Assembly: GCF_002804065.1 (NCBI RefSeq)
Contig: NZ_CP024955.1
Coordinates: forward strand, 2,604,001 to 2,668,000
DNA from: Kyrpidia spormannii
GTDB taxonomy: Bacteria; Bacillota; Bacilli; Kyrpidiales; Kyrpidiaceae
Direction: 5' to 3'
DNA: 64,000 nucleotides
Positions 1 through 64,000 of this stretch are shown here, piece after piece; position 1 is the stretch's first letter; each line of letters begins with the position of its first letter. A program made the translations under genes and the position numbers. The notes beneath the pieces are model-generated. The model ran no database searches, had not been told where the DNA came from, and saw only the letters and a list, made by a program, of their open reading frames with translations.

Positions 1-39
1 GTCGGGCGCCGTTGCCCCGGGCTCTCCTGTTTGTTTTAA

Positions 40-68
40 ATTTTAGTACGTCGGGTGCTCAACGTCAA
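40..68 (-). promoter_or_regulatory. Housekeeping-type promoter reading out of the window
   Basis: On the minus strand TTGACG (63-68) and TAAAAT (40-45) are separated by exactly 17 bases. The site lies just past eutP, and a transcript starting near position 33 would leave the window, so the gene it serves cannot be named. The -35 hexamer is the same TTGACG as in the eutS promoter. Nothing else was recognised in bases 1-93. Confidence 0.5.
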
Positions 69-93
69 GCTATAATTTTGATAGGACTTTCAG

Positions 94-516
94 CTACAAT
101 AATTCCAGCAACTCTTTGAGACCCTCCCCGGTAACGGCCGATGTCACAACAATGGGCCCAAATGGCATGGCCAAGCGCAACAATGCTTTTGCCCGATCTG
201 TATCGGCCTGGGGATGATCCGCTTTGGTTACCACCCCGATGGCCCGTTTTGGAAGTCCTGTGGCAAAACCCGGAGGGAAAACGGTCCGATCCCGGGTGGC
301 GTCTTGAATGAGCAATACGTCCGTCACCTCCAGGGCAGTGGCCATCAGGGCACGGTAATACAAGGGGTTCTCCATATATTCACCCGGTGTGTCGACAATC
401 CAGTCGCGATACTGTATGGCCTGGGTTTTCATCACCTGAGTCCCGCCGCCCAGCAGAGCATCCACCAGAGTCGATTTCCCGCTGCCGACCGCCCCGATGA
501 TCATGACCTTCCCCAT
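94..516 (-). CDS. eutP: EutP/PduV-type small GTP-binding protein
   Basis: This 140-residue protein has a P-loop (GAVGSGKS, residues 8-15) almost at its N-terminus. It also has a DTPGEY switch and a VTKADH G4-like motif, the arrangement of the EutP/PduV family linked to ethanolamine and propanediol microcompartments. Its biochemical role is not well settled; it binds or hydrolyses nucleotide and is thought to associate with microcompartments. The gene follows eutS directly. I chose the ATG at 516 because AGGTGG sits five bases upstream; a GTG at 525 is also in frame but has no obvious ribosome-binding site. Confidence 0.85.
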   Translation of the reverse strand: MGKVMIIGAVGSGKSTLVDALLGGGTQVMKTQAIQYRDWIVDTPGEYMENPLYYRALMATALEVTDVLLIQDATRDRTVFPPGFATGLPKRAIGVVTKADHPQADTDRAKALLRLAMPFGPIVVTSAVTGEGLKELLELL

Positions 517-525
517 ACGCACCAC

Positions 526-867
526 CTAAGAACGGGTGATGGCTGCCGGAGTAAAACCGAGTTGATCCCGCAAGAAACGGTTGATCGCTTCCATGGCCAT
601 CTCCACTTCAGACACGGCTCCGACCAATACCAAACTTCCTGTAAACCGGTCGAGAAATCCAATGGTCACATTTGCTGCCTTCGCGGCAAGATCGCCGGCG
701 ATGATCACCGTCTCACTGGGGGTCAGCGTCATGATGCCGAGGGCACCGCGCTCGGCCAGTCCGAGTTTCGTGTGCAGATCCGCATTGGGATTGGCGATGA
801 GGTGAGACAACGTCACTTGCTTACCCGGCACAAACTCTTGAATAAACCGCTTCTTCTCTTCAGACAT
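526..867 (-). CDS. eutS: Bacterial microcompartment shell protein, EutS family
   Basis: The protein has 113 residues, the usual EutS length. It carries family landmarks: an N-terminal IQEFVPGKQVTLSHLIANP stretch, a GIMTLTPSET segment and IGFLDRFTGSL. EutS/PduU-type proteins are circularly permuted BMC-domain hexamers forming part of the polyhedral shell around ethanolamine or diol enzymes. Its stop (TAG, 526-528) is ten bases before the preferred eutP start, so the two genes are translationally close. No catalytic microcompartment enzymes are visible in the window; they may lie to the left, beyond position 1. Transcription starts from the promoter at 976-1004 and passes through a hairpin at 893-942. 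Confidence 0.9.
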   Translation of the reverse strand: MSEEKKRFIQEFVPGKQVTLSHLIANPNADLHTKLGLAERGALGIMTLTPSETVIIAGDLAAKAANVTIGFLDRFTGSLVLVGAVSEVEMAMEAINRFLRDQLGFTPAAITRS

Positions 868-892
868 CCTTCCGCCCCTCCCCTTGGAAACG

Positions 893-942
893 CAAAAAGC
901 CGGAGCACCCGGGAATGACCATCTCCCGATGCGGTTCCGGCT
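893..942 (-). promoter_or_regulatory. Attenuator-like terminator hairpin in the eutS leader
   Basis: On the minus strand AGCCGGA (936-942) pairs with TCCGGCT (898-904). An inner stem GCATCGGGA/TCCCGGGTGC is closed by a nine-base loop, and TTTTTG follows. This is a rho-independent terminator shape placed between the promoter and eutS rather than after a gene, so it probably attenuates expression. Eut operons of Firmicutes are often controlled by ANTAR-domain antiterminators acting on such leader hairpins. The apical loop here contains A-T-G-G-T-C, which fits the AnnGnn pattern only loosely. The regulator is not in the window. Confidence 0.5.
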
Positions 943-975
943 TCATCGCCGCAGTAAACATCGCCTTTTTGGAAA

Positions 976-1004
976 ATTATATGCGATTGGAGACACTCCG
1001 TCAA
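976..1004 (-). promoter_or_regulatory. Promoter of eutS-eutP
   Basis: TTGACG (999-1004) and a perfect TATAAT (976-981) are separated by 17 bases on the minus strand, giving a transcription start near 969 and a leader of about 100 bases before eutS. This is the best match to a sigma-A promoter I found in the window. It begins directly after the end of the racemase pseudogene. Confidence 0.7.
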
Positions 1005-1009
1005 TGGGC

Positions 1010-1450
1010 CTATAATGCGGTCTCCAATGCCGCTTGGATAAGCAACTCCTCGGAATCCAACAGCGGCAGGGGGCTGTTGTCGCCGTTTAACAACATCGGG
1101 GGCTCAGTGCAACCAAGAATTACCGCCTGCGCCCCTTTGGATTGCAAAGATTTCACGATGTCGATCATGTGCTGCTGCGATCTCTTCGTCCGAATGCCCA
1201 CAAAAGCTCCGACTCGAGAATGTGCTGGATTGTTTCTTGAGCGCCTCTATCGGGCACAATGCACTCTATCCCGTGTTTTTCGAGGCAGGTTCGAACCTGC
1301 ACTTCATCGAAAACGATATGCGGTGTATTCGCCGCGATGACACCGAAATCAGCTCAGGCCGCGGCCAAGGCCGACAGCGCTTCCTCGATTCCCCGGGCAA
1401 ACCGGTCCCACTGGCCCGGACCGACCAATCCCAGAATTTCTTAAACGTCA
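1010..1450 (-). pseudogene. Decayed aspartate/glutamate racemase family gene
   Basis: Pieces of one racemase are spread over three frames. The N-terminal part reads ILGLVGPGQWDRFARG and ends at a stop. The middle reads VIAANTPHIVFDEV and, after an apparent in-frame loss, continues with CLEKHGIECIVPD. The C-terminal part, ending at 1010, contains AVILGCTEPPMLL and LPLLDSEELL, which hold the conserved LGCTE cysteine region. At least two frameshifts and the loss of roughly 40-50 central residues make it inactive. The family interconverts acidic amino acids, but no function can be claimed for this remnant. Confidence 0.8.
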
Positions 1451-1559
1451 CGCTAAAAATAATCCTCTCCGGATATTGTGTATATCTCCGAATCTTTCCA
1501 CGTAAGTTCGGATCATCCGGTGGTGGAAGTCCGCAGTGGACTCAGCGCTTAACCCACCT

Positions 1560-2387
1560 TCAGTCGACAAAACTGCCGCGGAAGATCGGTCGTTCGCCGA
1601 TGGGTTCTCCGGCAAACCAAATCAGGCGCAGAGCGGATGATGCCGAGTCTTCGTGGGCAACAATGCGGATCGACCGGATGGTTTCCTGAGAAAACACCAG
1701 CGCTTCCCCGGCGCCCGCTTCTACCGGCGCCTGGCCTGAAGAATCGGTGTCGAAAACAAACCGGCCTCTGCCCTCCAACACGTAGACCAATCCTTGAAAG
1801 CCTTCAATTCCCGAAAGTTGGAACTGTATGCCCGGAAAAACTGTGACATCTTCATATCTCATCGGCCGGCGGATGTCAACCGGTGAACCGTCTCCCACAA
1901 TCGTTTTCACGATGGCACCGTCGATGCGTTTTGTCGGCAATTGATCTCCGGCGACATCCTGATAGCTCGGCACCACACCTTTGTCGCTTCGCGGCAAATT
2001 GATCCAGAGCTGAATCCCTTCGTTCACATCTTCCGTGGCCGGCATCTCGGAGTGGACAATCCCCGCCCCGGCCGTAATTCGCTGCAATCCTCCAGCGGGA
2101 ATGATTCCTCGATTCCCGGCGTCATCCTCATGGCGAAAAGCGCCGGTCAGCATGTACGTGATGATTTCAAACCCGCGATGCGGATGGGGAGGAAAGCCAG
2201 CCGGTGGCTTTACGGCAAAGTGATCCATCAGCAAGAATGGGTCGACCGTGAACAGCGCCCGGGTGGGCATCAGCCGCTTTACCGAAGCGCCCATTCCGTC
2301 GGTGGTGGCGGTCGGTTCGAGTTTTTGGATCAACCTGATCAACCCCTTTTGAACCCGTTTGATCGACAATGGGTCTACAAGAGCCAT
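1560..2387 (-). CDS. Pirin family bicupin protein
   Basis: This 275-residue protein has the pirin signature HPHRGFE near residue 70 and AGAGIVHSE near residue 110, which place the metal-binding histidines and glutamate of the N-terminal cupin. A second, degenerate cupin follows (GLVYVLEGRGRF). Pirins are cytoplasmic metal-binding proteins; some have quercetin 2,3-dioxygenase activity and others act as redox sensors, so the substrate is unknown. The gene is monocistronic, and its promoter at 2440-2468 carries a palindrome exactly filling the spacer. The start is ATG with only a weak GGCGGG ribosome-binding site. Confidence 0.85.
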   Translation of the reverse strand: MALVDPLSIKRVQKGLIRLIQKLEPTATTDGMGASVKRLMPTRALFTVDPFLLMDHFAVKPPAGFPPHPHRGFEIITYMLTGAFRHEDDAGNRGIIPAGGLQRITAGAGIVHSEMPATEDVNEGIQLWINLPRSDKGVVPSYQDVAGDQLPTKRIDGAIVKTIVGDGSPVDIRRPMRYEDVTVFPGIQFQLSGIEGFQGLVYVLEGRGRFVFDTDSSGQAPVEAGAGEALVFSQETIRSIRIVAHEDSASSALRLIWFAGEPIGERPIFRGSFVD

Positions 2388-2439
2388 TCCGGTACCCGCC
2401 AGCTTGGTCGATACTATCTATAAGTGAGTTTCCACATAA

Positions 2440-2468
2440 AAGATACAGGTAGACACTGCCTGTGTCAA
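2440..2468 (-). promoter_or_regulatory. Pirin gene promoter with operator in the spacer
   Basis: On the minus strand TTGACA (2463-2468) and TATCTT (2440-2445) are 17 bases apart. The spacer itself (2446-2462) is a near-perfect palindrome, CAGGTAG-ACA-CTGCCTG on the plus strand, with one mismatched pair. A dimeric repressor bound there would block RNA polymerase completely. No regulator gene is adjacent. The transcript has a leader of about 45 bases. Confidence 0.6.
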
Positions 2469-2565
2469 ATCTTGGACAATAGCGTGCCCTTTTTCTCCAC
2501 GGATCACCCGGGGATCATGTCACCACCTCAGTGCTGGGCAGTATCCCACTGATTGCCGTCCCGGG

Positions 2566-3923
<1,358 letters not shown>

Positions 3924-3968
3924 CCTTCGCCCCCCTCGGACCCGCGTACTCTGCCCATGACCGCCGCA

Positions 3969-5219
3969 TCATAAACCGGATTCATCCCCCGGCCCCTCGG
4001 GTCGTCGGCCCCGTTCCTGAGAATCCGGGCGTCCTTCCCCTGTGCCGGATGGGGGTGGCCCAGATTCCGGAGGGCCCGATCCCGAGGATTCCGCCCCTGC
4101 ACCACCGTCCGGGGGTACACTTGGGGAATGGGGAATAAAATCCTGGAAAATTTGCGCCCGTACCAAAGATTCGATCCCCACCCACAGGATGGGGCCTACA
4201 AATAGCCCAAGCACACCAAGGATCTTCCAGCCCACGTACACGGCAATCAACGCGGAAAAGGTATCCAGCCCCATGTTGTCCGCGAGGATCTTTGGTTCGA
4301 TAATGTGGCGCACCAAGGAGATTACCCCCTGCAGCGCCAGAATCTCCAGCCCCAGGGTGTATTGCCCGGTGATCAGACACCACCCGGCCCACGGGATTGT
4401 CACAATCAAGGATCCCACGATGGGCACGAGTCCCGTCAAACCGATCAGCGTTCCGATGGTGATCGCATATTCCACGCGAAAAACCAACAGGCCGATGATC
4501 GACATGACCATGGTTATCAGCGTCAGGATCAGCTGGGCCCGCACCATCCCGGTCATCGCATGGGCCACATCCCGAAACACCGCGGTTAATTTCAGATCCC
4601 AGCTGGGCGGCAACACGGAAACCAGCCCACGGGCAATCCGCTCCCGGTCTCTAAGAAAAAAATACGTGCTGATGATGGCGAGCACCAAAACCGTAATCCA
4701 CTCAGGAAGCCCCGTCAATCCGTGGAGCCAGCTGAGGACGTAGTCCAAGAGCCGGGAGACCTCCGTCGAACCAAGTTGCGTAAAATGTTGGAGCATCGCT
4801 TCCATCTCAGCGCTCATGGACGGAGGTACGATCTCCCGGCCGTGTTGAAACTGATAGCTGATCCAATCCCGCACCGACGCGTAAATTTGCGGCAACTGAC
4901 CCGATAACACCGCGACTTCCTGGGCGATTTGGACAATCACATAAACCAGTCCGAGGGAGATCACCCCCAGTATCACGACCATGGCCGTCAGGATCGCGGC
5001 AGTTCGGGATACCCGCCACCTCTCCAGCAGGCGGACGATCGGCTGCAGGAGGACGGCGATGACCAGGCCGATCACAAAGGGCATCGTGTAGGGGAGCGTC
5101 TGCAAGAACGCCCAGGATACGACGATCATGAACAGAACCAACAGGGCCGTTTCGGCCAATTTGCGAAAATACCGCAGCAACTCTGGCGGCCACATAGAAC
5201 CCGGGCGCCATCGGCTCAA
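3969..5219 (-). CDS. ytvI: AI-2E family transporter, YtvI-like sporulation membrane protein
   Basis: The protein has about eight hydrophobic segments in the AI-2E (PerM/YtvI) pattern, with the family's LFVGPILWVGI segment near the end. In Bacillus YtvI is an integral membrane protein made during sporulation; other members export small molecules or ions. The last 50 residues are a low-complexity Gly/Pro/Ser/Glu cytoplasmic tail absent from typical members. I chose the TTG at 5219 because GAGGGG lies six bases upstream; an ATG at 5261 in the same frame would add 14 residues. It is followed by DUF402 and fabL in the same direction. Confidence 0.75.
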   Translation of the reverse strand: MSRWRPGSMWPPELLRYFRKLAETALLVLFMIVVSWAFLQTLPYTMPFVIGLVIAVLLQPIVRLLERWRVSRTAAILTAMVVILGVISLGLVYVIVQIAQEVAVLSGQLPQIYASVRDWISYQFQHGREIVPPSMSAEMEAMLQHFTQLGSTEVSRLLDYVLSWLHGLTGLPEWITVLVLAIISTYFFLRDRERIARGLVSVLPPSWDLKLTAVFRDVAHAMTGMVRAQLILTLITMVMSIIGLLVFRVEYAITIGTLIGLTGLVPIVGSLIVTIPWAGWCLITGQYTLGLEILALQGVISLVRHIIEPKILADNMGLDTFSALIAVYVGWKILGVLGLFVGPILWVGIESLVRAQIFQDFIPHSPSVPPDGGAGAESSGSGPPESGPPPSGTGEGRPDSQERGRRPEGPGDESGL

Positions 5220-5276
5220 TGGGATCCCCTCACTTGACAAAAGTAAGTACATCCCGGACAATAAGTGCGACTGGCC

Positions 5277-5486
5277 TTATCGGAGTAACCGACCTCTCCA
5301 GATAAAACCGGCCCCGACAATGACCACGGCTGCAATGAGGGCCGCCATGGCCCTTGGGACGTTGCCGTCCGACAAACTTTGCCCCACCAGGGCAAAGCAA
5401 AAGATTGCAACCAAGGCCATGACGAAGAAGATCGGCCGGTACTTCCGCGGGACCCCGTCAGACGAGTGATTCGAAGGCTGGGTCAA
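5277..5486 (-). CDS. Small two-helix membrane protein (YlaF/DUF5325-like)
   Basis: This 69-residue protein has a short polar N-terminus, two hydrophobic helices (roughly residues 18-38 and 46-63) separated by a short polar hairpin, and a basic end (RGRLLR). That plan matches the small YlaF/DUF5325 membrane proteins of Bacillales. No function is known. It is upstream of ytvI in the same orientation with a gap of about 57 bases, so the two may be co-transcribed. Confidence 0.6.
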   Translation of the reverse strand: MTQPSNHSSDGVPRKYRPIFFVMALVAIFCFALVGQSLSDGNVPRAMAALIAAVVIVGAGFIWRGRLLR

Positions 5487-5606
5487 GACGTCCGTCTCCT
5501 CTCAAAGGTTGGCTTCTCGTCCATGATAGCAGAGTCTGGCGCCGGTTCAAAGGGCGCCCGGCGGAGCCTCGAACAACATGAACGTTGGAAGGAGTTTCAT
5601 GATAGA

Positions 5607-6641
5607 ATGAGTATTCTGATCGTACTGCCCGTACCGTCTCCACCGGCCGGCGGAAACTGGGTATTCTCCGATCGCCTGCGCCGGCATTTGGCCGAGGTGA
5701 ACCTCCATGTTCGCGTGACCACCCTGGATTCGGTGACAACCGAAGATATCGAGCAGTGCGATATCGTCCATATTTTCAACGCATCCCGCACCGCCGTTCC
5801 GTTTGTCGAAAAGTTCGGCGTTCCGGAGAAACCGATGGTCATCACTTTCACCGGAACGGATGTCAATGAAGAGATGAAACGACCCCGGGAGCGCAGAAAG
5901 ATTGTAGAGGTCGCCTGCCGGGCTCGGCAGCTCATTTTTCTCACCGCCGACGCCCTGCAAGGGTTTTGTATACAATGCCCGGAACTAAAGAACCATTGTG
6001 TGCATATCCCCCTGGGGATCGACGTGCCGCCCGGCCGGGGGTACGACAGGTCTAGGTGGGGATGGCGGGAAGAAGAAGTGGTGTTTTTTCTCCCGGCTGG
6101 ACTGCGGCCGGTCAAGAGGCCCTTATACGCCTTGAAGCCTTTAGCCCGGCTTTACCGGGAAGGCTTACCCGTTCGCCTTTGCTTGGCGGGGGCGGTGTTT
6201 GACCTCGATCTGTTAAGGCAGGTGGAAACAGAAGCGGAGATGAGGCCGTGGTTTCAGTGGCTGGGCGCCGTGCCCCACCGGGAGGTGGGGGACCTCTATC
6301 GATGCGCCGATGTGGTCCTCAACACCTCCACCTCGGAAGGTCTCTCCCACGCGCTCCTTGAAGCGATGGCTGCGGGGAGAGCGGTGATGGCCTCCCGGGT
6401 ACCGGGAAACCGCGATTTGATCCGCCACGGAGAAGACGGCCTGCTGTATGAAGATGCGGAGGAATTTCTGGCATCGGCCCGGCAGTTGGCCCTGGATCCC
6501 GAGTGGCGGGAATCTCTCGGGCAGCGGGCCGCCACACGAGTAGCCCGGGAGTTCTCGCCGGTTGTCGAGCGGGACCGCTACGCGCAGCTCTACCGCCGCC
6601 TGGTCCTTTCACCTTGCGCATCGGGTCAGGTGGCTCCGTAA
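5607..6641 (+). CDS. GT4-type glycosyltransferase
   Basis: A 344-residue GT-B fold protein. The N-terminal Rossmann half contains ILIVLPVPSPPAGGN and a TGTDVNEEM motif. The C-terminal nucleotide-sugar-binding half carries the GT4 signature TSEGLSHALLEAMAAG near residue 245, with the two glutamates seven residues apart. It should transfer a sugar from an activated donor; acceptor and sugar are not evident. The TGTD motif and short length are shared with the SenB-like branch, but I see no partner gene for selenosugar chemistry. The ATG at 5607 follows GGAAGGAG; the frame is open further upstream without a comparable site. Confidence 0.7.
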   Translation: MSILIVLPVPSPPAGGNWVFSDRLRRHLAEVNLHVRVTTLDSVTTEDIEQCDIVHIFNASRTAVPFVEKFGVPEKPMVITFTGTDVNEEMKRPRERRKIVEVACRARQLIFLTADALQGFCIQCPELKNHCVHIPLGIDVPPGRGYDRSRWGWREEEVVFFLPAGLRPVKRPLYALKPLARLYREGLPVRLCLAGAVFDLDLLRQVETEAEMRPWFQWLGAVPHREVGDLYRCADVVLNTSTSEGLSHALLEAMAAGRAVMASRVPGNRDLIRHGEDGLLYEDAEEFLASARQLALDPEWRESLGQRAATRVAREFSPVVERDRYAQLYRRLVLSPCASGQVAP

Positions 6642-6654
6642 GCCGAGATAACAG

Positions 6655-7077
6655 TCACCGCTCCTCAAAGATCCACACGTGAAATCGGTGAGCCCCCAGA
6701 TCTGCTCGGCGGGCGGCCCACTGCCGGAGCAGGTTGAGTTGCGGTGGCAACAAAAACCTTTCTTTGTCACCCTCCTCGTGATGAGCATCACCTTCAGCCA
6801 TCGCCCCGCGCCCCTCGGCGGGGCTCACGATTTCAACCCTTTCGCCGGTCGGGGCCGGCGAATCGACGGTGGCCGCCACACCCTGGGCCGCCTGTAAAGA
6901 ACCACACAAGACCTCTTCGACAAACAGATTCGGTTGGTCCCACCCTTCCCAGAGACTCCAGCTGGAGACCGCGCCGCCGGGCAACTCTTTCATCTCTTTC
7001 TTGAGGGATGGAAGAGCCGCCCGAAAGGCGCGTTCCCGATCATCGGCCACCCGGTATTCGATGTACACCTTCCACAT
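6655..7077 (-). CDS. Hypothetical protein coupled to mutY
   Basis: I do not recognise this 140-residue protein. The first half (MWKVYIEYRV, then ALPSLKKEMKELPG, WSLWEGWDQPNLFVEE) reads like a ferredoxin-like alpha/beta barrel of the antibiotic-monooxygenase/NIPSNAP type. The second half is charged and contains a possible amphipathic helix. Its ATG overlaps the mutY stop by one base (TGATG), so translation is coupled to mutY. That link suggests co-expression but does not show a repair function. Confidence 0.6.
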   Translation of the reverse strand: MWKVYIEYRVADDRERAFRAALPSLKKEMKELPGGAVSSWSLWEGWDQPNLFVEEVLCGSLQAAQGVAATVDSPAPTGERVEIVSPAEGRGAMAEGDAHHEEGDKERFLLPPQLNLLRQWAARRADLGAHRFHVWIFEER

Positions 7078-8231
7078 CACCAAACCCCTTTCTCCTTCAG
7101 CAAGGGCCAAATTTTGCGGTAGACCGCCGGGAAAGGCAGGTGCCCCAGTGCCTGTGCCGACACCCAGGCGGCAGCCGAATCGCCGGGCCAAGGCACCTGA
7201 TCTTTGCCGACACCCCCGGAAGTCCTCTCCGCCACCGACAACACTTGCAAGACATCCCGCGACATTTGCTCCGGCCGAGCGGTGCACCGATACACCCGAA
7301 AATCCCATTTGAGATGGCTAAAGACATGTTCCGCCCGGGCCAGGGGCTCCGCCGCCTCAACATCCAGCCCAGCCTCCGCCATCGCCCGGGAGGCCGCCTC
7401 CTCCCAGGATTCCCCGGAGCGCACCTCTACAGAAGGAAATTCCCAGAGACCTGCCAGAAGCCCTTGATCTGGACGTCGGCGGACAAATAGATACCCCTGC
7501 CAGCTCGCCAGGCCTGCCGCGACCCGGGTGGGTCTAGGCGGTTTTTTCTTCGTTTTAACCGGATATTCTGCCCAGACGCCTTCCTCCGCCGCCCGACACC
7601 ATCGAAGCACAGGGCAGTCGCGACATCTTGGAGCCCTCGGCAGGCAGACACCGGATCCGAGATCCATCACCGCTTGATTGAGAGCACCCCCGTGGCCCGG
7701 CGGAATGGCCGCCTGCATCAACGAGGAAATCTTTCGGCGCCCCGCCGGCTTGTCCACAGGTTCGTCCACGAGAAAAATCCGCGCGAACACACGCAATCCG
7801 TTGCCGTCAACAGCTGGTACATCACGTCCGTAAGCGATGCTCAGGATCGCCCCGGCGGTGTACGGCCCCACTCCGGGAATTTCTCGAATCACCTCGGGAT
7901 CGTCGGGTACCCGGCCGCCAAAGCGCTCCATCACCACCTGGGCGCCCCGAAGGAGATTTTGCGCCCGAGAATAATAGCCCAGCCCCTCCCACTGTTTCAG
8001 GACCTCCTCCTCGGCCGCCTGGGCCAGATCACGCACCGAGGGAAATTCCTCAAGAAATCTCTCGTAATAAGGGATCACCGTCTCCACCCGGGTTTGCTGA
8101 AGCATCGTCTCAGAGACCCAAATTCGATAGGGATCCCGGGTCTTTCTCCAGGGGAGGTCCCTGTGCTGCCTTTCGTACCACTCCACCAAGATCTGGCCCA
8201 CTCGCACCGCCAACTCGCGTTCTCGTTCCAT
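7077..8231 (-). CDS. mutY: A/G-specific adenine DNA glycosylase
   Basis: A 384-residue protein with all MutY landmarks. The catalytic Glu is in ETMLQQT (E41), the helix-hairpin-helix is IPGVGPYTAGA, the catalytic Asp is D142 in VDGNG, and the [4Fe-4S] cluster cysteines follow C-x6-C-x2-C-x5-C (C196, C203, C206, C212). The C-terminal 130 residues are the NUDIX-like domain that reads 8-oxoguanine (GLLAGLWEFPSVEV). It removes adenine mispaired with 8-oxoguanine. The residue after the usual VDGN is Gly rather than Val, a small departure. It is divergent from the adenosyltransferase gene at 8302. Confidence 0.95.
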   Translation of the reverse strand: MERERELAVRVGQILVEWYERQHRDLPWRKTRDPYRIWVSETMLQQTRVETVIPYYERFLEEFPSVRDLAQAAEEEVLKQWEGLGYYSRAQNLLRGAQVVMERFGGRVPDDPEVIREIPGVGPYTAGAILSIAYGRDVPAVDGNGLRVFARIFLVDEPVDKPAGRRKISSLMQAAIPPGHGGALNQAVMDLGSGVCLPRAPRCRDCPVLRWCRAAEEGVWAEYPVKTKKKPPRPTRVAAGLASWQGYLFVRRRPDQGLLAGLWEFPSVEVRSGESWEEAASRAMAEAGLDVEAAEPLARAEHVFSHLKWDFRVYRCTARPEQMSRDVLQVLSVAERTSGGVGKDQVPWPGDSAAAWVSAQALGHLPFPAVYRKIWPLLKEKGVW

Positions 8232-8301
8232 CCCATCGGCCCCCGGAAAGATTTACAGGAGTTCATCCCCAATGATACAACATGGGAAAGGAGGTTTGCC
8301 C

Positions 8302-8925
8302 ATGTCCATTTACACCCGTGGTGGCGACCGAGGCCGCACCCGCCTCGTCGGAGGTGTCCGGGACAAGGATGATATTCGCATCGAAGCCTACGGCACCTTG
8401 GACGAGGCAAACGCTTTTGTCGGCGACGCCATCAGTCGCCTGGATCCCATCCGAGACCGCGACCTCGCCGCGCACCTTCTGGAGATCCAGCAGGAATTGT
8501 TCGACTGTGGGGCAGATCTCGCGGCCCTGCCGGGCAAACGCCCCTACAAGGTGCACGCTGAAATGACCGACCGGCTGGAACCGCTCATTGATTCCTATCT
8601 CGCGGAAGCCCTCCCTGTCCAGCGATTCATCATCCCCGGGGGGCACCCGGCCGCCGCCGCCCTTCATGTGTGCAGGGTGCTGGTCCGCCGGGCCGAACGC
8701 CGGGTGGTGACACTCAGCCACCGGGAGGAGATCAACCCCGAAGTCCTGCGATATCTCAACCGGTTGTCCGATTTTTTCTTTGCCGCCGCCCGGGCGATCA
8801 ATGCGCGAACAGGCACTGGAGATATTGAATATGTACGAAGCCCCATCGTGTTTCGCAATTCCGGAGGTCACAATCCGTCCAACCCCAAGCTGAATCCCCC
8901 GGATGATCCAGGTGGAAATGCGTAG
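8302..8925 (+). CDS. PduO-type corrinoid adenosyltransferase
   Basis: This 207-residue protein has the ATP-binding N-terminus IYTRGGDRGRTRLVGG, then AYGTLDEANAFVG, the family motif LHVCRVLVRRAERRVV and YLNRLSDFFFAAAR. It transfers adenosyl from ATP to cob(I)alamin to make coenzyme B12. That would serve B12-dependent enzymes such as ethanolamine or diol lyases, which fits the eutS/eutP pair 7 kb away, but the link is inference. The ATG at 8302 has a perfect AAAGGAGG ribosome-binding site at 8287-8294. The last 25 residues are a Pro/Asn-rich tail not needed by the fold. Confidence 0.9.
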   Translation: MSIYTRGGDRGRTRLVGGVRDKDDIRIEAYGTLDEANAFVGDAISRLDPIRDRDLAAHLLEIQQELFDCGADLAALPGKRPYKVHAEMTDRLEPLIDSYLAEALPVQRFIIPGGHPAAAALHVCRVLVRRAERRVVTLSHREEINPEVLRYLNRLSDFFFAAARAINARTGTGDIEYVRSPIVFRNSGGHNPSNPKLNPPDDPGGNA

Positions 8926-8948
8926 ACTATAGCGGGGAGGTGGGCGAC

Positions 8949-9176
8949 GTGGTTCGACTCTGGACCAACCTCAGGCCCCGCCGTTCAAACCGCAATACCT
9001 GGACCGCCGCTCTAGTGGGCGCCGGAGTCGGCATCGCCCTATGGGAATGGATGCGGAAATCCGGGGAAAAACCCGTGGACCGGGACGGGGCGGAGTTGGA
9101 TCGGCTGGCCGATCAAGTGTTGCACGCTGTTGCGCCGGAGGGCGCCGAACAAGAAAGCTCCGGACATTCTTCTTGA
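8949..9176 (+). CDS. Small hypothetical protein with one membrane helix
   Basis: A 75-residue protein with a basic N-terminus, one hydrophobic helix (about residues 20-36) and a hydrophilic acidic tail. I do not recognise a family. The GTG at 8949 is preferred because the GGGGAGG at 8933-8940 is correctly spaced for it; an in-frame GTG at 8940 overlaps that ribosome-binding site. It follows the adenosyltransferase by 23 bases and is probably in the same transcript. Confidence 0.5.
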   Translation: MVRLWTNLRPRRSNRNTWTAALVGAGVGIALWEWMRKSGEKPVDRDGAELDRLADQVLHAVAPEGAEQESSGHSS

Positions 9177-9178
9177 CG

Positions 9179-10105
9179 CTATGTTCCGGGGCTTTCTCGC
9201 CCTCTGCGGTTTACCCGTTCAGACCAGATGACCCCCGCCAGGATCAGGGCCACCCCAAGCCATCGATCCCACCCCACCGGCTCTTTCAAGATTAGTGCAG
9301 CCGCCACGACAGCCACGGGCAGCTCCATCGATCCCAGCACCGCAGCAGCTCCCCCGCCCACCGCCGGGATCGCCACAGCAAACAAAAGTGGCGGCGTAAT
9401 CTGGGCGAGAAGCGCCACAAGAACACCCCAGCCATACAACCCGGCCATCGATGGCGCTGTATAATAAGCCGTCAGCGGAGTGGTCAGAAGAATGGGAACT
9501 CCTGACCCCAAGGACATAAACAGGCTTCGTCTCACAGGGGACGTTTGTACGGCAATCCGACCTGTCCCGTACAAAAGGATGGAATACGTCACCGCGCCTC
9601 CCAGGGCCATGGCCGCAGCAACCCACGAAATTCCGCCTTCCCACTGGTCGTGCAACAACCCCACCGCAAGTCCGGTCCCCAAAAGGATCATCAACAGCGC
9701 CTGCCACCGCCGGGCAGTCAAAGGTTTTCTCTCCAACGCAACTTCCAGTAAAATCGTAATCCACGTGAATTGAAACAAAAGTACGATCGCAAGGGAAGCC
9801 GGAAGATGGATAAGAGATCGGTAATAAAGAACTGTGGTTCCCCCCGAACCGATGAGACCCAAAATGAAAAGCTGGATCACTTCTCGCCCCTTAGGCCGAT
9901 TCCCGGTTCGCACCGCAAGACCCGCCACAGCCCAGAAAAGAAGGGCAACGAAGTACTGAGCTGCCGTTACCCCTTCCATGGTATAACCCTGGGCGAATGC
10001 AGTTTTCATGACCGGAGAGATGAGCCCGTAACAGGACGCCCCCAGCCCAATCATCCAAAGGGCCTGTACCCGGGTAGGTCGCCAGCCCCTCGGCTGCCCC
10101 ATCAT
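9179..10105 (-). CDS. EamA/DMT family permease
   Basis: This 308-residue protein has ten predicted membrane helices arranged as two EamA repeats, with the typical repeat end ILKEPVGWDRWLGVALILAGV close to the C-terminus. Drug/metabolite transporters of this group move amino acids, nucleotide-sugars or other small metabolites across the cell membrane; the substrate is not predictable. It begins 15 bases after the small gene at 10121 and is probably in the same transcript. Confidence 0.85.
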   Translation of the reverse strand: MMGQPRGWRPTRVQALWMIGLGASCYGLISPVMKTAFAQGYTMEGVTAAQYFVALLFWAVAGLAVRTGNRPKGREVIQLFILGLIGSGGTTVLYYRSLIHLPASLAIVLLFQFTWITILLEVALERKPLTARRWQALLMILLGTGLAVGLLHDQWEGGISWVAAAMALGGAVTYSILLYGTGRIAVQTSPVRRSLFMSLGSGVPILLTTPLTAYYTAPSMAGLYGWGVLVALLAQITPPLLFAVAIPAVGGGAAAVLGSMELPVAVVAAALILKEPVGWDRWLGVALILAGVIWSERVNRRGRESPGT

Positions 10106-10120
10106 CTTGGAAAAACCTCC

Positions 10121-10375
10121 TTAATGAACCTCTCCGCCGTATTCGGGAATCGTGGGAGAGCCCGTGCCTTCGCGATCAATCTTCTCCCGAAGCCGGTCGA
10201 TGAGGTATCGGCCGACCATCTGAAACAGTTCGTCTCGATCCAATTGAGAGACCAACTCCAACAGTTCGGCGCGGGACAGCTCCTGGAGAACGCCGGACAC
10301 GATGATCACCGCGTCGTCCTCGTCTCCGGTCAACTGGTCTTTGTACAGTGCGTAAAGATCGTCGACGAATCTCAC
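10121..10375 (-). CDS. Small conserved Bacillales protein, DUF6154-like
   Basis: An 84-residue acidic, helical protein (RFVDDLYALYKDQLTGDEDD start, then LELVSQLDRDELFQMVGRYL) that resembles the small DUF6154 proteins of Bacillaceae from memory. No function is established. I prefer the GTG at 10375 because its N-terminus matches family starts and AGGCGG lies upstream; a GTG at 10384 is the longer alternative. An extended -10 promoter lies about 40 bases upstream. Confidence 0.55.
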   Translation of the reverse strand: MRFVDDLYALYKDQLTGDEDDAVIIVSGVLQELSRAELLELVSQLDRDELFQMVGRYLIDRLREKIDREGTGSPTIPEYGGEVH

Positions 10376-10413
10376 CCCGCCCACCGCCTTTCCCTGAGGA
10401 GTGATTCCTTTTC

Positions 10414-10422
10414 AGTATACCA
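10414..10422 (-). promoter_or_regulatory. Extended -10 promoter (TGG-TATACT)
   Basis: On the minus strand TGGTATACT (10422 to 10414) forms an extended -10 element. It is 38 bases upstream of the DUF6154-like start and would drive that gene and the EamA permease. No good -35 hexamer is at the right distance. The same TGGTAnnAT form recurs at several other promoters in the window. Confidence 0.45.
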
Positions 10423-10464
10423 GGTTTCTGGCCGTGTACGATAGTCAACCGGGCACGAACGCGT

Positions 10465-11328
10465 TTACCGTGCTTCCCGGCCCCCCTCCGCATCCTCGGA
10501 CGCCTGGGCGGCATCCCGGGGTTGATCGGAACCCGCATGCTGGCGGCTGTAAGCCCAATGATTCGTAGGCCCGTGACCCTCCCCCAGCCCCGGCGCTTCC
10601 CGAATGCCCGCCGAGATGAAAGCTTTGGCCGTCCCCAGGGCGTCAAGCAGAGAGGCCCCTTTCGCCAACTCGGCGGTAATTGCCGCCGAAAAGGTGCATC
10701 CCGTCCCATGGGTGTGCGGGGTGCGGACCCGGACTCCCGGAAACTCCACGACAGCCTGCCCATCGTACAGAATGTCCAGCGGATCTCCCGCTAAATGCCC
10801 GCCTTTGACCACCACCGCCCCGGGACCTAGTGCCGCAATCCGCTTCGCCGCCTCCACCATCTCATCCCGGGTGCGAATTGTCATCCCGGTCAACGCCTCG
10901 GCTTCGGAGATATTCGGGGTCACCACCGCCGCCAAAGGGAACAGTTCGCGAATTAACGTCGAACGGGCGTCCTCTTCCAAAAGTGGCGCCCCACCTTTGG
11001 CCACCATGACCGGGTCCACCACCAGGGGAGTGATGCCCAATTCCCGGATCTTGGCCGCCACCGCCTCGATAATCTCCGCCGTGGCCAACATCCCGGTCTT
11101 TGCCGCATCCGTGCCGATGTCCCGCACCACAGCATCGATCTGGGCGGCCACCAACTCAGGCGGCACAAGATGGGATCCAAACACCCCTTTTGTGTTTTGT
11201 ACCGTGATCGCGGTGATGGCCGTCATCCCGTATACCCCGAGCATCTGAAAGGTTTTTAGATCCGCTTGAATCCCCGCTCCGCCGCCGCTATCCGAACCGG
11301 CGATGGTCAAAGCCCTGGCCACCCTCAT
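10465..11328 (-). CDS. thiD: Hydroxymethylpyrimidine/phosphomethylpyrimidine kinase
   Basis: A 287-residue ribokinase-fold protein. It starts with ALTIAGSDSGGGAGIQADLKTF, has the middle motif VVDPVMVAKGG and the C-terminal catalytic motif TPHTHGTGCTFSAA. ThiD phosphorylates HMP and then HMP-P in thiamine biosynthesis. The reading frame begins 14 bases after the T-run of the fumarase terminator, so its transcription depends on read-through or on an unseen promoter. The last 25 residues are polar and dispensable-looking. Confidence 0.92.
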   Translation of the reverse strand: MRVARALTIAGSDSGGGAGIQADLKTFQMLGVYGMTAITAITVQNTKGVFGSHLVPPELVAAQIDAVVRDIGTDAAKTGMLATAEIIEAVAAKIRELGITPLVVDPVMVAKGGAPLLEEDARSTLIRELFPLAAVVTPNISEAEALTGMTIRTRDEMVEAAKRIAALGPGAVVVKGGHLAGDPLDILYDGQAVVEFPGVRVRTPHTHGTGCTFSAAITAELAKGASLLDALGTAKAFISAGIREAPGLGEGHGPTNHWAYSRQHAGSDQPRDAAQASEDAEGGREAR

Positions 11329-11342
11329 CCTCGTCCCCCCAC

Positions 11343-11371
11343 AAAAAAGGGCCCGGCACCCGTCCGGACCC
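11343..11371 (-). terminator. Rho-independent terminator after fumarase
   Basis: On the minus strand GGGTCCGG (64-71 of 11300) pairs with CCGGGCCC (49-56) around a seven-base loop and is followed by six T residues (11343-11348). It lies 26 bases after the fumarase stop and directly before thiD. Confidence 0.75.
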
Positions 11372-11397
11372 TGAAAATCGCCTCTCGCCGGCCTCCA

Positions 11398-12930
11398 TCA
11401 TACGAATACCGGATCGGCAAATTCCGCCAGCTTCGCCAGGGACCGTTGCTGCACCTCGGCGTGGAGGCTGTTGCCGTGGGCGTCCATGGTCACGATGGCC
11501 GCGAATCCCTCCACCTGGAGGTGCCACATCGCTTCGGGAATGCCGAATTCCAAGAAATCGACCCCCTCGACCTTTTTGACGCATCTCGCATAGTATTGGG
11601 CCGCCCCACCGATGGCATTCAGGTACACCGCCCCGAATTCCTTCAAACCGGCAAGGGTTTTCGGCCCCATGCCCCCTTTGCCGATCACCGCCCGGATCCC
11701 AAACTTCTTGATGATGTCCGCCTGGTACGGCTCTTCCCGGCTGCTTGTGGTGGGCCCGGCGGCTTTTACATGCCATTCGCCCTTGTCATCCTGGAGCATC
11801 ACCGGGCCGCAGTGGTAAAGAATTCCGCCTCGCAGGTCCACCGGGCTGTCGTGGTCCATCAGGTATTTATGCAGGGCGTCCCGGCCAGTGTGGATAAGTC
11901 CGTCAATAATCACCACATCGCCGACCTTCAGCTCCCGAATCTGTTCTTCACTGACCGGCGCCTGCAAAACCACCCGACGACTGCCTTCGGAGCCCGCGAT
12001 TCCTTCCGCAGCCCCGAGTTCCGGCAGCTCCCCTCCGTCCCTGTACAGCCACTGGGTGATCCCGCCGGTAACCGGGTCGATGATCACCCCGAGGCGCCGG
12101 AACGCCCAACAGTTGTAGGCGACAGACACGAAAAAGCTCGCCGGAAGACGGTTGATCGCGCCGATTTTGCACCCGAGCAGCGTCACCCGACCACCGAAGC
12201 CCATGGTGCCGATGTCCAAACGGTTGGCATTCTCCATGATATACGCTTCCAATTCAGCGAGGCGGGGGTCGGGATTCACGTCATCCACTCGGCGCAGGAG
12301 CTGCTCTTTTGCCGCCTCGTACCCCGTGGTGCGGTCGCCGCCGATGGCCACCCCGAGGAACCCGGCGCTGCACCCTTGCCCCTGGGCTTGGTACACCGCA
12401 TGGAGGATGCATTTTCGCACCCCGTCCAAATCTCGGCCCGCCCGGCCAAGGCCCTCCAACTCCGTCGGCAAGCTGTATTGAATGTTCTTGTTTTCGCAGC
12501 CGCCGCCTTTCAGGAGCAGTTTGACCTCGATCTCATCCTTTTCCCACTGCTCAAAATGAATCACCGGAGTCCCGGGGCCTAGGTTGTTCCCGCTATTCTT
12601 GCCCGTGACCGAGTCCACGGAATTCGGGCGAAGTTTGCCCTCTCGCGTGGCCGCCACCACCGCCTCCCGGATCTGTCGAGCCATCTCGATCTGGTTGGCT
12701 CCCACCGGGCAGCGGACGAAAAATGTCGGCATCCCGGTATCTTGGCAGATCGGCGCCTGGTCATCCTGGGCCATGATGATGTTCTCCCCGATGGTGGACA
12801 AAGCGAGAGACGCCCGGGTCCCCATCTCCTCCGTCAGCTTGGCCCGGGCAATAGCCCGGCGCACATCATCGGGCAGATTGGTGGACGTCTCGACAATCAA
12901 GGTATAAATACTTTCTGTGAATCGATCCAT
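11398..12930 (-). CDS. Class I fumarate hydratase, iron-sulfur type, one chain
   Basis: The 510-residue protein joins alpha and beta domains in one chain, as in E. coli FumA/FumB. QDTGMPTFF with C62, GQGCSAGFLG and LLGCKIGA supply the three cysteines for the [4Fe-4S] cluster; the C-terminal beta domain begins near residue 325 (VGDVVIIDG) and contains HCGPVM and GKGGMG. It interconverts fumarate and malate in the TCA cycle. I chose the ATG at 12930 behind GAGG; an in-frame start at 12978 would add an unusual N-terminus. A tartrate dehydratase role is a less likely alternative. A TATAAT-like -10 lies at about 12983-12988. Confidence 0.88.
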   Translation of the reverse strand: MDRFTESIYTLIVETSTNLPDDVRRAIARAKLTEEMGTRASLALSTIGENIIMAQDDQAPICQDTGMPTFFVRCPVGANQIEMARQIREAVVAATREGKLRPNSVDSVTGKNSGNNLGPGTPVIHFEQWEKDEIEVKLLLKGGGCENKNIQYSLPTELEGLGRAGRDLDGVRKCILHAVYQAQGQGCSAGFLGVAIGGDRTTGYEAAKEQLLRRVDDVNPDPRLAELEAYIMENANRLDIGTMGFGGRVTLLGCKIGAINRLPASFFVSVAYNCWAFRRLGVIIDPVTGGITQWLYRDGGELPELGAAEGIAGSEGSRRVVLQAPVSEEQIRELKVGDVVIIDGLIHTGRDALHKYLMDHDSPVDLRGGILYHCGPVMLQDDKGEWHVKAAGPTTSSREEPYQADIIKKFGIRAVIGKGGMGPKTLAGLKEFGAVYLNAIGGAAQYYARCVKKVEGVDFLEFGIPEAMWHLQVEGFAAIVTMDAHGNSLHAEVQQRSLAKLAEFADPVFV

Positions 12931-13003
12931 CCTCGAATTCCCTTCTTCCTCATAAGTGAGCGCCCCGCGGCATTCCACCGTCTATTATAGAGGATCCGCT
13001 AGA

Positions 13004-13804
13004 TTATCGCGACGCCACCGCCGAGGGAAAACCCAGCCGAGCGGAGATGGCGAGCCCCGCCCGGCGCACCCGATCCGCCAAATCTTTGATTCTCTCCTCA
13101 GGCATGCGCATCTTCGGAGCGGAGATGCTCAGGGAAGCACACACCCGGCCTGTATGATCCCAGATCGGGGCAGCCACACAGATGATGCCGAGCTCGTTTT
13201 CTTCGAGGTCCATCGCCACACCCCGTTCTTTCACCCGCTGCAGCTCGTCCCGCAGGTCCAGCCACCGGGTGATCGTGTGGGGCGTATGGGCCGGAAGCCC
13301 GTGCCGCTCGACGATGGACTTTACGTCCTCCTCTGGCAGATACGCGAGAATGGCCTTCCCCACACCCGTACAATGCACCGGCGCCCGGGCGCCAACCCGG
13401 GAGTGCATGCGGATCGTTTCGTCGCCCTCCACCTTCTCAATATAGACCACTTCCCCATGGTCGAGCACCACGAGATGGACCACTTCGTGGGAGTAATCGG
13501 CCAACTCCTCGAGATACGGCCGGGCTTCGCGGCGCAAATCAAGGCTGCCCAACAACCGGGAGGCCATATCCAGAATTGCATACCCGAGTTTGTACCTCCC
13601 GGTCTCCGGATCCTGCTCCACGTATCCCCGACGAGCTAGGGTCGTCAACAACCTGTGCACAGTACTTTTGTACATCGACACCTCGGCGGCCAACTCGGTA
13701 ATGCCGACCCCTTCTTTGTATCGACTCACCCGCTCCAGGATCACCAATGCCCGATCCACCGATTTTACCGTATCCTCGCCCGAAGAGGCCATCTCCATCA
13801 CCAT
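13004..13804 (-). CDS. IclR family transcriptional regulator
   Basis: A 266-residue protein with an N-terminal winged helix (SVDRALVILERVS, then GITELAAEVSMYKSTVHRLLTTL, residues about 15-60). The C-terminal IclR ligand domain includes VHCTGVGKAILAYLP and RGVAMDLEENELGI. IclR proteins are repressors or activators responding to small carboxylates. The gene is 48 bases after lctP and is the last of the glcE-glcF-glcD-lctP run, so it probably controls glycolate or lactate use. A 15-bp palindrome of the size IclR dimers bind lies at the operon promoter (19878-19892). Three ATG codons compete at the start. Confidence 0.88.
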   Translation of the reverse strand: MVMEMASSGEDTVKSVDRALVILERVSRYKEGVGITELAAEVSMYKSTVHRLLTTLARRGYVEQDPETGRYKLGYAILDMASRLLGSLDLRREARPYLEELADYSHEVVHLVVLDHGEVVYIEKVEGDETIRMHSRVGARAPVHCTGVGKAILAYLPEEDVKSIVERHGLPAHTPHTITRWLDLRDELQRVKERGVAMDLEENELGIICVAAPIWDHTGRVCASLSISAPKMRMPEERIKDLADRVRRAGLAISARLGFPSAVASR

Positions 13805-13852
13805 ACCTCGCTAGACTAATGCCCGGATGTCCCCCGGGTGCCGAGACGCGCC

Positions 13853-15502
13853 CTACTTAGGGATCAATCCCGGGAACACATAAGCCTCAATCATGGTAAT
13901 CACCGAAACGATTAATACAAACAGTATACTATGTTTAAGGGTGAATCGATAAATCTCACCTTCCCGGCCGGCCAACCCCGTCGCCGAAGCCCCCACGGCG
14001 ATGGACTGGGGAGAGATCATTTTGCCGGTCACACCCCCGGAACTGTTCGCCCCCACCATCAGGTACGGATTGAGCCCCAACTGCTGCGCGGTAATTTTCT
14101 GCAGGTTGCCAAACAACACATTCGACGACGTGTCACTACCGGTGAGAAAGACGCCCAGCCAACCGAGAACCGGCGAGAAAAGCGGAAACAGTACGCCGGT
14201 TCCGGCCAGGGCCAAAGCGATGGTGGCGCTCATGGAGGAGTAGTTCGTCACGTGGCCGAACCCCAGCACCGCGGCAATGGTGACCAACGGCCACAACAAC
14301 TGCCGGAAGGTGCGGACGAGCACCTTGAACCAAGTCCCCACCGACATGCCCACCACAAACATCGACAGAATCGAGGCGATCAGAATAGACGTCCCCGTGG
14401 CTCCCAGCCAGTCGAACTTCCACACCGCAGCCATGGGGGTGTTTTTTGCAGCTACAGGAGGAACCGAGACTACCAGTTTGTTCAGCCAGGGCCAATTCAC
14501 CGCAATCGTGGTCCCGGCGACGGCCGATTTAAAGGCGGGCAGGGACCAGATAATAATCATCACGGTGAGAATCACCCAGGGCGCCCAGGCCCGAACCATG
14601 TCCCCGGAACTGTGCTGCTGCCGGGCCGCCGCCGCTTGGTTGAGAATCGCATCTGCCTTTTCATCGGCAAAATGAAATTCTTCCTTCGGGCGCCACACCC
14701 GGAGGAACAGGGCCAGAGCGATCAAGCTGACAAAAGCAGAAGCGATGTCCGGTAGCTCCGGTCCCACAAAATTGGAGACCAAAAATTGCGTGATGGCAAA
14801 GGAACCCCCGGAGATGAGAATCGCCGGCAACACCTCGATGGTCCGTTTCCACCCGCTCATAATGAGCACCAGCCAAAAAGGTAGAAACAGGGAAAGAATC
14901 GGAAGCTGACGCCCCACCACCTGGCTGATCGTGTGGGCATCCATCCCGGTGACCTGGGCGGCGGTGGTAATGGGAATCCCGATGGCGCCAAAGGCCACTG
15001 GCGCACTGTTCGCGACCAAGCATATCCCCGCAGCGTACAACGGGTTAAACCCAAGACCTGCCAGGATGGCGGCGGCGATAGCCACCGGCGTCCCAAACCC
15101 CGCCGAACCTTCCATGAATGCACTGAACGAGAACGCGATCAACAAGGCCTGCATCCGCCGGTCTCCGGTGAGCCCGGTGATCGAGTCGCGAATGACGCGA
15201 AAATAACCGGATTCTTCTGTAATGTTATACAAAAATACGGCAGTAAACACGATCCAACCGATCGGCCACAGTCCACTCAACATCCCGTAGATCGCCGTGG
15301 AGACGGCCATGGGAATTGGCATGCCATTGACAATGATGGCGAGAATCACGGCGAGCAAAAGAGTCAACAGCCCCGCCACATGGCCTTTCATCCGGCGCAC
15401 GGCCAGCGCCCAGAAGAAGAAGGCGATGGGGATGACCGCCACCAGGGCGGACAACCAAAGGCTTCCCCCTACGGGATAATACACTTGATGCCAGGGACTC
15501 AA
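13853..15502 (-). CDS. lctP: L-lactate permease (LctP family)
   Basis: This 549-residue polytopic protein has the length and pattern of LctP: about 12-14 helices, the N-terminal YYPVGGSLWLSALVA segment, FMEGSAGFGTPVAIA near residue 133 and the late NSSGGVTGKMISPQS motif. LctP imports lactate, and in several bacteria also glycolate, by proton symport. Both substrates fit the adjacent glycolate/lactate oxidase-type genes. It starts 109 bases after glcD; that gap holds a GC-rich stem without a T-run. Confidence 0.93.
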   Translation of the reverse strand: MSPWHQVYYPVGGSLWLSALVAVIPIAFFFWALAVRRMKGHVAGLLTLLLAVILAIIVNGMPIPMAVSTAIYGMLSGLWPIGWIVFTAVFLYNITEESGYFRVIRDSITGLTGDRRMQALLIAFSFSAFMEGSAGFGTPVAIAAAILAGLGFNPLYAAGICLVANSAPVAFGAIGIPITTAAQVTGMDAHTISQVVGRQLPILSLFLPFWLVLIMSGWKRTIEVLPAILISGGSFAITQFLVSNFVGPELPDIASAFVSLIALALFLRVWRPKEEFHFADEKADAILNQAAAARQQHSSGDMVRAWAPWVILTVMIIIWSLPAFKSAVAGTTIAVNWPWLNKLVVSVPPVAAKNTPMAAVWKFDWLGATGTSILIASILSMFVVGMSVGTWFKVLVRTFRQLLWPLVTIAAVLGFGHVTNYSSMSATIALALAGTGVLFPLFSPVLGWLGVFLTGSDTSSNVLFGNLQKITAQQLGLNPYLMVGANSSGGVTGKMISPQSIAVGASATGLAGREGEIYRFTLKHSILFVLIVSVITMIEAYVFPGLIPK

Positions 15503-15611
15503 CCAGACCCCTCCTTATTAAGCAGTTTCCTCTCTCTTTCACGCACCGCAATAGCCGCAGGCGGGCAGTCGGGGCCGGCCCGGCCCCGTCAATCCGATCT
15601 CCGTGCCTGCC

Positions 15612-17048
15612 TCACCCCCTCCCGGCCGCAGCCATGGCCTTGGCATCGATACATTTGGCGGGCCGCGGAAAGAGTTTCCCCGGGTTACACAGTTCTTCCG
15701 CATTCCAGATTCCCCGGATCTTGAGTTGGTAATCGATGTCCGCAGGGCTGAAAATCTTCTCCATGTCGTACATTTTTTCGAGCCCCACCCCGTGCTCGCC
15801 GGTGATCGACCCTCCCACGTCGGCGCAGACCTGAAGGACCCGGGAGCCCGTCTCCACCGCCCGTTGGGTTTCCCCCGGCACCCCGGAGTCAAAGAGCACC
15901 AATGGATGCAGATTGCCGTCCCCGGCGTGAAACACGTTGGCGATACGCAGGCCAGAATCTTTACTGATCTCGGCGATTCGGGTGAGGACCTCGGGAAGGG
16001 TGGATCTGGGAATCACTCCATCCTGCACGAGATAATCCGGGGAGATGTTCCCCATCGCCCCAAAAGCTGTTTTCCGATTGTTCCACCAAAGGGTTCGCTC
16101 GGGTTCACTGGCCGCCACCCGGACGTCCCGCACCCCGTGTTCTTTGCACACCTTCACGGCATCTTCGGCCTGATCCTCCAGACCTTCAGCCGAGCCGTCC
16201 AACTCGAGGAGCAAAACGGCTTCGATGTCCTCGGGATACCCCACCGGATACGCTCCGGCCTCCACCGCCCGCATGGCCAGCCGGTCCATCATTTCCAAAG
16301 CCCCGGGCAGGATCCCTTTCGCGATGATTCCGGAGACTGCCCGGCTTGCGTCTTCCACCCGGTCAAACAGCGCCAGGATCGTCTTGACCCCGATCTGTTT
16401 TTTTAGTAGCCTCACCCAAATCCGGGTCACGATTCCGAGGGTCCCCTCCGTCCCGATGAACAACCCCCGAAGATCGTAGCCGACATCGTCACCATTCGGG
16501 CCGCCGACCATCACCACCTGCCCGTCCGGAAGCACCCATTCCAGGGCAAGGACATGGTTGGTCGTCACCCCGTATTTGAGACAATGGGGCCCCCCGGCGT
16601 TTTCGCCGACATTCCCTCCCAAAGTACAGGCCTGCTGGCTCGACGGGTCCGGGGCATAGTAGTAGCCCCGGCCCGCCACCACCTGGGACAACCGGCGGTT
16701 CACCACCCCGGGCTGAACCACGGCGTAGCGGTTCTCATAATCGATGTGAAGAATCCGATTCATCCGCACCAGATTCACCACCACCTCACCATGCAGCGGG
16801 ATAGCCCCGCCACTGAGCCCGGTGCCCGCCCCCCTCGGAACAAAGGGGATCTTCTCCCGATGGAGATATTTCACCACCGCCGCCACCTGATCGGTGTCCG
16901 CCGGGAATACCACGGCGGCGGGGACGCCCCGCTGGATGGTGTAGCCATCGCACTCATAAGCCATGAGCTGGTGCCTGTCTGAGATCACATTCCTGGGGCC
17001 GACGATCCGCGCCAGTTCCTCCACCAACTTCTCCCGCGCCGCGCTCAT
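15612..17048 (-). CDS. glcD: Glycolate oxidase FAD-binding subunit
   Basis: This 478-residue protein is an FAD-linked oxidase with the PCMH-type domain (VPRGAGTGLSGGAIP, residues about 75-90; GGNVGENAGGPHCLKYG near 145; GTEGTLGIVT near 190). The C-terminal domain contains HAGDGNLHPL and GEHGVGLEK. With GlcE and GlcF it would oxidise glycolate, or D-lactate, to the 2-oxo acid and pass electrons to quinone. Its ATG overlaps the glcF stop by four bases (ATGA). Confidence 0.92.
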   Translation of the reverse strand: MSAAREKLVEELARIVGPRNVISDRHQLMAYECDGYTIQRGVPAAVVFPADTDQVAAVVKYLHREKIPFVPRGAGTGLSGGAIPLHGEVVVNLVRMNRILHIDYENRYAVVQPGVVNRRLSQVVAGRGYYYAPDPSSQQACTLGGNVGENAGGPHCLKYGVTTNHVLALEWVLPDGQVVMVGGPNGDDVGYDLRGLFIGTEGTLGIVTRIWVRLLKKQIGVKTILALFDRVEDASRAVSGIIAKGILPGALEMMDRLAMRAVEAGAYPVGYPEDIEAVLLLELDGSAEGLEDQAEDAVKVCKEHGVRDVRVAASEPERTLWWNNRKTAFGAMGNISPDYLVQDGVIPRSTLPEVLTRIAEISKDSGLRIANVFHAGDGNLHPLVLFDSGVPGETQRAVETGSRVLQVCADVGGSITGEHGVGLEKMYDMEKIFSPADIDYQLKIRGIWNAEELCNPGKLFPRPAKCIDAKAMAAAGRG

Positions 17049-18424
17049 CGATTTTCCTCCTCCGCCTGGTAGGCCGCATCCAGGATATCCACGGTATGCA
17101 GCACCTTGCGCGTGGCCCCGGTTCGCTGGACGCCTGCCCGGATTTGCATCATGCACCCGGGATTGCCCATGACAATCGCCTCGGCCTCTTCGGGGACGTC
17201 GGCCATTTTCCGATCGAGCAAGGGGCTGGCGATCTCCGGGTGGGTGAGATTGTAGATTCCCGCGCTCCCGCAGCAGCGGTCCGAATCGGGCATCTCCACT
17301 ACGCGCAGACCCGGAATCGAGGCGAGAATTTCCCGGGGCTGCTGGCGAACCCCCTGGGCGTGGCTCAGATGGCATGCATCATGATAGGTCACCGTCATTT
17401 CCACCCTGCCCTTGGGAGGATCGAATCCCACTTCGGCGAGAAACTCCGCGACATCTTTGACTTTGCGGCTGAACCGCTCCGCCTTCTCGCGGTAGGCCGG
17501 GTCGTTCCGCAAAAGTTCCCCGTATTCTTTCATCGCCGCACCGCAGCCCGCCGCATTGATGATCACCGCATCGACGTCTTCGGCCAGAAACGCATCGATG
17601 TTCTGCCTGGCCATGGCTTTGGCCGTCTCCCGATCCCCGGCGTGCACCTGCAGGGCGCCGCAGCAAACCTGCCCCTCGGGCACCCTCACCTCGTAGCCGT
17701 TTCGGGCCAGCACCCGGGCCGTGGCCAAGTTGGTGTCGGTGAACAGGACGTCCATCACACAGCCGGTGACCAGGGCAACTCGCCCCCGGCGTTGCCGCTG
17801 CGCGGGCACCTGGGCCGGGAGCAGCTCTCTGGAGCTGGTGGCGGGAATCTGCGGAAGGGCCGCCTCCATCTCCCTCAAGTGGGACGGAAAAAGATTCAGA
17901 ACCCCGGTGCTCCGGGCGAGGCGGGCCAGGCCGCTTCGCTGATAAAATCGGCCAATCCGGGCCAACCTGCGCAGGCGCTTTGGGCGCGGAAAAATCCGCT
18001 GCAAAAACAAGCGTTGAACAAAACCTTGCCAGCCCCGGGCCGGCCGGGCGGCGAACACCTGTCCCCGGGCTTGTTCGATCAGCGTCCCGACCTGAACCCC
18101 CGATGGGCAGACCGATTCGCAAGCCCGGCAGTCGAGGCACCGGAAAACCGGGTCGATCAATGCCTCGTCCAAGGGAAGCCGCCCTTCAGAGGCCGCCCGG
18201 ATGAGGTACACCCGCCCCCGGGGAGATTGGTTCTCAATGCCCAGCTCTTGATACGTTGGACATGCTTCCAAACAAAGTCCACAATGAACGCACACGGAAT
18301 ATTTATCAGGGTCCGGCGGATCGTCCCATCGAAAAACCGTGGTCCCCTCCAAGGAGCCGGGCTGCCCGGCCGCAGGCCCTGGGGAGTAATCCTCCCGGGC
18401 CGACTCTGCCCCTACCGACGGCAT
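17045..18424 (-). CDS. glcF: Glycolate oxidase iron-sulfur subunit
   Basis: The 459-residue protein has two [4Fe-4S] motifs near residues 43-53 and 90-100 (CVHCGLCLEACP and CLDCRACESVCP), followed by two CCG-type cysteine-rich domains (GQVCCGALQVH and DRCCGSAG). This is the plan of GlcF, GlpC and LutA-type electron carriers. It links the flavin subunits to the quinone pool at the cytoplasmic face of the membrane. It lies between glcE (3-base gap) and glcD (4-base overlap), so all three subunits should be made together. Confidence 0.92.
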   Translation of the reverse strand: MPSVGAESAREDYSPGPAAGQPGSLEGTTVFRWDDPPDPDKYSVCVHCGLCLEACPTYQELGIENQSPRGRVYLIRAASEGRLPLDEALIDPVFRCLDCRACESVCPSGVQVGTLIEQARGQVFAARPARGWQGFVQRLFLQRIFPRPKRLRRLARIGRFYQRSGLARLARSTGVLNLFPSHLREMEAALPQIPATSSRELLPAQVPAQRQRRGRVALVTGCVMDVLFTDTNLATARVLARNGYEVRVPEGQVCCGALQVHAGDRETAKAMARQNIDAFLAEDVDAVIINAAGCGAAMKEYGELLRNDPAYREKAERFSRKVKDVAEFLAEVGFDPPKGRVEMTVTYHDACHLSHAQGVRQQPREILASIPGLRVVEMPDSDRCCGSAGIYNLTHPEIASPLLDRKMADVPEEAEAIVMGNPGCMMQIRAGVQRTGATRKVLHTVDILDAAYQAEEENR

Positions 18425-18427
18425 CGA

Positions 18428-19840
18428 TCATACACCTCCCACAAAATCTGCGGAGACAAAGACGTTTCCAGGATCCAGGACTTCCTTCACCCGGCGGCTA
18501 AGTGGGGACTCCGCGGCGGATCCGAGGGTCCCGAGGAGCGATTTTCTCCACGCAAAAGGCACGCGTTCCACCCGCACCCGCCCCATGTCTGATCGCACCG
18601 CCTCAGTCACCGCCGCGATCCGGCAAAGGATGTGATGGCCGGCCTCCTCAGGGACAGCGTCCCCCAAGATCCAGGCCGCCCGGACCTCTCCGGTGCCCAG
18701 TCCTCCGGACACGAACAAACGATCGGTCGATTCTTCGCGCAAAGAACTCGCGAGTTCGCCGGCCGTTCCGGGGCCATCCTTCACCTTTCCCCCAGCGCGT
18801 CCGGCGTGAAGGTGCAACGCCGTTCCGGGAACCTGGCTTGGCCACATCACCCATCGCAACCGCAAAGCCGGGGTGCCGCCCAAAGCGTTACCATAGCGAC
18901 TCCAAAGGTCGTCCGCGTCCCGGCCCGCCCATGCCCCAATCTCCTCCAAACCGTGTTCCCTCGCCAGCCGGCGCCACCCCTCCACCGCGCCCTGGGCCGC
19001 CTTGGGTAACTCATCCGTGCCAAGAAGGGCGATCCACTCCTTGGGCAGACCGCAAGCCTCCGCCAGGGCCGGGTTGATCCACTCCGCCGCCGATAGACTC
19101 CAGGAGCGGTCCATCAGCTCCCGGGCAAAAGATTGCAGTGGTTCGACATCCGGGGCCTTGAAAGCGAGAAGCCGCCGCTCCGGCGGAAGGGGGCGGAGTT
19201 TGATCGCCACCTCGGTCACCAGGCCGAGGCTGCCCTGGGATCCGATAAAAAGCTTCGTCACGTCATACCCGGCCACATTCTTCACTACTTTGCCGCCTGC
19301 CCGGATCGGTCCGTCTGCGGTCACCGCTCGGAGCCCGATGACCCAGTCCCGCAGAGGTCCGTAACCGAGGCGATGCGGCCCCGCCGCCGCGGTACCGATG
19401 ACGCCCCCCAAGGTGGCCCTTTCGCTCACCAGGGGATCGACGGGCAGCCATTGCCCGTGTTCACCGGCGACCCGCTCTATTTCAGCCAGCGGTGTTCCGG
19501 ACCGGACGACCATGACCAAGTCTCCGGGATCGTACTCCACAACACCGGACAGGGCAGTCGCAGACACGACCAGCGGCTCCGCGCCCTCCTGCAGACTCGG
19601 AATCCACTGGGTCCCCGCCCCAAGGGGCAAGAGTTGCACCCCTCTGTCCGCCGCCCACCGAACGATCTCCGCCGCCTCCCGTTCATCCCGGGGCCGCAAT
19701 TCATCCAGATCCGCCGACGGCCCGTCGGGTGTTCCCGCAAAGGCTCTGACCGTCACGGCGTCCCGGCCGAAGGCGGTCCGCAGTTCCTCCCGCCGGGCGT
19801 CGACCGTCGCCGCTTGCTTTCCACTTTGGTCCACCGCCAT
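18428..19840 (-). CDS. glcE: Glycolate oxidase second FAD-binding subunit
   Basis: A 470-residue FAD-binding protein of the same superfamily as GlcD but shorter. It has PLGAGTQWIP, ATLGGVIGTAAAGPHRLGYGPLRD and the GlcE-typical VKNVAGYDVTKLFIGSQGSLG. It is the third subunit of glycolate oxidase. I chose the ATG at 19840 directly behind GGAAGGGGG; the frame stays open to 19915, but that would place the start inside the operator. It is the promoter-proximal gene of the glc-lct operon. Confidence 0.85.
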   Translation of the reverse strand: MAVDQSGKQAATVDARREELRTAFGRDAVTVRAFAGTPDGPSADLDELRPRDEREAAEIVRWAADRGVQLLPLGAGTQWIPSLQEGAEPLVVSATALSGVVEYDPGDLVMVVRSGTPLAEIERVAGEHGQWLPVDPLVSERATLGGVIGTAAAGPHRLGYGPLRDWVIGLRAVTADGPIRAGGKVVKNVAGYDVTKLFIGSQGSLGLVTEVAIKLRPLPPERRLLAFKAPDVEPLQSFARELMDRSWSLSAAEWINPALAEACGLPKEWIALLGTDELPKAAQGAVEGWRRLAREHGLEEIGAWAGRDADDLWSRYGNALGGTPALRLRWVMWPSQVPGTALHLHAGRAGGKVKDGPGTAGELASSLREESTDRLFVSGGLGTGEVRAAWILGDAVPEEAGHHILCRIAAVTEAVRSDMGRVRVERVPFAWRKSLLGTLGSAAESPLSRRVKEVLDPGNVFVSADFVGGV

Positions 19841-19877
19841 CCCCCTTCCCGTCCGTGCCCGACGGTGTTCTATAATA

Positions 19878-19892
19878 CGGAACATTGTTCCG
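19878..19892 (-). promoter_or_regulatory. Perfect palindromic operator before glcE
   Basis: CGGAACA-A-TGTTCCG is a perfect 15-bp palindrome (seven-base arms around one base). It sits about 13-27 bases downstream of the predicted transcription start and upstream of glcE. Its form, with an ACAnTGT centre, resembles operators of IclR-family proteins such as KdgR, and an IclR gene closes the operon. A protein bound here would act as a roadblock repressor. Confidence 0.6.
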
Positions 19893-19910
19893 ATACATAC
19901 TTCACTTCTC

Positions 19911-19940
19911 ATCATACAAATTTCCCAAGAAAATTGTCAA
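19911..19940 (-). promoter_or_regulatory. Promoter of the glcE-glcF-glcD-lctP-iclR operon
   Basis: A perfect TTGACA (19935-19940) and TATGAT (19911-19916) are separated by 18 bases on the minus strand. Transcription would start near 19904, just upstream of the palindrome at 19878-19892. Confidence 0.65.
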
Positions 19941-19995
19941 TCGCTTTATAAAGGGTCATAGGCAACCGGCGGCCCCGCGTCTTTGGCCAACCCGT

Positions 19996-21300
19996 TCATT
20001 CCGAACGGCTGGAAACAGACCGGCGAAGGGGCAAAAGCAGGACGAGGATCATTCCCGCCAAGAGACAGGCGGCAAGAAAATAGAGTCCACTCGCCACCGA
20101 ACCTGTGGAGGCTTTGAGCGCGCCAATGATATACGGCCCCACAAACCCACCCAAGTTACCGACGGAATTAATGATGGCAATCCCCACCGCCGCCGTCGAT
20201 TCAGCGAGAAACAGATTGGGCAGTGCCCAAAACGGCCCCACGACACTGTAAATCGCCGCGGTGGTGATGCTGAGCAAGACGATCGCCCAAAATGGATTGC
20301 TCACGGGACCGAGTACCGCCATCCCCGCCCCGGCAATAAGTAAAGGCACCGCCACGTGCCATCGGCGCTCCCCTTTGCGGTCCGAGTCCCGGCCGCTCCA
20401 TACCATGGCCACGACGCCCACCAGATAGGGGATCATCGCCAACAGCCCCACCGCCGTGTTGGAAAGATACTGGGACAACCCTTTGATGATCTGGGGCATC
20501 CAGAACCCAATCCCGTATAAACCGACAACGTCGGCAAAATAAATCAAGGCGAGCAACCACACCCGGCCACTGGCGAACACCCGCCCCAAGCTCATTTTTT
20601 CCTGATGCAATTTTTGAGCCGCTTCCCGGTCCAACTCCCCCTGAAGCCAGGATTTCTCCTCTTCGGTCAGCCAGGCCGCATCCCGGGGACGGTTCGGCAA
20701 AACGAAGAACGTCAGAATACCAAAAATCACCGCCGGCGCTCCTTCCAGGATGAAGAGCCACCGCCATCCGGGAAGCCCAAACCAATCCACATAGTCAAGG
20801 ATAACCCCGGAAACCGGGGCTCCGATAATGTTAGATACCGCCACCGCCGTCATGAACAGGGCCACGACGTGGGCCAATTCCCGACCCCGAAACCAGTACG
20901 TCAGATAAAGAATCATGCCGGGGAAAAAACCCGCTTCCGTCACGCCGAGAAGAAACCGAAGGATATACAGATGCACGGCGTTTTGGGCTACGGCGGTCAA
21001 CATCGCCACCGAACCCCAGCTAAGCAGAATTCGCGCAATCCAGATCCGAGCGCCAATCCGATGCATCAAAACATTGCTGGGAATTTCGAAAATAAAATAT
21101 CCAAAAAAGAAGATTCCGGCAATCAAACCGAATTGCTCGCTGGTAATGGCTAAGGCTTTATTCATGTCCAAAGCCGCGTACCCCAAGTTCACTCGGTCGA
21201 GAAACGAAATGATGTACAGCACAAACATGAACGGGAGGATACGAATGCGGACTTTGTTGGAAGTCCGTTGTTCGATCGAAAGCGTTGCCGATGAGCTCAT
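19996..21300 (-). CDS. MFS transporter, anion:cation symporter type
   Basis: This 434-residue protein has 12 membrane helices and the ACS-family N-terminus, with FLDRVNLGYAALDM in helix 1 and the segment FEIPSNVLMHRIGARIW. ACS members import organic acids such as tartrate, phthalate, galactonate or hydroxyphenylacetate. Its position just upstream of the glycolate oxidase operon suggests a hydroxy-acid substrate, which is inference. I chose the ATG at 21300 behind AAGGGGGT; an in-frame start at 21369 would run through the terminator at 21332-21359. Confidence 0.85.
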   Translation of the reverse strand: MSSSATLSIEQRTSNKVRIRILPFMFVLYIISFLDRVNLGYAALDMNKALAITSEQFGLIAGIFFFGYFIFEIPSNVLMHRIGARIWIARILLSWGSVAMLTAVAQNAVHLYILRFLLGVTEAGFFPGMILYLTYWFRGRELAHVVALFMTAVAVSNIIGAPVSGVILDYVDWFGLPGWRWLFILEGAPAVIFGILTFFVLPNRPRDAAWLTEEEKSWLQGELDREAAQKLHQEKMSLGRVFASGRVWLLALIYFADVVGLYGIGFWMPQIIKGLSQYLSNTAVGLLAMIPYLVGVVAMVWSGRDSDRKGERRWHVAVPLLIAGAGMAVLGPVSNPFWAIVLLSITTAAIYSVVGPFWALPNLFLAESTAAVGIAIINSVGNLGGFVGPYIIGALKASTGSVASGLYFLAACLLAGMILVLLLPLRRSVSSRSE

Positions 21301-21331
21301 CGAATGACCCCCTTGTAGGAAGAATTTAGAT

Positions 21332-21359
21332 AAAACCCCGGCATTATTCGGCACCGGGG
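21332..21359 (-). terminator. Terminator overlapping the end of the small gene at 21344
   Basis: On the minus strand CCCCGG (54-59 of 21300) pairs with CCGGGG (36-41) around a 12-base loop and is followed by TTTTA. The stop codon of the preceding 70-residue gene lies inside the loop. It should separate that gene from the MFS gene. Confidence 0.7.
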
Positions 21360-21556
21360 TTCTCATCAACGTTTACCAGGTCGTTGCGAAGGACGGGCAC
21401 ATGTTCATGGTAATGGTCGACCACGCCCCCGCCCTCATTCATCATCCGGTCCATGCCTTCCTCAATGTCTTCTTTCGCTGGATCGGATTCGCGTTGGACC
21501 GGAACATCCGACCGCACGGCATCCGATCGGCGGCCGGTGCTCAGTGGGTCCTGCAT
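21344..21556 (-). CDS. Small acidic hypothetical protein
   Basis: A 70-residue hydrophilic, acidic protein rich in Asp, Glu, Arg and Val, with no membrane segment (KEDIEEGMDRMM, then VVDHYHEHVPVL). I do not recognise a family. It is credible as a gene because AAGGGAGGG lies seven bases before the ATG and a terminator follows the stop at once. It may be a small spore or stress protein, but nothing in the sequence shows this. Confidence 0.5.
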   Translation of the reverse strand: MQDPLSTGRRSDAVRSDVPVQRESDPAKEDIEEGMDRMMNEGGGVVDHYHEHVPVLRNDLVNVDENPGAE

Positions 21557-21706
21557 GCCGGGTCCCTCCCTTGTGATGGGTCAAGTCTTAACCAACCGCG
21601 CACCACATAGGATCGCCCGTCATCAGACCGCTCATGTATGGAAAACTATAACCGCCGGGGCGCCGACGCATTGAGTCCCGGACCCCGCAACAAAATCACC
21701 CCGTCG

Positions 21707-22741
21707 TTACCCGCCGATTTGAGACATTCGGCGAATCGTGGGCAGGTGGCTCCGCTCTTTCCCTTCCAAGGCTTCCGCCATCTCGTGACGCTCTGGCTTA
21801 ATCTCCAGAGCTCGGTAAAACATGGCTTCTAAGGCTGCTTCGTCGCCATTACAGCGTCGGACGTTCAGTTCTTCCTGCCAATAGAGGCACGGTTTTAGAT
21901 AGCCGTCCGCGGTCAGGCGTAGTCGGTTGCAGGCTGAGCAAAAATGTGCACTCACTGGATGGATGAGTCCAAAGGCCCCCTCCCCGCCCCGAATGCGCCA
22001 ATTTTCCGCGGGGCCGTTGCCTGGCACCGCCGTCGGTTCGATCTCATACCCCAGCTCCGCAGCCCGTTCCAACACCCGGTTCAAGGGCAGGTACGCTTGT
22101 TTCCACGTCTCATCCTCGTGCCCGATGGGCATATATTCGATAAACCGCACCACATACGGTTTTTCCACCGAAAGGCGCAGGAAATCGTCGATCTCCTCCT
22201 CATTGAGCCCCTTCATCAGAACCACGTTGATCTTGATGGGAGACATGCCAACCCGCTCCGCCTCCTCCAGCCCCCGCAACACCCTGGCGAGATCTCCACC
22301 CCGGGTAATTTTGGCAAAGCGATCCGGTTTTAATGAATCGATGCTGATGTTGATCCGCCGAAGGCCCGCCCGGAACAGCCGTTCGGCACGGCCAGCCAAG
22401 AGAAGAGCATTGGTGGTCATGGCCATATCTTCAATCCCCGGGATCGCCCCGAGGGCTTCAATCAAGCTGTCGATGTCTGGCCGAACTAAGGGTTCCCCCC
22501 CGGTGATCCGCAGGCGCTTGACCCCGAGGCGGGCCGCCACCCGAACCACGGTGACGATCTCGTCATAGGTCATCAACCGCCGGGAGTCCATGAATTGAAC
22601 CCCATGCGCCGGCATACAGTACAGGCAGCGAAGATTGCAGCGGTCGGTCACGGAAATGCGCAGATAATCGTGAACCCGTCCGAACCGGTCCACCAGTCGG
22701 CCGGTGCCTACCGAATCATCCAGACAAATCAAGGGTTCCAT
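21707..22741 (-). CDS. moaA: GTP 3',8-cyclase
   Basis: The 344-residue radical-SAM protein has the N-terminal cluster C35-x3-C39-x2-C42 (CNLRCLYCMP), the SAM-binding GGEPLVRPD segment, the second cluster FCSACNRLRLTADGYLKPCL and the conserved Gly-Gly C-terminus. It converts GTP to the first molybdopterin precursor. It is the last gene of the leftward cox cluster, 45 bases after mocA, and would supply molybdenum cofactor for the hydroxylase encoded upstream. Confidence 0.95.
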   Translation of the reverse strand: MEPLICLDDSVGTGRLVDRFGRVHDYLRISVTDRCNLRCLYCMPAHGVQFMDSRRLMTYDEIVTVVRVAARLGVKRLRITGGEPLVRPDIDSLIEALGAIPGIEDMAMTTNALLLAGRAERLFRAGLRRINISIDSLKPDRFAKITRGGDLARVLRGLEEAERVGMSPIKINVVLMKGLNEEEIDDFLRLSVEKPYVVRFIEYMPIGHEDETWKQAYLPLNRVLERAAELGYEIEPTAVPGNGPAENWRIRGGEGAFGLIHPVSAHFCSACNRLRLTADGYLKPCLYWQEELNVRRCNGDEAALEAMFYRALEIKPERHEMAEALEGKERSHLPTIRRMSQIGG

Positions 22742-22786
22742 GGGTGTTCCCCCACTTTCTTTCTATGATAAACCGCCGGAGTCAAT

Positions 22787-23491
22787 CTATAGGGCCCCGG
22801 TCGAGGGCGCTTCGGGGCCGCCCCGTTCTCCTTCCAAGCGGGAATGGACGCCGCGACCTTGTTGGACCAGCGGCAACATTTTCAGCAGTTGCTGATAGGC
22901 ATGGGGCGTATCAATATCCAAACCCACCCGTTCATCCCCCCAAGGTACCATCTTCATGCGGTCGCGGTGACGAGCGAGAACCGACCGGCCGCCTTCGTCC
23001 CCGGTGACCGCCATCATCTCGGAAAACAGTTCTTCATCGATCAGAACCGGGTGACCGGGCAATCCCTCAAAGGTCGGGCGAACAATGCGCACCCCAGCCT
23101 TATAACCCATTCGGTATTCCTGAAGCAACACCAAAATCAGTGATTCCGTCACCAACGGTTGGTCAGCGAGTAGGATCATGACGGCCTGCACACGTCCCTG
23201 CAGCTTCGCCAGACCTCGGATCAATGACGTAGACATCCCTCGATGGCGTTCCGGGTTGGGCACCACCTCCACAGCCCAATCTTTCACCACATCGCGGAAC
23301 GGCCGCGGGTCTTCGCTCCCAACGAGAATCACCGGGTGAAGACGCGCCCGAACCGCGGCTTCCACGCTGTACAAAAAAAGCGGCCTTCCTCCCACCGGCA
23401 GCCAACACTTCGGCCGCCCCATGCGGGTGGACAGCCCGGCCGCTAAGATCACGGCGCCCACCCGGCGTTCTAAATCCCCCGGCCCGATCAT
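22787..23491 (-). CDS. MocA/MobA-like nucleotidyltransferase
   Basis: A 234-residue GT-A-fold nucleotidyltransferase: LAAGLSTRMGRPK is the nucleotide-binding loop and LADQPLVT holds the metal-binding Asp. Next to xdhC and a molybdenum hydroxylase, it most likely converts Mo-molybdopterin to the cytosine dinucleotide form (MocA). MobA-type guanylyl transfer is the alternative. The ATG at 23491 overlaps the xdhC stop (ATGA). The last 25 residues are a polar tail. Confidence 0.8.
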   Translation of the reverse strand: MIGPGDLERRVGAVILAAGLSTRMGRPKCWLPVGGRPLFLYSVEAAVRARLHPVILVGSEDPRPFRDVVKDWAVEVVPNPERHRGMSTSLIRGLAKLQGRVQAVMILLADQPLVTESLILVLLQEYRMGYKAGVRIVRPTFEGLPGHPVLIDEELFSEMMAVTGDEGGRSVLARHRDRMKMVPWGDERVGLDIDTPHAYQQLLKMLPLVQQGRGVHSRLEGERGGPEAPSTGAL

Positions 23492-24624
23492 GGGGCCCCC
23501 ACCTGAAGTGCCCCCCATCGGGCGGACAAATGTTGAGGGTCCCGGCCGTTGGCCACCGCCGCGATTTGGGCCACCGCGGACAACGCCACCGGGCCGGGTC
23601 CCTCACCCCCCAGATCTAATCCCACGGGGTTGTACAGCCGGTGTTCCCACTTTTCTGCAGGGGGAAGTGGAGAACCCGTCCAATCGGAAAACTGCGCCAA
23701 TAGCCTCCGAGCTCGATCGCGGGGCCCCAAGAGTCCGATGTAGGGAACGTCGGCCACCAGGAGACGCTTTAACCATCGTGCATCCCATTCGAGTTGGTGA
23801 GTCATCACCACCACATAGGTGTTGGGAGTGAACAATGAGTCCGGGGCCTTCTCCGGGGCCACGGCAAAGACATGGTCCGCAGAAGGAAACCGAGAAGCGG
23901 CCGCGTAGCCCGGCCGGTGGTCCGCCACGAGCACCCGAAAACCCGCCGTTCGAGCGAGATCGGCCATCGCTGGCGCGTCGTGGCCGGCACCGAGAATTAG
24001 GATCACGGGGGCCGGAGTCAACCGCTCCACCAGCACCGCCATGTCCCCGGAAGGGGTTTCGACGCGCCCATACACGGCCCTGCGCCCGTCCTCGGGCCAG
24101 GGCAACACGTTCCACAGGTCGGCCAGGGCGGGGTATCCGGCGGCCTTTTCGCCCATAGGACCCTCTTCCCCGCCACCGGATGGCGTCCCGAACGCCTGGC
24201 TGCCCGCCGGAATCCCTGATTTCCCTGGATCCACCACCGTCGCGAGGCACACCGTGCGCCCCGCCCGCAACTCATCGAGCACGCCCCGCAGAATCTCCGG
24301 CTCCGGCCGATGCACCAACACCCGCACCAATCCAGCACATCCGCTGCCCGATCCCCAGAACGCATCTTCGTCCGTCCGCATATCGTAGGTCATCAACTGG
24401 GCTTCTCCGGTCGCCGCCACACCGGCACCCGCCCGCACTAACTCATTTTCCAGACACCCTCCGCTCACCGCCCCCTCGGCCGCACCCCCGGATCGCACCA
24501 ACATCCTCGCCCCGGCATGGCGATAGGCGGACCCTTCCACCCCGGCCACCAACGCCATGGCCACCGGGCGTCCGGCTTCAGATTCCGCCAACCCGGCCTC
24601 AAAGATATCTTCGAGATCCCGCAT
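23488..24624 (-). CDS. XdhC/CoxF family cofactor-insertion protein
   Basis: This 378-residue protein has two domains. The XdhC_CoxI N-terminus contains AMALVAGVEGSAYRHAGARM and GGCLENELVRAG. The C-terminal Rossmann domain contains LILGAGHDAPAMADLARTAG and ADHRPGYA. Family members bind sulfurated molybdenum cofactor and load it into the hydroxylase. I chose the ATG at 24622-24624 behind GGGAGG; it overlaps the coxE end by 26 bases. About 50 residues in the middle (around 130-180) are a poorly conserved Gly-rich linker. Confidence 0.85.
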   Translation of the reverse strand: MRDLEDIFEAGLAESEAGRPVAMALVAGVEGSAYRHAGARMLVRSGGAAEGAVSGGCLENELVRAGAGVAATGEAQLMTYDMRTDEDAFWGSGSGCAGLVRVLVHRPEPEILRGVLDELRAGRTVCLATVVDPGKSGIPAGSQAFGTPSGGGEEGPMGEKAAGYPALADLWNVLPWPEDGRRAVYGRVETPSGDMAVLVERLTPAPVILILGAGHDAPAMADLARTAGFRVLVADHRPGYAAASRFPSADHVFAVAPEKAPDSLFTPNTYVVVMTHQLEWDARWLKRLLVADVPYIGLLGPRDRARRLLAQFSDWTGSPLPPAEKWEHRLYNPVGLDLGGEGPGPVALSAVAQIAAVANGRDPQHLSARWGALQVGAP

Positions 24625-25840
24625 CGCGTTTTCCTCCCGCAGTAGATGGTTTCTCCAGGTCGCCCAGGCGGTCCCATGCCTCTTCAAAATTACGCCAACT
24701 GTAGCCCGGCCAGTGGTGATCCACCGCCCCCGCCAACCTCACCCCACCTCGGGCTGTAGGCTCATAGGCGGGATCCGATCTGGCCGGGTTGAGCCATATA
24801 GTGCGGCTTGCGAGCCCCCGTAGTCTCTGCACCTCCGCGCCAAGCGCCTCCGGATCTTCCGCCTCAAGACCATCGGTGACCAAAATCAGAGCGGACCCCG
24901 GCAAGAGCCGCCGGCCCCATTCCAAGCGCAATCGCCGCAAGCCGGCCGCCAGCCGGGTGCCTCCCGACCAATCCGGCGCCCCGCCGATCATTTCCGCCAA
25001 GGCTCGATCCGCGTCCCGCAACGCTAAAGCCGGAGTCAACCGAGTCAAGCGGGTGCTGCAGACAAAGAGTTCCACCGGGTTTCCCGCCCTGGCCACCGCG
25101 TACACGAACCGCAGCACCATCCGGCTATAGGGCTCCATCGAGCCACTGACATCACAGACCCAGACAGCTCTTCGCTTGCGCACCACCCGCCGGCGGCGTT
25201 TGAGTTCCAAACACTCCCCGCACCGGGCGGCACTCCGGAGGGTAGCCGACGGGTCCCAGTGCCGCCCCTTTCGCCCAGTTCGCTCCCTTCGGCTGGAGCG
25301 CCACAGAGGAGCCACATCCACCTTTTCCAATTGCCGGAGTTCCTCAGGCGTCAGCCGGGCGGCATCCCGATCGCGCAGCGTTTCCTCGACACTCCGGCCG
25401 CCCCGCACCACGAGGGGCACCTGCGCCTCGGCCTGTGATTGTTCGGAGTCGTCGCGACCGGCCCCCAGCCAGATCACCTGCGGCGGATTCCGCCAAGACG
25501 CCCGGAGCCTCGCGACACTCGCCATGAGCGTCTGGGTGGCAACAAGGGGTTCCCGGACCCCGATCAGCATCAGGACAAACTGCCGCCACGCGGTGTCAAA
25601 CCATTGCCGCTCCGTTGGATTGTGGGCCAAGATCGCCCGCCAGCCCTCCCGAATCGCCGTTTCGTCCCCCGGCGGGAGACAGGCCAAGACCTCAAGGGCA
25701 AGCGCCTCTTGTTCTGCGCTCACGGGGATCCCCATTCGCCGCAGCCCCCGAAAAAACACCGCGCAGTTGGCCAGGATCCGATTCCCGCTCTCAAGAAGCG
25801 CCCGCTCCGAGAGCAGATGATCCCCCCTGTCCGTGCTCAT
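24599..25840 (-). CDS. coxE: CoxE-like von Willebrand A domain protein
   Basis: This 413-residue protein has a helical N-terminal half and a VWA domain from about residue 225. Its MIDAS motif is DVSGSM, and the later metal ligands sit in SGGTRLAAGL and LVTDGLEAEDP. CoxE works with the MoxR-type ATPase CoxD on the active site or assembly of CO dehydrogenase-like molybdenum hydroxylases. It overlaps coxD by four bases and xdhC by 26. The last 20 residues are basic and unstructured. Confidence 0.88.
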   Translation of the reverse strand: MSTDRGDHLLSERALLESGNRILANCAVFFRGLRRMGIPVSAEQEALALEVLACLPPGDETAIREGWRAILAHNPTERQWFDTAWRQFVLMLIGVREPLVATQTLMASVARLRASWRNPPQVIWLGAGRDDSEQSQAEAQVPLVVRGGRSVEETLRDRDAARLTPEELRQLEKVDVAPLWRSSRRERTGRKGRHWDPSATLRSAARCGECLELKRRRRVVRKRRAVWVCDVSGSMEPYSRMVLRFVYAVARAGNPVELFVCSTRLTRLTPALALRDADRALAEMIGGAPDWSGGTRLAAGLRRLRLEWGRRLLPGSALILVTDGLEAEDPEALGAEVQRLRGLASRTIWLNPARSDPAYEPTARGGVRLAGAVDHHWPGYSWRNFEEAWDRLGDLEKPSTAGGKRDAGSRRYL

Positions 25841-26763
25841 CCCGGCATCGCCTCGATCTCGCCAAGCAGATCTGCAAAGTAGGGCCGATCTTCCCGCACC
25901 GCCGTGAGAACTTCCACGTCATCCCGGTACTTGACCAAGCACCCGAGGGTTTCCTCCACCAGATCGGGATCCAATGACCGGGCTCCAAGGGCGGAGAGCG
26001 CCTCGGCCCAATGGATCGTCTCCGCCACCCCGGGCCTTTTATAAAGGGGTTCCCGGCGCAGGCGCTGGACGAATTGACAGATCCGTATCGCCAACTCCCG
26101 GGGAACCCCGGGCACCTTGAGACGCAGGATCTCCAACTCCTTCGAAAAATCCGGATAGTCGATCCAATGATACAAGCAACGACGCTTCAACGCATCGTGA
26201 ATTTCCCGGGTTCGGTTGGACGTGAGAATGACCACGGGCTTCTCCTCGGCCCTCAGAGTGCCAATCTCCGGAATAGTCACTTGAAACTCTCCGAGCAGTT
26301 CCAAAAGAAACGCCTCAAATTCCTCATCGCTCCGGTCCACCTCATCGATCAACAAAACCGGTGCGGGCCCTTGGGGATCCACGGCCGCGAGCAACGGCCG
26401 CCGCAACAAGAAGCGGCGGGAAAACAGCTCCCCTTCGAGTCGTTCTCTCCAAACTTTCTCCGTTTCCCCCTGCCCACCGCCGGGCATCCCAGCCGCCTCC
26501 GCCAGACGGATGTGCAGCATCTGGCGGGGAAAATCCCACTCGTACAGGGCGCTCTCCCGGTCGATTCCTTCGTAGCACTGAAGGCGGACAAGGGGGCGGC
26601 CGACGGCTGCGGCGATCACCTTCGCCACCTCCGTCTTGCCCACCCCCGGTTCTCCCTCGAGAAAAAGAGGCCGTTCTAACCGCAAGGTCAAAAACACCGC
26701 GACGGCAAGGGAATGATCGGCAATATACCCTTCCCGGCGAAGAGCCGACCGGACGGCCTCCAA
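25837..26763 (-). CDS. coxD: CoxD, MoxR-type AAA+ ATPase
   Basis: The 308-residue ATPase has Walker A GEPGVGKTEVAK near residue 36, Walker B VLLIDEVDRSDEEF near 135 and sensor-1 VILTSNRTREI near 180. In CO dehydrogenase systems CoxD helps build the copper/sulfur part of the active site; in other hydroxylases it is a general maturation chaperone. The start is uncertain: no ATG is available, TTG at 26763 is used here, and CTG at 26784 would better match family N-termini and has AGGGG in front. The ribosome-binding region lies in the hairpin at 26792-26819. Confidence 0.88.
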   Translation of the reverse strand: MEAVRSALRREGYIADHSLAVAVFLTLRLERPLFLEGEPGVGKTEVAKVIAAAVGRPLVRLQCYEGIDRESALYEWDFPRQMLHIRLAEAAGMPGGGQGETEKVWRERLEGELFSRRFLLRRPLLAAVDPQGPAPVLLIDEVDRSDEEFEAFLLELLGEFQVTIPEIGTLRAEEKPVVILTSNRTREIHDALKRRCLYHWIDYPDFSKELEILRLKVPGVPRELAIRICQFVQRLRREPLYKRPGVAETIHWAEALSALGARSLDPDLVEETLGCLVKYRDDVEVLTAVREDRPYFADLLGEIEAMPG

Positions 26764-26791
26764 ATCGGTAAATGGACTGCGCAGATCATCC

Positions 26792-26819
26792 CCTGGTTAC
26801 AAGTTGAGACGTAACCAGG
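26792..26819 (-). repeat. Perfect 9-bp inverted repeat in the coxD leader
   Basis: CCTGGTTAC (26792-26800) and GTAACCAGG (26811-26819) are exact reverse complements around a ten-base loop. On the minus-strand transcript the downstream arm ends in the AGG of the coxD ribosome-binding site, so the stem could hide it. As DNA it could equally be an operator. Confidence 0.65.
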
Positions 26820-26876
26820 ATCCCTCCCTTCCCGCACGCACTTCTGTTTCCACCGACTTATTGAACAGTTTGATCT

Positions 26877-26882
26877 ATTATA
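26877..26882 (-). promoter_or_regulatory. Possible -10 element for the coxD-moaA transcript
   Basis: A perfect TATAAT lies on the minus strand in the 173-base gap between coxM and coxD, but no good -35 hexamer is at the right distance. Together with the gap and the inverted repeat, it suggests that the maturation genes can be transcribed apart from coxGSLM. Confidence 0.35.
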
Positions 26883-26936
26883 CTACGTTTATCCCGCCCG
26901 TGAAATGGCCTCTTGCGAGATTTTCAAGAGTCAACA

Positions 26937-27791
26937 TCACGGGAGGCACCGCAGCAAAGCCTTTCGGGTGTAGACCCGGCTCAGATGCCGGCGGTAATCC
27001 TCCGATGCAAAGAGATCTCCGGAAAAACTGCCCTCGGCATCAGCCCGTTCTGAGGCACGGCGCACCGCCTCCTCCCCGGCGGGCTGGCCGATCAAGGCTG
27101 CTTCCACCTCCCGGGCCCGGTACGGAGTATCCGCCACTCCGGTTATCCCTACCCGTGCATCGCGGATTATACCGTTCTCCACTCCGAGAACCGCTGCCAC
27201 CCCCGCCACCGCGTAGCCAGAGGCCGGGTGAGGATATTTTTCATACGCACCCTTCCAAGAACCTTGTGGGATTGGGAAAGCCACGGACACCACCACGTCG
27301 CTTGCCCCGAGAGACGTGAGCAGGGGGCCGAGAATAAAGTCCGCCACCGGCACCTCACTTGGCCCGCTAGGCCCCTCCACCGCCACCACCGCATCCAGGG
27401 CCAATGCCACCGCAGGCAGATCCGAGGCCGGATCGGCATGGGCGATGTTGCCCCCCACTGTGCCCCGGTTGCGCACCTGCAGATCTCCCACCTGCTTCGC
27501 TGCTTCGGCCAGCACTGGCAACTTGTCGCGAACGAGATCGCTCGATGCCACTTCGCCGTGGGTGGTCAGGGCGCCGACCACCACCCGATCCCCTTCCACC
27601 GATATGCCCCGAAGCTCAGAGATACCGCCGATATCGACCAGCACCCCGGGAGAGGTGAGCCGCAGTTTCAACAGCGGAATCAGGCTGTGCCCCCCGGAGA
27701 GGACCTTAGCCTCCCCTTGATGGGCTTCGAGCAATTGCACCGCCTCCTGAACCGATCGCGCCCGTTCGTACGCAAAAGCTGCTGGAATCAT
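26937..27791 (-). CDS. coxM: FAD-binding subunit of molybdenum hydroxylase (CoxM)
   Basis: A 284-residue protein with the CoxM/FAD_binding_5 fold: the first flavin motif is AKVLSGGHSLIPL (residues about 33-45), the second is TVGGNIAHADPASDLP near 112, and a CO-dehydrogenase C-terminal domain follows. It takes electrons from the iron-sulfur subunit. Its ATG overlaps the coxL stop by one base. Confidence 0.92.
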   Translation of the reverse strand: MIPAAFAYERARSVQEAVQLLEAHQGEAKVLSGGHSLIPLLKLRLTSPGVLVDIGGISELRGISVEGDRVVVGALTTHGEVASSDLVRDKLPVLAEAAKQVGDLQVRNRGTVGGNIAHADPASDLPAVALALDAVVAVEGPSGPSEVPVADFILGPLLTSLGASDVVVSVAFPIPQGSWKGAYEKYPHPASGYAVAGVAAVLGVENGIIRDARVGITGVADTPYRAREVEAALIGQPAGEEAVRRASERADAEGSFSGDLFASEDYRRHLSRVYTRKALLRCLP

Positions 27792-30133
27792 CAGGCTTCC
27801 CTCCCATGGATGACCTTCCAGATCTTCTCCGGCGTCAACGGCATCTCGAGGTCGGTGACTCCGAAAGGCGCCAGAGCATCGACCACCGCGTTGACCACGG
27901 CAGGCGTTGCGGCGATGGTACCCGTTTCTCCGATCCCTTTGACCCCGAGGGGATTGTGCGGAGCGGGCGTGACGGTGTGGGCGGTCTCAAAGGCCGGGAA
28001 GAATTTCGCTTTAGGCATTGCGTAGTCCATGAAAGAGCCCGTCACCAGCTGCCCCTGCTCGTCGTACACCGCCCCTTCCCACAGTGCCTGGCCCACTCCC
28101 TGCACGATCCCGCCATGCACCTGGCCTTCGACGATCATCGGATTGATCACCGGCCCGCAATCATCCACCGCCACGTAGCGGAGAATCTCGATCTTCCCCG
28201 TTTCCGGGTCCACTTCCACTACACAGGCGTGGGCGCCAAAGGGATAGCAGAAATTCACCGGATCATAAAACGCTTGGGCCTCAAGGCCCGGCTCCACTCC
28301 GGGCGGGAGGTTCCACGCCAAGTGGGCCTGAAGAACCACATCCTGGAATTTCGCCTGACGGCTGGGCACCCCTTTGACCTGAAAAGTTCCGTCGGCGAAT
28401 TCAACATCCTCTTCGGACACCTCGAGCATATGGGCAGCGATCTTCCTGGCCTTTTCCAGCACCCGATCGGCCGCCATGGCAATGGCACTGCCACCCACCG
28501 GCGTTGTCCGGGATCCGTAGGTTCCCCACCCCATGGAGATCCGATCGGTGTCGCCGTGAACCACCTCCACATCTTCCACCGGAATCCCGAACCGATCTGC
28601 CACAATCTGGGCGAAGGTGGTCTCTTCCCCTTGACCGTGGGGCGAGGCGCCGGTGAACACCGTCACTTTGCCGCCTGGGTGCACCCGCACCGTGGCGCTC
28701 TCCCACAGGCCGCCCTGGAATCCCACAGCACCGGCCACCTGTGAGGGCCCGAGTCCGCAAATCTCGACATAGGTCGACCACCCGATGCCGACGTACCGGC
28801 CCTGGGCGCGGAGCCTCTCTTGCTCCTTCCGGAACTCTTCGTAATTCAGCATATCCATGGCTTTTCGCAGGGTTCCCTCGTAGTTCCCGCTGTCATATTG
28901 CAGCCCCAGGGGCGTCGTGTAGGGAAACGCATCCGACGGAATGAAATTCTTCTCCCGAATCTCCACGGGATCTTTTCCGATCTCTTTGGCGAACAGATCG
29001 GCCATCCGCTCGATTACATACGTCGCCTCCGGTCGCCCTGCCCCACGGTACGCATCCGTCGGCGTGGTGTTCGTAAAGACCCCGAACACGTCGACATGCG
29101 CCTTGGGGATCCGGTATGGTCCCACCGTGATCAACCCGAAGAGGATCGTCGGCACCCCCGGCGCTGCCGTGGACAGGTAAGCCCCCATGTTGGCCACCAT
29201 GCGAATCCGAAGTCCCACCATGGTTCCATCCCGCTTGCCGGCCAACTCGGCGTAGATTACCTCATCCCGGCCATGGGTCGTAACGAGAAAATTCTCCCGG
29301 CGATCTTCGGTCCATTTCACCGGCCGCCCCAATTCCCGCGCGGCAAAACCCACTAAAGCCTCATCGGCATAACAGGCAATCTTACTGCCGAATCCCCCCC
29401 CTACATCCACCGCGACAACCCGGAGTTTATGTTCCGGAATCCCTAGAATATTCGACAAAAGAAAACGGTGAATGTGCGGGTTTTGGGAAGTGAGCCACAT
29501 GGTCATCTCACCGCTTCCGGCGTTGTATTGAGCCACCGCCGAACGCGGCTCCATAGCGTTCGGAATCAGCCGTTGTTGGCGAAACCGATGGCGCACCACC
29601 ACATCGGCCCCCTCGAATTCCGCCGCCGGATCTTCCCCGGCCTGCCAGTGGAACGCCACGTTCCCAGGCGCGTCGTCGTGCAACACTGGCGCCCCTTCTT
29701 CCATCGCCTTCTCCGCATCCACCACCGCCGGTAAAACCTCATAGTCGACCTCGATCAACTCCAGAGCATCCCGGGCCGCGTAGCGGCTCTCCGCCACCAC
29801 CATCGCCACGCCGTCCCCGACATAACGCACCTTTTCCACCGCCAGGGCCGGATGGGCCGTGGTCTTGATGTCCGAACCCGGGGGGAGCCACGCCGTGGGA
29901 ATCGGCGCCACTTTCCCGGCCACATCCTGGCCGGTGAACACCGCCACCACCCCGGGAGCCCTTTTGGCCTTCTCCACATCCAACCGGCGAATCCTCGCAT
30001 GGGCATGGGGGCTGCGCAAGATCGCCGCATACAACATACCGGGCAACTGTACGTCATCCGTGTACCGGCCGTTGCCGGTAATGAGCCTGGGATCTTCCCG
30101 CCGTTTGATGGCCGTGCCGAACACGCTTGCCAT
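27791..30133 (-). CDS. coxL: Molybdenum-binding subunit, form II CO dehydrogenase-like (CoxL)
   Basis: The 780-residue large subunit has an N-terminal a/b hammerhead domain (GNGRYTDD) and the molybdopterin domain with GGGFGSK near 246 and the catalytic-loop motif AYRGAGR near 361. It ends with the active-site glutamate motif GIGETGT near 755. AYRGAGR marks form II; true aerobic CO dehydrogenases of form I have AYRCSFR with the copper-binding Cys. The enzyme may oxidise CO slowly or act on another substrate such as an aldehyde or N-heterocycle. Confidence 0.92.
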   Translation of the reverse strand: MASVFGTAIKRREDPRLITGNGRYTDDVQLPGMLYAAILRSPHAHARIRRLDVEKAKRAPGVVAVFTGQDVAGKVAPIPTAWLPPGSDIKTTAHPALAVEKVRYVGDGVAMVVAESRYAARDALELIEVDYEVLPAVVDAEKAMEEGAPVLHDDAPGNVAFHWQAGEDPAAEFEGADVVVRHRFRQQRLIPNAMEPRSAVAQYNAGSGEMTMWLTSQNPHIHRFLLSNILGIPEHKLRVVAVDVGGGFGSKIACYADEALVGFAARELGRPVKWTEDRRENFLVTTHGRDEVIYAELAGKRDGTMVGLRIRMVANMGAYLSTAAPGVPTILFGLITVGPYRIPKAHVDVFGVFTNTTPTDAYRGAGRPEATYVIERMADLFAKEIGKDPVEIREKNFIPSDAFPYTTPLGLQYDSGNYEGTLRKAMDMLNYEEFRKEQERLRAQGRYVGIGWSTYVEICGLGPSQVAGAVGFQGGLWESATVRVHPGGKVTVFTGASPHGQGEETTFAQIVADRFGIPVEDVEVVHGDTDRISMGWGTYGSRTTPVGGSAIAMAADRVLEKARKIAAHMLEVSEEDVEFADGTFQVKGVPSRQAKFQDVVLQAHLAWNLPPGVEPGLEAQAFYDPVNFCYPFGAHACVVEVDPETGKIEILRYVAVDDCGPVINPMIVEGQVHGGIVQGVGQALWEGAVYDEQGQLVTGSFMDYAMPKAKFFPAFETAHTVTPAPHNPLGVKGIGETGTIAATPAVVNAVVDALAPFGVTDLEMPLTPEKIWKVIHGREA

Positions 30134-30148
30134 AGGCTCTTCCCCTCC

Positions 30149-30628
30149 TTAACCCCGCATCCGCTCAGCGGCATATTTGACCGCGCGGACGATGTTCTCG
30201 TACCCCGTGCACCGACAGATGACCCCTTCCAGACCTTCGCGAATCTCCTCATCGGTGGGGTTGGGGTTTTGCCTCAGGATCTCCACCGCCGTCATCATGG
30301 CCCCGGGCGTGCAATACCCGCACTGGAGACCGTGCTTTTCCCAAAACCCTTCCTGCACCGGGTGAAGCTGACCGTTCTGGGCCAAGCCTTCCACCGTCGT
30401 GATCTCGTGCCCATCCGCCTGGACTGCCAGCACCGTGCAGGACTTGACCGCTCGGCCATCCATCAGCACCGTGCACGCCCCGCATTGGCTGGTATCGCAT
30501 CCGATGTGAGTTCCCGTCAGCCCCAACACATCCCGGAGAAGATGCACCAACAACAACCGGGGCTCCACTTCCGCCGTCCGTTCCACGCCATTGACCTTGA
30601 CAGTCACCACCGTTTTCGTCGCCGCCAT
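30149..30628 (-). CDS. coxS: Two [2Fe-2S] iron-sulfur subunit (CoxS)
   Basis: This 159-residue subunit has the plant-type ferredoxin cluster (C44, C49, C52, C64) followed by the helical [2Fe-2S] domain (C103, C106, C138, C140), the standard layout of molybdenum hydroxylase small subunits. It carries electrons from molybdopterin to FAD. It lies between coxG and coxL with short gaps. Confidence 0.95.
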
Positions 30629-30657
30629 CCCGGCCCCTCCTCACATCGTTGATGATT

Positions 30658-31104
30658 CTACGACTTTGCCCGCTTCATCTCCTGTTCGACACCTTTAAAA
30701 AATTGCCCCAGCAACAACTTGGCCACCCCACCCATGATGCGCTGGCCCACCGAGGCCATGATTCCGGTCACATGGGCATCGGCGGAGCACGTCAGGACGG
30801 TTTTCCCCTCCTGTTCCTCCAGGCGGATCTGGGCCACGGCATCGATTTCCCCCGGCTTCCCGCTCCCTTTGAGATGCAGCTTGTACTCTTTCGGCGGATC
30901 GGGATCCAGGACCTCCACCTCTCCGGTGAACGTGCCTTTGACAGGCCCCACGTCGAGCCCCAACTCCGAGGTGTACTTCCCCTCTCCCACTTCCTCCAGG
31001 CGTTTGCATCCTGGGAGCCGACGCTTCAGCACATCTGGATCGTTCAGAATCGGCCACAACTCCTCCGGCGTTGTTTCGTATGTATACCGGTATTCGACGC
31101 GCAA
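30658..31104 (-). CDS. coxG: CoxG-like SRPBCC protein
   Basis: A 148-residue START/SRPBCC-fold protein (ETTPEELWPILNDPDVLKRRLPGCKRLE start, then VGQRIMGGVAKLLLGQFF at the end), typical of CoxG. Homologues help anchor CO dehydrogenase to the membrane. The short hydrophobic C-terminal helix here could do this, but it lacks the long tail of Oligotropha CoxG. The TTG at 31104 follows AGGGGGAG at seven bases. It is the first gene of the cox cluster. Confidence 0.85.
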   Translation of the reverse strand: MRVEYRYTYETTPEELWPILNDPDVLKRRLPGCKRLEEVGEGKYTSELGLDVGPVKGTFTGEVEVLDPDPPKEYKLHLKGSGKPGEIDAVAQIRLEEQEGKTVLTCSADAHVTGIMASVGQRIMGGVAKLLLGQFFKGVEQEMKRAKS

Positions 31105-31173
31105 GAGCCCGCTCCCCCTTTGCCGGATTGATCGAACTCAAGATGCCAGACATTACTACATAATCAAATTACC

Positions 31174-31187
31174 AGATTTCGAGATCT
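31174..31187. promoter_or_regulatory. Operator-like palindrome upstream of coxG
   Basis: AGATTTCGAGATCT is a 14-bp near-palindrome (one mismatched pair) centred on TCGA, 70 bases upstream of coxG in an AT-rich stretch unlike its surroundings. TTACCAG next to it (31169-31175) resembles the arms of the coxD inverted repeat. The coxG promoter itself could not be assigned with confidence. Confidence 0.35.
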
Positions 31188-31276
31188 AATTCAAGTAGAC
31201 AAGTAATATTGCACATTAGAACAACCTCAATCGGACGCCGACGAGGTCACCCCGGACGTCGTCCTTTTTCCCGCCA

Positions 31277-31306
31277 TTGGACTTGCCCCGGGTACCATGG
31301 TAAAAT
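31277..31306 (+). promoter_or_regulatory. Promoter of the arginase-fold gene
   Basis: TTGGAC (31277-31282) and TAAAAT (31301-31306) are 18 bases apart, and TGG directly before the -10 gives an extended -10 element. The predicted start is about 30 bases before the coding sequence. Confidence 0.55.
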
Positions 31307-31341
31307 TTTTGTAAAATCTCACGGCTAGGATGTGACCGCGG

Positions 31342-32178
31342 ATGTCCCCAGGACCAACCGCATCACCTCGGCGCCCCGCGATTTTGCTCGATTTCGATGC
31401 GGCTTTCGAAATTCAACCCCGGCTGCGCCAGGCGGTGGATCAGGTGGTCCCCTTGCCCTCGCCGCCGAAATGGCTGTGCCCACCCGACCGCGGGCGGGCG
31501 CTGGAACGAAATCTGTCCCATCTACCCCCCGGGAGACTGACCTTCATCGGGAGTGGCGATTACCACTACCTGACGAACTTTTTCCTCCGTCAAATTTCCC
31601 GGCCCTTCACATTAGTTTTGATCGATCACCACGATGACGCCGCCGACGCGACAAACGAGTGGCTGACCTGTGGAAACTGGGTCCGCTTCACCGAACGGCA
31701 CCGGTCCTTGAAGCGGATCGTCTACATCGACGGCGCAGGCCTGTCGATCGCAGAACCCAGTCCAAAGAGGTTCCTGTGGACAAAGATACCACTGTCCCAC
31801 CCCCTCACCGGCAACCCAGCCCCCCTTCTGGCCCAGATCCCAACTGCAGGCGTGTATGTCAGCATCGATAAAGATGTCCTCGACACCGGGGCGGCCCATA
31901 CCAATTGGGACCAAGGTGGGCTGGACGCCCAATCGCTGATTCACCTGTTTGAAACTGTTGCCCTCCGGCGCTCCGTCATAGGGGCCGATGTGTGCGGCGA
32001 GTTGTCCCCGGCCCTCCCCGGCCTCCCCACCCGACAAGAGGAGGAGGCCGCGCAAAAAAACGAGTCGGTCAACCTCGCCCTCCTCAATGTGTGGCGCCGC
32101 ATCACCGTCCGCCCGGCGTTACCGCGCCCGGCGGGGTCCCCTTCACCTCGCCGTTTTCTCCCCGGCGCCGGTTTATGA
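31342..32178 (+). CDS. Arginase/ureohydrolase-fold protein of unknown substrate
   Basis: This 278-residue protein keeps three ureohydrolase metal motifs in order: GSGDYH near residue 72 (GGDHS position), LIDHHDD near 94 (DAHxD position) and SIDKDVLD near 174 (SxDxDxxDP position). These ligands would bind a binuclear manganese or zinc site. Arginases, agmatinases and formiminoglutamases share the fold, but the substrate-recognition residues are not clear, so the reaction is not assigned. The last 40 residues are a polar, Pro/Arg-rich tail. It is isolated between the cox cluster and the ClC channel. Confidence 0.7.
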   Translation: MSPGPTASPRRPAILLDFDAAFEIQPRLRQAVDQVVPLPSPPKWLCPPDRGRALERNLSHLPPGRLTFIGSGDYHYLTNFFLRQISRPFTLVLIDHHDDAADATNEWLTCGNWVRFTERHRSLKRIVYIDGAGLSIAEPSPKRFLWTKIPLSHPLTGNPAPLLAQIPTAGVYVSIDKDVLDTGAAHTNWDQGGLDAQSLIHLFETVALRRSVIGADVCGELSPALPGLPTRQEEEAAQKNESVNLALLNVWRRITVRPALPRPAGSPSPRRFLPGAGL

Positions 32179-32374
32179 TATGCGATCGGCCGGTCGTTTA
32201 AGACCTCCCTCCCAGACCCCGGCGCTCGCCGCATTGACGGGGAGGATTGTGCGCTGGAATGCGACTCACCACCGCGCTGAAGAAAAAAGATCCCGACAAG
32301 ATGAGGAGAAACGCCCGGATGGTATCGCTCATGAACAACCCCCTCGAGCCGCGGTCGGCCTCTCCCGGCCCTCT

Positions 32375-34129
32375 TTAGTCAAGGCTCCTGTAGGCGCGAA
32401 CAATGTCAGAACTGCCGATCACGCCCACCGGCTCATCGCGACGACATACGAGCAGATAAGTGACTCCGAGGGCTTTCATTTTGGTGGCAGCCGCTGCGAG
32501 GGTTTCCTGTTCATCGATTCGGTGCACCGTTTTTGGCAACAGGACGACCACAGGTTCAAGAAACCGCCGCTGATTGAGCGCTTCCAATACCTGAGCCCGG
32601 GCCACGGATCCGATAAGACTCCCGGACGCGTCCCGCACCCACGCGAACCATTCCCGAGATCCCGCAAACTGTTCCCACGCCTCGGCGATGGTGAGATCGC
32701 CGGGAAGTGTGAGGTGGTTTTGCGGCAGCGCTTCCCCCACACACACAGCTTTCAACCGATCCGGGTGCCGCAGGCGCATGATGTCCAACCCTCGGCGCAC
32801 CAGCTTCAAGGTATAGATGGACTCCCTGGACAACAGGCCGGTGATGGTGGCAGCCAGCACCGAGGAGATCATCAGGGGGAGGATCAAATTGTAATCACCC
32901 GTCATTTCAAACAACATCATAATCGCCGTGACCGGAGCCCGGGCGCTGCCAGCGAATACCCCGGCCATGGCCATCGCCGCCAATGCACCAGGACTAATCC
33001 CACTATTCGGAAAGAGGGCGGAAAAAAGAACCCCCGCGGCACCGCCCAGCATTGCTCCCTGGTACAAACCGGGGGAAAACACCCCGCCGGAACCTCCGGC
33101 GGCGATGGTGATCGATGTCGCCAAGAGCTTAAGGATCAACAGGATCAACAAGAGGTGCAAAGGCAACTGATCCGTGAGCGCGAGATTCACCCATTCATAG
33201 CCGACACCAAAAATTTGTGGAAACCGGATTCCGATGGCCCCGATCAACGCACCGCCCACAAGCGCTTTCCCCCAGAACGGCCACGAACGGTCATCAAACC
33301 AATCCTCGATCCGATACAACACCCGGATATACGCATACCCCCAAAACCCGGCGAGTAGGCCGATGATCACGTAAACCCAATATACGGAAAAATGCCCAAC
33401 TTGATAGAGGGGCATGGGAAAGGAGGGATGATCCCCGAGATACGTGCGCCCAATGGCGGCGCTCACCACGCTGGCGATGACGATGGCGGCAAAATTTTGG
33501 AGGGCAAAACTGCCCAATATGACCTCGGTGGCGAACATAACCCCGCCAACGGGGGCATTGAACGTCGCCGCAATGCCGGCGCCCGCGCCGCAGGCCACCA
33601 GGAGCCGCAGATACCGCTCGGGCAGGCCGAGAAGTTGGCCAAAGGTCGAACCGAAGGCCGAGCCGATTTGGACAATCGGCCCCTCCCGGCCCACCGAGCC
33701 CCCGGACCCAATGCACAGCGCCGATGCCACGGCTTTGACAAGAACCACCCGGGGTCGAATTTTGCCTCCCCGTTCCGCGATGGCCGCCATGACTTCCGGA
33801 ACGCCGTGTCCTTTGGCCTCGGGTGCAAAAAATTTCACGATCGCGCTCACAAACACCAGTCCGATAACGGGAAAGAAGAAAACCTCCGGGCCCCCTAGCC
33901 ATGCGAGCCAACGACGGCCATCTTCAAAAAACAGTCGAGTAAACCCATCGATCAGCATCCGAAAACCGACCGCTCCATACCCTCCAACGGTGCCGATGAT
34001 CACTGCGTACAAGAGCAAAACGATAGGCTCCGGCAGGACCTGAATCAGCCACGGATGAAAGCTTCCTGCTCGATGGCGCAGATTCCCCCACGAACTTATG
34101 ACAACACCTGAACTCCTCTCCTTCTCCAT
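32375..34129 (-). CDS. ClC family chloride channel/antiporter with CBS domains
   Basis: The 584-residue protein has a ClC membrane domain of about 430 residues. Its selectivity-filter motifs are GSGGSVGREGP near 142 (GSGIP/GREGP positions) and GVFSPGLYQGA near 335. Two CBS domains follow near residues 455-580. It should move chloride, alone or in exchange for protons, under control of cytosolic nucleotides. GGS replaces GIP in the first filter motif, so anion selectivity may differ from E. coli ClcA. Confidence 0.9.
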   Translation of the reverse strand: MEKERSSGVVISSWGNLRHRAGSFHPWLIQVLPEPIVLLLYAVIIGTVGGYGAVGFRMLIDGFTRLFFEDGRRWLAWLGGPEVFFFPVIGLVFVSAIVKFFAPEAKGHGVPEVMAAIAERGGKIRPRVVLVKAVASALCIGSGGSVGREGPIVQIGSAFGSTFGQLLGLPERYLRLLVACGAGAGIAATFNAPVGGVMFATEVILGSFALQNFAAIVIASVVSAAIGRTYLGDHPSFPMPLYQVGHFSVYWVYVIIGLLAGFWGYAYIRVLYRIEDWFDDRSWPFWGKALVGGALIGAIGIRFPQIFGVGYEWVNLALTDQLPLHLLLILLILKLLATSITIAAGGSGGVFSPGLYQGAMLGGAAGVLFSALFPNSGISPGALAAMAMAGVFAGSARAPVTAIMMLFEMTGDYNLILPLMISSVLAATITGLLSRESIYTLKLVRRGLDIMRLRHPDRLKAVCVGEALPQNHLTLPGDLTIAEAWEQFAGSREWFAWVRDASGSLIGSVARAQVLEALNQRRFLEPVVVLLPKTVHRIDEQETLAAAATKMKALGVTYLLVCRRDEPVGVIGSSDIVRAYRSLD

Positions 34130-34318
34130 AACCTATTCCCCCCACTTCAAGCCCTTATCCTCTCCCGCCAATTCGCCGCCGTTGCAAAAAGCCTCGTTTC
34201 TCCATTATGATCGTGCTGGCCTTTTGAGCACGGCCGCGCGGCCCACCCCGCCGCAGGGGCTCCCCAACGGGTTTCGCAGTTCACCAGTCGCCAATTCTGC
34301 ACTTTTGGAGGTCATACC

Positions 34319-35479
34319 ATGAAATGGACCGCCCTGTTGATTGTGGCGGCTTCCGTGTTCCTTGACACTGTGGTCTACGGGGCCATCGTCCCCATCGTGC
34401 CCCTGTACCTGGCCGAAATCGGCGCCCCGGGTTGGGCTCTGGGGGCTGTGTTCGCCACCTATTCCGCCGGGCTGCTGGCCGGCGGAGTGCCCTTCGGCCT
34501 TCTCGCCGACCGTTGGGGGCGGCGCCCGGTGCTCCTCCTCGGCCTCGCCGGACTCGTGGTCACCACCCTGGCCTTCGCCTGGAGCGCCTCGGTGTGGCCG
34601 CTGATCCTCAGCCGCCTCCTTCAAGGACTGGCTGCGGCGGCGATCTGGAGCGCGGGCCCGGCTCTGGTGACCGATGTGGCACCCCCGGAGTGGCGGGGGC
34701 GGTACCTCTCCCTCGCCATGATGGGGACGAACCTCGGCACCATCGTCGGCCCGGTCTTCGGGGGCACCGTGGCCGGCTGGTTTGGCCGTTCCGCCCCTTT
34801 TTACGTCATTGCCGCCGCGGCGGCCGTCCTCTTTTTCGCCGTCTTCGCCCTGCCAAAGGGTAAAGGGATCGCCCGGGAAGAGGCGCCGCCCACCCGGGTG
34901 GTCCTGAGTGTTCCCGAAATCCGCCTGGGAGCCGTTATCATCACCGTGGCCGCCTTCGGTTACGGCATTCTGGAACCGCTGTTGCCCGGGGATCTCCACG
35001 CCCGTTTCGGGCTCGACATGGCCGGGGTGGGAATCGTCTTCGGGATCATGAGCGCCGTGTACACCGCTGTACAACCCGTCCTGGGGTGGCTGGCCGACCG
35101 CCGGAACCACCGGGCCATGATCCTGACCGGCGCCCTGTTTGCCGCCGTTCTCGCTCCCACCGTCGCCCTCGCCCCCACGGTATCCGCCACTGTGGCCGCA
35201 CTCACCATCTTCAGCATCGCCGGGGGCATCCTGATGATCCCCTGCATGCCCATGATGACCGCCGCGGCCGACCGCACTTTTGGCTCCGGCGGATACGGGG
35301 TGGCCTTCGGCATCGTGAACACCGCCTACTCCCTGGGCCTGGCCGTGGGCCCGCCCGCGGCCACCGCCTTGGCGGACAACCTGGGATTGCTGGCCGTGAT
35401 GATCGCCTACAGCCTCGTCCTGCTCCTGGCTGCCGCGGCGGTGCTCCGGAACTTCACCCGGCGGACAGCCGCACACTGA
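34319..35479 (+). CDS. MFS transporter, DHA1 (drug:H+) type
   Basis: A 386-residue, 12-helix protein with motif A GLLADRWGRRPVLL between helices 2 and 3, and LSRLLQGLAAAAIW in helix 4, the pattern of TetA/Bmr-type drug or metabolite exporters. Substrate unknown. The ATG follows TTGGAGG at the right distance. It is very GC-rich at third codon positions compared with its neighbours. Confidence 0.85.
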   Translation: MKWTALLIVAASVFLDTVVYGAIVPIVPLYLAEIGAPGWALGAVFATYSAGLLAGGVPFGLLADRWGRRPVLLLGLAGLVVTTLAFAWSASVWPLILSRLLQGLAAAAIWSAGPALVTDVAPPEWRGRYLSLAMMGTNLGTIVGPVFGGTVAGWFGRSAPFYVIAAAAAVLFFAVFALPKGKGIAREEAPPTRVVLSVPEIRLGAVIITVAAFGYGILEPLLPGDLHARFGLDMAGVGIVFGIMSAVYTAVQPVLGWLADRRNHRAMILTGALFAAVLAPTVALAPTVSATVAALTIFSIAGGILMIPCMPMMTAAADRTFGSGGYGVAFGIVNTAYSLGLAVGPPAATALADNLGLLAVMIAYSLVLLLAAAAVLRNFTRRTAAH

Positions 35480-35545
35480 CCGTTGCGATCCCCGGGGACG
35501 GGGCCCTCCGGAACGCAGCACCGTTTCGAACCCCAGCCCCCCTCC

Positions 35546-36262
35546 CTACCCGGGCCGCCAGGGCGTCCAACCTTTCAACCACATCCCCTTGGGCCCGATG
35601 TCGCTCCAGATCGCCCACACCTCCACCCCGGCCCTCGCGGCGTCCCCCAGCGCCTCGGCAAAATCGGGATCGATCGCCCGATGAGGGGCAAAAACGGCCG
35701 CATCCTCCCGCAACACCACAAACAACACCCACCCCCGCCCATCCCCGCAGCGTTGAAACTCCGCCAGTTCGCGAAGGTGCCGGGCTCCCCGGACCGTGGG
35801 GGCATCCGGAAACCGCGCCACCCCATCCTCGGCGTCATTCACCGACTTCACTTCAATCAAATGCTGGATGCCTTCCTCATCGATCACCTCAAAATCAAAC
35901 CGTCCATGCCCCCATCGAGGTTCAGAATGCCACTCTCGGATTCGACCGGCCGGCAGCCCGGGCAGTCCCTCCCGGTCCAGCATTTGCTTGATCATCCGAT
36001 TGGCCACCAGGGAGTCGATGACCACCCAGTGCCCCCCCGGCCGGGTCATGAACAGGCGATAAGGCAGCTTTCGCCCGGCGCCGGGCGTCGGCGCCAGAAA
36101 ACACGGCATTCCCGGGTCAACCGCGGTGGTCAACCGGCCGGGGCTCGGCACGTGCACCCGGACCGTCTCCCCCTCCACCTCGGCTTCCGCTTCAAAGCGA
36201 TTTAATCGACGTAAAAATACCCCCTCCACCAGCGGGGGAAATTCAATGCCCGTCCCTTGCAT
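35546..36262 (-). CDS. sfsA: SfsA family DNA/RNA nuclease-like protein
   Basis: A 238-residue protein with the SfsA layout: N-terminal OB-like domain with VHVPSPGRL, then a restriction-endonuclease-like core with FDFEVIDEEGIQHLIEVKSV, where the Asp and E-x-K form the metal site, and a C-terminal RAGVEVWA segment. SfsA was first described as a sugar-fermentation stimulation protein and has nuclease activity in vitro. It is divergent from recJ. Confidence 0.88.
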   Translation of the reverse strand: MQGTGIEFPPLVEGVFLRRLNRFEAEAEVEGETVRVHVPSPGRLTTAVDPGMPCFLAPTPGAGRKLPYRLFMTRPGGHWVVIDSLVANRMIKQMLDREGLPGLPAGRIREWHSEPRWGHGRFDFEVIDEEGIQHLIEVKSVNDAEDGVARFPDAPTVRGARHLRELAEFQRCGDGRGWVLFVVLREDAAVFAPHRAIDPDFAEALGDAARAGVEVWAIWSDIGPKGMWLKGWTPWRPG

Positions 36263-36328
36263 GATGTGCTCAAATCCTTTACCGTAGGTTTGGAATCTCG
36301 ATAGGCTCGCAGAGAGAAGGGGTTGACA

Positions 36329-38035
36329 TTGAAACGATGGATCGCGGCCCCCGCCGACCCCGGCGCTGTCGCCACCTTAGAGCGGGAGGGCTTCTCTTCA
36401 TTTATGGCGCGAATCCTCGCCGCGCGCAACATCCGAACCGGGGAGGAAGCCAAGCGGTTCCTGAACCCGCGCCTCGAAGACCTCGAAGACCCGGTGATGA
36501 TGAAAGGAATGGTCCCGGCCCTGGCCCGCATCCGAAAGGCCCTCGAGAACCGGGAGTCCATCGCCGTGTACGGGGATTATGATTGCGACGGGGTCTGTGC
36601 GACTTCCATTCTGTACCTGGCACTCCGAGATCTCGGCGCCCGGGTACAGGCCTACATACCCGACCGATTTCAAGAAGGATACGGCCTTCATGAAGAAGCC
36701 ATACGGGAGCTGTACGCCCGGGGAGTGCGGCTCATCATCACCGTGGACACGGGAATCACGGCCCTCCGCCAGGCGGAGACCGCCCGCAGCCTCGGGATGG
36801 ACCTGATCATCACCGACCATCACCAACCGCCGCCGGAACTCCCCAGGGCCCTGGCGGTGGTCAACCCGAAGCAACCCGGGTGTCCGTACCCCGACAAAAA
36901 CCTTTGCGGAGCGGGGATCGCGTTTAAAATGGTTCATGGTCTCCTCGGACGGGTTCCCGAGGAGTTCCTGGACCTCGCAGCCATCGCCACGGTGGCGGAC
37001 CTGGTTCCACTCATGGGGGAAAATCGCATCCTCGTTCACTTTGGCCTCAAACAGTTACAAAATCCCCGCCGACCGGGGGTAGCTGCTCTGATAAAATCCG
37101 CGGGACTTGACGGGCGTCCTCTGACCTCCGGCCACCTCGGCTTTCAACTCGGCCCCCGGTTAAACGCAGCCGGGCGCCTGGAGACGGCGAACGCCGCGTT
37201 CCGGCTTCTCACCACCGCCGACCCCGAAGAAGCCCGGAAGTGGGCCGAGCAGTTGGAAACGCTTAATCGGGCACGGCAGCAGCTTTGCGACGAGATCGCC
37301 GCCGCCGCCTCGGAGGAAATCGACCGGCACCCGGAATGGCAGACACAGCCTTCCCTGGTCCTGGCCGGCGAAGGCTGGAACCCCGGCGTCATCGGGATCG
37401 TGGCTTCGAGAATGGTGGAACAACACTATCGCCCTACGCTCGTCATCGCCCTGGACGGGGATACGGCCAAAGGATCCGCCCGAAGCATTCCGGGGTTCGA
37501 TCTCTACAGCGGTCTGAAAGAAATCGCCGACCTTTTTGATCGCTTTGGGGGCCACACCATGGCCGCCGGATTCTCCCTGCCCGCCGGGCGGGTGGAAGAT
37601 TTGCGCCGCCGGTTTGCCGAAGTGGCCGCCTCCCGGCTCACCCCCGAAGACCTTCGCCCCCGGATTGTGTGCGACGCAGAGATCCGCCTGGACCAGATCG
37701 ATCTCCGCCTGGCCGAGTCCATGGCCGCCCTGGAGCCCCACGGCCTCGGCAATCCGGCGCCCAAACTATTTGTCCGGTCCGCCCCCCTCCTCGAGTCCCG
37801 AACCCTGGGAGCCTCGGCGGCCCATCTGAGACTCCGGATCGGCAGCCCCGAACACCCCCTGACGGCCTTGGCCTGGCGTAGGGGGGACGATATTCGCTGT
37901 TTGGCCCAGGGCGTCCGGGCTGTCCACCTGGTGGGCCGGGTGCAGATCAACGAATGGAACGGCGCGAAAACGGTGCAACTGGAATTGGACGACTGGCGCC
38001 CGGCGCATAAAATCCCCAGCGTCTCCCAACGCTAA
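36329..38035 (+). CDS. recJ: Single-stranded-DNA-specific exonuclease RecJ
   Basis: The 568-residue protein has the DHH phosphoesterase domain (YGDYDCDGVCATSILY from residue 81; TDHHQPPPELP near 160), DHHA1 and a C-terminal OB-type domain. It degrades single-stranded DNA 5' to 3' in recombination and mismatch repair. The usual DYDVDG is DYDCDG here. The TTG at 36329 is preferred because AGAAGGGG ends eight bases before it; TTG at 36323 is too close. At 568 residues it lacks the extra C-terminal region of the longer Bacillus RecJ. Confidence 0.9.
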   Translation: MKRWIAAPADPGAVATLEREGFSSFMARILAARNIRTGEEAKRFLNPRLEDLEDPVMMKGMVPALARIRKALENRESIAVYGDYDCDGVCATSILYLALRDLGARVQAYIPDRFQEGYGLHEEAIRELYARGVRLIITVDTGITALRQAETARSLGMDLIITDHHQPPPELPRALAVVNPKQPGCPYPDKNLCGAGIAFKMVHGLLGRVPEEFLDLAAIATVADLVPLMGENRILVHFGLKQLQNPRRPGVAALIKSAGLDGRPLTSGHLGFQLGPRLNAAGRLETANAAFRLLTTADPEEARKWAEQLETLNRARQQLCDEIAAAASEEIDRHPEWQTQPSLVLAGEGWNPGVIGIVASRMVEQHYRPTLVIALDGDTAKGSARSIPGFDLYSGLKEIADLFDRFGGHTMAAGFSLPAGRVEDLRRRFAEVAASRLTPEDLRPRIVCDAEIRLDQIDLRLAESMAALEPHGLGNPAPKLFVRSAPLLESRTLGASAAHLRLRIGSPEHPLTALAWRRGDDIRCLAQGVRAVHLVGRVQINEWNGAKTVQLELDDWRPAHKIPSVSQR

Positions 38036-38132
38036 TCCATGGTCGACAGAATTTGGATCAGGTGGCGGAGAATGGACGGCTTCCCTGGCCGCCCGGCCTA
38101 GCCGGCCTTGACGAGGCAGGGGGGGAGATCCC

Positions 38133-39422
38133 GTGAGCACTTCCGAAGCATCTTCCAAAAAACATCCACACTTCACTCTGTTGACGGGGGCCGAGGTGTA
38201 CGCCCCGGAACCCCTCGGCCGCCGGGACGTGCTTCTTTTTGGCAAATCCGTGGCCCACATCGCCGAGCACATCGAGCCGCCCTCCAGTTTACCGACGGCG
38301 GTGGTGGACCTGTCGGGATTGATTTTGTTTCCCGGGTTAATCGACCAGCACGTCCACATCGCCGGCGGTGGAGGAGAAGGGGGTTTCCAAAACCGCACGC
38401 CGGAGGTGGCCCTCAGCCACCTGACCACCGCCGGAGTCACCACGGTGGTGGGCGTCCTCGGCACCGACGGCACCACCCGCACGGTCTCCGGGCTTTTGGC
38501 CAAAGCCCGGGCTTTGGAGGCGGAGGGCATCTCCACATATATTTATAGCGGCGCCTACCAGGTTCCCACCCGGACCATCACCGACAACCCCCGCTCGGAC
38601 ATCGTCCTCATCGACAAAGTGATCGGAGTGGGGGAAATCGCCATCTCCGACCAGCGGTCCACCCACCCCACGGTACACGATTTGATTTATCTCGCCAGTG
38701 AAGCCCGGGTCGGCGGCATGCTGGCCGGAAAAGCCGGGGTGGTCCACCTGCATATCGGCGACGACCCAAGCGGCCTGAAACCTCTGTTCGAAGCTTTGGA
38801 TCAATCTTACCTTCCGCCCACCCAGTTTACCCCCACCCACCTCAATCGCCGGCCGGAGCTTTTGAACGACGCGGTCGAGTTCGCATCCCGGGGCGGAGTG
38901 GTGGACATCACGTCGGGGATCCGCCCCGAAGCCCACGACAAAGTTTCGGTCAAACCGAGTAAAGCCGTGGCGGAACTCCTGGGGGAGGGGGTACGCATCG
39001 AGCAGATCACCATGAGTTCAGACAGCAACGGCAGCTCCCCGATTTTCGACGACAAGGGCCACCTCGTGGCCATGTCCATCGGCTCGGCGACCACCTTGTG
39101 GGAGGAAATTCGGGACATGATCGAAAAAGAGGGCCTCGCTCCGGAGCAAGCCGTCTCCCTGTCCACCGCCCACGTGGCCCGGGTCCTCCGCCTTCAGGGC
39201 AAAGGGCGAATCCGCCCGGGGTACGACGCGGATTTGATCGCCGTGGATTCTGGCCTGAACATCGCTCATGTCTTTGCCCGGGGCCGCCAAATGGTCCGGA
39301 ACGGCCAGCCCATCGTCTGGGGGACCTTCGAACGGGCGGGGCAAGGGCCGCCCCACGGAACCCCCGAAGCCCAGCCGGATATCCGGCGTCATCACGGAGA
39401 GAGCCCGATCAGGCGGCCCTGA
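38133..39422 (+). CDS. iadA: Isoaspartyl dipeptidase (beta-aspartyl-peptidase)
   Basis: A 429-residue amidohydrolase. HVHIAGGGGEGG near residue 73 provides the first two zinc ligands and the family-specific Gly-rich loop. GEIAISDQRS holds the conserved Glu that takes the place of the carbamylated lysine, THLNRR supplies a further ligand, and SSDSNGS contains the catalytic Asp. It cleaves isoaspartyl dipeptides from damaged proteins. The GTG start has GGGGGAG in front. The last 40 residues are a Pro/Arg-rich extension beyond the family end. Confidence 0.9.
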   Translation: MSTSEASSKKHPHFTLLTGAEVYAPEPLGRRDVLLFGKSVAHIAEHIEPPSSLPTAVVDLSGLILFPGLIDQHVHIAGGGGEGGFQNRTPEVALSHLTTAGVTTVVGVLGTDGTTRTVSGLLAKARALEAEGISTYIYSGAYQVPTRTITDNPRSDIVLIDKVIGVGEIAISDQRSTHPTVHDLIYLASEARVGGMLAGKAGVVHLHIGDDPSGLKPLFEALDQSYLPPTQFTPTHLNRRPELLNDAVEFASRGGVVDITSGIRPEAHDKVSVKPSKAVAELLGEGVRIEQITMSSDSNGSSPIFDDKGHLVAMSIGSATTLWEEIRDMIEKEGLAPEQAVSLSTAHVARVLRLQGKGRIRPGYDADLIAVDSGLNIAHVFARGRQMVRNGQPIVWGTFERAGQGPPHGTPEAQPDIRRHHGESPIRRP

Positions 39423-39441
39423 ACCTGCTGTGGCCACAGGA

Positions 39442-41019
39442 TCAGGATACCGGCCGCTCGCCGAGGTGTTGATAAACATCCCGCAATTGCCGCTTCAAAA
39501 TCTTCCCGCTGGGATTTTTAGGCAATGCGTCGGTGATGACGACGAATTTCGGCACCTTGAATCCCGCCAGGCGTTCCCGGCAGAAAGTGATTAGCTCCTC
39601 TTCCGTGAGCTGGGATCCGGCTTTCGGGACCACCACGGCCGTGACCGCCTCGATCCAGTACGGATGGGGCACCCCGATCACCGCCACCTCCGCCACCCCC
39701 GGGTGTTGGTAGATCACTTCTTCCACTTCCCGGCTCGCCACGTTCTCCCCGCCGGTCTTGATCATGTCCTTCTTGCGGTCCACCACGGTGACATACCCTT
39801 CTTCGTCCATCACGCCGAGGTCGCCGCTGTGGAACCACCCGTTCTCAAAGGCCGCCGCCGTCTTTTCCGGATCGTTGTAGTACCCGATCATGGCGTGGGG
39901 CGTCCGGTGGACGATCTCTCCCACCGTCCCCGGAGGCACTTCCCGGCCCTCGTCGTCCACGATCTTGCTCTCCACGTTGATGCACGGCTTCCCCGCCGCC
40001 CCGGGTTTACGAAGCTGATCCTCCGGGCGCAGGATCATCGCCAGGGGCGCCACCTCCGTCTGACCGTAGGCGTTCCAGAACCGAGCACCCGGCAGCCGGC
40101 GGGTGAGTTCCTTCAGGACCTCCACCGGCATAATCGCCGCGCCGTAGTAACATTTTTGCAGAGAGGACAGATCGTACTCGTCGAACTTCGGATGCCGCAA
40201 AAGAGAAATCCAGACCGTCGGCGGGCAAAACAACTGGGTCACTCGTTCCCGGCTGACCGTTTCCATCACCAACTCCGGCGCCGGACCCTCGACGATCACC
40301 CCCCAAGCGCCGAGATAAATCTGCGGGCCAAGCAGGACGTGAAATTGAGCGCTGTGAAAAAGGGGCAGGGCGTGGATGATCCGATCTTCCGCCGTCAACT
40401 CGCAGTCAATTATGCCGCTCACGTACTCGGCAATCAGGCTGCGGTGGGTGAGCATGGCCCCTTTGGGCCGGGACTCGGTGCCGCTGGTATACAGGATGTT
40501 CACCACATCCCCGTCGTCGATATCCACATCGGGCTCCGTCTCCGGCTGGCCGGCAGACCACTCGGCCACAGACCGCCACGGGCCCCGGGATTCCGGAGTG
40601 TCCACCAGCCCCCGGTACCGGACGAAATCCAGCCCTTCCACCGCTTTTTCCGCAGTTTCTAACAGGTCAGGAGCGACAAAAAATCCCGCCGATTGGCTAT
40701 GCTCGAGAATATATCGAACTTCTGCGGCACCCAGCATAAAATTGATGGGCACAAACACCGCCCCGGCCCGGGCTACGGCAAACCACACCACGGCAAAATC
40801 GAGACAGTTTTTCGAAAGCATGGCGATCCGGTCGCCTTTTTTGACCCCGGCGGCCAAAAGCCCGTTGGCCAGCCGGTTGGCCCGCTCGTCCAACTCCCTG
40901 TAAGTGACCTCCTCGTCTCTCCATTTGAGCGCCGGTTTGTCCGGATGGCGCATTCGGCTCCGGCGAAGGGTATCTCCGATGGTGTGCCTTCTCGCCCGAT
41001 GCACCCAGGTTTCTGTCAC
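39442..41019 (-). CDS. Acyl-CoA synthetase (AMP-binding family)
   Basis: The 525-residue adenylate-forming enzyme has the P-loop YTSGTESRPKGAMLTH near residue 180, the AYGQTE motif near 320, GWFHSGDLG near 395 and the C-terminal lysine region NPSGKILKRQLRD. It activates a fatty or aromatic acid to its CoA thioester with ATP; the chain length is not evident. GTG is the start. The 5' leader contains repeated GTGAAGG units, several of which resemble ribosome-binding sites. Its promoter at 41084-41112 overlaps a palindrome. Confidence 0.88.
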   Translation of the reverse strand: MTETWVHRARRHTIGDTLRRSRMRHPDKPALKWRDEEVTYRELDERANRLANGLLAAGVKKGDRIAMLSKNCLDFAVVWFAVARAGAVFVPINFMLGAAEVRYILEHSQSAGFFVAPDLLETAEKAVEGLDFVRYRGLVDTPESRGPWRSVAEWSAGQPETEPDVDIDDGDVVNILYTSGTESRPKGAMLTHRSLIAEYVSGIIDCELTAEDRIIHALPLFHSAQFHVLLGPQIYLGAWGVIVEGPAPELVMETVSRERVTQLFCPPTVWISLLRHPKFDEYDLSSLQKCYYGAAIMPVEVLKELTRRLPGARFWNAYGQTEVAPLAMILRPEDQLRKPGAAGKPCINVESKIVDDEGREVPPGTVGEIVHRTPHAMIGYYNDPEKTAAAFENGWFHSGDLGVMDEEGYVTVVDRKKDMIKTGGENVASREVEEVIYQHPGVAEVAVIGVPHPYWIEAVTAVVVPKAGSQLTEEELITFCRERLAGFKVPKFVVITDALPKNPSGKILKRQLRDVYQHLGERPVS

Positions 41020-41083
41020 GGTCCTTCACGCTCCTTCACGCCTTCATGATCGCACTTCAACCAACCATTCGTTTCGCACTACC

Positions 41084-41107
41084 AATATACCAAACGGAAC
41101 GCCGTTT
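41084..41107 (-). promoter_or_regulatory. Promoter with operator-like palindrome upstream of the acyl-CoA synthetase
   Basis: On the minus strand TATATT (41084-41089) is a likely -10. The 16-bp sequence AAACGG-AACG-CCGTTT (41092-41107) fills the space where the -35 spacer would be. Its arms are perfect six-base inverted repeats. Fatty-acid ligase genes are often controlled by TetR-type repressors that bind such sites; no regulator is adjacent. Confidence 0.4.
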
Positions 41108-41182
41108 CGAAATCATAAAAAATTGAACATCGACAGAGTAACAGTGGGAATGGTCGGGAAATGCCGGATCTACTCCGGAATT

Positions 41183-41191
41183 TGATACAAT
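41183..41191 (+). promoter_or_regulatory. Extended -10 promoter of the truncated haemoglobin gene
   Basis: TGATACAAT forms an extended -10 (TG, one base, TACAAT) about 70 bases before the haemoglobin start. No convincing -35 hexamer is present. Confidence 0.4.
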
Positions 41192-41262
41192 GAAGATCGG
41201 ATCATCCATCCCGGTACGAAACCGGGTATCCCCAGGCAATTCCTCGAGAGGAGGCATATACG

Positions 41263-41700
41263 ATGTTACAGCCCTTCGCCCCGGATCAAACGCCCTATGA
41301 GTTGATCGGCGGCGCCGAGACCGTTCAGCGTCTGGTGAACGCTTTTTATAAACGGGTCGGACAACACCCGGACTTAAAGCCCATTTTCCCGGAAGACCTC
41401 ACCCCCGTGGCCAGGCGGCAGTATAAATTCCTCACGCAATTTTTCGGCGGTCCCCCCTTGTATTCTCAAGAATACGGCCCCCCCATGCTCCGGGCCCGTC
41501 ACATGCCCTTTCCCATCACCCCAAAACGGGCCAGGGCGTGGTTGTCCTGCATGTCCGAAGCCCTGGAAGAGGCGGGGATTGAGGAACCCATACGGGGTTT
41601 TTTGTTTGAGCGCCTCACCATGACCGCCCACCACATGATCAACACCCCGGATGATGAAGAGGCGGCCCCCAGGAAGTCCATCGACCCCGGGCGGGAATAA
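41263..41700 (+). CDS. Group II truncated haemoglobin
   Basis: A 145-residue globin of the trHbO/YjbI group. LIGGAETVQRLVNAFYKRV begins helices A-B with the B10 tyrosine (Y29). QFFGGPPLYSQEYGPPMLRARHMPFPI carries the proximal F8 histidine (H80). Such proteins bind O2 or NO and protect against reactive nitrogen or oxygen species; the neighbouring genes do not narrow this. A GAGAGGAGG ribosome-binding site precedes the ATG. Confidence 0.92.
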   Translation: MLQPFAPDQTPYELIGGAETVQRLVNAFYKRVGQHPDLKPIFPEDLTPVARRQYKFLTQFFGGPPLYSQEYGPPMLRARHMPFPITPKRARAWLSCMSEALEEAGIEEPIRGFLFERLTMTAHHMINTPDDEEAAPRKSIDPGRE

Positions 41701-41738
41701 GGGGGCATAAGGAGCAGCTGCGAGCAGGCCGGGCCCGC

Positions 41739-42656
41739 TTAAAGGGCCCGGCCGATCACCACAAAAAGAGGGAGTAATACAAAGCTGGCGGCGGTGGTGA
41801 CGGCCACCGTCTTCGCCACCAATTCCCGGTCACCCCCGAACTGCTCCACCAAAACTGCGGTGTTCACTGCCGCCGGCATGCTGGCCTCCACGAAGAGCAC
41901 CGACGCGAGCAGCCCTTGGATGTGCAATATCCACAAACAAAAAAAAGCAACCGCCGGGGCGCCGAGCAAGCGAATGAGAATCGCCGCCCACAACTCTTTC
42001 CCCCCGATCCCCCGCCAGTTCGCCCGACCCAATTGCACCCCGAGAATCAACAGCACCACGGCGGGGTAGGCGTTCCCGAGCAGGTGAAGGGCTTCATTCA
42101 GACCCTTGGGCCACCCCAAGCCGAGAAAAGCTACAGCGCCGCCCACCAGCGCCGCGTACAACACCGGCATGCGGAACACCGCCTGCCAGGCCCCCTTCCC
42201 GCCGGCCGTCGCCCGGCTGGCCAGATAAATCCCCAAGGTGTACATGAGCAGAATCTGCCCCACCACATAAACCGCCGCCCGGGAAAACCCTGCCGTCCCA
42301 TAGGCGAGAAGCACCACCGGCAACCCGTAGTTGTTTGAATTCCCAAAAACACTCGTCATCGACAGCGCCGATCTCCCTGCCCGGCCCAGGCCGAGCCACA
42401 GCCCCGCCCCCTCCCCCACCAACCACATCAGCCCGGTGTTCAAGAACGTGAAAGCGGCGATCGCCCCGATCTCCCCGCCGCCCCCCGACCCTTCCGGGAG
42501 GGCGAACAACACCAGGCTCGGTGCCAAAAGATACAGACTGACTTCCGCCAAGGACCGGGTATCCAAACGCCGGCGTCGATCCAACCACGCCCCGCCCAGT
42601 ACTGCCAAGAGAATCGGCAGCGACACCTCCGCCATGGTATTGAGGTAACCTGACAT
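41739..42656 (-). CDS. AEC family permease (auxin efflux carrier-like)
   Basis: A 305-residue, ten-helix protein with the AEC fold: two inverted five-helix halves, an NSNNYGLPVVLLAYG-type segment (GNSNNYGLP near residue 105) in the first half and EASMPAAVNTAVL near 255 in the second. Bacterial members carry malate, malonate or other carboxylates. Substrate unknown. It is convergent with the haemoglobin gene. Confidence 0.88.
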   Translation of the reverse strand: MSGYLNTMAEVSLPILLAVLGGAWLDRRRRLDTRSLAEVSLYLLAPSLVLFALPEGSGGGGEIGAIAAFTFLNTGLMWLVGEGAGLWLGLGRAGRSALSMTSVFGNSNNYGLPVVLLAYGTAGFSRAAVYVVGQILLMYTLGIYLASRATAGGKGAWQAVFRMPVLYAALVGGAVAFLGLGWPKGLNEALHLLGNAYPAVVLLILGVQLGRANWRGIGGKELWAAILIRLLGAPAVAFFCLWILHIQGLLASVLFVEASMPAAVNTAVLVEQFGGDRELVAKTVAVTTAASFVLLPLFVVIGRAL

Positions 42657-42714
42657 TCAAGCCAACTCCTCCGCCTTCATTGCCCGGTCCGTCGCGCCTC
42701 CCGCAGGCAAACCG

Positions 42715-42723
42715 TGGTATGAT
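42715..42723 (+). promoter_or_regulatory. Extended -10 promoter of the HAD gene
   Basis: TGGTATGAT gives an extended -10 element 68 bases before the HAD phosphatase start. The following bases GAGAATAATGG closely match those after the ccmE promoter, apart from a few changes. Confidence 0.45.
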
Positions 42724-42790
42724 GAGAATAATGGAACCAACTTCGACCATACGGGTAAATCGCCGCGGCGTCAACCGAGGAGGTTTGGCT

Positions 42791-43462
42791 GTGAAACTTT
42801 TGATCTGGGATATCGATGGGACCTTAACCTACACCCCGGGGGTGGGACGCAGGGCCATGGAGGTGGCTTTCGAAGAAAAATTTGGCATCCGGGACGCCTT
42901 GGAGGGAATCGACATGGCCGGTGGACTGGATGTGGAGATCGTCCGGCAGGCCTTTGAGCGCCACGGGCTCCCCGAAGAGCGGAGAGGGGAGTATTTTGCC
43001 CATTATGTGCAGGTGCTGGACCGGATGTTGGCCGCCCCCCACCCCGGGGGGCCGACGCCGGGAATCGTCGAAGCGCTGGATACCCTCTCGGGGCGCCAGG
43101 ATGTGGTGCAAGTCTTGGGCACGGGCAATATCGAAGCCGGGGCCTGGATTAAACTGAGGCGGCACGGACTGGACGGATATTTTCGCACCGGGGGGTTCGG
43201 AGATGAGCCGGTGCCCAGGTGGAAGGTCATCCAGGCGGCCATCGACCGCGCCCGGGATCACCACGGTCTGGGCAGCTTGCCTGCGGACGACATCTACGTC
43301 ATCGGCGACACGCCCCGGGACATTGAGGCCGGGCGTCACCTCGGCGTGCAGACCGTTTCGGTGGCCACCGGCCCCTTCACGGCGGAGCAGCTGGCGGCTC
43401 ATCGGCCGGATCACTTGTTGCCCAGTTTTGAAGCACCGTGGAAACAGGTCTTTTTTGGATGA
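42791..43462 (+). CDS. HAD family hydrolase
   Basis: This 223-residue protein starts with the HAD motif I DIDGTLT (catalytic Asp as residue 7), has a helical cap of about 70 residues, motif III at VPRWKVIQ and motif IV GDTPRDIEAGR. It resembles phosphoglycolate phosphatase-type enzymes, which would fit glycolate metabolism elsewhere in the window, but the substrate is not proven. The GTG at 42791 is chosen because GAGGAGGT precedes it; an in-frame upstream frame from 42680 has no such site. Confidence 0.8.
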   Translation: MKLLIWDIDGTLTYTPGVGRRAMEVAFEEKFGIRDALEGIDMAGGLDVEIVRQAFERHGLPEERRGEYFAHYVQVLDRMLAAPHPGGPTPGIVEALDTLSGRQDVVQVLGTGNIEAGAWIKLRRHGLDGYFRTGGFGDEPVPRWKVIQAAIDRARDHHGLGSLPADDIYVIGDTPRDIEAGRHLGVQTVSVATGPFTAEQLAAHRPDHLLPSFEAPWKQVFFG

Positions 43463-43514
43463 AATCGACGCAAAGGAGGCGAACCCGTCCGGCCTTGGGC
43501 CAGGCGGACTGTAC

Positions 43515-44150
43515 ATGAGCTCATCTCACCTTGATTCCCTCATCACCCAATTCGCAGAATTGCCGACGACTTGCATCTCCGATGCTTTGGCAGGGCTGAC
43601 CAACCTCGACCCCGCCATCAAACCGTTGAAGAAAGAATGGACGGTCTGCGGCCGGGCCTATCCGGTGAAACTCCGGGCTGCAGACAACCTGAAGCTCCTG
43701 CAGGGCATCCGGGACGCCCAGCCGGGCGACGTGCTCATCGCCGATGCCAAGGGGTATCTGTATAACGCCGTCGCCGGGGATTTTGTCATCGGCCTCATGA
43801 AAACCCTGGGTCTCGCCGGGTTTGTGGTGGACGGCGCCGTTCGAGACGTCTCGGGTATTCAAGAGCTCGATTTTCCCGTTTTCTGCCGGGGCACCACCGT
43901 GGCGGCCGGCGGCAAATCGGGGGCGGGGGAGGCCGGGGTACCCATCTCCTGCGCCGGGGTCACGGTGCACCCGGGGGATATCGTCGTGGGAGACGCGGAC
44001 GGCGTGGTGGTCGTCCCCGCCCATCAAGCGGAAGAGGTTCTCGCCAAGGCCAGGGAGAAACTTGAAAAAGACCGCGAGAGGGAAGAGGGCGTCCTCGGCA
44101 ACCCCGATGCCGCCCGGGCTTATCTCGACCGGGTATTGGGGAGGGGCTGA
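43515..44150 (+). CDS. RraA family protein (HMG/oxaloacetate aldolase-like)
   Basis: The 211-residue protein has the RraA core: PTTCISDAL at the start, GDVLIADAKG near 75, GFVVDGAVRDV near 100 with the catalytic Arg-Asp, and VHPGDIVVGDADGVVVVP near 155. Members are 4-hydroxy-4-methyl-2-oxoglutarate aldolases, oxaloacetate decarboxylases or regulators of RNase E; the first is most likely in a Gram-positive. The ATG at 43515 has only a weak AGGCGG; the strong AAAGGAGG at 43471-43478 is too far. It follows the HAD gene by 52 bases. Confidence 0.8.
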   Translation: MSSSHLDSLITQFAELPTTCISDALAGLTNLDPAIKPLKKEWTVCGRAYPVKLRAADNLKLLQGIRDAQPGDVLIADAKGYLYNAVAGDFVIGLMKTLGLAGFVVDGAVRDVSGIQELDFPVFCRGTTVAAGGKSGAGEAGVPISCAGVTVHPGDIVVGDADGVVVVPAHQAEEVLAKAREKLEKDREREEGVLGNPDAARAYLDRVLGRG

Positions 44151-44183
44151 GCGGGCGCGGGCACCCGCTGCCCGTTGCCACCC

Positions 44184-44215
44184 GGGAGCGCCAGGGCCTA
44201 AAGCCGGGCGCTCCC
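44184..44215. terminator. Stem-loop between convergent rraA-like and transketolase genes
   Basis: GGGAGCGCC (44184-44192) and GGCGCTCCC (44207-44215) are perfect nine-base inverted repeats with a 14-base loop. No T-run follows on either strand, so it may slow or end transcription of both convergent genes only weakly. Confidence 0.4.
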
Positions 44216-44225
44216 AGGCCAGCCT

Positions 44226-44285
44226 CTACACTCCGAGATACGCCGCTTTGACGTGCTCATCGTGGAGCAATTCCCACCCGCCGAA
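44226..44285 (-). pseudogene. C-terminal scar of a LivF-type ABC transporter ATPase
   Basis: Directly after the transketolase stop, the minus strand reads ELLHDEHVKAAYLGV and then a stop (44226-44228). This is the characteristic end of branched-chain amino-acid ABC transporter ATPases (LivF). No other part of that gene is present, so a deletion or recombination has left only its last 15-19 codons. Confidence 0.65.
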
Positions 44286-46310
44286 CTATCCCTCGAGCAC
44301 TTCCCGCACCACTTCGCAGACCCGGTCAACAGTAAAGCCGAACTCCTGTTGCACTCGCGCTCCCGGAGCGCTGGCGCCAAAGTGATCGATCCCGATCGCC
44401 CGGCCCCGGTCGCCGACATATCGGTCCCAGCCCATGGGATGGGCCATCTCCACGGCAACCCGAGCCTTGATCGAGGGCGGAAGGACGGTGTCTCTGTATC
44501 CAGCGGGCTGACGTTCGAACAACTCCCGGCAGGGCATGCTCACCACCCGGACGGGGATCCCGTCGGCATCGAGCCGTTTTTTTGCATCCATCGCCAAACT
44601 CACCTCCGACCCTGTGGCGATAATGATCGCCTGAGGCCTCTCGGCATCGGCGAGAACATACCCGCCCCGGGCCACCCCCTCGGGAGCTAGACGCCCGGTC
44701 TCGGGCAGCACCGGCAACTTCTGCCGGGTCAGCACCAGGGCCGCCGGCCCCTCGGGCCGGGCCAATACATCCCGCCACGCGGCCACCGTCTCGTTGGCGT
44801 CCGCCGGCCGGTACACCCGCAGTCCGGGAATCAGCCGGAGGGCTGGGATGTGTTCGATGGGCTGATGGGTCGGCCCATCCTCTCCCACGGCGATGGAATC
44901 ATGGGTGAACACGTAGACCACCGGTTGCTCCATCAGCGCCGCCAATCGGATCGCCGGTCGCATGTAATCCGAAAACACCAGGAACGTGCCCCCGTATACC
45001 CGAAGACCTCCGTGCAGGGCCATCCCGTTGAGCGCTGCCCCCATGGCGTGCTCCCGCACCCCAAACCAGAGATTCCGCCCGTCGTACCGGCCGGGTTGAA
45101 AAGCCCCTTCCCCCTGAATCGCCGTTTCGTTAGACGACGCAAGATCCGCAGACCCTCCGAGGAAAAAGGGGATCTGGCCTGCCAAGGCTTGAATGGCCTT
45201 GCCCGAGGCCTGCCGGGTCGCCAGCGGCCCCTCTTCTGGCCGAAACACCGGAAGATCCCGATCCCAACCTTCGGGCAGATCCCCGGCCAGGGCCTTCTCG
45301 AACTCCCGGGCCAGTTCGGGATACGCCTTGCGGTACCCATCCAGTCTTTCCAGCCACCGCCGCTGGGCCGCCGCACCCTTCTCCTTCACCCTGGAAAAAT
45401 ACTCCCGGACTTCCCCAGGCACCCAGAATTGGGCGTCCTCAGGCCAGCCGTAGGCCCGTTTTGCCCCTGCAGCCTCCTGGGCTCCCAAGGGCGACCCGTG
45501 GGCTTTGGCCGAGCCCGCCTTCTCCGGACTGCCGTAGCCGATGGTGGTCTTCACCTCAATCAAACTGGGACGGCTGTCCTCCTCCCGGGCGGTCGCGATT
45601 GCCTGAGCCACCTGCACCAAATCATTCCCATCCTCCACCCGAAGGACCTGCCACCCATAGGCCGCAAAGCGTCCCCTCACATCTTCGGTGAAGGCGAAGC
45701 TCGTCTCCCCGTCCAGTGAGATGTCATTGGAGTCGTACAGGACGATCAATTTTCCGAGCTTGAGGTGTCCGGCCAAGGAGGCCGCCTCCGCCGACACCCC
45801 TTCCATGAGATCCCCGTCCCCACACAACACATAGGTGTAGTGGTCCACCACCTGATGCTCGGGACGGTTGAACCGCGCGGCCAAGAATCGTTCGGCCATG
45901 GCCATGCCCACCGCAGTGGCCAGACCCTGGCCCAAAGGGCCGGTGGTCACCTCCACCCCGGGAGTCACACCGTACTCCGGGTGTCCGGGAGTCCGACTGC
46001 CCCATTGTCGAAACTGCTTCAGATCCTCCAACGTGAGATCATATCCCGAAAGATGCAACAGGCTGTATAATAGCATCGATCCATGTCCGGCCGAAAGCAC
46101 GAATCGGTCCCGGTCGGGCCACCGGGGATCGTCCGGGTTGTGGCGCAGAAAACGCGTCCACAGCACAAAGGCCATCGGCGCAGCTCCCATGGGCATGCCG
46201 GGGTGACCGGAGTTCGCCCGCTCCACGGCGTCGATGGCCAGGGTGCGAATGGTGTTGACAGCCAATTGCTCAATTCCACTTGCGCTTCCTTCATTTCCTT
46301 TTGCGTTCAC
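44286..46310 (-). CDS. tkt: Transketolase
   Basis: The 674-residue enzyme has the thiamine-diphosphate motif [22 protein letters not shown] near residue 155, the N-terminal [17 protein letters not shown] and the C-terminal half with [19 protein letters not shown] and [18 protein letters not shown]. It moves two-carbon units between sugar phosphates in the pentose phosphate or Calvin pathway. The GTG at 46310 is selected because GGGAGG lies eight bases upstream; the frame is open for 65 codons more with no such site. Confidence 0.95.
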
Positions 46311-46343
46311 CGGCGGACCCTCCCGTTTAGCGTCTCTTGAAGC

Positions 46344-46352
46344 ATTGTACCA
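46344..46352 (-). promoter_or_regulatory. Extended -10 promoter of transketolase
   Basis: On the minus strand TGGTACAAT is an extended -10 element 34 bases before the transketolase start codon. No clear -35 hexamer is present. Confidence 0.45.
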
Positions 46353-46452
46353 CGACCCGGCCCGGGATACCCCGCAGATCCAAGCGGCCCGGTGGCGCCT
46401 GTGGACAACAACCGACAATTCGGTGAAGAGGGATGAAGATATCCCGCCGACA

Positions 46453-46470
46453 TGGTACGATGAGTATAAT
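46453..46470 (+). promoter_or_regulatory. Promoter region of the ccm cluster
   Basis: TGGTACGAT (46453-46461) is an extended -10 element, and a perfect TATAAT follows at 46465-46470, so two overlapping start points are possible. The -35 regions are poor. The ccmE start is 53 bases beyond the second element. Confidence 0.45.
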
Positions 46471-46523
46471 GTAATTCTTACGTTAAAAATCATCTTCCCG
46501 GCCAAGGCAAGGAGGTTTGCGAT

Positions 46524-46985
46524 ATGTCCACCCGCACCAAAGCCGTGGCGGCATTGATCGTGGTTCTTGCGGTCATCGGGGGCCTGATCTGGGTCGGGGT
46601 GACCCGGGCGGCCAGTTACTACCTGACCGTGGATGAAGCGGCGGCAAAAGGTCAGTCACTGATCGGCCGTTCTCTCAAAGTGAGCGGCAACATCGCACCG
46701 GACAGCGTCCAGTGGAATCCGGATACCCTCACCTTGGCGTTCCGCATTCAAGGCACAGATCCGAGCCATACCATGCCCGTTGTGTATCACGGCGTAAAGC
46801 CTTCGGATTTCTCCAACGGTTGGCCCGTGGTGGCCGAGGGCAAACTGGGCTCTGACGGAGTCCTCCACGCCGATCAACTGTTGGTGAAATGTCCGTCCAA
46901 ATATGAAGCGCAGCAGCCGGAACAGCCGGGGAGCACCCCTCCGGGATCCGCGGGGCAGCATCCGGCCGGCATCCCGGCGCAATGA
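46524..46985 (+). CDS. ccmE: Cytochrome c maturation protein CcmE, CxxxY variant
   Basis: A 153-residue haem chaperone: one N-terminal membrane anchor (residues 8-28), then the OB-fold with [26 protein letters not shown] and [22 protein letters not shown]. The haem-binding site is CPSKY (C123-Y127) where the classical family has HxxxY. CcmE takes haem from CcmC outside the membrane and hands it to CcmF for attachment to apocytochrome c. The CxxxY form is known from archaea and some sulfate reducers. A Pro/Gly-rich tail follows. It is the first gene of the ccm cluster. Confidence 0.9.
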
Positions 46986-47000
46986 AGGGCGGCTGCCTCA

Positions 47001-48989
47001 ATGGGTGAACTCGGTCGCTGGTCACTCCTTTTGTCCGCCGTCGTCTTATTGTACATGATCGCAGCCAGTGCCTATGGGGCCTGGAAGGGGAATCGACGCT
47101 GGATCATGAGCGGCCGCCGGGCTGCCGTGGCCGCAGCGGGACTGGCCAGCCTCGCTTCCCTGTCCCTCATCGGACTTTTGGTCACCGGAGACTTCCGTTA
47201 CGAGTACGTGGCCGACTACACCAGCCGGGATCTGGGGATTCTGTATCGGATTTCAGCCTTTTGGGGGGGGAATCAGGGGTCGCTCTTGTTGTGGCTCTGG
47301 GTGCTCACCCTTTACACCGTCGTGGTCACTTTTGCCCGTTCCGAAGGGCATGAGCATTTTCAGCCTTATGTAACGGCAACTCTCGGCGTCGTGTCCCTCT
47401 TTTTCAGCGTGGTGCTCAACACCGTCGCCAAGCCCTTTCAACTCCTGCCTTTCACCAGCGTCGACGGTGCCGGGCTCAATCCTTTGTTGCAAAACCCGGG
47501 CATGACGATCCACCCGCTCACCCTGTACTTGGGCTACATCGGCTTTTCGGTGCCCTTCGCCTACGGGATGGCCGCGGTGTTCACCGGCCGGGCCGACGCG
47601 GCTTGGCTGCGGGTCACGCGGCGCTGGAGTTTGGTGGCGTGGCTGTTCCTCAGTATGGGAATTCTGTACGGGGCCCGGTGGGCTTACGAGGTTCTCGGCT
47701 GGGGAGGCTATTGGAGTTGGGACCCGGTGGAAAATGCCTCGTTGCTCCCGTGGTTGACGGCCACGGCGTTCATCCACTCGAGCATCGTTCAAGAGCGCAA
47801 AGGCACGCTCAAAATCTGGAACGTCGCCCTGGTGATCCTCACCTTCACGTTGACGATTTTCGGGACGTTCCTGACCCGGAGCGGCATTTTCTGGTCGGTG
47901 CACGCCTTCTCCAACGGCCCGCTCGGCGCGGTATTTCTCACCTTCGTCGCCTTTGTACTCGTGGCGGCCTTTGGACTGTTGGCCTGGCGGTGGCCACTGC
48001 TAAAATCCACAGCTGCGCCCATTGCTCCGGTGTCGAAGGAAAGTAGTTTTGTGTTGAATAACGTCCTGTTTGTCTCCCTGACCTTCGCGGTGTTATGGGG
48101 CACCGTTTTCCCGGTGATCAGCCAAGGGTTGATCGGCCGGCAGATGGTGGTCGGGCCGCCCTTCTTCAACACCGTGGCCGCCCCGTTGGCGGTGGCTCTG
48201 GTGCTGTTGATGGGCATCGGCACCGTGGTGGCGTGGCGCCATTCGACGGTGCGCCGGGTGGCGGCGAGCCTGATGACGCCTTTTTTCCTGACCTTGCCCG
48301 CCCTGGCCGTCTTCATCGCCCTGGGGATTCGAGAAGGCGCGGTGCTCGCTGCTCTGGGGAGTATCGTATTTGTCGGCGCCATTACCCTCAGAGAGTTCAC
48401 CTCCGGGACCGCGGCGCGGATGAGGCTGACCGGCGAAAGCGCCCCGAGGGCGTTGGTGCGCCTGGTGGGGCAGCAGCGCCGGCGTTATGGAGGCTATCTC
48501 GTCCACCTGGCGGTTTTACTGATCGTGCTGGGCATCGTGGTTTCGGGCTCCTACAGTGAGCAGAAACAGGTGGTCATGAAGCCCGGGGATATGGTGACCA
48601 TCGGCCCGTACCAGCTCACACTCCTCGGATCGGCCACCCGGGACGAGCCGGGACGGGCGGTGGTCTACAGTCAACTCTTGGTGCAAAAAAGCGACCAATC
48701 CCTGGGTATCCTGCAACCCGAGGACTGGTATTTTCTAAACGGCTCCCAGCCCGCGCCCCAGGTGGCCATCCGCAGTACACCCATCGATGACCTGTACGTG
48801 GTCATGGCCGGGATGGACGCCACCCAGGGCAAGGTGCTCTTTGAAATTCATCGCAACCCCATGCTGAGTTGGATCTGGTACGGGGGATATCTCCTGGTCG
48901 CAGGAACGCTGATCAGTCTATGGCCGGCGAGGTCTGCGTTTCAGGAAGTGGGGCGGGTGGAGATGCCCGGAGTGGAGGTTCGGCCGTGA
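47001..48989 (+). CDS. ccmF: Cytochrome c haem lyase subunit CcmF
   Basis: The 662-residue polytopic protein has the haem-handling WWD motif WGGYWSWDPVENASLLPWL near residue 235, the early FWGGNQGSLLLWLW and the NPLLQNPGMTIHPLTLYLGY segment with conserved histidine. An extracytoplasmic C-terminal domain and a final helix follow. CcmF attaches haem to the CxxCH motif of c-type cytochromes. It follows ccmE by 15 bases; ccmH overlaps its stop. Confidence 0.95.
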   Translation: MGELGRWSLLLSAVVLLYMIAASAYGAWKGNRRWIMSGRRAAVAAAGLASLASLSLIGLLVTGDFRYEYVADYTSRDLGILYRISAFWGGNQGSLLLWLWVLTLYTVVVTFARSEGHEHFQPYVTATLGVVSLFFSVVLNTVAKPFQLLPFTSVDGAGLNPLLQNPGMTIHPLTLYLGYIGFSVPFAYGMAAVFTGRADAAWLRVTRRWSLVAWLFLSMGILYGARWAYEVLGWGGYWSWDPVENASLLPWLTATAFIHSSIVQERKGTLKIWNVALVILTFTLTIFGTFLTRSGIFWSVHAFSNGPLGAVFLTFVAFVLVAAFGLLAWRWPLLKSTAAPIAPVSKESSFVLNNVLFVSLTFAVLWGTVFPVISQGLIGRQMVVGPPFFNTVAAPLAVALVLLMGIGTVVAWRHSTVRRVAASLMTPFFLTLPALAVFIALGIREGAVLAALGSIVFVGAITLREFTSGTAARMRLTGESAPRALVRLVGQQRRRYGGYLVHLAVLLIVLGIVVSGSYSEQKQVVMKPGDMVTIGPYQLTLLGSATRDEPGRAVVYSQLLVQKSDQSLGILQPEDWYFLNGSQPAPQVAIRSTPIDDLYVVMAGMDATQGKVLFEIHRNPMLSWIWYGGYLLVAGTLISLWPARSAFQEVGRVEMPGVEVRP

Positions 48990-49390
48990 CCATGTTTCAG
49001 CGGCTGATCGCCATCACAGCTTTGCTTTCGACCCTGTTGCTGGTCACCCCCGTCTTGGCCGCGGGGCAGACGGTGACATGGCAAGACGTGCTCGATATCG
49101 CCTCCCAGTACCATCCGCCAGGCTGTCCCCCGAGCCTCACCGGGGCCACGTGCCAAGAAAGGCAGGCTTATGACCTCCGTATCGAGATTTTCCGCCTTCT
49201 TGAGCAGGGAAAGACCCCGGCCGAAATTCGGCAGATTCTCGTATCCGAATACGGAAACGACATTTTGGCCGCACCGCCCGCCCAAGGAGTGGGAGCCCTT
49301 GTGTGGGCAGTGCCCGCCGTTGTGATCATCTTGGGCCTCGGCATTTTCATTCTGATTGTACGCGGGCGCCGACCGCCCGTCGGGGGGTGA
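48986..49390 (+). CDS. CcmH-like protein with a C-x8-C motif
   Basis: This 134-residue protein has a signal peptide or anchor (residues 4-26), a helical domain and a C-terminal membrane helix (about 104-126). The helical part matches CcmH/CycL well: LRIEIFRLLEQGKTPAEI, LVSEYGNDILAAPP, then LVWAVP. The redox motif differs: where CcmH has LRCxxC, this has C47 and C56 separated by eight residues (GCPPSLTGATC). CcmH reduces apocytochrome cysteines before haem attachment. The GTG at 48986 overlaps the ccmF stop and has GGAGG at seven bases. Confidence 0.75.
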   Translation: MTMFQRLIAITALLSTLLLVTPVLAAGQTVTWQDVLDIASQYHPPGCPPSLTGATCQERQAYDLRIEIFRLLEQGKTPAEIRQILVSEYGNDILAAPPAQGVGALVWAVPAVVIILGLGIFILIVRGRRPPVGG

Positions 49391-49394
49391 TGAT

Positions 49395-49820
49395 GTGACG
49401 ATTCTCATTCCCGTCATCCTGATTGCAGCTGCACTGGCTCTCGTCGTATCACCCTTCCGCAAGCAGTCCCCGGAGGCAGGGGACAGTCGCCCTGGCGCCG
49501 ACGAAACGTTGGAACGCGAGGAAATGTTGCTCGCTGAACGTCTGGATTTGGAGTACGACTACCAGATGGGCAAATTGACCTACGAGGAATACCGCCGGTT
49601 GACAGATCTGTGGGAAGCGGATATTCGGAGACTCGGTGAAGATCACGGGAACACGGGGTTTCTCCGCCGGCTGGAGCAGGAGCTGCAGGAGCGAATACAG
49701 GCGCTGGATGCCCGGGAAGGGCGATCGCCAAGCCGGACGTCCGGGGGACAGGAGGGAAACGACGTTGATCGACCGATGGATTCCACCACTGCAAGGCCTC
49801 GTCACGCGAGGACGCCCTGA
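49395..49820 (+). CDS. CcmI-like membrane protein (short)
   Basis: A 141-residue protein with an N-terminal helix (residues 2-18) followed by a charged helical hairpin, EREEMLLAERLDLEYDYQMG then LTYEEYRRLTDLWEADI, as in the N-terminal part of CcmI. CcmI chaperones apocytochromes; the tetratricopeptide half is missing here. It follows ccmH by four bases with a GTG start and overlaps the next gene by 56 bases. Confidence 0.6.
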   Translation: MTILIPVILIAAALALVVSPFRKQSPEAGDSRPGADETLEREEMLLAERLDLEYDYQMGKLTYEEYRRLTDLWEADIRRLGEDHGNTGFLRRLEQELQERIQALDAREGRSPSRTSGGQEGNDVDRPMDSTTARPRHARTP

Positions 49821-50742
49821 CGAGCGGTCCGGGCGACGGCGTCAATTACGCCCGCTCCTCGGCGCGGCGACAATGTGGATCGCTGCAGCAGGGTTCCTCG
49901 GAGAGATCATCATCGCCGAGCCCCCCGTCCAAGCGGCCGACAGCCCGGTGCACATCCGAGCCGAAGAAGTGGTGGCCGTCCCTGTGGGCAACCAGTTGAA
50001 AGTGTTCGATTCCTTTACCCTCGATGCGTCGGCCGGAACCCCGGTCAACCTCCACCTTCCCCGGGGGCACAGCGACGTCCAGGTCGCCACGGACACGGCC
50101 ACGTCTTACACCAAGACCGCGGAAGGGGTCTCTTGGCCCCGGGGTCTGCCCCCGGGGGTTCAGTCCTTGGCGATCACGTATGCTCTGCCTTTTGACAACG
50201 GTAAAGGGGACATTGAATTTTCTCAGCCTTATAACGTGGATAACCTGTCGCTTCTCATTCCTCAGGGTCGGGCGGCGCTTATCGCCCAGGGACTTTACCC
50301 CGTCACCCAGGTGGTGGATTTGCAGGGGATGAAGTTTCGCCGCTTCACAAAACCGGATCTTCCTGCCGGTGTGCCTTGGACCGCCAGCATCCAGGCCATC
50401 CCCCAGGCCGGGGAAGTGGCTCCGGGCAGTATTGCGGTCCCGCCCGGGCTGCCGGTGATCGGAGCCGGATACAAGTACACCGAATTTAAAGCACTGATCA
50501 ATCTTTTGTTGGTGGCGTTTGTCGTCATTCTCGGGGTGATCGGACTGCGGCGAAGGCAGGAGCGCTTGGCCGGCCGCCTTTCGGAAATGCATAAACAACT
50601 GGTGGACCAATGGGCCAGTCTGGAAATCGACCGCAGACGCGGGGCGGTGCCCGAGGAGGAATACCGGCGCAGGAGGGGCAATCTTTTGCGTCGGCTGTTG
50701 GCCGTCGAGCGCCAGAAACGGAGTATGGGACACAGTGATTGA
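49765..50742 (+). CDS. Unknown exported membrane protein in the ccm cluster
   Basis: I do not recognise this 325-residue protein. After a basic start it has a hydrophobic segment (about residues 32-50) followed by QAADSP, a large extracytoplasmic beta-rich domain, a membrane helix (about 248-267) and a cytoplasmic C-terminal helical hairpin. The hairpin (LEIDRRRGAVPEEEYRRRRG) resembles the one in the preceding CcmI-like protein. The TTG at 49765 has GGAGGG at eight bases. Its place between ccmI-like and ccmA, with overlaps at both ends, argues for a job in cytochrome c maturation. Confidence 0.7.
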   Translation: MIDRWIPPLQGLVTRGRPDERSGRRRQLRPLLGAATMWIAAAGFLGEIIIAEPPVQAADSPVHIRAEEVVAVPVGNQLKVFDSFTLDASAGTPVNLHLPRGHSDVQVATDTATSYTKTAEGVSWPRGLPPGVQSLAITYALPFDNGKGDIEFSQPYNVDNLSLLIPQGRAALIAQGLYPVTQVVDLQGMKFRRFTKPDLPAGVPWTASIQAIPQAGEVAPGSIAVPPGLPVIGAGYKYTEFKALINLLLVAFVVILGVIGLRRRQERLAGRLSEMHKQLVDQWASLEIDRRRGAVPEEEYRRRRGNLLRRLLAVERQKRSMGHSD

Positions 50743-51394
50743 ACTTCGCCGGGCTTCGATCATTCGAAACGGCCGCATCCTTTTATATCCCGTCAACCTG
50801 ACCCTTGAATGCGGCGTTCTGGCGATGGTGACGGGGCCAAACGGCGCGGGCAAGACGACCCTCCTCCGGCTGATGGCGGGACTGTGGCGGCCCAGTGAAG
50901 GGGAGATCCTTTTCGACGGGCAGCGTCCTTCGGTCCAACACCGGGGACAGATCGGCCTGGTTCTGCAGGAATCGATGCTCTACGGAAGGCTCACCGTCCA
51001 GGAGAACCTCCGTTTTTTCGGAGGGCTGTACCGGGTGAGGGATCTTGACGATCGCATCCGGCAATTGGCGAAGGAACTCCATTTTGAACGGCGACTGGGC
51101 GATCCCGTATCTGTCTTATCAAAGGGCTACACCCAACGGGTGACCCTGGCCCGGGCCCTTCTCCCCAACCCCCGGCTGCTCCTTTTGGACGAGCCTTTTG
51201 ATGGCCTCGATCCGGGCGTACGGGGACTGGTCAAGGACGTACTGGCCCTCCGGGTGGCGGAAGGCACCACGGTGGTGGTGGTCACCCATGACCCGGAATT
51301 GATGCCGAACGCGGATATGCAGATTCTTGTCAACCGGGGGCGGGTGACCGTCGTTTCCTCCGAGACAAGGGCCTCGCGGGATCGAGCCCGGTGA
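50735..51394 (+). CDS. ccmA: Haem-export ABC transporter ATP-binding protein CcmA
   Basis: A 219-residue ABC ATPase with Walker A GPNGAGKTT (residues 34-42), signature LSKGYTQRVTLARAL and Walker B LLLLDEPFDGLDP. With CcmB and CcmC it releases haem-loaded CcmE. The signature reads SKGYTQ rather than SGGQ, common among CcmA. The GTG start overlaps the previous gene by eight bases. Confidence 0.85.
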   Translation: MIELRRASIIRNGRILLYPVNLTLECGVLAMVTGPNGAGKTTLLRLMAGLWRPSEGEILFDGQRPSVQHRGQIGLVLQESMLYGRLTVQENLRFFGGLYRVRDLDDRIRQLAKELHFERRLGDPVSVLSKGYTQRVTLARALLPNPRLLLLDEPFDGLDPGVRGLVKDVLALRVAEGTTVVVVTHDPELMPNADMQILVNRGRVTVVSSETRASRDRAR

Positions 51395-51521
51395 TCCGGG
51401 CCCTCAACCGGTGCTTGAGATGGGCGCACCGGGCGCGATCAGACGACCGTGCCGACCCGGGAACTCTTTTGGGTCTGTCCGATCGGCCTCAGGGAAATGG
51501 ATCGAAGGGGGCGGGACACCG

Positions 51522-52184
51522 TTGTGGACCGCAATTTGGGCCATAGTGAGAAAAGATGTCACTTTGGAATACCGACGAAGATGGCTGCTCGCCTCGGCGG
51601 TTCTGTTCGGATTTTTGTTCGTGGTGGTCCTGGGCATTGCCTATAACGGCAAGCCCTTGCCCACAGACGCCGCGGCGGGAGCACTTTGGATGGTCCTCCT
51701 GTTCTCCTGCGTCACCATCCTGCTGCGGACGAGCTCCTTCGAGGAAGAGCGCAAGGCTTGGTACGCCCTTCTCATGGCACCGGTGGACCGGAGTGCCATC
51801 TTTTATGGTAAGCTGGTGGCAAACATCTTGTTTCTCTTTTTGGTCGAGCTGGCGGTGACGCCATCCTTTTGGCTCATTTTGGGCGTGCCAGCTCCAAACT
51901 CCTGGGTCCCGCTGCTGGCGGGGCTTGTGGCGGGTGCCCTGGGTCTTGCGGCCGTGGGGACGTTTTTGCTTTTCCTCACATCCTCCAGCGAAGGACGGGA
52001 GATCTTGTTCCCGGTCTCCATGATCCCGCTCACCATCCCGCTCCTTTTAGCGGTCACTCGATTGACCGCCGGGGCGTGGGGCGGAGGCGGCGATTTGTTC
52101 GTGTGGTATGCGATCGCCGGGGGATACTTGGTTTTGTTCGGGCTTTTACCCTGGTTGTTATTCGAGCTCCTGGTGGAGGTGTGA
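51522..52184 (+). CDS. ccmB: Haem exporter membrane protein CcmB
   Basis: A 220-residue, six-helix protein starting with WAIVRKDVTLEYRRRWLL and containing RTSSFEEERKAWYALLMAPVDRSAIFYGKLVAN, the conserved cytoplasmic loop of CcmB. It is the membrane half of the CcmAB ATPase. The TTG at 51522 is preferred with AAGGGGG upstream. The 127-base gap after ccmA holds no gene that I can see. Confidence 0.85.
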   Translation: MWTAIWAIVRKDVTLEYRRRWLLASAVLFGFLFVVVLGIAYNGKPLPTDAAAGALWMVLLFSCVTILLRTSSFEEERKAWYALLMAPVDRSAIFYGKLVANILFLFLVELAVTPSFWLILGVPAPNSWVPLLAGLVAGALGLAAVGTFLLFLTSSSEGREILFPVSMIPLTIPLLLAVTRLTAGAWGGGGDLFVWYAIAGGYLVLFGLLPWLLFELLVEV

Positions 52185-52187
52185 CGG

Positions 52188-52916
52188 GTGCGGGATAAAG
52201 GGCTCACTGTTCTAACGGGAGTCGTTTTCATCGCCGGGCTGGCGGCGATTTATGCCGCGTTCATCTATGCGCCCCCGGAACGTTTCATGGGGGATTTGCA
52301 ACGATTGATGTATTTTCATATCGGCAGCGCCTGGGCAGCGATGCTCGCTTTTTTTATGGTATTCGTCTACGGCGTCGGGTATCTCTTCACCCGGCGGCCT
52401 TCTTTTGACCGATTGGCCTTGGCGTCGGCGGAAGTGGGAGTGTTTTTCACCACGTTGGTCCTCATCACCGGGCCGATTTGGGCGAGGCCGGTGTGGAACA
52501 CGTGGTGGACCTGGGATCCGCGGTTGACCACGACCCTCATCCTATGGTTTATCTACATTGCTTATTTGTTGCTCCGGAGCAGTATCGCCGATGACACGAG
52601 GCGTCGAGTGGTGGCGTCCATTTTCGGCATCATCGGCTTTTTGGACGTCCCCATTGTGCATTTTTCGGTGACTTGGTGGCGTTCGATCCATCCCAATGTC
52701 ATCACGGGTGGCACCATCAACATGGCCCCGGCGATGACCCAGGCTCTCATGGTGAACGGCATCGCTTTCGTCCTGCTCTACGTTCTTCTCACATGGCTCC
52801 GGGCCCGGCTCGAGGCCGCCCGGGAGGAAGTGGCCCGACTGCAGCACCGGGTGTATGAACGGGCGAGCGACAGAACTGTGGAAGGGCATGGGGGTTCTGG
52901 TGCGGACATCTCTTGA
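52188..52916 (+). CDS. ccmC: Haem-handling membrane protein CcmC
   Basis: The 242-residue protein has six helices, the WWD motif VWNTWWTWDPRLT near residue 105 and conserved haem-ligand histidines (MYFHIGSAW near 45; PIVHFSVTWWRSIHP near 155). CcmC loads haem onto CcmE outside the membrane. The GTG start is three bases past ccmB. It ends with a charged tail of about 45 residues. Confidence 0.93.
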   Translation: MRDKGLTVLTGVVFIAGLAAIYAAFIYAPPERFMGDLQRLMYFHIGSAWAAMLAFFMVFVYGVGYLFTRRPSFDRLALASAEVGVFFTTLVLITGPIWARPVWNTWWTWDPRLTTTLILWFIYIAYLLLRSSIADDTRRRVVASIFGIIGFLDVPIVHFSVTWWRSIHPNVITGGTINMAPAMTQALMVNGIAFVLLYVLLTWLRARLEAAREEVARLQHRVYERASDRTVEGHGGSGADIS

Positions 52917-53050
52917 GCTCGTCCCGTCTTGGCGCCATGGTCGCGACGTGGTGCCTCGGAGATGACGAAGGTATTCAAACCGCTCTGCCTGACCGCCACA
53001 CTTCGTCGGTGAGCCCGGAGTGAGGAGCTAGAGGAAAGGAGGAACAGTCC

Positions 53051-53194
53051 ATGTCCAACATGCAATTTCTGTTTCTGGGGACGGCAGTGGTGTGGATCGG
53101 AACGTTGCTTTATGTCCTTTCCTTGATGCGGCGCCAAAACCGCACCCTGCGAATGATTGAGCAACTGCAAAAGAGTCTGGAGGATGAAAGCTGA
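53051..53194 (+). CDS. CcmD-like small membrane protein
   Basis: A 47-residue protein, too short for most gene callers. One N-terminal helix (about residues 4-24) is followed by a basic, then amphipathic stretch (LMRRQNRTLRMIEQLQKSL). This size, topology and position after ccmC match CcmD, which binds CcmC and CcmE and helps release holo-CcmE. AAAGGAGG lies nine bases before the ATG. Its TGA overlaps the next ATG by one base. The 134-base gap before it contains a long inverted repeat (GACGAAG at 52964 with CTTCGTC at 53001). Confidence 0.75.
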   Translation: MSNMQFLFLGTAVVWIGTLLYVLSLMRRQNRTLRMIEQLQKSLEDES

Positions 53195-53760
53195 TGAACA
53201 GAGCGGGGGAAAGATCATCGACATCGGGTGGCTCCGGCTCGCCCCCGCGGCAGGCATTTAAATGGGCACTGCTCATCCCGGTCCTCCTGCTCGGCGCCGC
53301 CCTGGCCTACGCGGCGTGGCATCTGGCCCGCGGCGATGGCCCCAAGGCGACGGTGGGACAATCGGCACCTGAGTTAACCCTGGCGGATTTGGACGGGCAA
53401 ACCTTCCACCTGTCCAACTACCGGGGACGGGTGATCGTATTGAATTTTTTCACATCCTGGTGCCCGCCATGTCAGCAGGAAGCCCCGGAGCTCGCCCGGT
53501 TCGCGCGATCGGCAAGCCCGGGCACTGTCCTGGTCATGGTGGATCGGGGAGAAGCCGAGGGCCCGGTCCGCCGCTTCATCCAGAAATATGGCATCGACGC
53601 CCACGTCGTCATGGATCCGGACAACCGGGCCTCTCAAGCCTTTGGCGTCACCGGCCAACCGGAAACTTTTATTATCGATCGGCAAGGCATCATCCGACAA
53701 CACGTCATTGGCCCCACCACCGCCAAAGGGTTGGAGCAGATGACGGCGCCATGGGAATGA
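53194..53760 (+). CDS. TlpA/ResA/CcmG-like membrane-anchored thioredoxin
   Basis: This 188-residue protein has an N-terminal anchor (residues 23-42) and an extracytoplasmic thioredoxin fold with the active site WCPPC (C90, C93) and a TGQPETFIID cis-Pro region. It should keep apocytochrome cysteines reduced, as CcmG or ResA do. Its start is coupled to the CcmD-like gene (TGATG). A GGGG/CCCC stem with a short T-tract follows the stop and may end the ccm transcript. Confidence 0.9.
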   Translation: MNRAGERSSTSGGSGSPPRQAFKWALLIPVLLLGAALAYAAWHLARGDGPKATVGQSAPELTLADLDGQTFHLSNYRGRVIVLNFFTSWCPPCQQEAPELARFARSASPGTVLVMVDRGEAEGPVRRFIQKYGIDAHVVMDPDNRASQAFGVTGQPETFIIDRQGIIRQHVIGPTTAKGLEQMTAPWE

Positions 53761-53897
53761 ATGGGGGTCACGGAGCCCCTTTCGGGTCCCACACGCCCAG
53801 TCCCCTTCGCTGTCTCTGGGCGCTTCCGGCATCCGTTCATCCCCGGGACTCTCGCCTCCAACGCCCCAATCCCCAGCACCAACGGTGCCTCCCCGCT

Positions 53898-53954
53898 TTA
53901 CAGTTCTGGATCCAATCGGAGCGGAAACTGTTTCTTCCCGGAACGACCCGCCAT
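53898..53954 (-). pseudogene. N-terminal remnant of an Arc-type ribbon-helix-helix protein
   Basis: On the minus strand an ATG at 53954 opens MAGRSGKKQFPLRLDPEL, the conserved start of small Arc-like DNA-binding proteins, and a stop follows at once where the family continues with an aromatic residue and the second helix. It sits 14 bases after the SPFH remnant stop, the same order as in intact Firmicute operons. Only 18 codons remain. Apart from this and the SPFH piece, I see no gene in 53761-54193. Confidence 0.65.
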
Positions 53955-53968
53955 GGCCGCCCATCTTC

Positions 53969-54097
53969 TCAGTACAAACTCCCGGTGTTGATCACCGGTT
54001 GGGCCGCGCGCTCGGACACGATGGCCACCATGAGATTGTTGACCATCGTCGCCTTTGCCGAAGTCCTTCGCCACCCGAAAGATCTTATTGAGAACAT
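53969..54097 (-). pseudogene. C-terminal remnant of an SPFH-domain protein
   Basis: The minus strand encodes ATMVNNLMVAIVSERAAQ followed by PVINTGSLY and a stop at 53969-53971. This is the nearly invariant C-terminus of a family of Bacillales SPFH/stomatin-like membrane-scaffold proteins. Upstream of about 54080 the similarity stops and the promoter region of the next operon begins, so the breakpoint of the deletion lies there. Confidence 0.7.
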
Positions 54098-54109
54098 TTT
54101 TCAGGACTT

Positions 54110-54147
54110 GTTATGCGTTTGTTAGGCTCTCGTCAGTCTTCTGTCAG
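54110..54147 (+). promoter_or_regulatory. Four 11-bp-phased direct repeats (response-regulator site)
   Basis: GTTAT (54110), GTTAG (54121), GTCAG (54132) and GTCAG (54143) start exactly 11 bases apart. Tandem short repeats at 10-11 bp are how OmpR-family response regulators bind as head-to-tail dimers. They overlap the -35 region of the promoter at 54158, so the regulator would activate. An OmpR-type gene is the fifth gene of this operon. Confidence 0.65.
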
Positions 54148-54157
54148 GACAGCGGGC

Positions 54158-54163
54158 TAGAAT
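54158..54163 (+). promoter_or_regulatory. -10 element of the flavinylation operon
   Basis: TAGAAT lies ten bases after the last direct repeat and about 31 bases before the GTG of the first gene. No independent -35 hexamer is seen; the repeats occupy that place, as expected for an activator-dependent promoter. Confidence 0.5.
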
Positions 54164-54193
54164 GAGTAGCAGAAAGTAAAGGAGGGATCGGAC

Positions 54194-54868
54194 GTGCAGA
54201 AAAACCGGTCATCCGGACGCGGCACCGTGCCGGCCGTCCTGGTGCTGGTCTCGGCCACCGCCTGGAGTTTTCTGGCCGGCGCCTGGCTGGTCCTGAAACA
54301 TCCACAGTTGGCCGGGCAAATTGACTGGCTGATCGTCCGGGCCAGCGGCATCACCGCCTTTGCCCTGCTGACTGCCGTGGTGGGGATGGGACTGCTCATG
54401 GCGAATCCGAGGAATAAAACCCAGTGGCGTCTGACCCCCCGGCTCATGCCGTGGCACCGTTCACTCGCCATGGTCACCCTGAGCTTTCTGCTCACTCATT
54501 TGACCATGCTTTTGCTCGACCACCAATCGGGGTTCGGTTGGCGCGAATTGTTCGTGCCGATGGCCTCGGGGTACCGGCCCATCGCCGTAGCCTTTGGAAT
54601 CGGCTCCTTCTACCTGTTGATCATCACTCTGGTCACCGCCCACATGCCGCGCCTTCTGCCAAAGGGCGGCTGGCTGCGGATCCATCGGATCGCCGCGGCC
54701 GCCTGGGTGGCGGCCTGGTTCCACGGAATTCTCGCCGGCACCGATACACCGACCATCGGCGGATTGTACCAGGTGAGCGGGTTTGTGCTCGTCGTCCTCT
54801 TGTTCTTGCGTTATTGGCCGGTGGCCGACCCCGTTCCAGCCGGACAGAAAAGGAGGAATGAATTGTGA
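54194..54868 (+). CDS. Ferric reductase-like di-haem transmembrane protein
   Basis: A 224-residue protein with six likely helices. Two histidine pairs are spaced for two b haems on neighbouring helices: H88-x13-H102 and H164-x12-H177, the arrangement of the ferric reductase/NOX transmembrane superfamily. No FAD or NADPH domain is present, so electrons must enter from a quinone or another protein. It would carry electrons across the membrane. The GTG start has GGAGGG eight bases upstream. It opens a six-gene operon with two flavinylation-motif proteins and ApbE. Confidence 0.82.
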   Translation: MQKNRSSGRGTVPAVLVLVSATAWSFLAGAWLVLKHPQLAGQIDWLIVRASGITAFALLTAVVGMGLLMANPRNKTQWRLTPRLMPWHRSLAMVTLSFLLTHLTMLLLDHQSGFGWRELFVPMASGYRPIAVAFGIGSFYLLIITLVTAHMPRLLPKGGWLRIHRIAAAAWVAAWFHGILAGTDTPTIGGLYQVSGFVLVVLLFLRYWPVADPVPAGQKRRNEL

Positions 54869-55374
54869 ACCCGCGCAATGTCATTGCCGTATTGAGCAGT
54901 GTGGTGCTTCTCGGCGGCGGTTGGTACGCCCTGCGCACCGCCCAGTCTATGGCCGATGCCCGGGTAAACGCCGGACAGCCCAGTGCAACCCCTTCAGCAG
55001 CGGGGTCAGCGGCCGGGCCCGCCCTCCAGTTCGATAGCACGGCACCGGGAGGAGTTTCGGCTTCCACCCCCGGGGTGGTTGATTCGAGCGGGTATAATCC
55101 CGGTGGAGCCACCGGGCCGGCCGTCACCCAGCCTCCGGTCACCGCACCGGCGGTGGACACCGTCACCGGGGCATCGGGACACAGAACCCGCAACGTTATC
55201 ACAACCGGAACTTTCACCAGTGCCGGGACCGCCGGCAATAACGCCGCTGTCCAGACTCCACCTGCCGCCCAAGGGGTGACAGGGGCATCGGGAGGCGAGT
55301 CTCATGAACACGGGGAGGACCACGACGCCTATGAACACGGCGGCTCCCATGAATCGGAGCAAAACGATGACTGA
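54865..55374 (+). CDS. Membrane-anchored disordered protein with two TGAS flavinylation motifs and a His-rich tail
   Basis: This 169-residue protein has one N-terminal helix (residues 5-22). The rest is low-complexity Ala/Gly/Pro/Thr/Ser, with no folded FMN-binding domain visible. Two motifs match the ApbE target D-x-x-T-G-A-[ST]: D98-TVTGAS-104, and QGVTGAS (136-142) with Gln for Asp. The C-terminus holds H147, H149, H153, H158 and H162 among acidic residues and may bind metal. An ApbE gene lies two genes downstream. The ATG overlaps the previous stop by four bases. The protein family is not one I can name. Confidence 0.75.
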   Translation: MNPRNVIAVLSSVVLLGGGWYALRTAQSMADARVNAGQPSATPSAAGSAAGPALQFDSTAPGGVSASTPGVVDSSGYNPGGATGPAVTQPPVTAPAVDTVTGASGHRTRNVITTGTFTSAGTAGNNAAVQTPPAAQGVTGASGGESHEHGEDHDAYEHGGSHESEQNDD

Positions 55375-55978
55375 TCGGCGCGGACCTTCGACCTTGGACA
55401 AGAAGAGTATGGCCAATCCGGAAGGGACAAACCGACAAGTTGAGCCGCGAAAAGGCGGCACACGCCCTGACGGAGGGGGAAAGAACCGCCGGGACCGATC
55501 GGGGTTCATCGGCTTCGCAGCAGCCACGGCCTTTTTCACCGTCTTATTGGGCCGGATGGTCGCAGCGGGACCGGTGGCGGCCAATACTGACTGGAACGCC
55601 TCCGGTCAGGCGCCGTCCTCGGCAACGGTTCACGCGGGTTTGGCCCCCGGGCAATCCGGACCGGGGGAAGCGCCCTCAACCCCCGGCACGCCTACACCCG
55701 GTACCGGCGGAACCGGGATAGACCCCGGGACTCTTCCCCCCGGCCCGGACGGATCCGGAAGCGCGCCAGGCTTTGGGGGAGCAGGCGATCCATCGGTGTC
55801 GGGGAGCTCCGGTGGGGACGGGAGCTGGAACGCCCCCGGTGACAACGGTCAGGGAAGCAATCCCGGTTTTGTGCCCGATTACGGTCCCTCCCAGACTCCC
55901 CCCGGGTCTTATGGGCCACCTGCGTACGGCCCACCGGCAATGAGCCCTCCGGTGGACGGTATCACGGGCGCCAGTTAA
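55367..55978 (+). CDS. Membrane-anchored disordered protein ending in a TGAS flavinylation motif
   Basis: A 203-residue protein with a basic, polar cytoplasmic start of about 45 residues, a single helix (about 47-64) and a long Gly/Pro/Ser-rich extracytoplasmic region. It terminates in V-D-G-I-T-G-A-S, so the ApbE target serine would be the last residue (S203). No folded domain is visible. NRRDRSGFIG before the helix resembles, but does not match, a twin-arginine signal. The ATG at 55367 overlaps the previous stop and has GGAG at eight bases. It is unusually rich in Gly and Pro (spaced PGTPTPGTGG and PPAYGPPA units). Confidence 0.75.
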   Translation: MTDRRGPSTLDKKSMANPEGTNRQVEPRKGGTRPDGGGKNRRDRSGFIGFAAATAFFTVLLGRMVAAGPVAANTDWNASGQAPSSATVHAGLAPGQSGPGEAPSTPGTPTPGTGGTGIDPGTLPPGPDGSGSAPGFGGAGDPSVSGSSGGDGSWNAPGDNGQGSNPGFVPDYGPSQTPPGSYGPPAYGPPAMSPPVDGITGAS

Positions 55979-56000
55979 TCGCAGGAATGGAGGAGCGAGG

Positions 56001-57005
56001 ATGGCCATTTATGAACACGCATTTCAATCCATGGCCTCGCCCATCCGCATCCGCCTCGATTTCCCGGGAAATCACCAACGGGAGTACGCTGAGGCCGCAA
56101 CCGAAATTTGGGACATGGCAAAAAGCGAGTTTGCGTCCGTGGTGAAAGCTCTGTCCCGGTTCGATCCGGCCAGTGAACTTTCCCGACTCAACCGAAGTCC
56201 CGGGCAGTGGGTGGCCGTCTCCCCCCTGCTTCGGGAAGCCTTGCAGAAGGCCTGGGAAGCCTACGAATATACGGGCGGGGTCTTTGATCCCAGGATTTTG
56301 CGGTCTCTGGAAGCGCTGGGATACACAGGTGCGCCGGTCGCCCCCCTCTCAACCGGTGGGAGGCGGGACGGCACGGACAGTGTGCGGGGAGTCCCCACCA
56401 GTTTTGATTCGGACGGGGAAAAATTCCCGGAACCTTGGGCAGACCCCGCACATTGGGTGGAATTTGACGGCGATCGGGTCCGGATCGAAGCACCCCTGGA
56501 CCTCGGTGGTCTCGGGAAAAGCCTGGCCGTGGATCGGGTGCGCGAAGGTATTTTGAGCCACCCCGCAGCCAGGCAGATGAAGGGATTTCTGGTCAATGCC
56601 GGCGGCGATCTTTATGCGTGGGGAACCCGGGAGGACGGGGATCATTGGCGGGTGGGAATCGAAGATCCCACCGCCCCCGCCACCATTTTGGCGGCCCTGG
56701 ATCTGCCTCTATCCACAGCCGTCTGTACGTCCTCCATCGCCCGGCGCCGCTGGATTCACGACGGCCGCCCGGTGCACCATCTGATCGACCCCGCCACGGG
56801 GCAGCCGGCGGAGTCGCCCTATTTGAGCGTCACCTGCGCGTATCCGGACCCCATCACGGCAGAGATTATCACAAAGGTATTATTTATACGGCCTGCGCAA
56901 TCCTTGCGCATCTGGCCTTGGCCCGATTATATTTGGTGGGTGACGACGGATGTCCGGCTTCTCGCCACACCCTCTGGACAGCGGTGGGTCACCTGGAGCC
57001 GGTAA
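56001..57005 (+). CDS. apbE: ApbE-type FAD:protein FMN transferase
   Basis: The 334-residue enzyme has the ApbE core: FQSMASPIRIRL at the start, SRFDPASELSRLN, TGGVFDPRIL, LDLGGLGKSLAVDRV near 170, NAGGDLYAWG near 200 and HHLIDPATGQPA near 255. It transfers FMN from FAD to Ser or Thr in D-x-x-[ST]-G-A-[ST] motifs using magnesium. Two candidate substrates precede it. It has no signal peptide or lipobox, unlike most exported ApbE proteins. The ATG follows GGAGG at six bases. Confidence 0.92.
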   Translation: MAIYEHAFQSMASPIRIRLDFPGNHQREYAEAATEIWDMAKSEFASVVKALSRFDPASELSRLNRSPGQWVAVSPLLREALQKAWEAYEYTGGVFDPRILRSLEALGYTGAPVAPLSTGGRRDGTDSVRGVPTSFDSDGEKFPEPWADPAHWVEFDGDRVRIEAPLDLGGLGKSLAVDRVREGILSHPAARQMKGFLVNAGGDLYAWGTREDGDHWRVGIEDPTAPATILAALDLPLSTAVCTSSIARRRWIHDGRPVHHLIDPATGQPAESPYLSVTCAYPDPITAEIITKVLFIRPAQSLRIWPWPDYIWWVTTDVRLLATPSGQRWVTWSR

Positions 57006-57019
57006 AGGAGAGAGAGTCG

Positions 57020-57718
57020 TTGAAGATTCTTCTGGTGGAAGACGATCCGCGAATCGCCGGACTCGTGGTCAAAGGCCTTGAGCGGGAACACATGGCCACC
57101 GATCACGCGCCGGACGCCCAAACCGCACAATTGATGGTGGAGATGAACCAGTACGACTTGTTCATCATCGACGTCGGGCTTCCCGGCTCTACGGACGGCT
57201 TTGCCTTGTGCGACATCCTCCGCCGAAGGGGATACGACGCACCCGTGTTATTTTTGACCGCCAGGGACAGCCTGGCGGATAAACTGACGGGATTTGACCG
57301 GGGCGGAGACGATTACTTGGTCAAGCCTTTCGCTTTTGCCGAACTGGTGGCGCGCATTCGGGCGTTGCTCAAACGGGCCAATCGCCCCCTCCAGCCTGAA
57401 CGCCTAAAAGTAGGTGAATGGGAACTTGATCCAAAAACCCACACCTTTTCCATCGCCGGTCAAGAGGTGGAGTTGACCAGCAAAGAATTTCAGTTGCTCG
57501 AACTGTTGATGCAATATCCTCGGTACACCTTGAGCAAGATCCAGATTTTAGAGCAGGTGTGGGGATTTGCCCCGGACGCGGTCACCAACGTGGTGGAGGT
57601 CACCATTGGGCGCTTGCGCCAAAAAATTGAAGGGTTTTACCGGGAACGCGGCATGCATCCCGGAGTAGTCATTCAAACAGTGCGGGGCGTCGGCTATCGC
57701 CTGGCGGATCGGTCATGA
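57020..57718 (+). CDS. OmpR/PhoB-family response regulator
   Basis: A 232-residue regulator with a receiver domain (ILLVEDDP, phospho-acceptor D51 in IIDVGLPG, YLVKPF near 100) and a winged-helix DNA-binding domain (LTSKEFQLLELLM, then NVVEVTIGRLRQKI and VRGVGYRL). It probably binds the 11-bp-phased repeats at 54110-54147 and controls its own operon. The TTG at 57020 is preferred with AAAGGAG nine bases before it. Confidence 0.93.
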   Translation: MKILLVEDDPRIAGLVVKGLEREHMATDHAPDAQTAQLMVEMNQYDLFIIDVGLPGSTDGFALCDILRRRGYDAPVLFLTARDSLADKLTGFDRGGDDYLVKPFAFAELVARIRALLKRANRPLQPERLKVGEWELDPKTHTFSIAGQEVELTSKEFQLLELLMQYPRYTLSKIQILEQVWGFAPDAVTNVVEVTIGRLRQKIEGFYRERGMHPGVVIQTVRGVGYRLADRS

Positions 57719-59049
57719 CGGGCTTCACTCCCCAACCAACCCGGCGGAAACTGCGACAAACCGGGATCCAAGCGTATCTCAAAACGACCCGCTGGCGACT
57801 GACCGCCAGCTATGTGGGGATTTTGTTGGTCGTGGAACTCATTATCGGCCTCTTTGTCGGGGTGCTTTTGCACCATCAGGTGGTTCGGGACGTGGAACAT
57901 GTCCTGCAAGACCATCTGCCGAAAGAGGAAAACCACGAATGGAACGAAGGTCACGACCATAAACACAATACAATACCGATGCCACCGATCGGAGACGACC
58001 GCCCGGCTTACGAAGTGGGCTACTACGTGGTCGCCGACAAGCGCTGGTACACGCCTTATACAAGTGGGGTGCTCCCCTATCAAGCCGGGGCCGACCGGGT
58101 TAGTGCGACGGGGAATCCGGAATTACAGCTGATCACAGCTTCAGACGGGACCCCTTTTTACGTGTACAGCATGCCCACCTTTCACGACGGCACCCTGACC
58201 TCGATACGCCAATCGGCCATGGACGCCACCTTGCCATTGGACGTCCTGCGGCATTTTAACATGCTGCTGACAACTTTTATCATTCTCGCTTCCGCCGCCG
58301 CTGTGATCGGTGGATACATTCTGGCCGGTCGGGCATTGCGCCCCATTGCCCAAATGGCCAAGCGACAGCAGTCTTTCACGGCGGACGCCTCCCACCAGTT
58401 GCGTACCCCGTTGACCGTGATCCGGACTACCGCGGAACTGGCCCTGGGGACGGACGATCCCGCGGAGTGGCGGGACGCGCTGGAGACCGCCGTGGCGGAA
58501 ACACATCATATGTCCCGCACGGTCGAATCCCTGGCCACCCTGGCCAGGATGGACTACCAGGAGGGAGCGGTGAAACGCAGCCCCTTCTCGGTCCGGGATT
58601 TGGTGGAGGAAGTGGCGGCCCATATCGAGCCCGTGGCCAGGGAAAAAGGGGTAACCTTCCACGCTCCCGAAGTAGGTGAAGACCGTCTGGTCGGCGACCA
58701 ACATCGCATTTGGCAACTTTTAACGGTCCTATTGGAAAATGCGATAAAATATACGCCGGAAGGTGGACATGTGTATTTTTCCTACCGCCAGAATGGTCCG
58801 GAGGCCGTTTTCACCGTGCGGGATACGGGCATCGGTATCGCCCGGGAGGAGTTGCCCCATATTTTTGACCGGTTCTATCGGGGCTCTGTCGTTCAAAAAG
58901 AACGAATCCCAGGTTCGGGCCTCGGCCTCTCCATTGCCAAAGAGATCGCCGAGCTCCACGAGGGCACGATCCATGTCGACAGCGAGGTCGGAGTGGGAAC
59001 GACTTTCACGGTCAGCCTGCCGATCGCCGGGCAGAAGAAGTCTTCTTAG
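57715..59049 (+). CDS. Sensor histidine kinase with a His-rich extracytoplasmic loop
   Basis: The 444-residue kinase has two helices (about 31-52 and 184-206) enclosing a sensor domain of about 130 residues. It then has a HAMP-like linker, HisKA with H227 in DASHQLRTPL, and an HATPase domain (LLENAIKYTPEG, DTGIGIA, GSGLGLSIA). The sensor loop begins with a cluster of histidines (H74, H80, H82, H84 in ENHEWNEGHDHKHN), which suggests a metal-ion signal. It overlaps the regulator gene by four bases. The signal is not proven; copper, zinc, nickel or iron are possible. Confidence 0.92.
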   Translation: MTGFTPQPTRRKLRQTGIQAYLKTTRWRLTASYVGILLVVELIIGLFVGVLLHHQVVRDVEHVLQDHLPKEENHEWNEGHDHKHNTIPMPPIGDDRPAYEVGYYVVADKRWYTPYTSGVLPYQAGADRVSATGNPELQLITASDGTPFYVYSMPTFHDGTLTSIRQSAMDATLPLDVLRHFNMLLTTFIILASAAAVIGGYILAGRALRPIAQMAKRQQSFTADASHQLRTPLTVIRTTAELALGTDDPAEWRDALETAVAETHHMSRTVESLATLARMDYQEGAVKRSPFSVRDLVEEVAAHIEPVAREKGVTFHAPEVGEDRLVGDQHRIWQLLTVLLENAIKYTPEGGHVYFSYRQNGPEAVFTVRDTGIGIAREELPHIFDRFYRGSVVQKERIPGSGLGLSIAKEIAELHEGTIHVDSEVGVGTTFTVSLPIAGQKKSS

Positions 59050-59227
59050 CCTGCAGGGCCTGAAGACGGCATCGAATCATTGTCAGTGCCGGCCGCGTGT
59101 ATTTTCGGTATAATCAATGCCGTACACAACTGATGGCTTGACAGTGGGGACGGGGGATTCCGGGCCGAAGAGCCAGAGGGATCACCCCGACTCTGCGCAA
59201 GGATGGCAAGGGTACGAGAGGCAGGCG

Positions 59228-59701
59228 ATGAATATGCATGAAGGAGTAGCCCGGTTTCAGAAAATCATGGAATCTATCGACCCCGGAATCCGGGTGGTGG
59301 AAATGGAGGCGAGCACCCGCACCGCAGCGGATGCGGCCCAAGCCCTTGGCGTAACCACAGCTCAAATTGCCAAAAGCATCGTTTTTTTGGCAGGAGAGGA
59401 ACCGATCCTCGTCATCGCCGCGGGCGACCACCGGGTGGACCCAGAAAAACTCGCGGCCATCATGGGACGGCCCGTCAAATTGGCGGATCCGGCAACGGTC
59501 CTGGATCTCACTGGGTTTGAGATCGGCGGGGTACCACCCTTGGGGCACCGTTCACCCCTGCGCACCATCATCGACGAGGACCTGTTTCATCACGAAATTG
59601 TTTATGCGGCGGCGGGTAGTCCCCGGGCGATCTTTGCCTGCCATCCCGGATCTTTAGTGAACTGGACGGACGGATTGGTGGCCAAGGTCAAGGAGACATG
59701 A
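59228..59701 (+). CDS. YbaK/ProX-type aminoacyl-tRNA deacylase
   Basis: A 157-residue YbaK-fold protein. VEMEASTRTAADAAQALGVTTAQIAKSIVF contains the conserved lysine, GVPPLGH is the loop typical of the family, and AAGSPRAIFACHP closes the fold. It removes wrongly attached amino acids from tRNA, most likely Cys or Ala from tRNA-Pro. The ATG at 59228 follows GAGAGGC; an upstream frame from 59117 has no site. A TATAAT at 59109-59114 may be its promoter. Confidence 0.85.
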   Translation: MNMHEGVARFQKIMESIDPGIRVVEMEASTRTAADAAQALGVTTAQIAKSIVFLAGEEPILVIAAGDHRVDPEKLAAIMGRPVKLADPATVLDLTGFEIGGVPPLGHRSPLRTIIDEDLFHHEIVYAAAGSPRAIFACHPGSLVNWTDGLVAKVKET

Positions 59702-59853
59702 TGCCGTGGCCGAGTCGGGCACACGGGGCTCCACAGCTCCGAACCGTGATGCCCGCCAACCCGGGCCATGTTCAGTTCATCCTGCGCCCGACTCCGGCAT
59801 CAACAGCCCTTCCAGGAGCTTCACCGCCGCGGCACCCCCATCGCCCCATCTCT

Positions 59854-60102
59854 TTAATCGGCCTGATGCCAAGCTTTCCAGACCCCTTCCACCCGGGCCA
59901 GAACATCCTTGTACAGCTGCTCGGCGGAATCGGCCACGAGAATGTCGCCGTCCACAAAGGCATAGGGATACTCAGCACAGAGTTCACACTGGCTGAGACA
60001 CGAATGGAGAATGACCGAAGTGCCGGGATATTTTCTTTCCAACTCCTCCCAATCCAACGTCGCCGCAGGATTGATGTCACAGACCTCCACGATCACCACC
60101 AT
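59854..60102 (-). CDS. DUF1450 family protein (YuzB-like)
   Basis: This 82-residue protein has the DUF1450 pattern: a short N-terminal strand with one cysteine (IVEVCDIN), then SCLSQCELCAEYPYAFVDGDILVADS with the Cys-x3-Cys-x2-Cys group that may bind metal or an iron-sulfur cluster. No function is established. It starts 19 bases after the DNA glycosylase stop and is probably co-transcribed with it. AGAGGGA lies upstream of the ATG. Confidence 0.75.
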   Translation of the reverse strand: MVVIVEVCDINPAATLDWEELERKYPGTSVILHSCLSQCELCAEYPYAFVDGDILVADSAEQLYKDVLARVEGVWKAWHQAD

Positions 60103-60121
60103 GACCCATCCCTCTTTTGTT

Positions 60122-61129
60122 TCAGTCCACAGCTTCTTTTTCCCATCGCCCCTCCCGCAGGGCCAGCCAAAGATACTGAGACACATAACTTCGCCACCCG
60201 GCAAACATCCTGCCAAACTCCCGCAACTCCGCCTCGGTGGCATTGCGACCCAAGCCCAGCAGTTTCCCCAGTGCCCGCCGCAACCCAATATCTGCGGCAG
60301 GCAAGACATCGGGATGCCGGAACACAAACAGTAGAAAACATTCCGCCGACCACCGCCCCACTCCTTTTACTTGAGTCAGGTGCGCAATGGCCTCTTCGGC
60401 CTCCATGCCTTCATACACGGAGGTGTCCCAACCGTTTACGATCCGCCGGGCCAAAGAAATCAGATAGCTTGCCTTCTGCCTGCTGAATTGAAAAGGTCGC
60501 AGATCTTCTGGCTCCAAGCCCGCAATTCGCTCCGGAGAGGGGAACACCCGGTACACCGCTTCGCCGACCTGGAGAGTATCGCCAAATTTCTCTACCAACG
60601 TCCGTTTGAGCTTCGCGGCAAAGGTGACGTTGACCTGTTGCCCAACGATTACCCAACACATGCCCTGAAATGGGTCAGCCATGCATACAGGTTTGAAACC
60701 TCGATACAACTGGTGAAGAGGTTCCAGCGGTGAACCGGCAACCGCATTATCGAAGCCGCGAATGTCCGCTTCCAATTGAAACATCCGATCGGCCACTTCC
60801 ACCGGGCCGCGTACCCACACCCCGCGGGTCGGGGATTGCGATTCCCGGATACCGGAGAGCGGTGCCGGCTCTACTGGCGACGAGGCCTTTACCGACTTCG
60901 GAGACTTCACAGAAACGTCGCCAACCGAACCCTCGCCATCGACGCGAACCTCCACAAAGGTTGGGCGATCTCGCCAGCGAACGGCCGTGGCACAACCTCC
61001 CGCGTCCACCCGCTCCACAAAGGCCCCGGGGTGGGTGGACAAATATGCTAACTGGAGCTCAAATCGGTGTTCCGGCGACGTGCGAACCCAGGTCGGCTGC
61101 CCCGCTTCCCCCTGTCTTGATCTCTCCAC
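60122..61129 (-). CDS. alkA: AlkA-type DNA-3-methyladenine glycosylase
   Basis: The 335-residue protein has an AlkA-like N-terminal beta domain (FELQLAYLSTHPGAF), the HhH-GPD core with WVIVGQQVNVTFAAKLK, the hairpin KGVGRWSAECFLLF and the catalytic Asp in LPAADIGLRRALG. It excises alkylated purines from DNA. An insertion of about 60 Pro/Ser-rich residues separates the two domains. The GTG at 61129 is preferred for its AGGTGGG; the frame is open to 61228. Confidence 0.85.
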   Translation of the reverse strand: MERSRQGEAGQPTWVRTSPEHRFELQLAYLSTHPGAFVERVDAGGCATAVRWRDRPTFVEVRVDGEGSVGDVSVKSPKSVKASSPVEPAPLSGIRESQSPTRGVWVRGPVEVADRMFQLEADIRGFDNAVAGSPLEPLHQLYRGFKPVCMADPFQGMCWVIVGQQVNVTFAAKLKRTLVEKFGDTLQVGEAVYRVFPSPERIAGLEPEDLRPFQFSRQKASYLISLARRIVNGWDTSVYEGMEAEEAIAHLTQVKGVGRWSAECFLLFVFRHPDVLPAADIGLRRALGKLLGLGRNATEAELREFGRMFAGWRSYVSQYLWLALREGRWEKEAVD

Positions 61130-61286
61130 ATTCTCACCCACCTCTCGCACTCCCGTTTCCCGCGTCACCCCTGGCATTCCGGGCCCTGTCGCGCTATGAT
61201 GAAGAAGGCCGTGCCAATGCGGCGCCAACCCTTACTGTGCCGGGTGCCGCACCCAAGCAAAATTCCATGGGATAGAAGGATGTCCA

Positions 61287-61640
61287 ATGACCTGTGTCAC
61301 CGAGCGTTTCTTTCAATATGATTCACGCCTGGAGGTCGAGGTCCCATCTCTGGATCGGGACTGGGACGAATACCCTTCCGACCTGCAAGAGGCCGTGATT
61401 GTCCACTGGGAGCGAATCCGGGCTGGGATCCCCGATGTCATCGCCCGTTTCGAGAAAGTCATCGCCACTCTCCAAGAGCGCGCAGCCGTAGAGGACGACT
61501 GGGATCAGGTCTGTAAACTGTACTGGGAGATTGCCGATTATGCCAGTCGCATCAACGATCTCAACATTCTTTACCGATCGGACCCGGAGTTGACCAGTCC
61601 CGGCAACAGCTCGACCCAGACCGAAGCAAAAACACGATGA
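61287..61640 (+). CDS. Hypothetical helical protein
   Basis: A 117-residue acidic, mostly helical protein with aromatic-rich start ERFFQYDSRLEVEVPSL and a conserved-looking centre EIADYASRINDLNILYRSDPEL. I recall small Bacillales proteins of this shape without a known role and cannot name the family. The ribosome-binding site (GAAGGA) is modest. It is divergent from alkA. Confidence 0.55.
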   Translation: MTCVTERFFQYDSRLEVEVPSLDRDWDEYPSDLQEAVIVHWERIRAGIPDVIARFEKVIATLQERAAVEDDWDQVCKLYWEIADYASRINDLNILYRSDPELTSPGNSSTQTEAKTR

Positions 61641-61701
61641 ATCCATCGGCCTCCACGGCTCGGGATCCCCGCATTTGTAAAGTGTACATGAACGCATGAA
61701 A

Positions 61702-61744
61702 GACCGGGAGAGGCAACCGCCATTTGCGCCCTCCTCTCCCGGTC
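61702..61744. terminator. Large inverted repeat between convergent genes
   Basis: GACCGGGAGAGG (61702-61713) and CCTCTCCCGGTC (61733-61744) are perfect 12-base inverted repeats around a 19-base loop. On the minus strand TTTC follows, so it probably terminates copA transcripts and may stop the hypothetical gene as well. The 226-base gap between the two genes holds nothing else that I recognise. Confidence 0.6.
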
Positions 61745-61866
61745 CCGAATTTCACAACCAGGCCCTTTGGATCTCGGGCAAGTCCCGCATGGCGTGGACC
61801 GCCACTGGCCTTGACCCTAGGCCTCACAATGCAACGCGCGATCTACCGCACCAGCTTCTCTCCCCA

Positions 61867-64000
61867 TTAAGCCACCTTCACCCTTTTGAGCCTCAGGGCA
61901 TTCAGCACCACGGATACCGAACTAAAAGCCATGGCGGCACCGGCCACCCACGGCGCGAGAAGTCCGGCCGCCGCTACCGGGATGCCCACAGTATTGTAGG
62001 CAAGGGCCCAGAACAGGTTTTGGCGGATGTTGCGCATCGTTTTCCGGCTCAATTCCACGGCCCGGGCCACACCCGTAACATCGCCGCCTACCAGGGTAAT
62101 GTCCGCCGTCTCGATGGCCACATCGGTCCCCGTGCCCATGGCAATGCCGAGATCTGCCGCCGCCAGGGCAGGCGCATCATTGATCCCGTCCCCCACCATG
62201 GCAACGACCTTGCCCTGGTTGCGCAGCGCCTTCACCCGGTCCGCTTTACCTTGGGGGAGGACTTCCGCCCAGACTTCGTCGATCCCCACCTGCCGGGCCA
62301 CCGCTTCGGCCGTCCGCCGGTTGTCCCCGGTAGCCATGACCACCTGGACGCCAAGATCTTTCAGTCGGCGAACCGCTTCGGCCGCCCTTTCCTTGACAGT
62401 ATCCGCCACGGCGAGCACACCGGCAACTTTTCCGTCGATACCGACGAACATCGCCGTTTTTCCAAGCCCCTCCAATTCCTGGGCGGCACCTTCCACCGCC
62501 GAGATCTCAATCCCTTCCTGGCGGAGAAGCGCCCGGGTGCCGACCAGGACCTTATGCCCCGCAACGACCGCCCGAACCCCGTATCCCGGAATCGCCTCAA
62601 AGGAGTCCGCCGACTCAGTGGTCATGCCGCGTTCCATCGCGCCCCGAACAATCGCCTGGGCCAAGGGATGTTCCGACGGCCCCTCCGCGGAGGCCGCCAA
62701 TCGCAGCAGCTCCGCTTCGTCTCCGTTCTTGACCACGATATCGGTCAGAGCCGGCTTGCCGGTGGTCAGTGTCCCCGTCTTATCGAGAATCACAGCGTTG
62801 ATTTTCTGGGCCCGCTCCAAATGTTCCCCACCTCGGAACAGGATCCCCAACTCTGCCGCCTTCCCGGTCCCGACCATGATCGACGTGGGCGTCGCGAGGC
62901 CCAGGGCGCACGGGCAGGCAATCACCAACACCGCAATCCCGTTCTCCAAAGCCCGGGTAAAGTTGCCCGGATCAATCAGCCCGAACCATAAAAGAAAGAC
63001 AACCACGGCAATGCCTACCACGACGGGTACGAAAACTCCCGAAATCGTATCGGCGATCCGCTGGATTGGCGCCTTCGTCCCTTGAGCCTCTTCCACGGCC
63101 CGGACGATCTGGGCGAGGGCGGTTTCTTTCCCCACCTTCACGGCCTCGATCAACAACGTGCCGTTCCCGTTGACCGTCGCCCCGATCACCGCGTCGCCCG
63201 GCTTCTTATCCACCGGTACGCTCTCCCCGGTCAGCATCGATTCATCTACCGTGGACAGTCCTTCCAGCACCCGTCCGTCCACCGGGATCTTTTCGCCGGG
63301 GCGCACCCGCAGCCAATCACCGGGAACCACCGCGTCGACCGGCACCTGTTCTTCCTGGCCATCCCGAACCCGGGTCGCCGTCTTTGCCTGCATGCCCATC
63401 AAATGGCGGATCGCTTCCGATGTCCGGCCTTTCGCCGCTGACTCCAGCCACTTGCCTACGAGGATCAGCGTGATCAGGATAGCGCTGGTTTCATAGTACA
63501 GGGCGGGATAATGACCCGTCGCCCCCGCGGCCACCCAGCGCAACGTCCCCCACAGGCTGTAAAAATATGCCGCCGATGTGCCCAGGGCCACGAGGACGTC
63601 CATATTGGCGCTTCCGTTGCGCAACGACTTGTACGCTCCGCGATAAAAAACCCATCCGATCAAAAATTGCACCGGCGTTGCCAAAGCAAATTGAAACCAA
63701 GGGTTCATGAGCAGCCCGGGCACAGGAATGCCGTGCAGCCCCGGGATATGCCCCACCATCGTGTAGAGAAGGGGCAACGATAGCAAGGTGGAGATCAGAA
63801 GACGATTGCGCTTCTCCACCGCCTCCTTACGGCGAAGATCGTCGGCCGCTGCATCTTGTTCCTCGTGCACCTTGGCATCGTAACCAAGGTCCCGAACCTT
63901 TTTTATGATATCGTCGATTTCGACGGCCCCCGGGTAATAGGTCAACGTTGCCCTTTCCAAGGCGAAATTCACCGTCGCCTCCACACCGGGCAGTTTATTG
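61867..64000 (-). CDS. copA: Copper-translocating P-type ATPase, cut by the window end
   Basis: At least 705 residues are visible; the coding frame runs on past 64000. The first visible part is the end of a heavy-metal-associated domain ([27 protein letters not shown]), then membrane helices, the TGES actuator motif, the ion-binding CPC in [22 protein letters not shown] with the phosphorylated Asp, the SEHPLA motif and [17 protein letters not shown] and late [15 protein letters not shown] are the copper-type ligand region. It exports Cu(I). The metal-binding N-terminal CxxC is outside the window. Confidence 0.93.

Follow-up and report, generated by a model that had tools for sequence, protein, structure and literature searches.

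Analysis of a 64,000-nucleotide window of the Kyrpidia spormannii genome (contig NZ_CP024955.1, positions 2,604,001 to 2,668,000; coordinates without a locus name refer to this window) revealed six plus-strand ORFs at 54194-59049, neighbouring members of which overlap by 4-8 bp or sit 14-22 bp apart (Table 1). The set comprises a ferric-reductase-like membrane protein (FRD), two anchored proteins of low complexity (P2 and P3), an ApbE, a response regulator and a sensor kinase. The first-pass annotation, made from the sequence alone, had described a tightly spaced six-gene operon, and the ORF calls and Pfam agree with it for the FRD, ApbE, regulator and kinase. The ApbE reads TAEIITK at the segment that is xADxxxT in canonical ApbEs, and enzymes with this Lys in place of Thr are referred to below as Lys-type.

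Table 1. Features of the operon, with the basis of each assignment.
Feature	Position	Strand	Basis
Probable promoter/operator	54108-54163	+	Direct repeats and a -10-like box
FRD/MsrQ-like di-haem b membrane protein, 224 aa	54194-54868	+	PF01794 match and four invariant His
P2, anchor and disordered tail, predicted flavinylation substrate	54865-55374	+	Sequence motifs, AlphaFold2, relatives
P3, anchor and Gly/Pro/Ser-rich tail, predicted flavinylation substrate	55367-55978	+	C-terminal DGITGAS, AlphaFold2, relatives
ApbE, Lys-type, without signal peptide	56001-57005	+	PF02424, E 1.7e-46
OmpR/PhoB-type response regulator	57020-57718	+	Pfam Response_reg and Trans_reg_C
Sensor histidine kinase	57715-59049	+	Pfam HisKA and HATPase_c

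The putative control region consists of four 7-bp direct repeats with an exact 11-bp period (TTGTTAT at 54108, TTGTTAG at 54119, TCGTCAG at 54130 and CTGTCAG at 54141) and, 3' of them, a -10-like TAGAAT at 54158-54163. The array resembles OmpR/PhoB-type sites; it is kept in a genome of the same genus (G001), and an array of identical period and spacing precedes the operon of a second genus of the family (genome G003, locus L065, 4810-4865). A generic promoter and terminator scan, which performed no better than on shuffled sequence, did not flag 54108-54163. The operon is probably under the control of its adjoining two-component system, acting on this array, and a regulator-kinase pair lies near 23 of 109 Lys-type loci. 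On inspection, the sensor kinase displays a His-rich stretch, HEWNEGHDHKHN, after its first membrane helix, and the end of P2 is rich in His and acidic residues (HEHGEDHDAYEHGGSHE), both hinting at metal sensing or binding. The region 5' of the operon (51411-53760) contains genes that, by sequence inspection, encode CcmB-like and CcmC-like haem exporters and a TlpA-type thioredoxin, and ccmB/ccmC/tlpA-like genes precede the operon in the same order in L065, a possible link to haem or redox maturation.

Haem protein and tethers of Kyrpidia

The FRD protein matches PF01794 with an E-value of 2.9e-6, 0.2 bits below the Pfam cut-off, and its residues H88, H102, H164 and H177 are kept in 102-105 of 105 sequences. 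These four invariant His, with spacings of 14 and 13, point to two b haems, in line with the di-haem ferric-reductase-like protein originally proposed. The Kyrpidia FRD is devoid of a cytosolic FAD/NAD domain, as are most FRD proteins of the compared loci, and one, in locus L166, possesses it, so that electrons may enter from quinol in most cases and from NAD(P)H in some. In candidate-phylum bins, the FRD carries N-terminal TSP3-type repeats (L166, 5951-7507, the protein that also has FAD- and NAD-binding domains; L173, 5816-6724). In three actinobacterial loci (L149, ~7985; L213, ~7856; L216, ~7876), a small ferredoxin-like protein follows, a possible cytosolic electron donor.

P3 carries a single canonical motif, DGITGAS, which is its exact C-terminus, whereas P2 has one canonical DTVTGAS and one degenerate QGVTGAS; the earlier picture of two anchored, low-complexity proteins with D-x-x-T-G-A-S motifs is thus accurate for P3 and the first of these P2 motifs, and overstated for the second. 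Neither protein matches any Pfam or NCBIfam family. Single-sequence AlphaFold2 models contain one helix in P2 (residues 3-36), with most of the tail at pLDDT below 50, and one helix in P3 (residues 42-66), with the remainder at low confidence. Such models are weak evidence alone, and there is no other sign of a fold in either protein. A whole-genome profile search for FMN_bind (PF04205) also found no match in the K. spormannii genome. The proposed lack of a folded FMN-binding domain in P2 and P3 therefore stands at the level of profiles and models, and a diverged FMN_bind fold hidden in them was dropped as a candidate, neither profile nor single-sequence model giving a fold.

The same operon is present in G001 (3,384,766 bp), relative to which dN/dS is about 0.21 for the FRD, 0.30 for ApbE, 0.83 for P2 and 0.62 for P3. 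Yet the two genomes encode identical sequence at DTVTGAS of P2 and over the final 20 residues of P3. In G003, the operon is conserved and the tails have diverged: the P2 orthologue retains two TGAS motifs (VQAVTGAS and VQSITGAS), and the short P3 has lost its tail and ends in VQAVTGAGGR (L065, ~5994-6183), so that its acceptor residue looks lost. The loss of Asp from the first motif position is tolerable: an Asp-to-Ala replacement there had only a minor effect in a tested substrate (PMC12052999).

C-terminal tags in related loci

Searches with the single ApbE protein as query retrieved no loci, and an ApbE alignment as query did; we read the neighbourhoods of the closest ApbEs in the class together with 80 loci from named genomes. 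Next to the FRD and ApbE genes there is usually a gene for a small protein that carries a single helix at its N-terminus, continues as a low-complexity or coiled-coil tail and terminates in [ST]-x-[AGSR]-[ST]. The C-terminal tags include TGAS, TRAS, SRAS, TRRS, THAS, TGGS, TRGS, TSGS and TYAS, as well as TRSSR and TQSSR in Chloroflexota, and other candidates often carry the motif a few residues inside (for instance, VTRASGHGHDG, VTKASGTSSDDD and STGASGAKP). Other Bacilli and Actinomycetota also have a two-protein version like that of Kyrpidia, with an acidic tail after one motif and the second motif close to the terminus; PPPVNATTGAS and PPPVSTSTGAS are examples of its endings. The full pattern D-x-x-[ST]-G-A-[ST] is present in P2 and P3 and only partly in their relatives. 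Far from being peculiar to a single genome, the kit is found in Bacillota, Chloroflexota, Actinomycetota and candidate phyla, in most cases with the tag at the extreme C-terminus.

Could the motifs simply be by-products of Ser/Gly/Thr-rich linkers, with ApbE acting on another protein? In shuffled tails, the canonical motif arises anywhere in ~0.9% of cases, i.e., about 1% for each such tail, and at the very end in ~6e-5, so that a motif inside a single S/G-rich tail is weak evidence alone. A DNA motif search across the whole genome yielded 60 sites, compared to 41 in a reversed control. Among the in-frame sites read, only one outside the operon gave a clear anchored candidate, a LytR-type wall enzyme whose Gly/Ser linker contains DGSSGAS (L035, 412-1752; G000 contig 1, ~186111-187454), which exemplifies what the linker explanation predicts; it was rejected as a further anchored substrate, its motif being judged a chance occurrence, and would make a useful assay control. 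The motif evidence becomes firm with the neighbours of ApbE: of the anchored ORFs adjoining a Lys-type ApbE or its FRD, 46 of 89 carry a C-terminal tag, often a noncanonical one (TRAS, TRRS, TGGS), against 4.6 expected by shuffling, an enrichment that is somewhat optimistic because the regular expression was written after examples had been seen. Given this 10-fold C-terminal enrichment and the PPPVxxxTGAS endings found across phyla, we consider the linker explanation very unlikely. Nevertheless, many tags depart from [ST]GA[ST] (TRAS, TRRS, SQGS), the G003 P3 ends in TGAGGR, and only 46 of 109 Lys-type loci pass a strict rule of adjacency plus tag; all three observations count against the interpretation of the tags as flavinylation sites that we favour below.

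For 52 proteins that cannot otherwise be aligned, selected largely by the tag itself, the majority consensus ends in TxAS, with the Ser at least 90% conserved. FMN_bind is not among the families listed for these 52 proteins (first 25 of 29), and one of them contains DUF2271, a domain that experiments have established as an ApbE substrate (PMC8238504). A charge bias indicative of an N-in orientation is found in 48 of the 52 tethers and the reverse bias in none, and in three tether proteins a PG_binding_1 domain lies between anchor and tag, which together suggest that the tag lies outside. The latter relatives also lend support to the notion, put forward in the first-pass annotation, of flexible tethers reaching into the wall. 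In a Chloroflexi relative (L139, 3999-4700), a PepSY-domain protein with an acidic tail is encoded before the tag protein.

The Lys-type ApbE

The Kyrpidia genome (3.35 Mb, single contig) encodes one ApbE. Across 140 ApbE loci, Lys replaces Thr in 99 of 104 FRD-linked enzymes, compared to 10 of 36 without an FRD. Because the Lys-type and Thr-type groups were split on this very column, only the other alignment columns are informative, and among these the Asp of the segment is Glu in 99 of 112 Lys-type sequences and Asp in 33 of 34 Thr-type ones. Ser244, His260 and Lys173 (numbering of the L064 sequence), the first two of which are catalytic, are invariant in both types; the FAD-site glycines are invariant as well. 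By a hydropathy proxy (not SignalP), a hydrophobic N-terminus is absent from the Kyrpidia enzyme and from 107 of 109 Lys-type ApbEs and present in 16 of 31 Thr-type ones. In a tree built by a quick method and rooted at the midpoint, the canonical ApbEs form one group of 27 (SH-aLRT 99), one member of which is a gammaproteobacterial sequence with Lys, and almost all Lys-type sequences fall outside it. Five FRD-linked ApbEs keep Thr, four of which constitute a Chloroflexota subclade nested within the Lys-type group.

The Asp and Thr of xADxxxT are presumably metal ligands of ApbE, and with Thr replaced by Lys and Asp usually by Glu, the activity of the Lys-type enzyme is uncertain, which counts against a transferase role. 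An alternative that draws on these replacements (Lys across the FRD-linked group and Glu in 99 of 112) is that the Lys-type ApbE has lost its transferase activity and serves as a cytosolic FAD-binding subunit feeding the FRD haems, with the tethers used for docking, metal binding or wall attachment. The lack of a signal peptide and the scarcity of FAD/NAD domains among the FRD proteins would fit this arrangement, but neither the catalytic Ser and His nor the glycines of the FAD site vary, the ApbE motif TGAS appears at the same place in distant lineages, and the L166 FRD, encoded beside a Lys-type ApbE, has FAD and NAD domains of its own. We therefore regard the loss of transferase function as unlikely and retain the Lys-type ApbE as a putative flavin transferase. 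NqrC contributes a Lys that lowers the pKa of the acceptor (PMC12052999), and one may speculate that the enzyme Lys replaces what a disordered tag cannot supply.

The distribution of FMN_bind follows the type of ApbE. FMN_bind is absent from all 33 checked genomes in which the sole ApbE is Lys-type (24 class genomes and nine of twenty named genomes, picked from those already matched rather than at random). Conversely, the lone single-ApbE class genome with a Thr-type enzyme has an FMN_bind, and in the eight of the twenty named genomes that have FMN_bind, it sits beside a separate Thr-type ApbE. The actinobacterial locus L219 encodes an FRD of 463 aa, a small protein with DTVSGAS at its FMN_bind match and a Thr-type ApbE, i.e., a classical MsrQ-like cluster, and the same genome harbours the Lys-type locus L213, indicating two different systems. 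These observations bear on the possibility that the Kyrpidia operon is a known MsrQ-like system, of which FRD plus ApbE is the published signature (PMC8238504), and that an ordinary folded FMN_bind substrate was overlooked or is encoded elsewhere. We give this possibility hardly any weight: at the sensitivity of profile searches it is refuted for the Kyrpidia genome, no FMN_bind was found there or in the 33 single-ApbE genomes, no fold is predicted in P2 or P3, and in L219 the canonical-motif substrate comes with a Thr-type ApbE although a Lys-type locus resides in the same genome.

A candidate flavin relay and its relation to known systems

Taken together, these data make it likely, in our view, that the operon encodes a minimal flavin relay, in which ApbE-tagged tethers operate with the FRD haems and represent an undescribed class of ApbE substrates. 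P2 and P3 would be made in the cytosol, where the Lys-type ApbE would transfer the FMN moiety of FAD onto the final Ser of T-G-A-S; the chains would then be exported and held by one helix, with the predicted topology placing the tail outside. The FRD, with two putative b haems across the membrane, would exchange electrons, probably derived from quinol in Kyrpidia, with the tethered flavins, and these may in turn either pass electrons on to an acceptor within or outside the wall or receive electrons from it. Because the enzyme resides in the cytosol and the tag outside it, flavinylation followed by export is the simplest sequence of events, and thus the flavin is probably attached before export; because the C-terminus leaves the cytosol last, this order would also explain the position of the tag, and no FAD would have to move out of the cell. 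ApbE typically flavinylates seven-residue tags to completion when they are placed at the end of a protein (PMC12052999). Two considerations weigh against such a relay: a cytosolic transferase acting on an exported substrate requires the export of a flavin-bearing chain, and reaction with O2 is to be expected of a flexible flavin exposed to solvent. For the broader proposal, namely, a separate branch of flavinylation in which cytosolic Lys-type ApbEs act on the C-terminal residue of secreted, disordered proteins prior to their export, yielding a haem-to-tethered-flavin wire without a folded flavoprotein in Gram-positive and Chloroflexota-type envelopes, we see about even chances.

The closest described counterparts are the MsrQ-like systems (Meheust et al. 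2021, PMC8238504), which share a PF01794 di-haem protein and apbE in one operon and the proposed exchange of electrons across the membrane with a covalent flavin, but typically have a folded FMN_bind and, in many cases, an FRD that includes an NAD domain; in place of the Thr-type ApbE of an example such as L219, the Kyrpidia operon has a cytosolic Lys-type ApbE, disordered tagged tethers and no FMN_bind. The engineered seven-residue Flavin-tag (reviewed in PMC12052999) is likewise a minimal D-x-x-T-G-A-[ST] at a terminus, as at the end of P3, but is a laboratory construct, whereas the Kyrpidia tag would be natural, with a relaxed motif in its relatives. The flavinylated FMN_red proteins of Lactococcus, also a member of Bacillota (PMC11334425), bear the motif on an unstructured C-terminal extension; there, however, the extension is appended to a folded FMN reductase domain and approaches its flavin site, and P2 and P3 have no such domain. 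Finally, the cytosolic ApbE of Klebsiella (PMC12052999) also lacks a signal peptide, but its substrate is a soluble fumarate reductase and not an exported tether.

The published survey (PMC8238504) discarded genes without a signal peptide or lipidation and retained a cluster only if ApbE, FMN_bind, DUF3570 or DUF2271 carried such a feature, and its follow-up searched named Pfam families. In the Kyrpidia operon, the ApbE has no signal peptide by the hydropathy proxy, and the other target genes are absent. The filter excludes most of the class, the substrates of which also mostly have no Pfam domain, which explains why it was missed. In agreement with the initial impression that this architecture was not a described one, a literature search, with subscription journals mostly outside its coverage, found no disordered ApbE substrates or tag-bearing FRD operons. 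The operon and its relatives thus appear to represent a new form of ApbE flavinylation, strong on genomics and with its chemistry predicted.

About 4% of the surveyed genomes (670) were left with an ‘orphan’ apbE for which substrates are unknown (PMC8238504), and the class described here offers a candidate substrate for such genes as well as a diagnostic Lys in ApbE. If the proposed relay is real, a tether and a handful of residues suffice for a flavin carrier, with no need of a fold. One member of the genus Kyrpidia grows on cathodes, by an as yet unclear route (PMC9556394), and tethered flavins may serve electron exchange across thick walls, perhaps in Kyrpidia.
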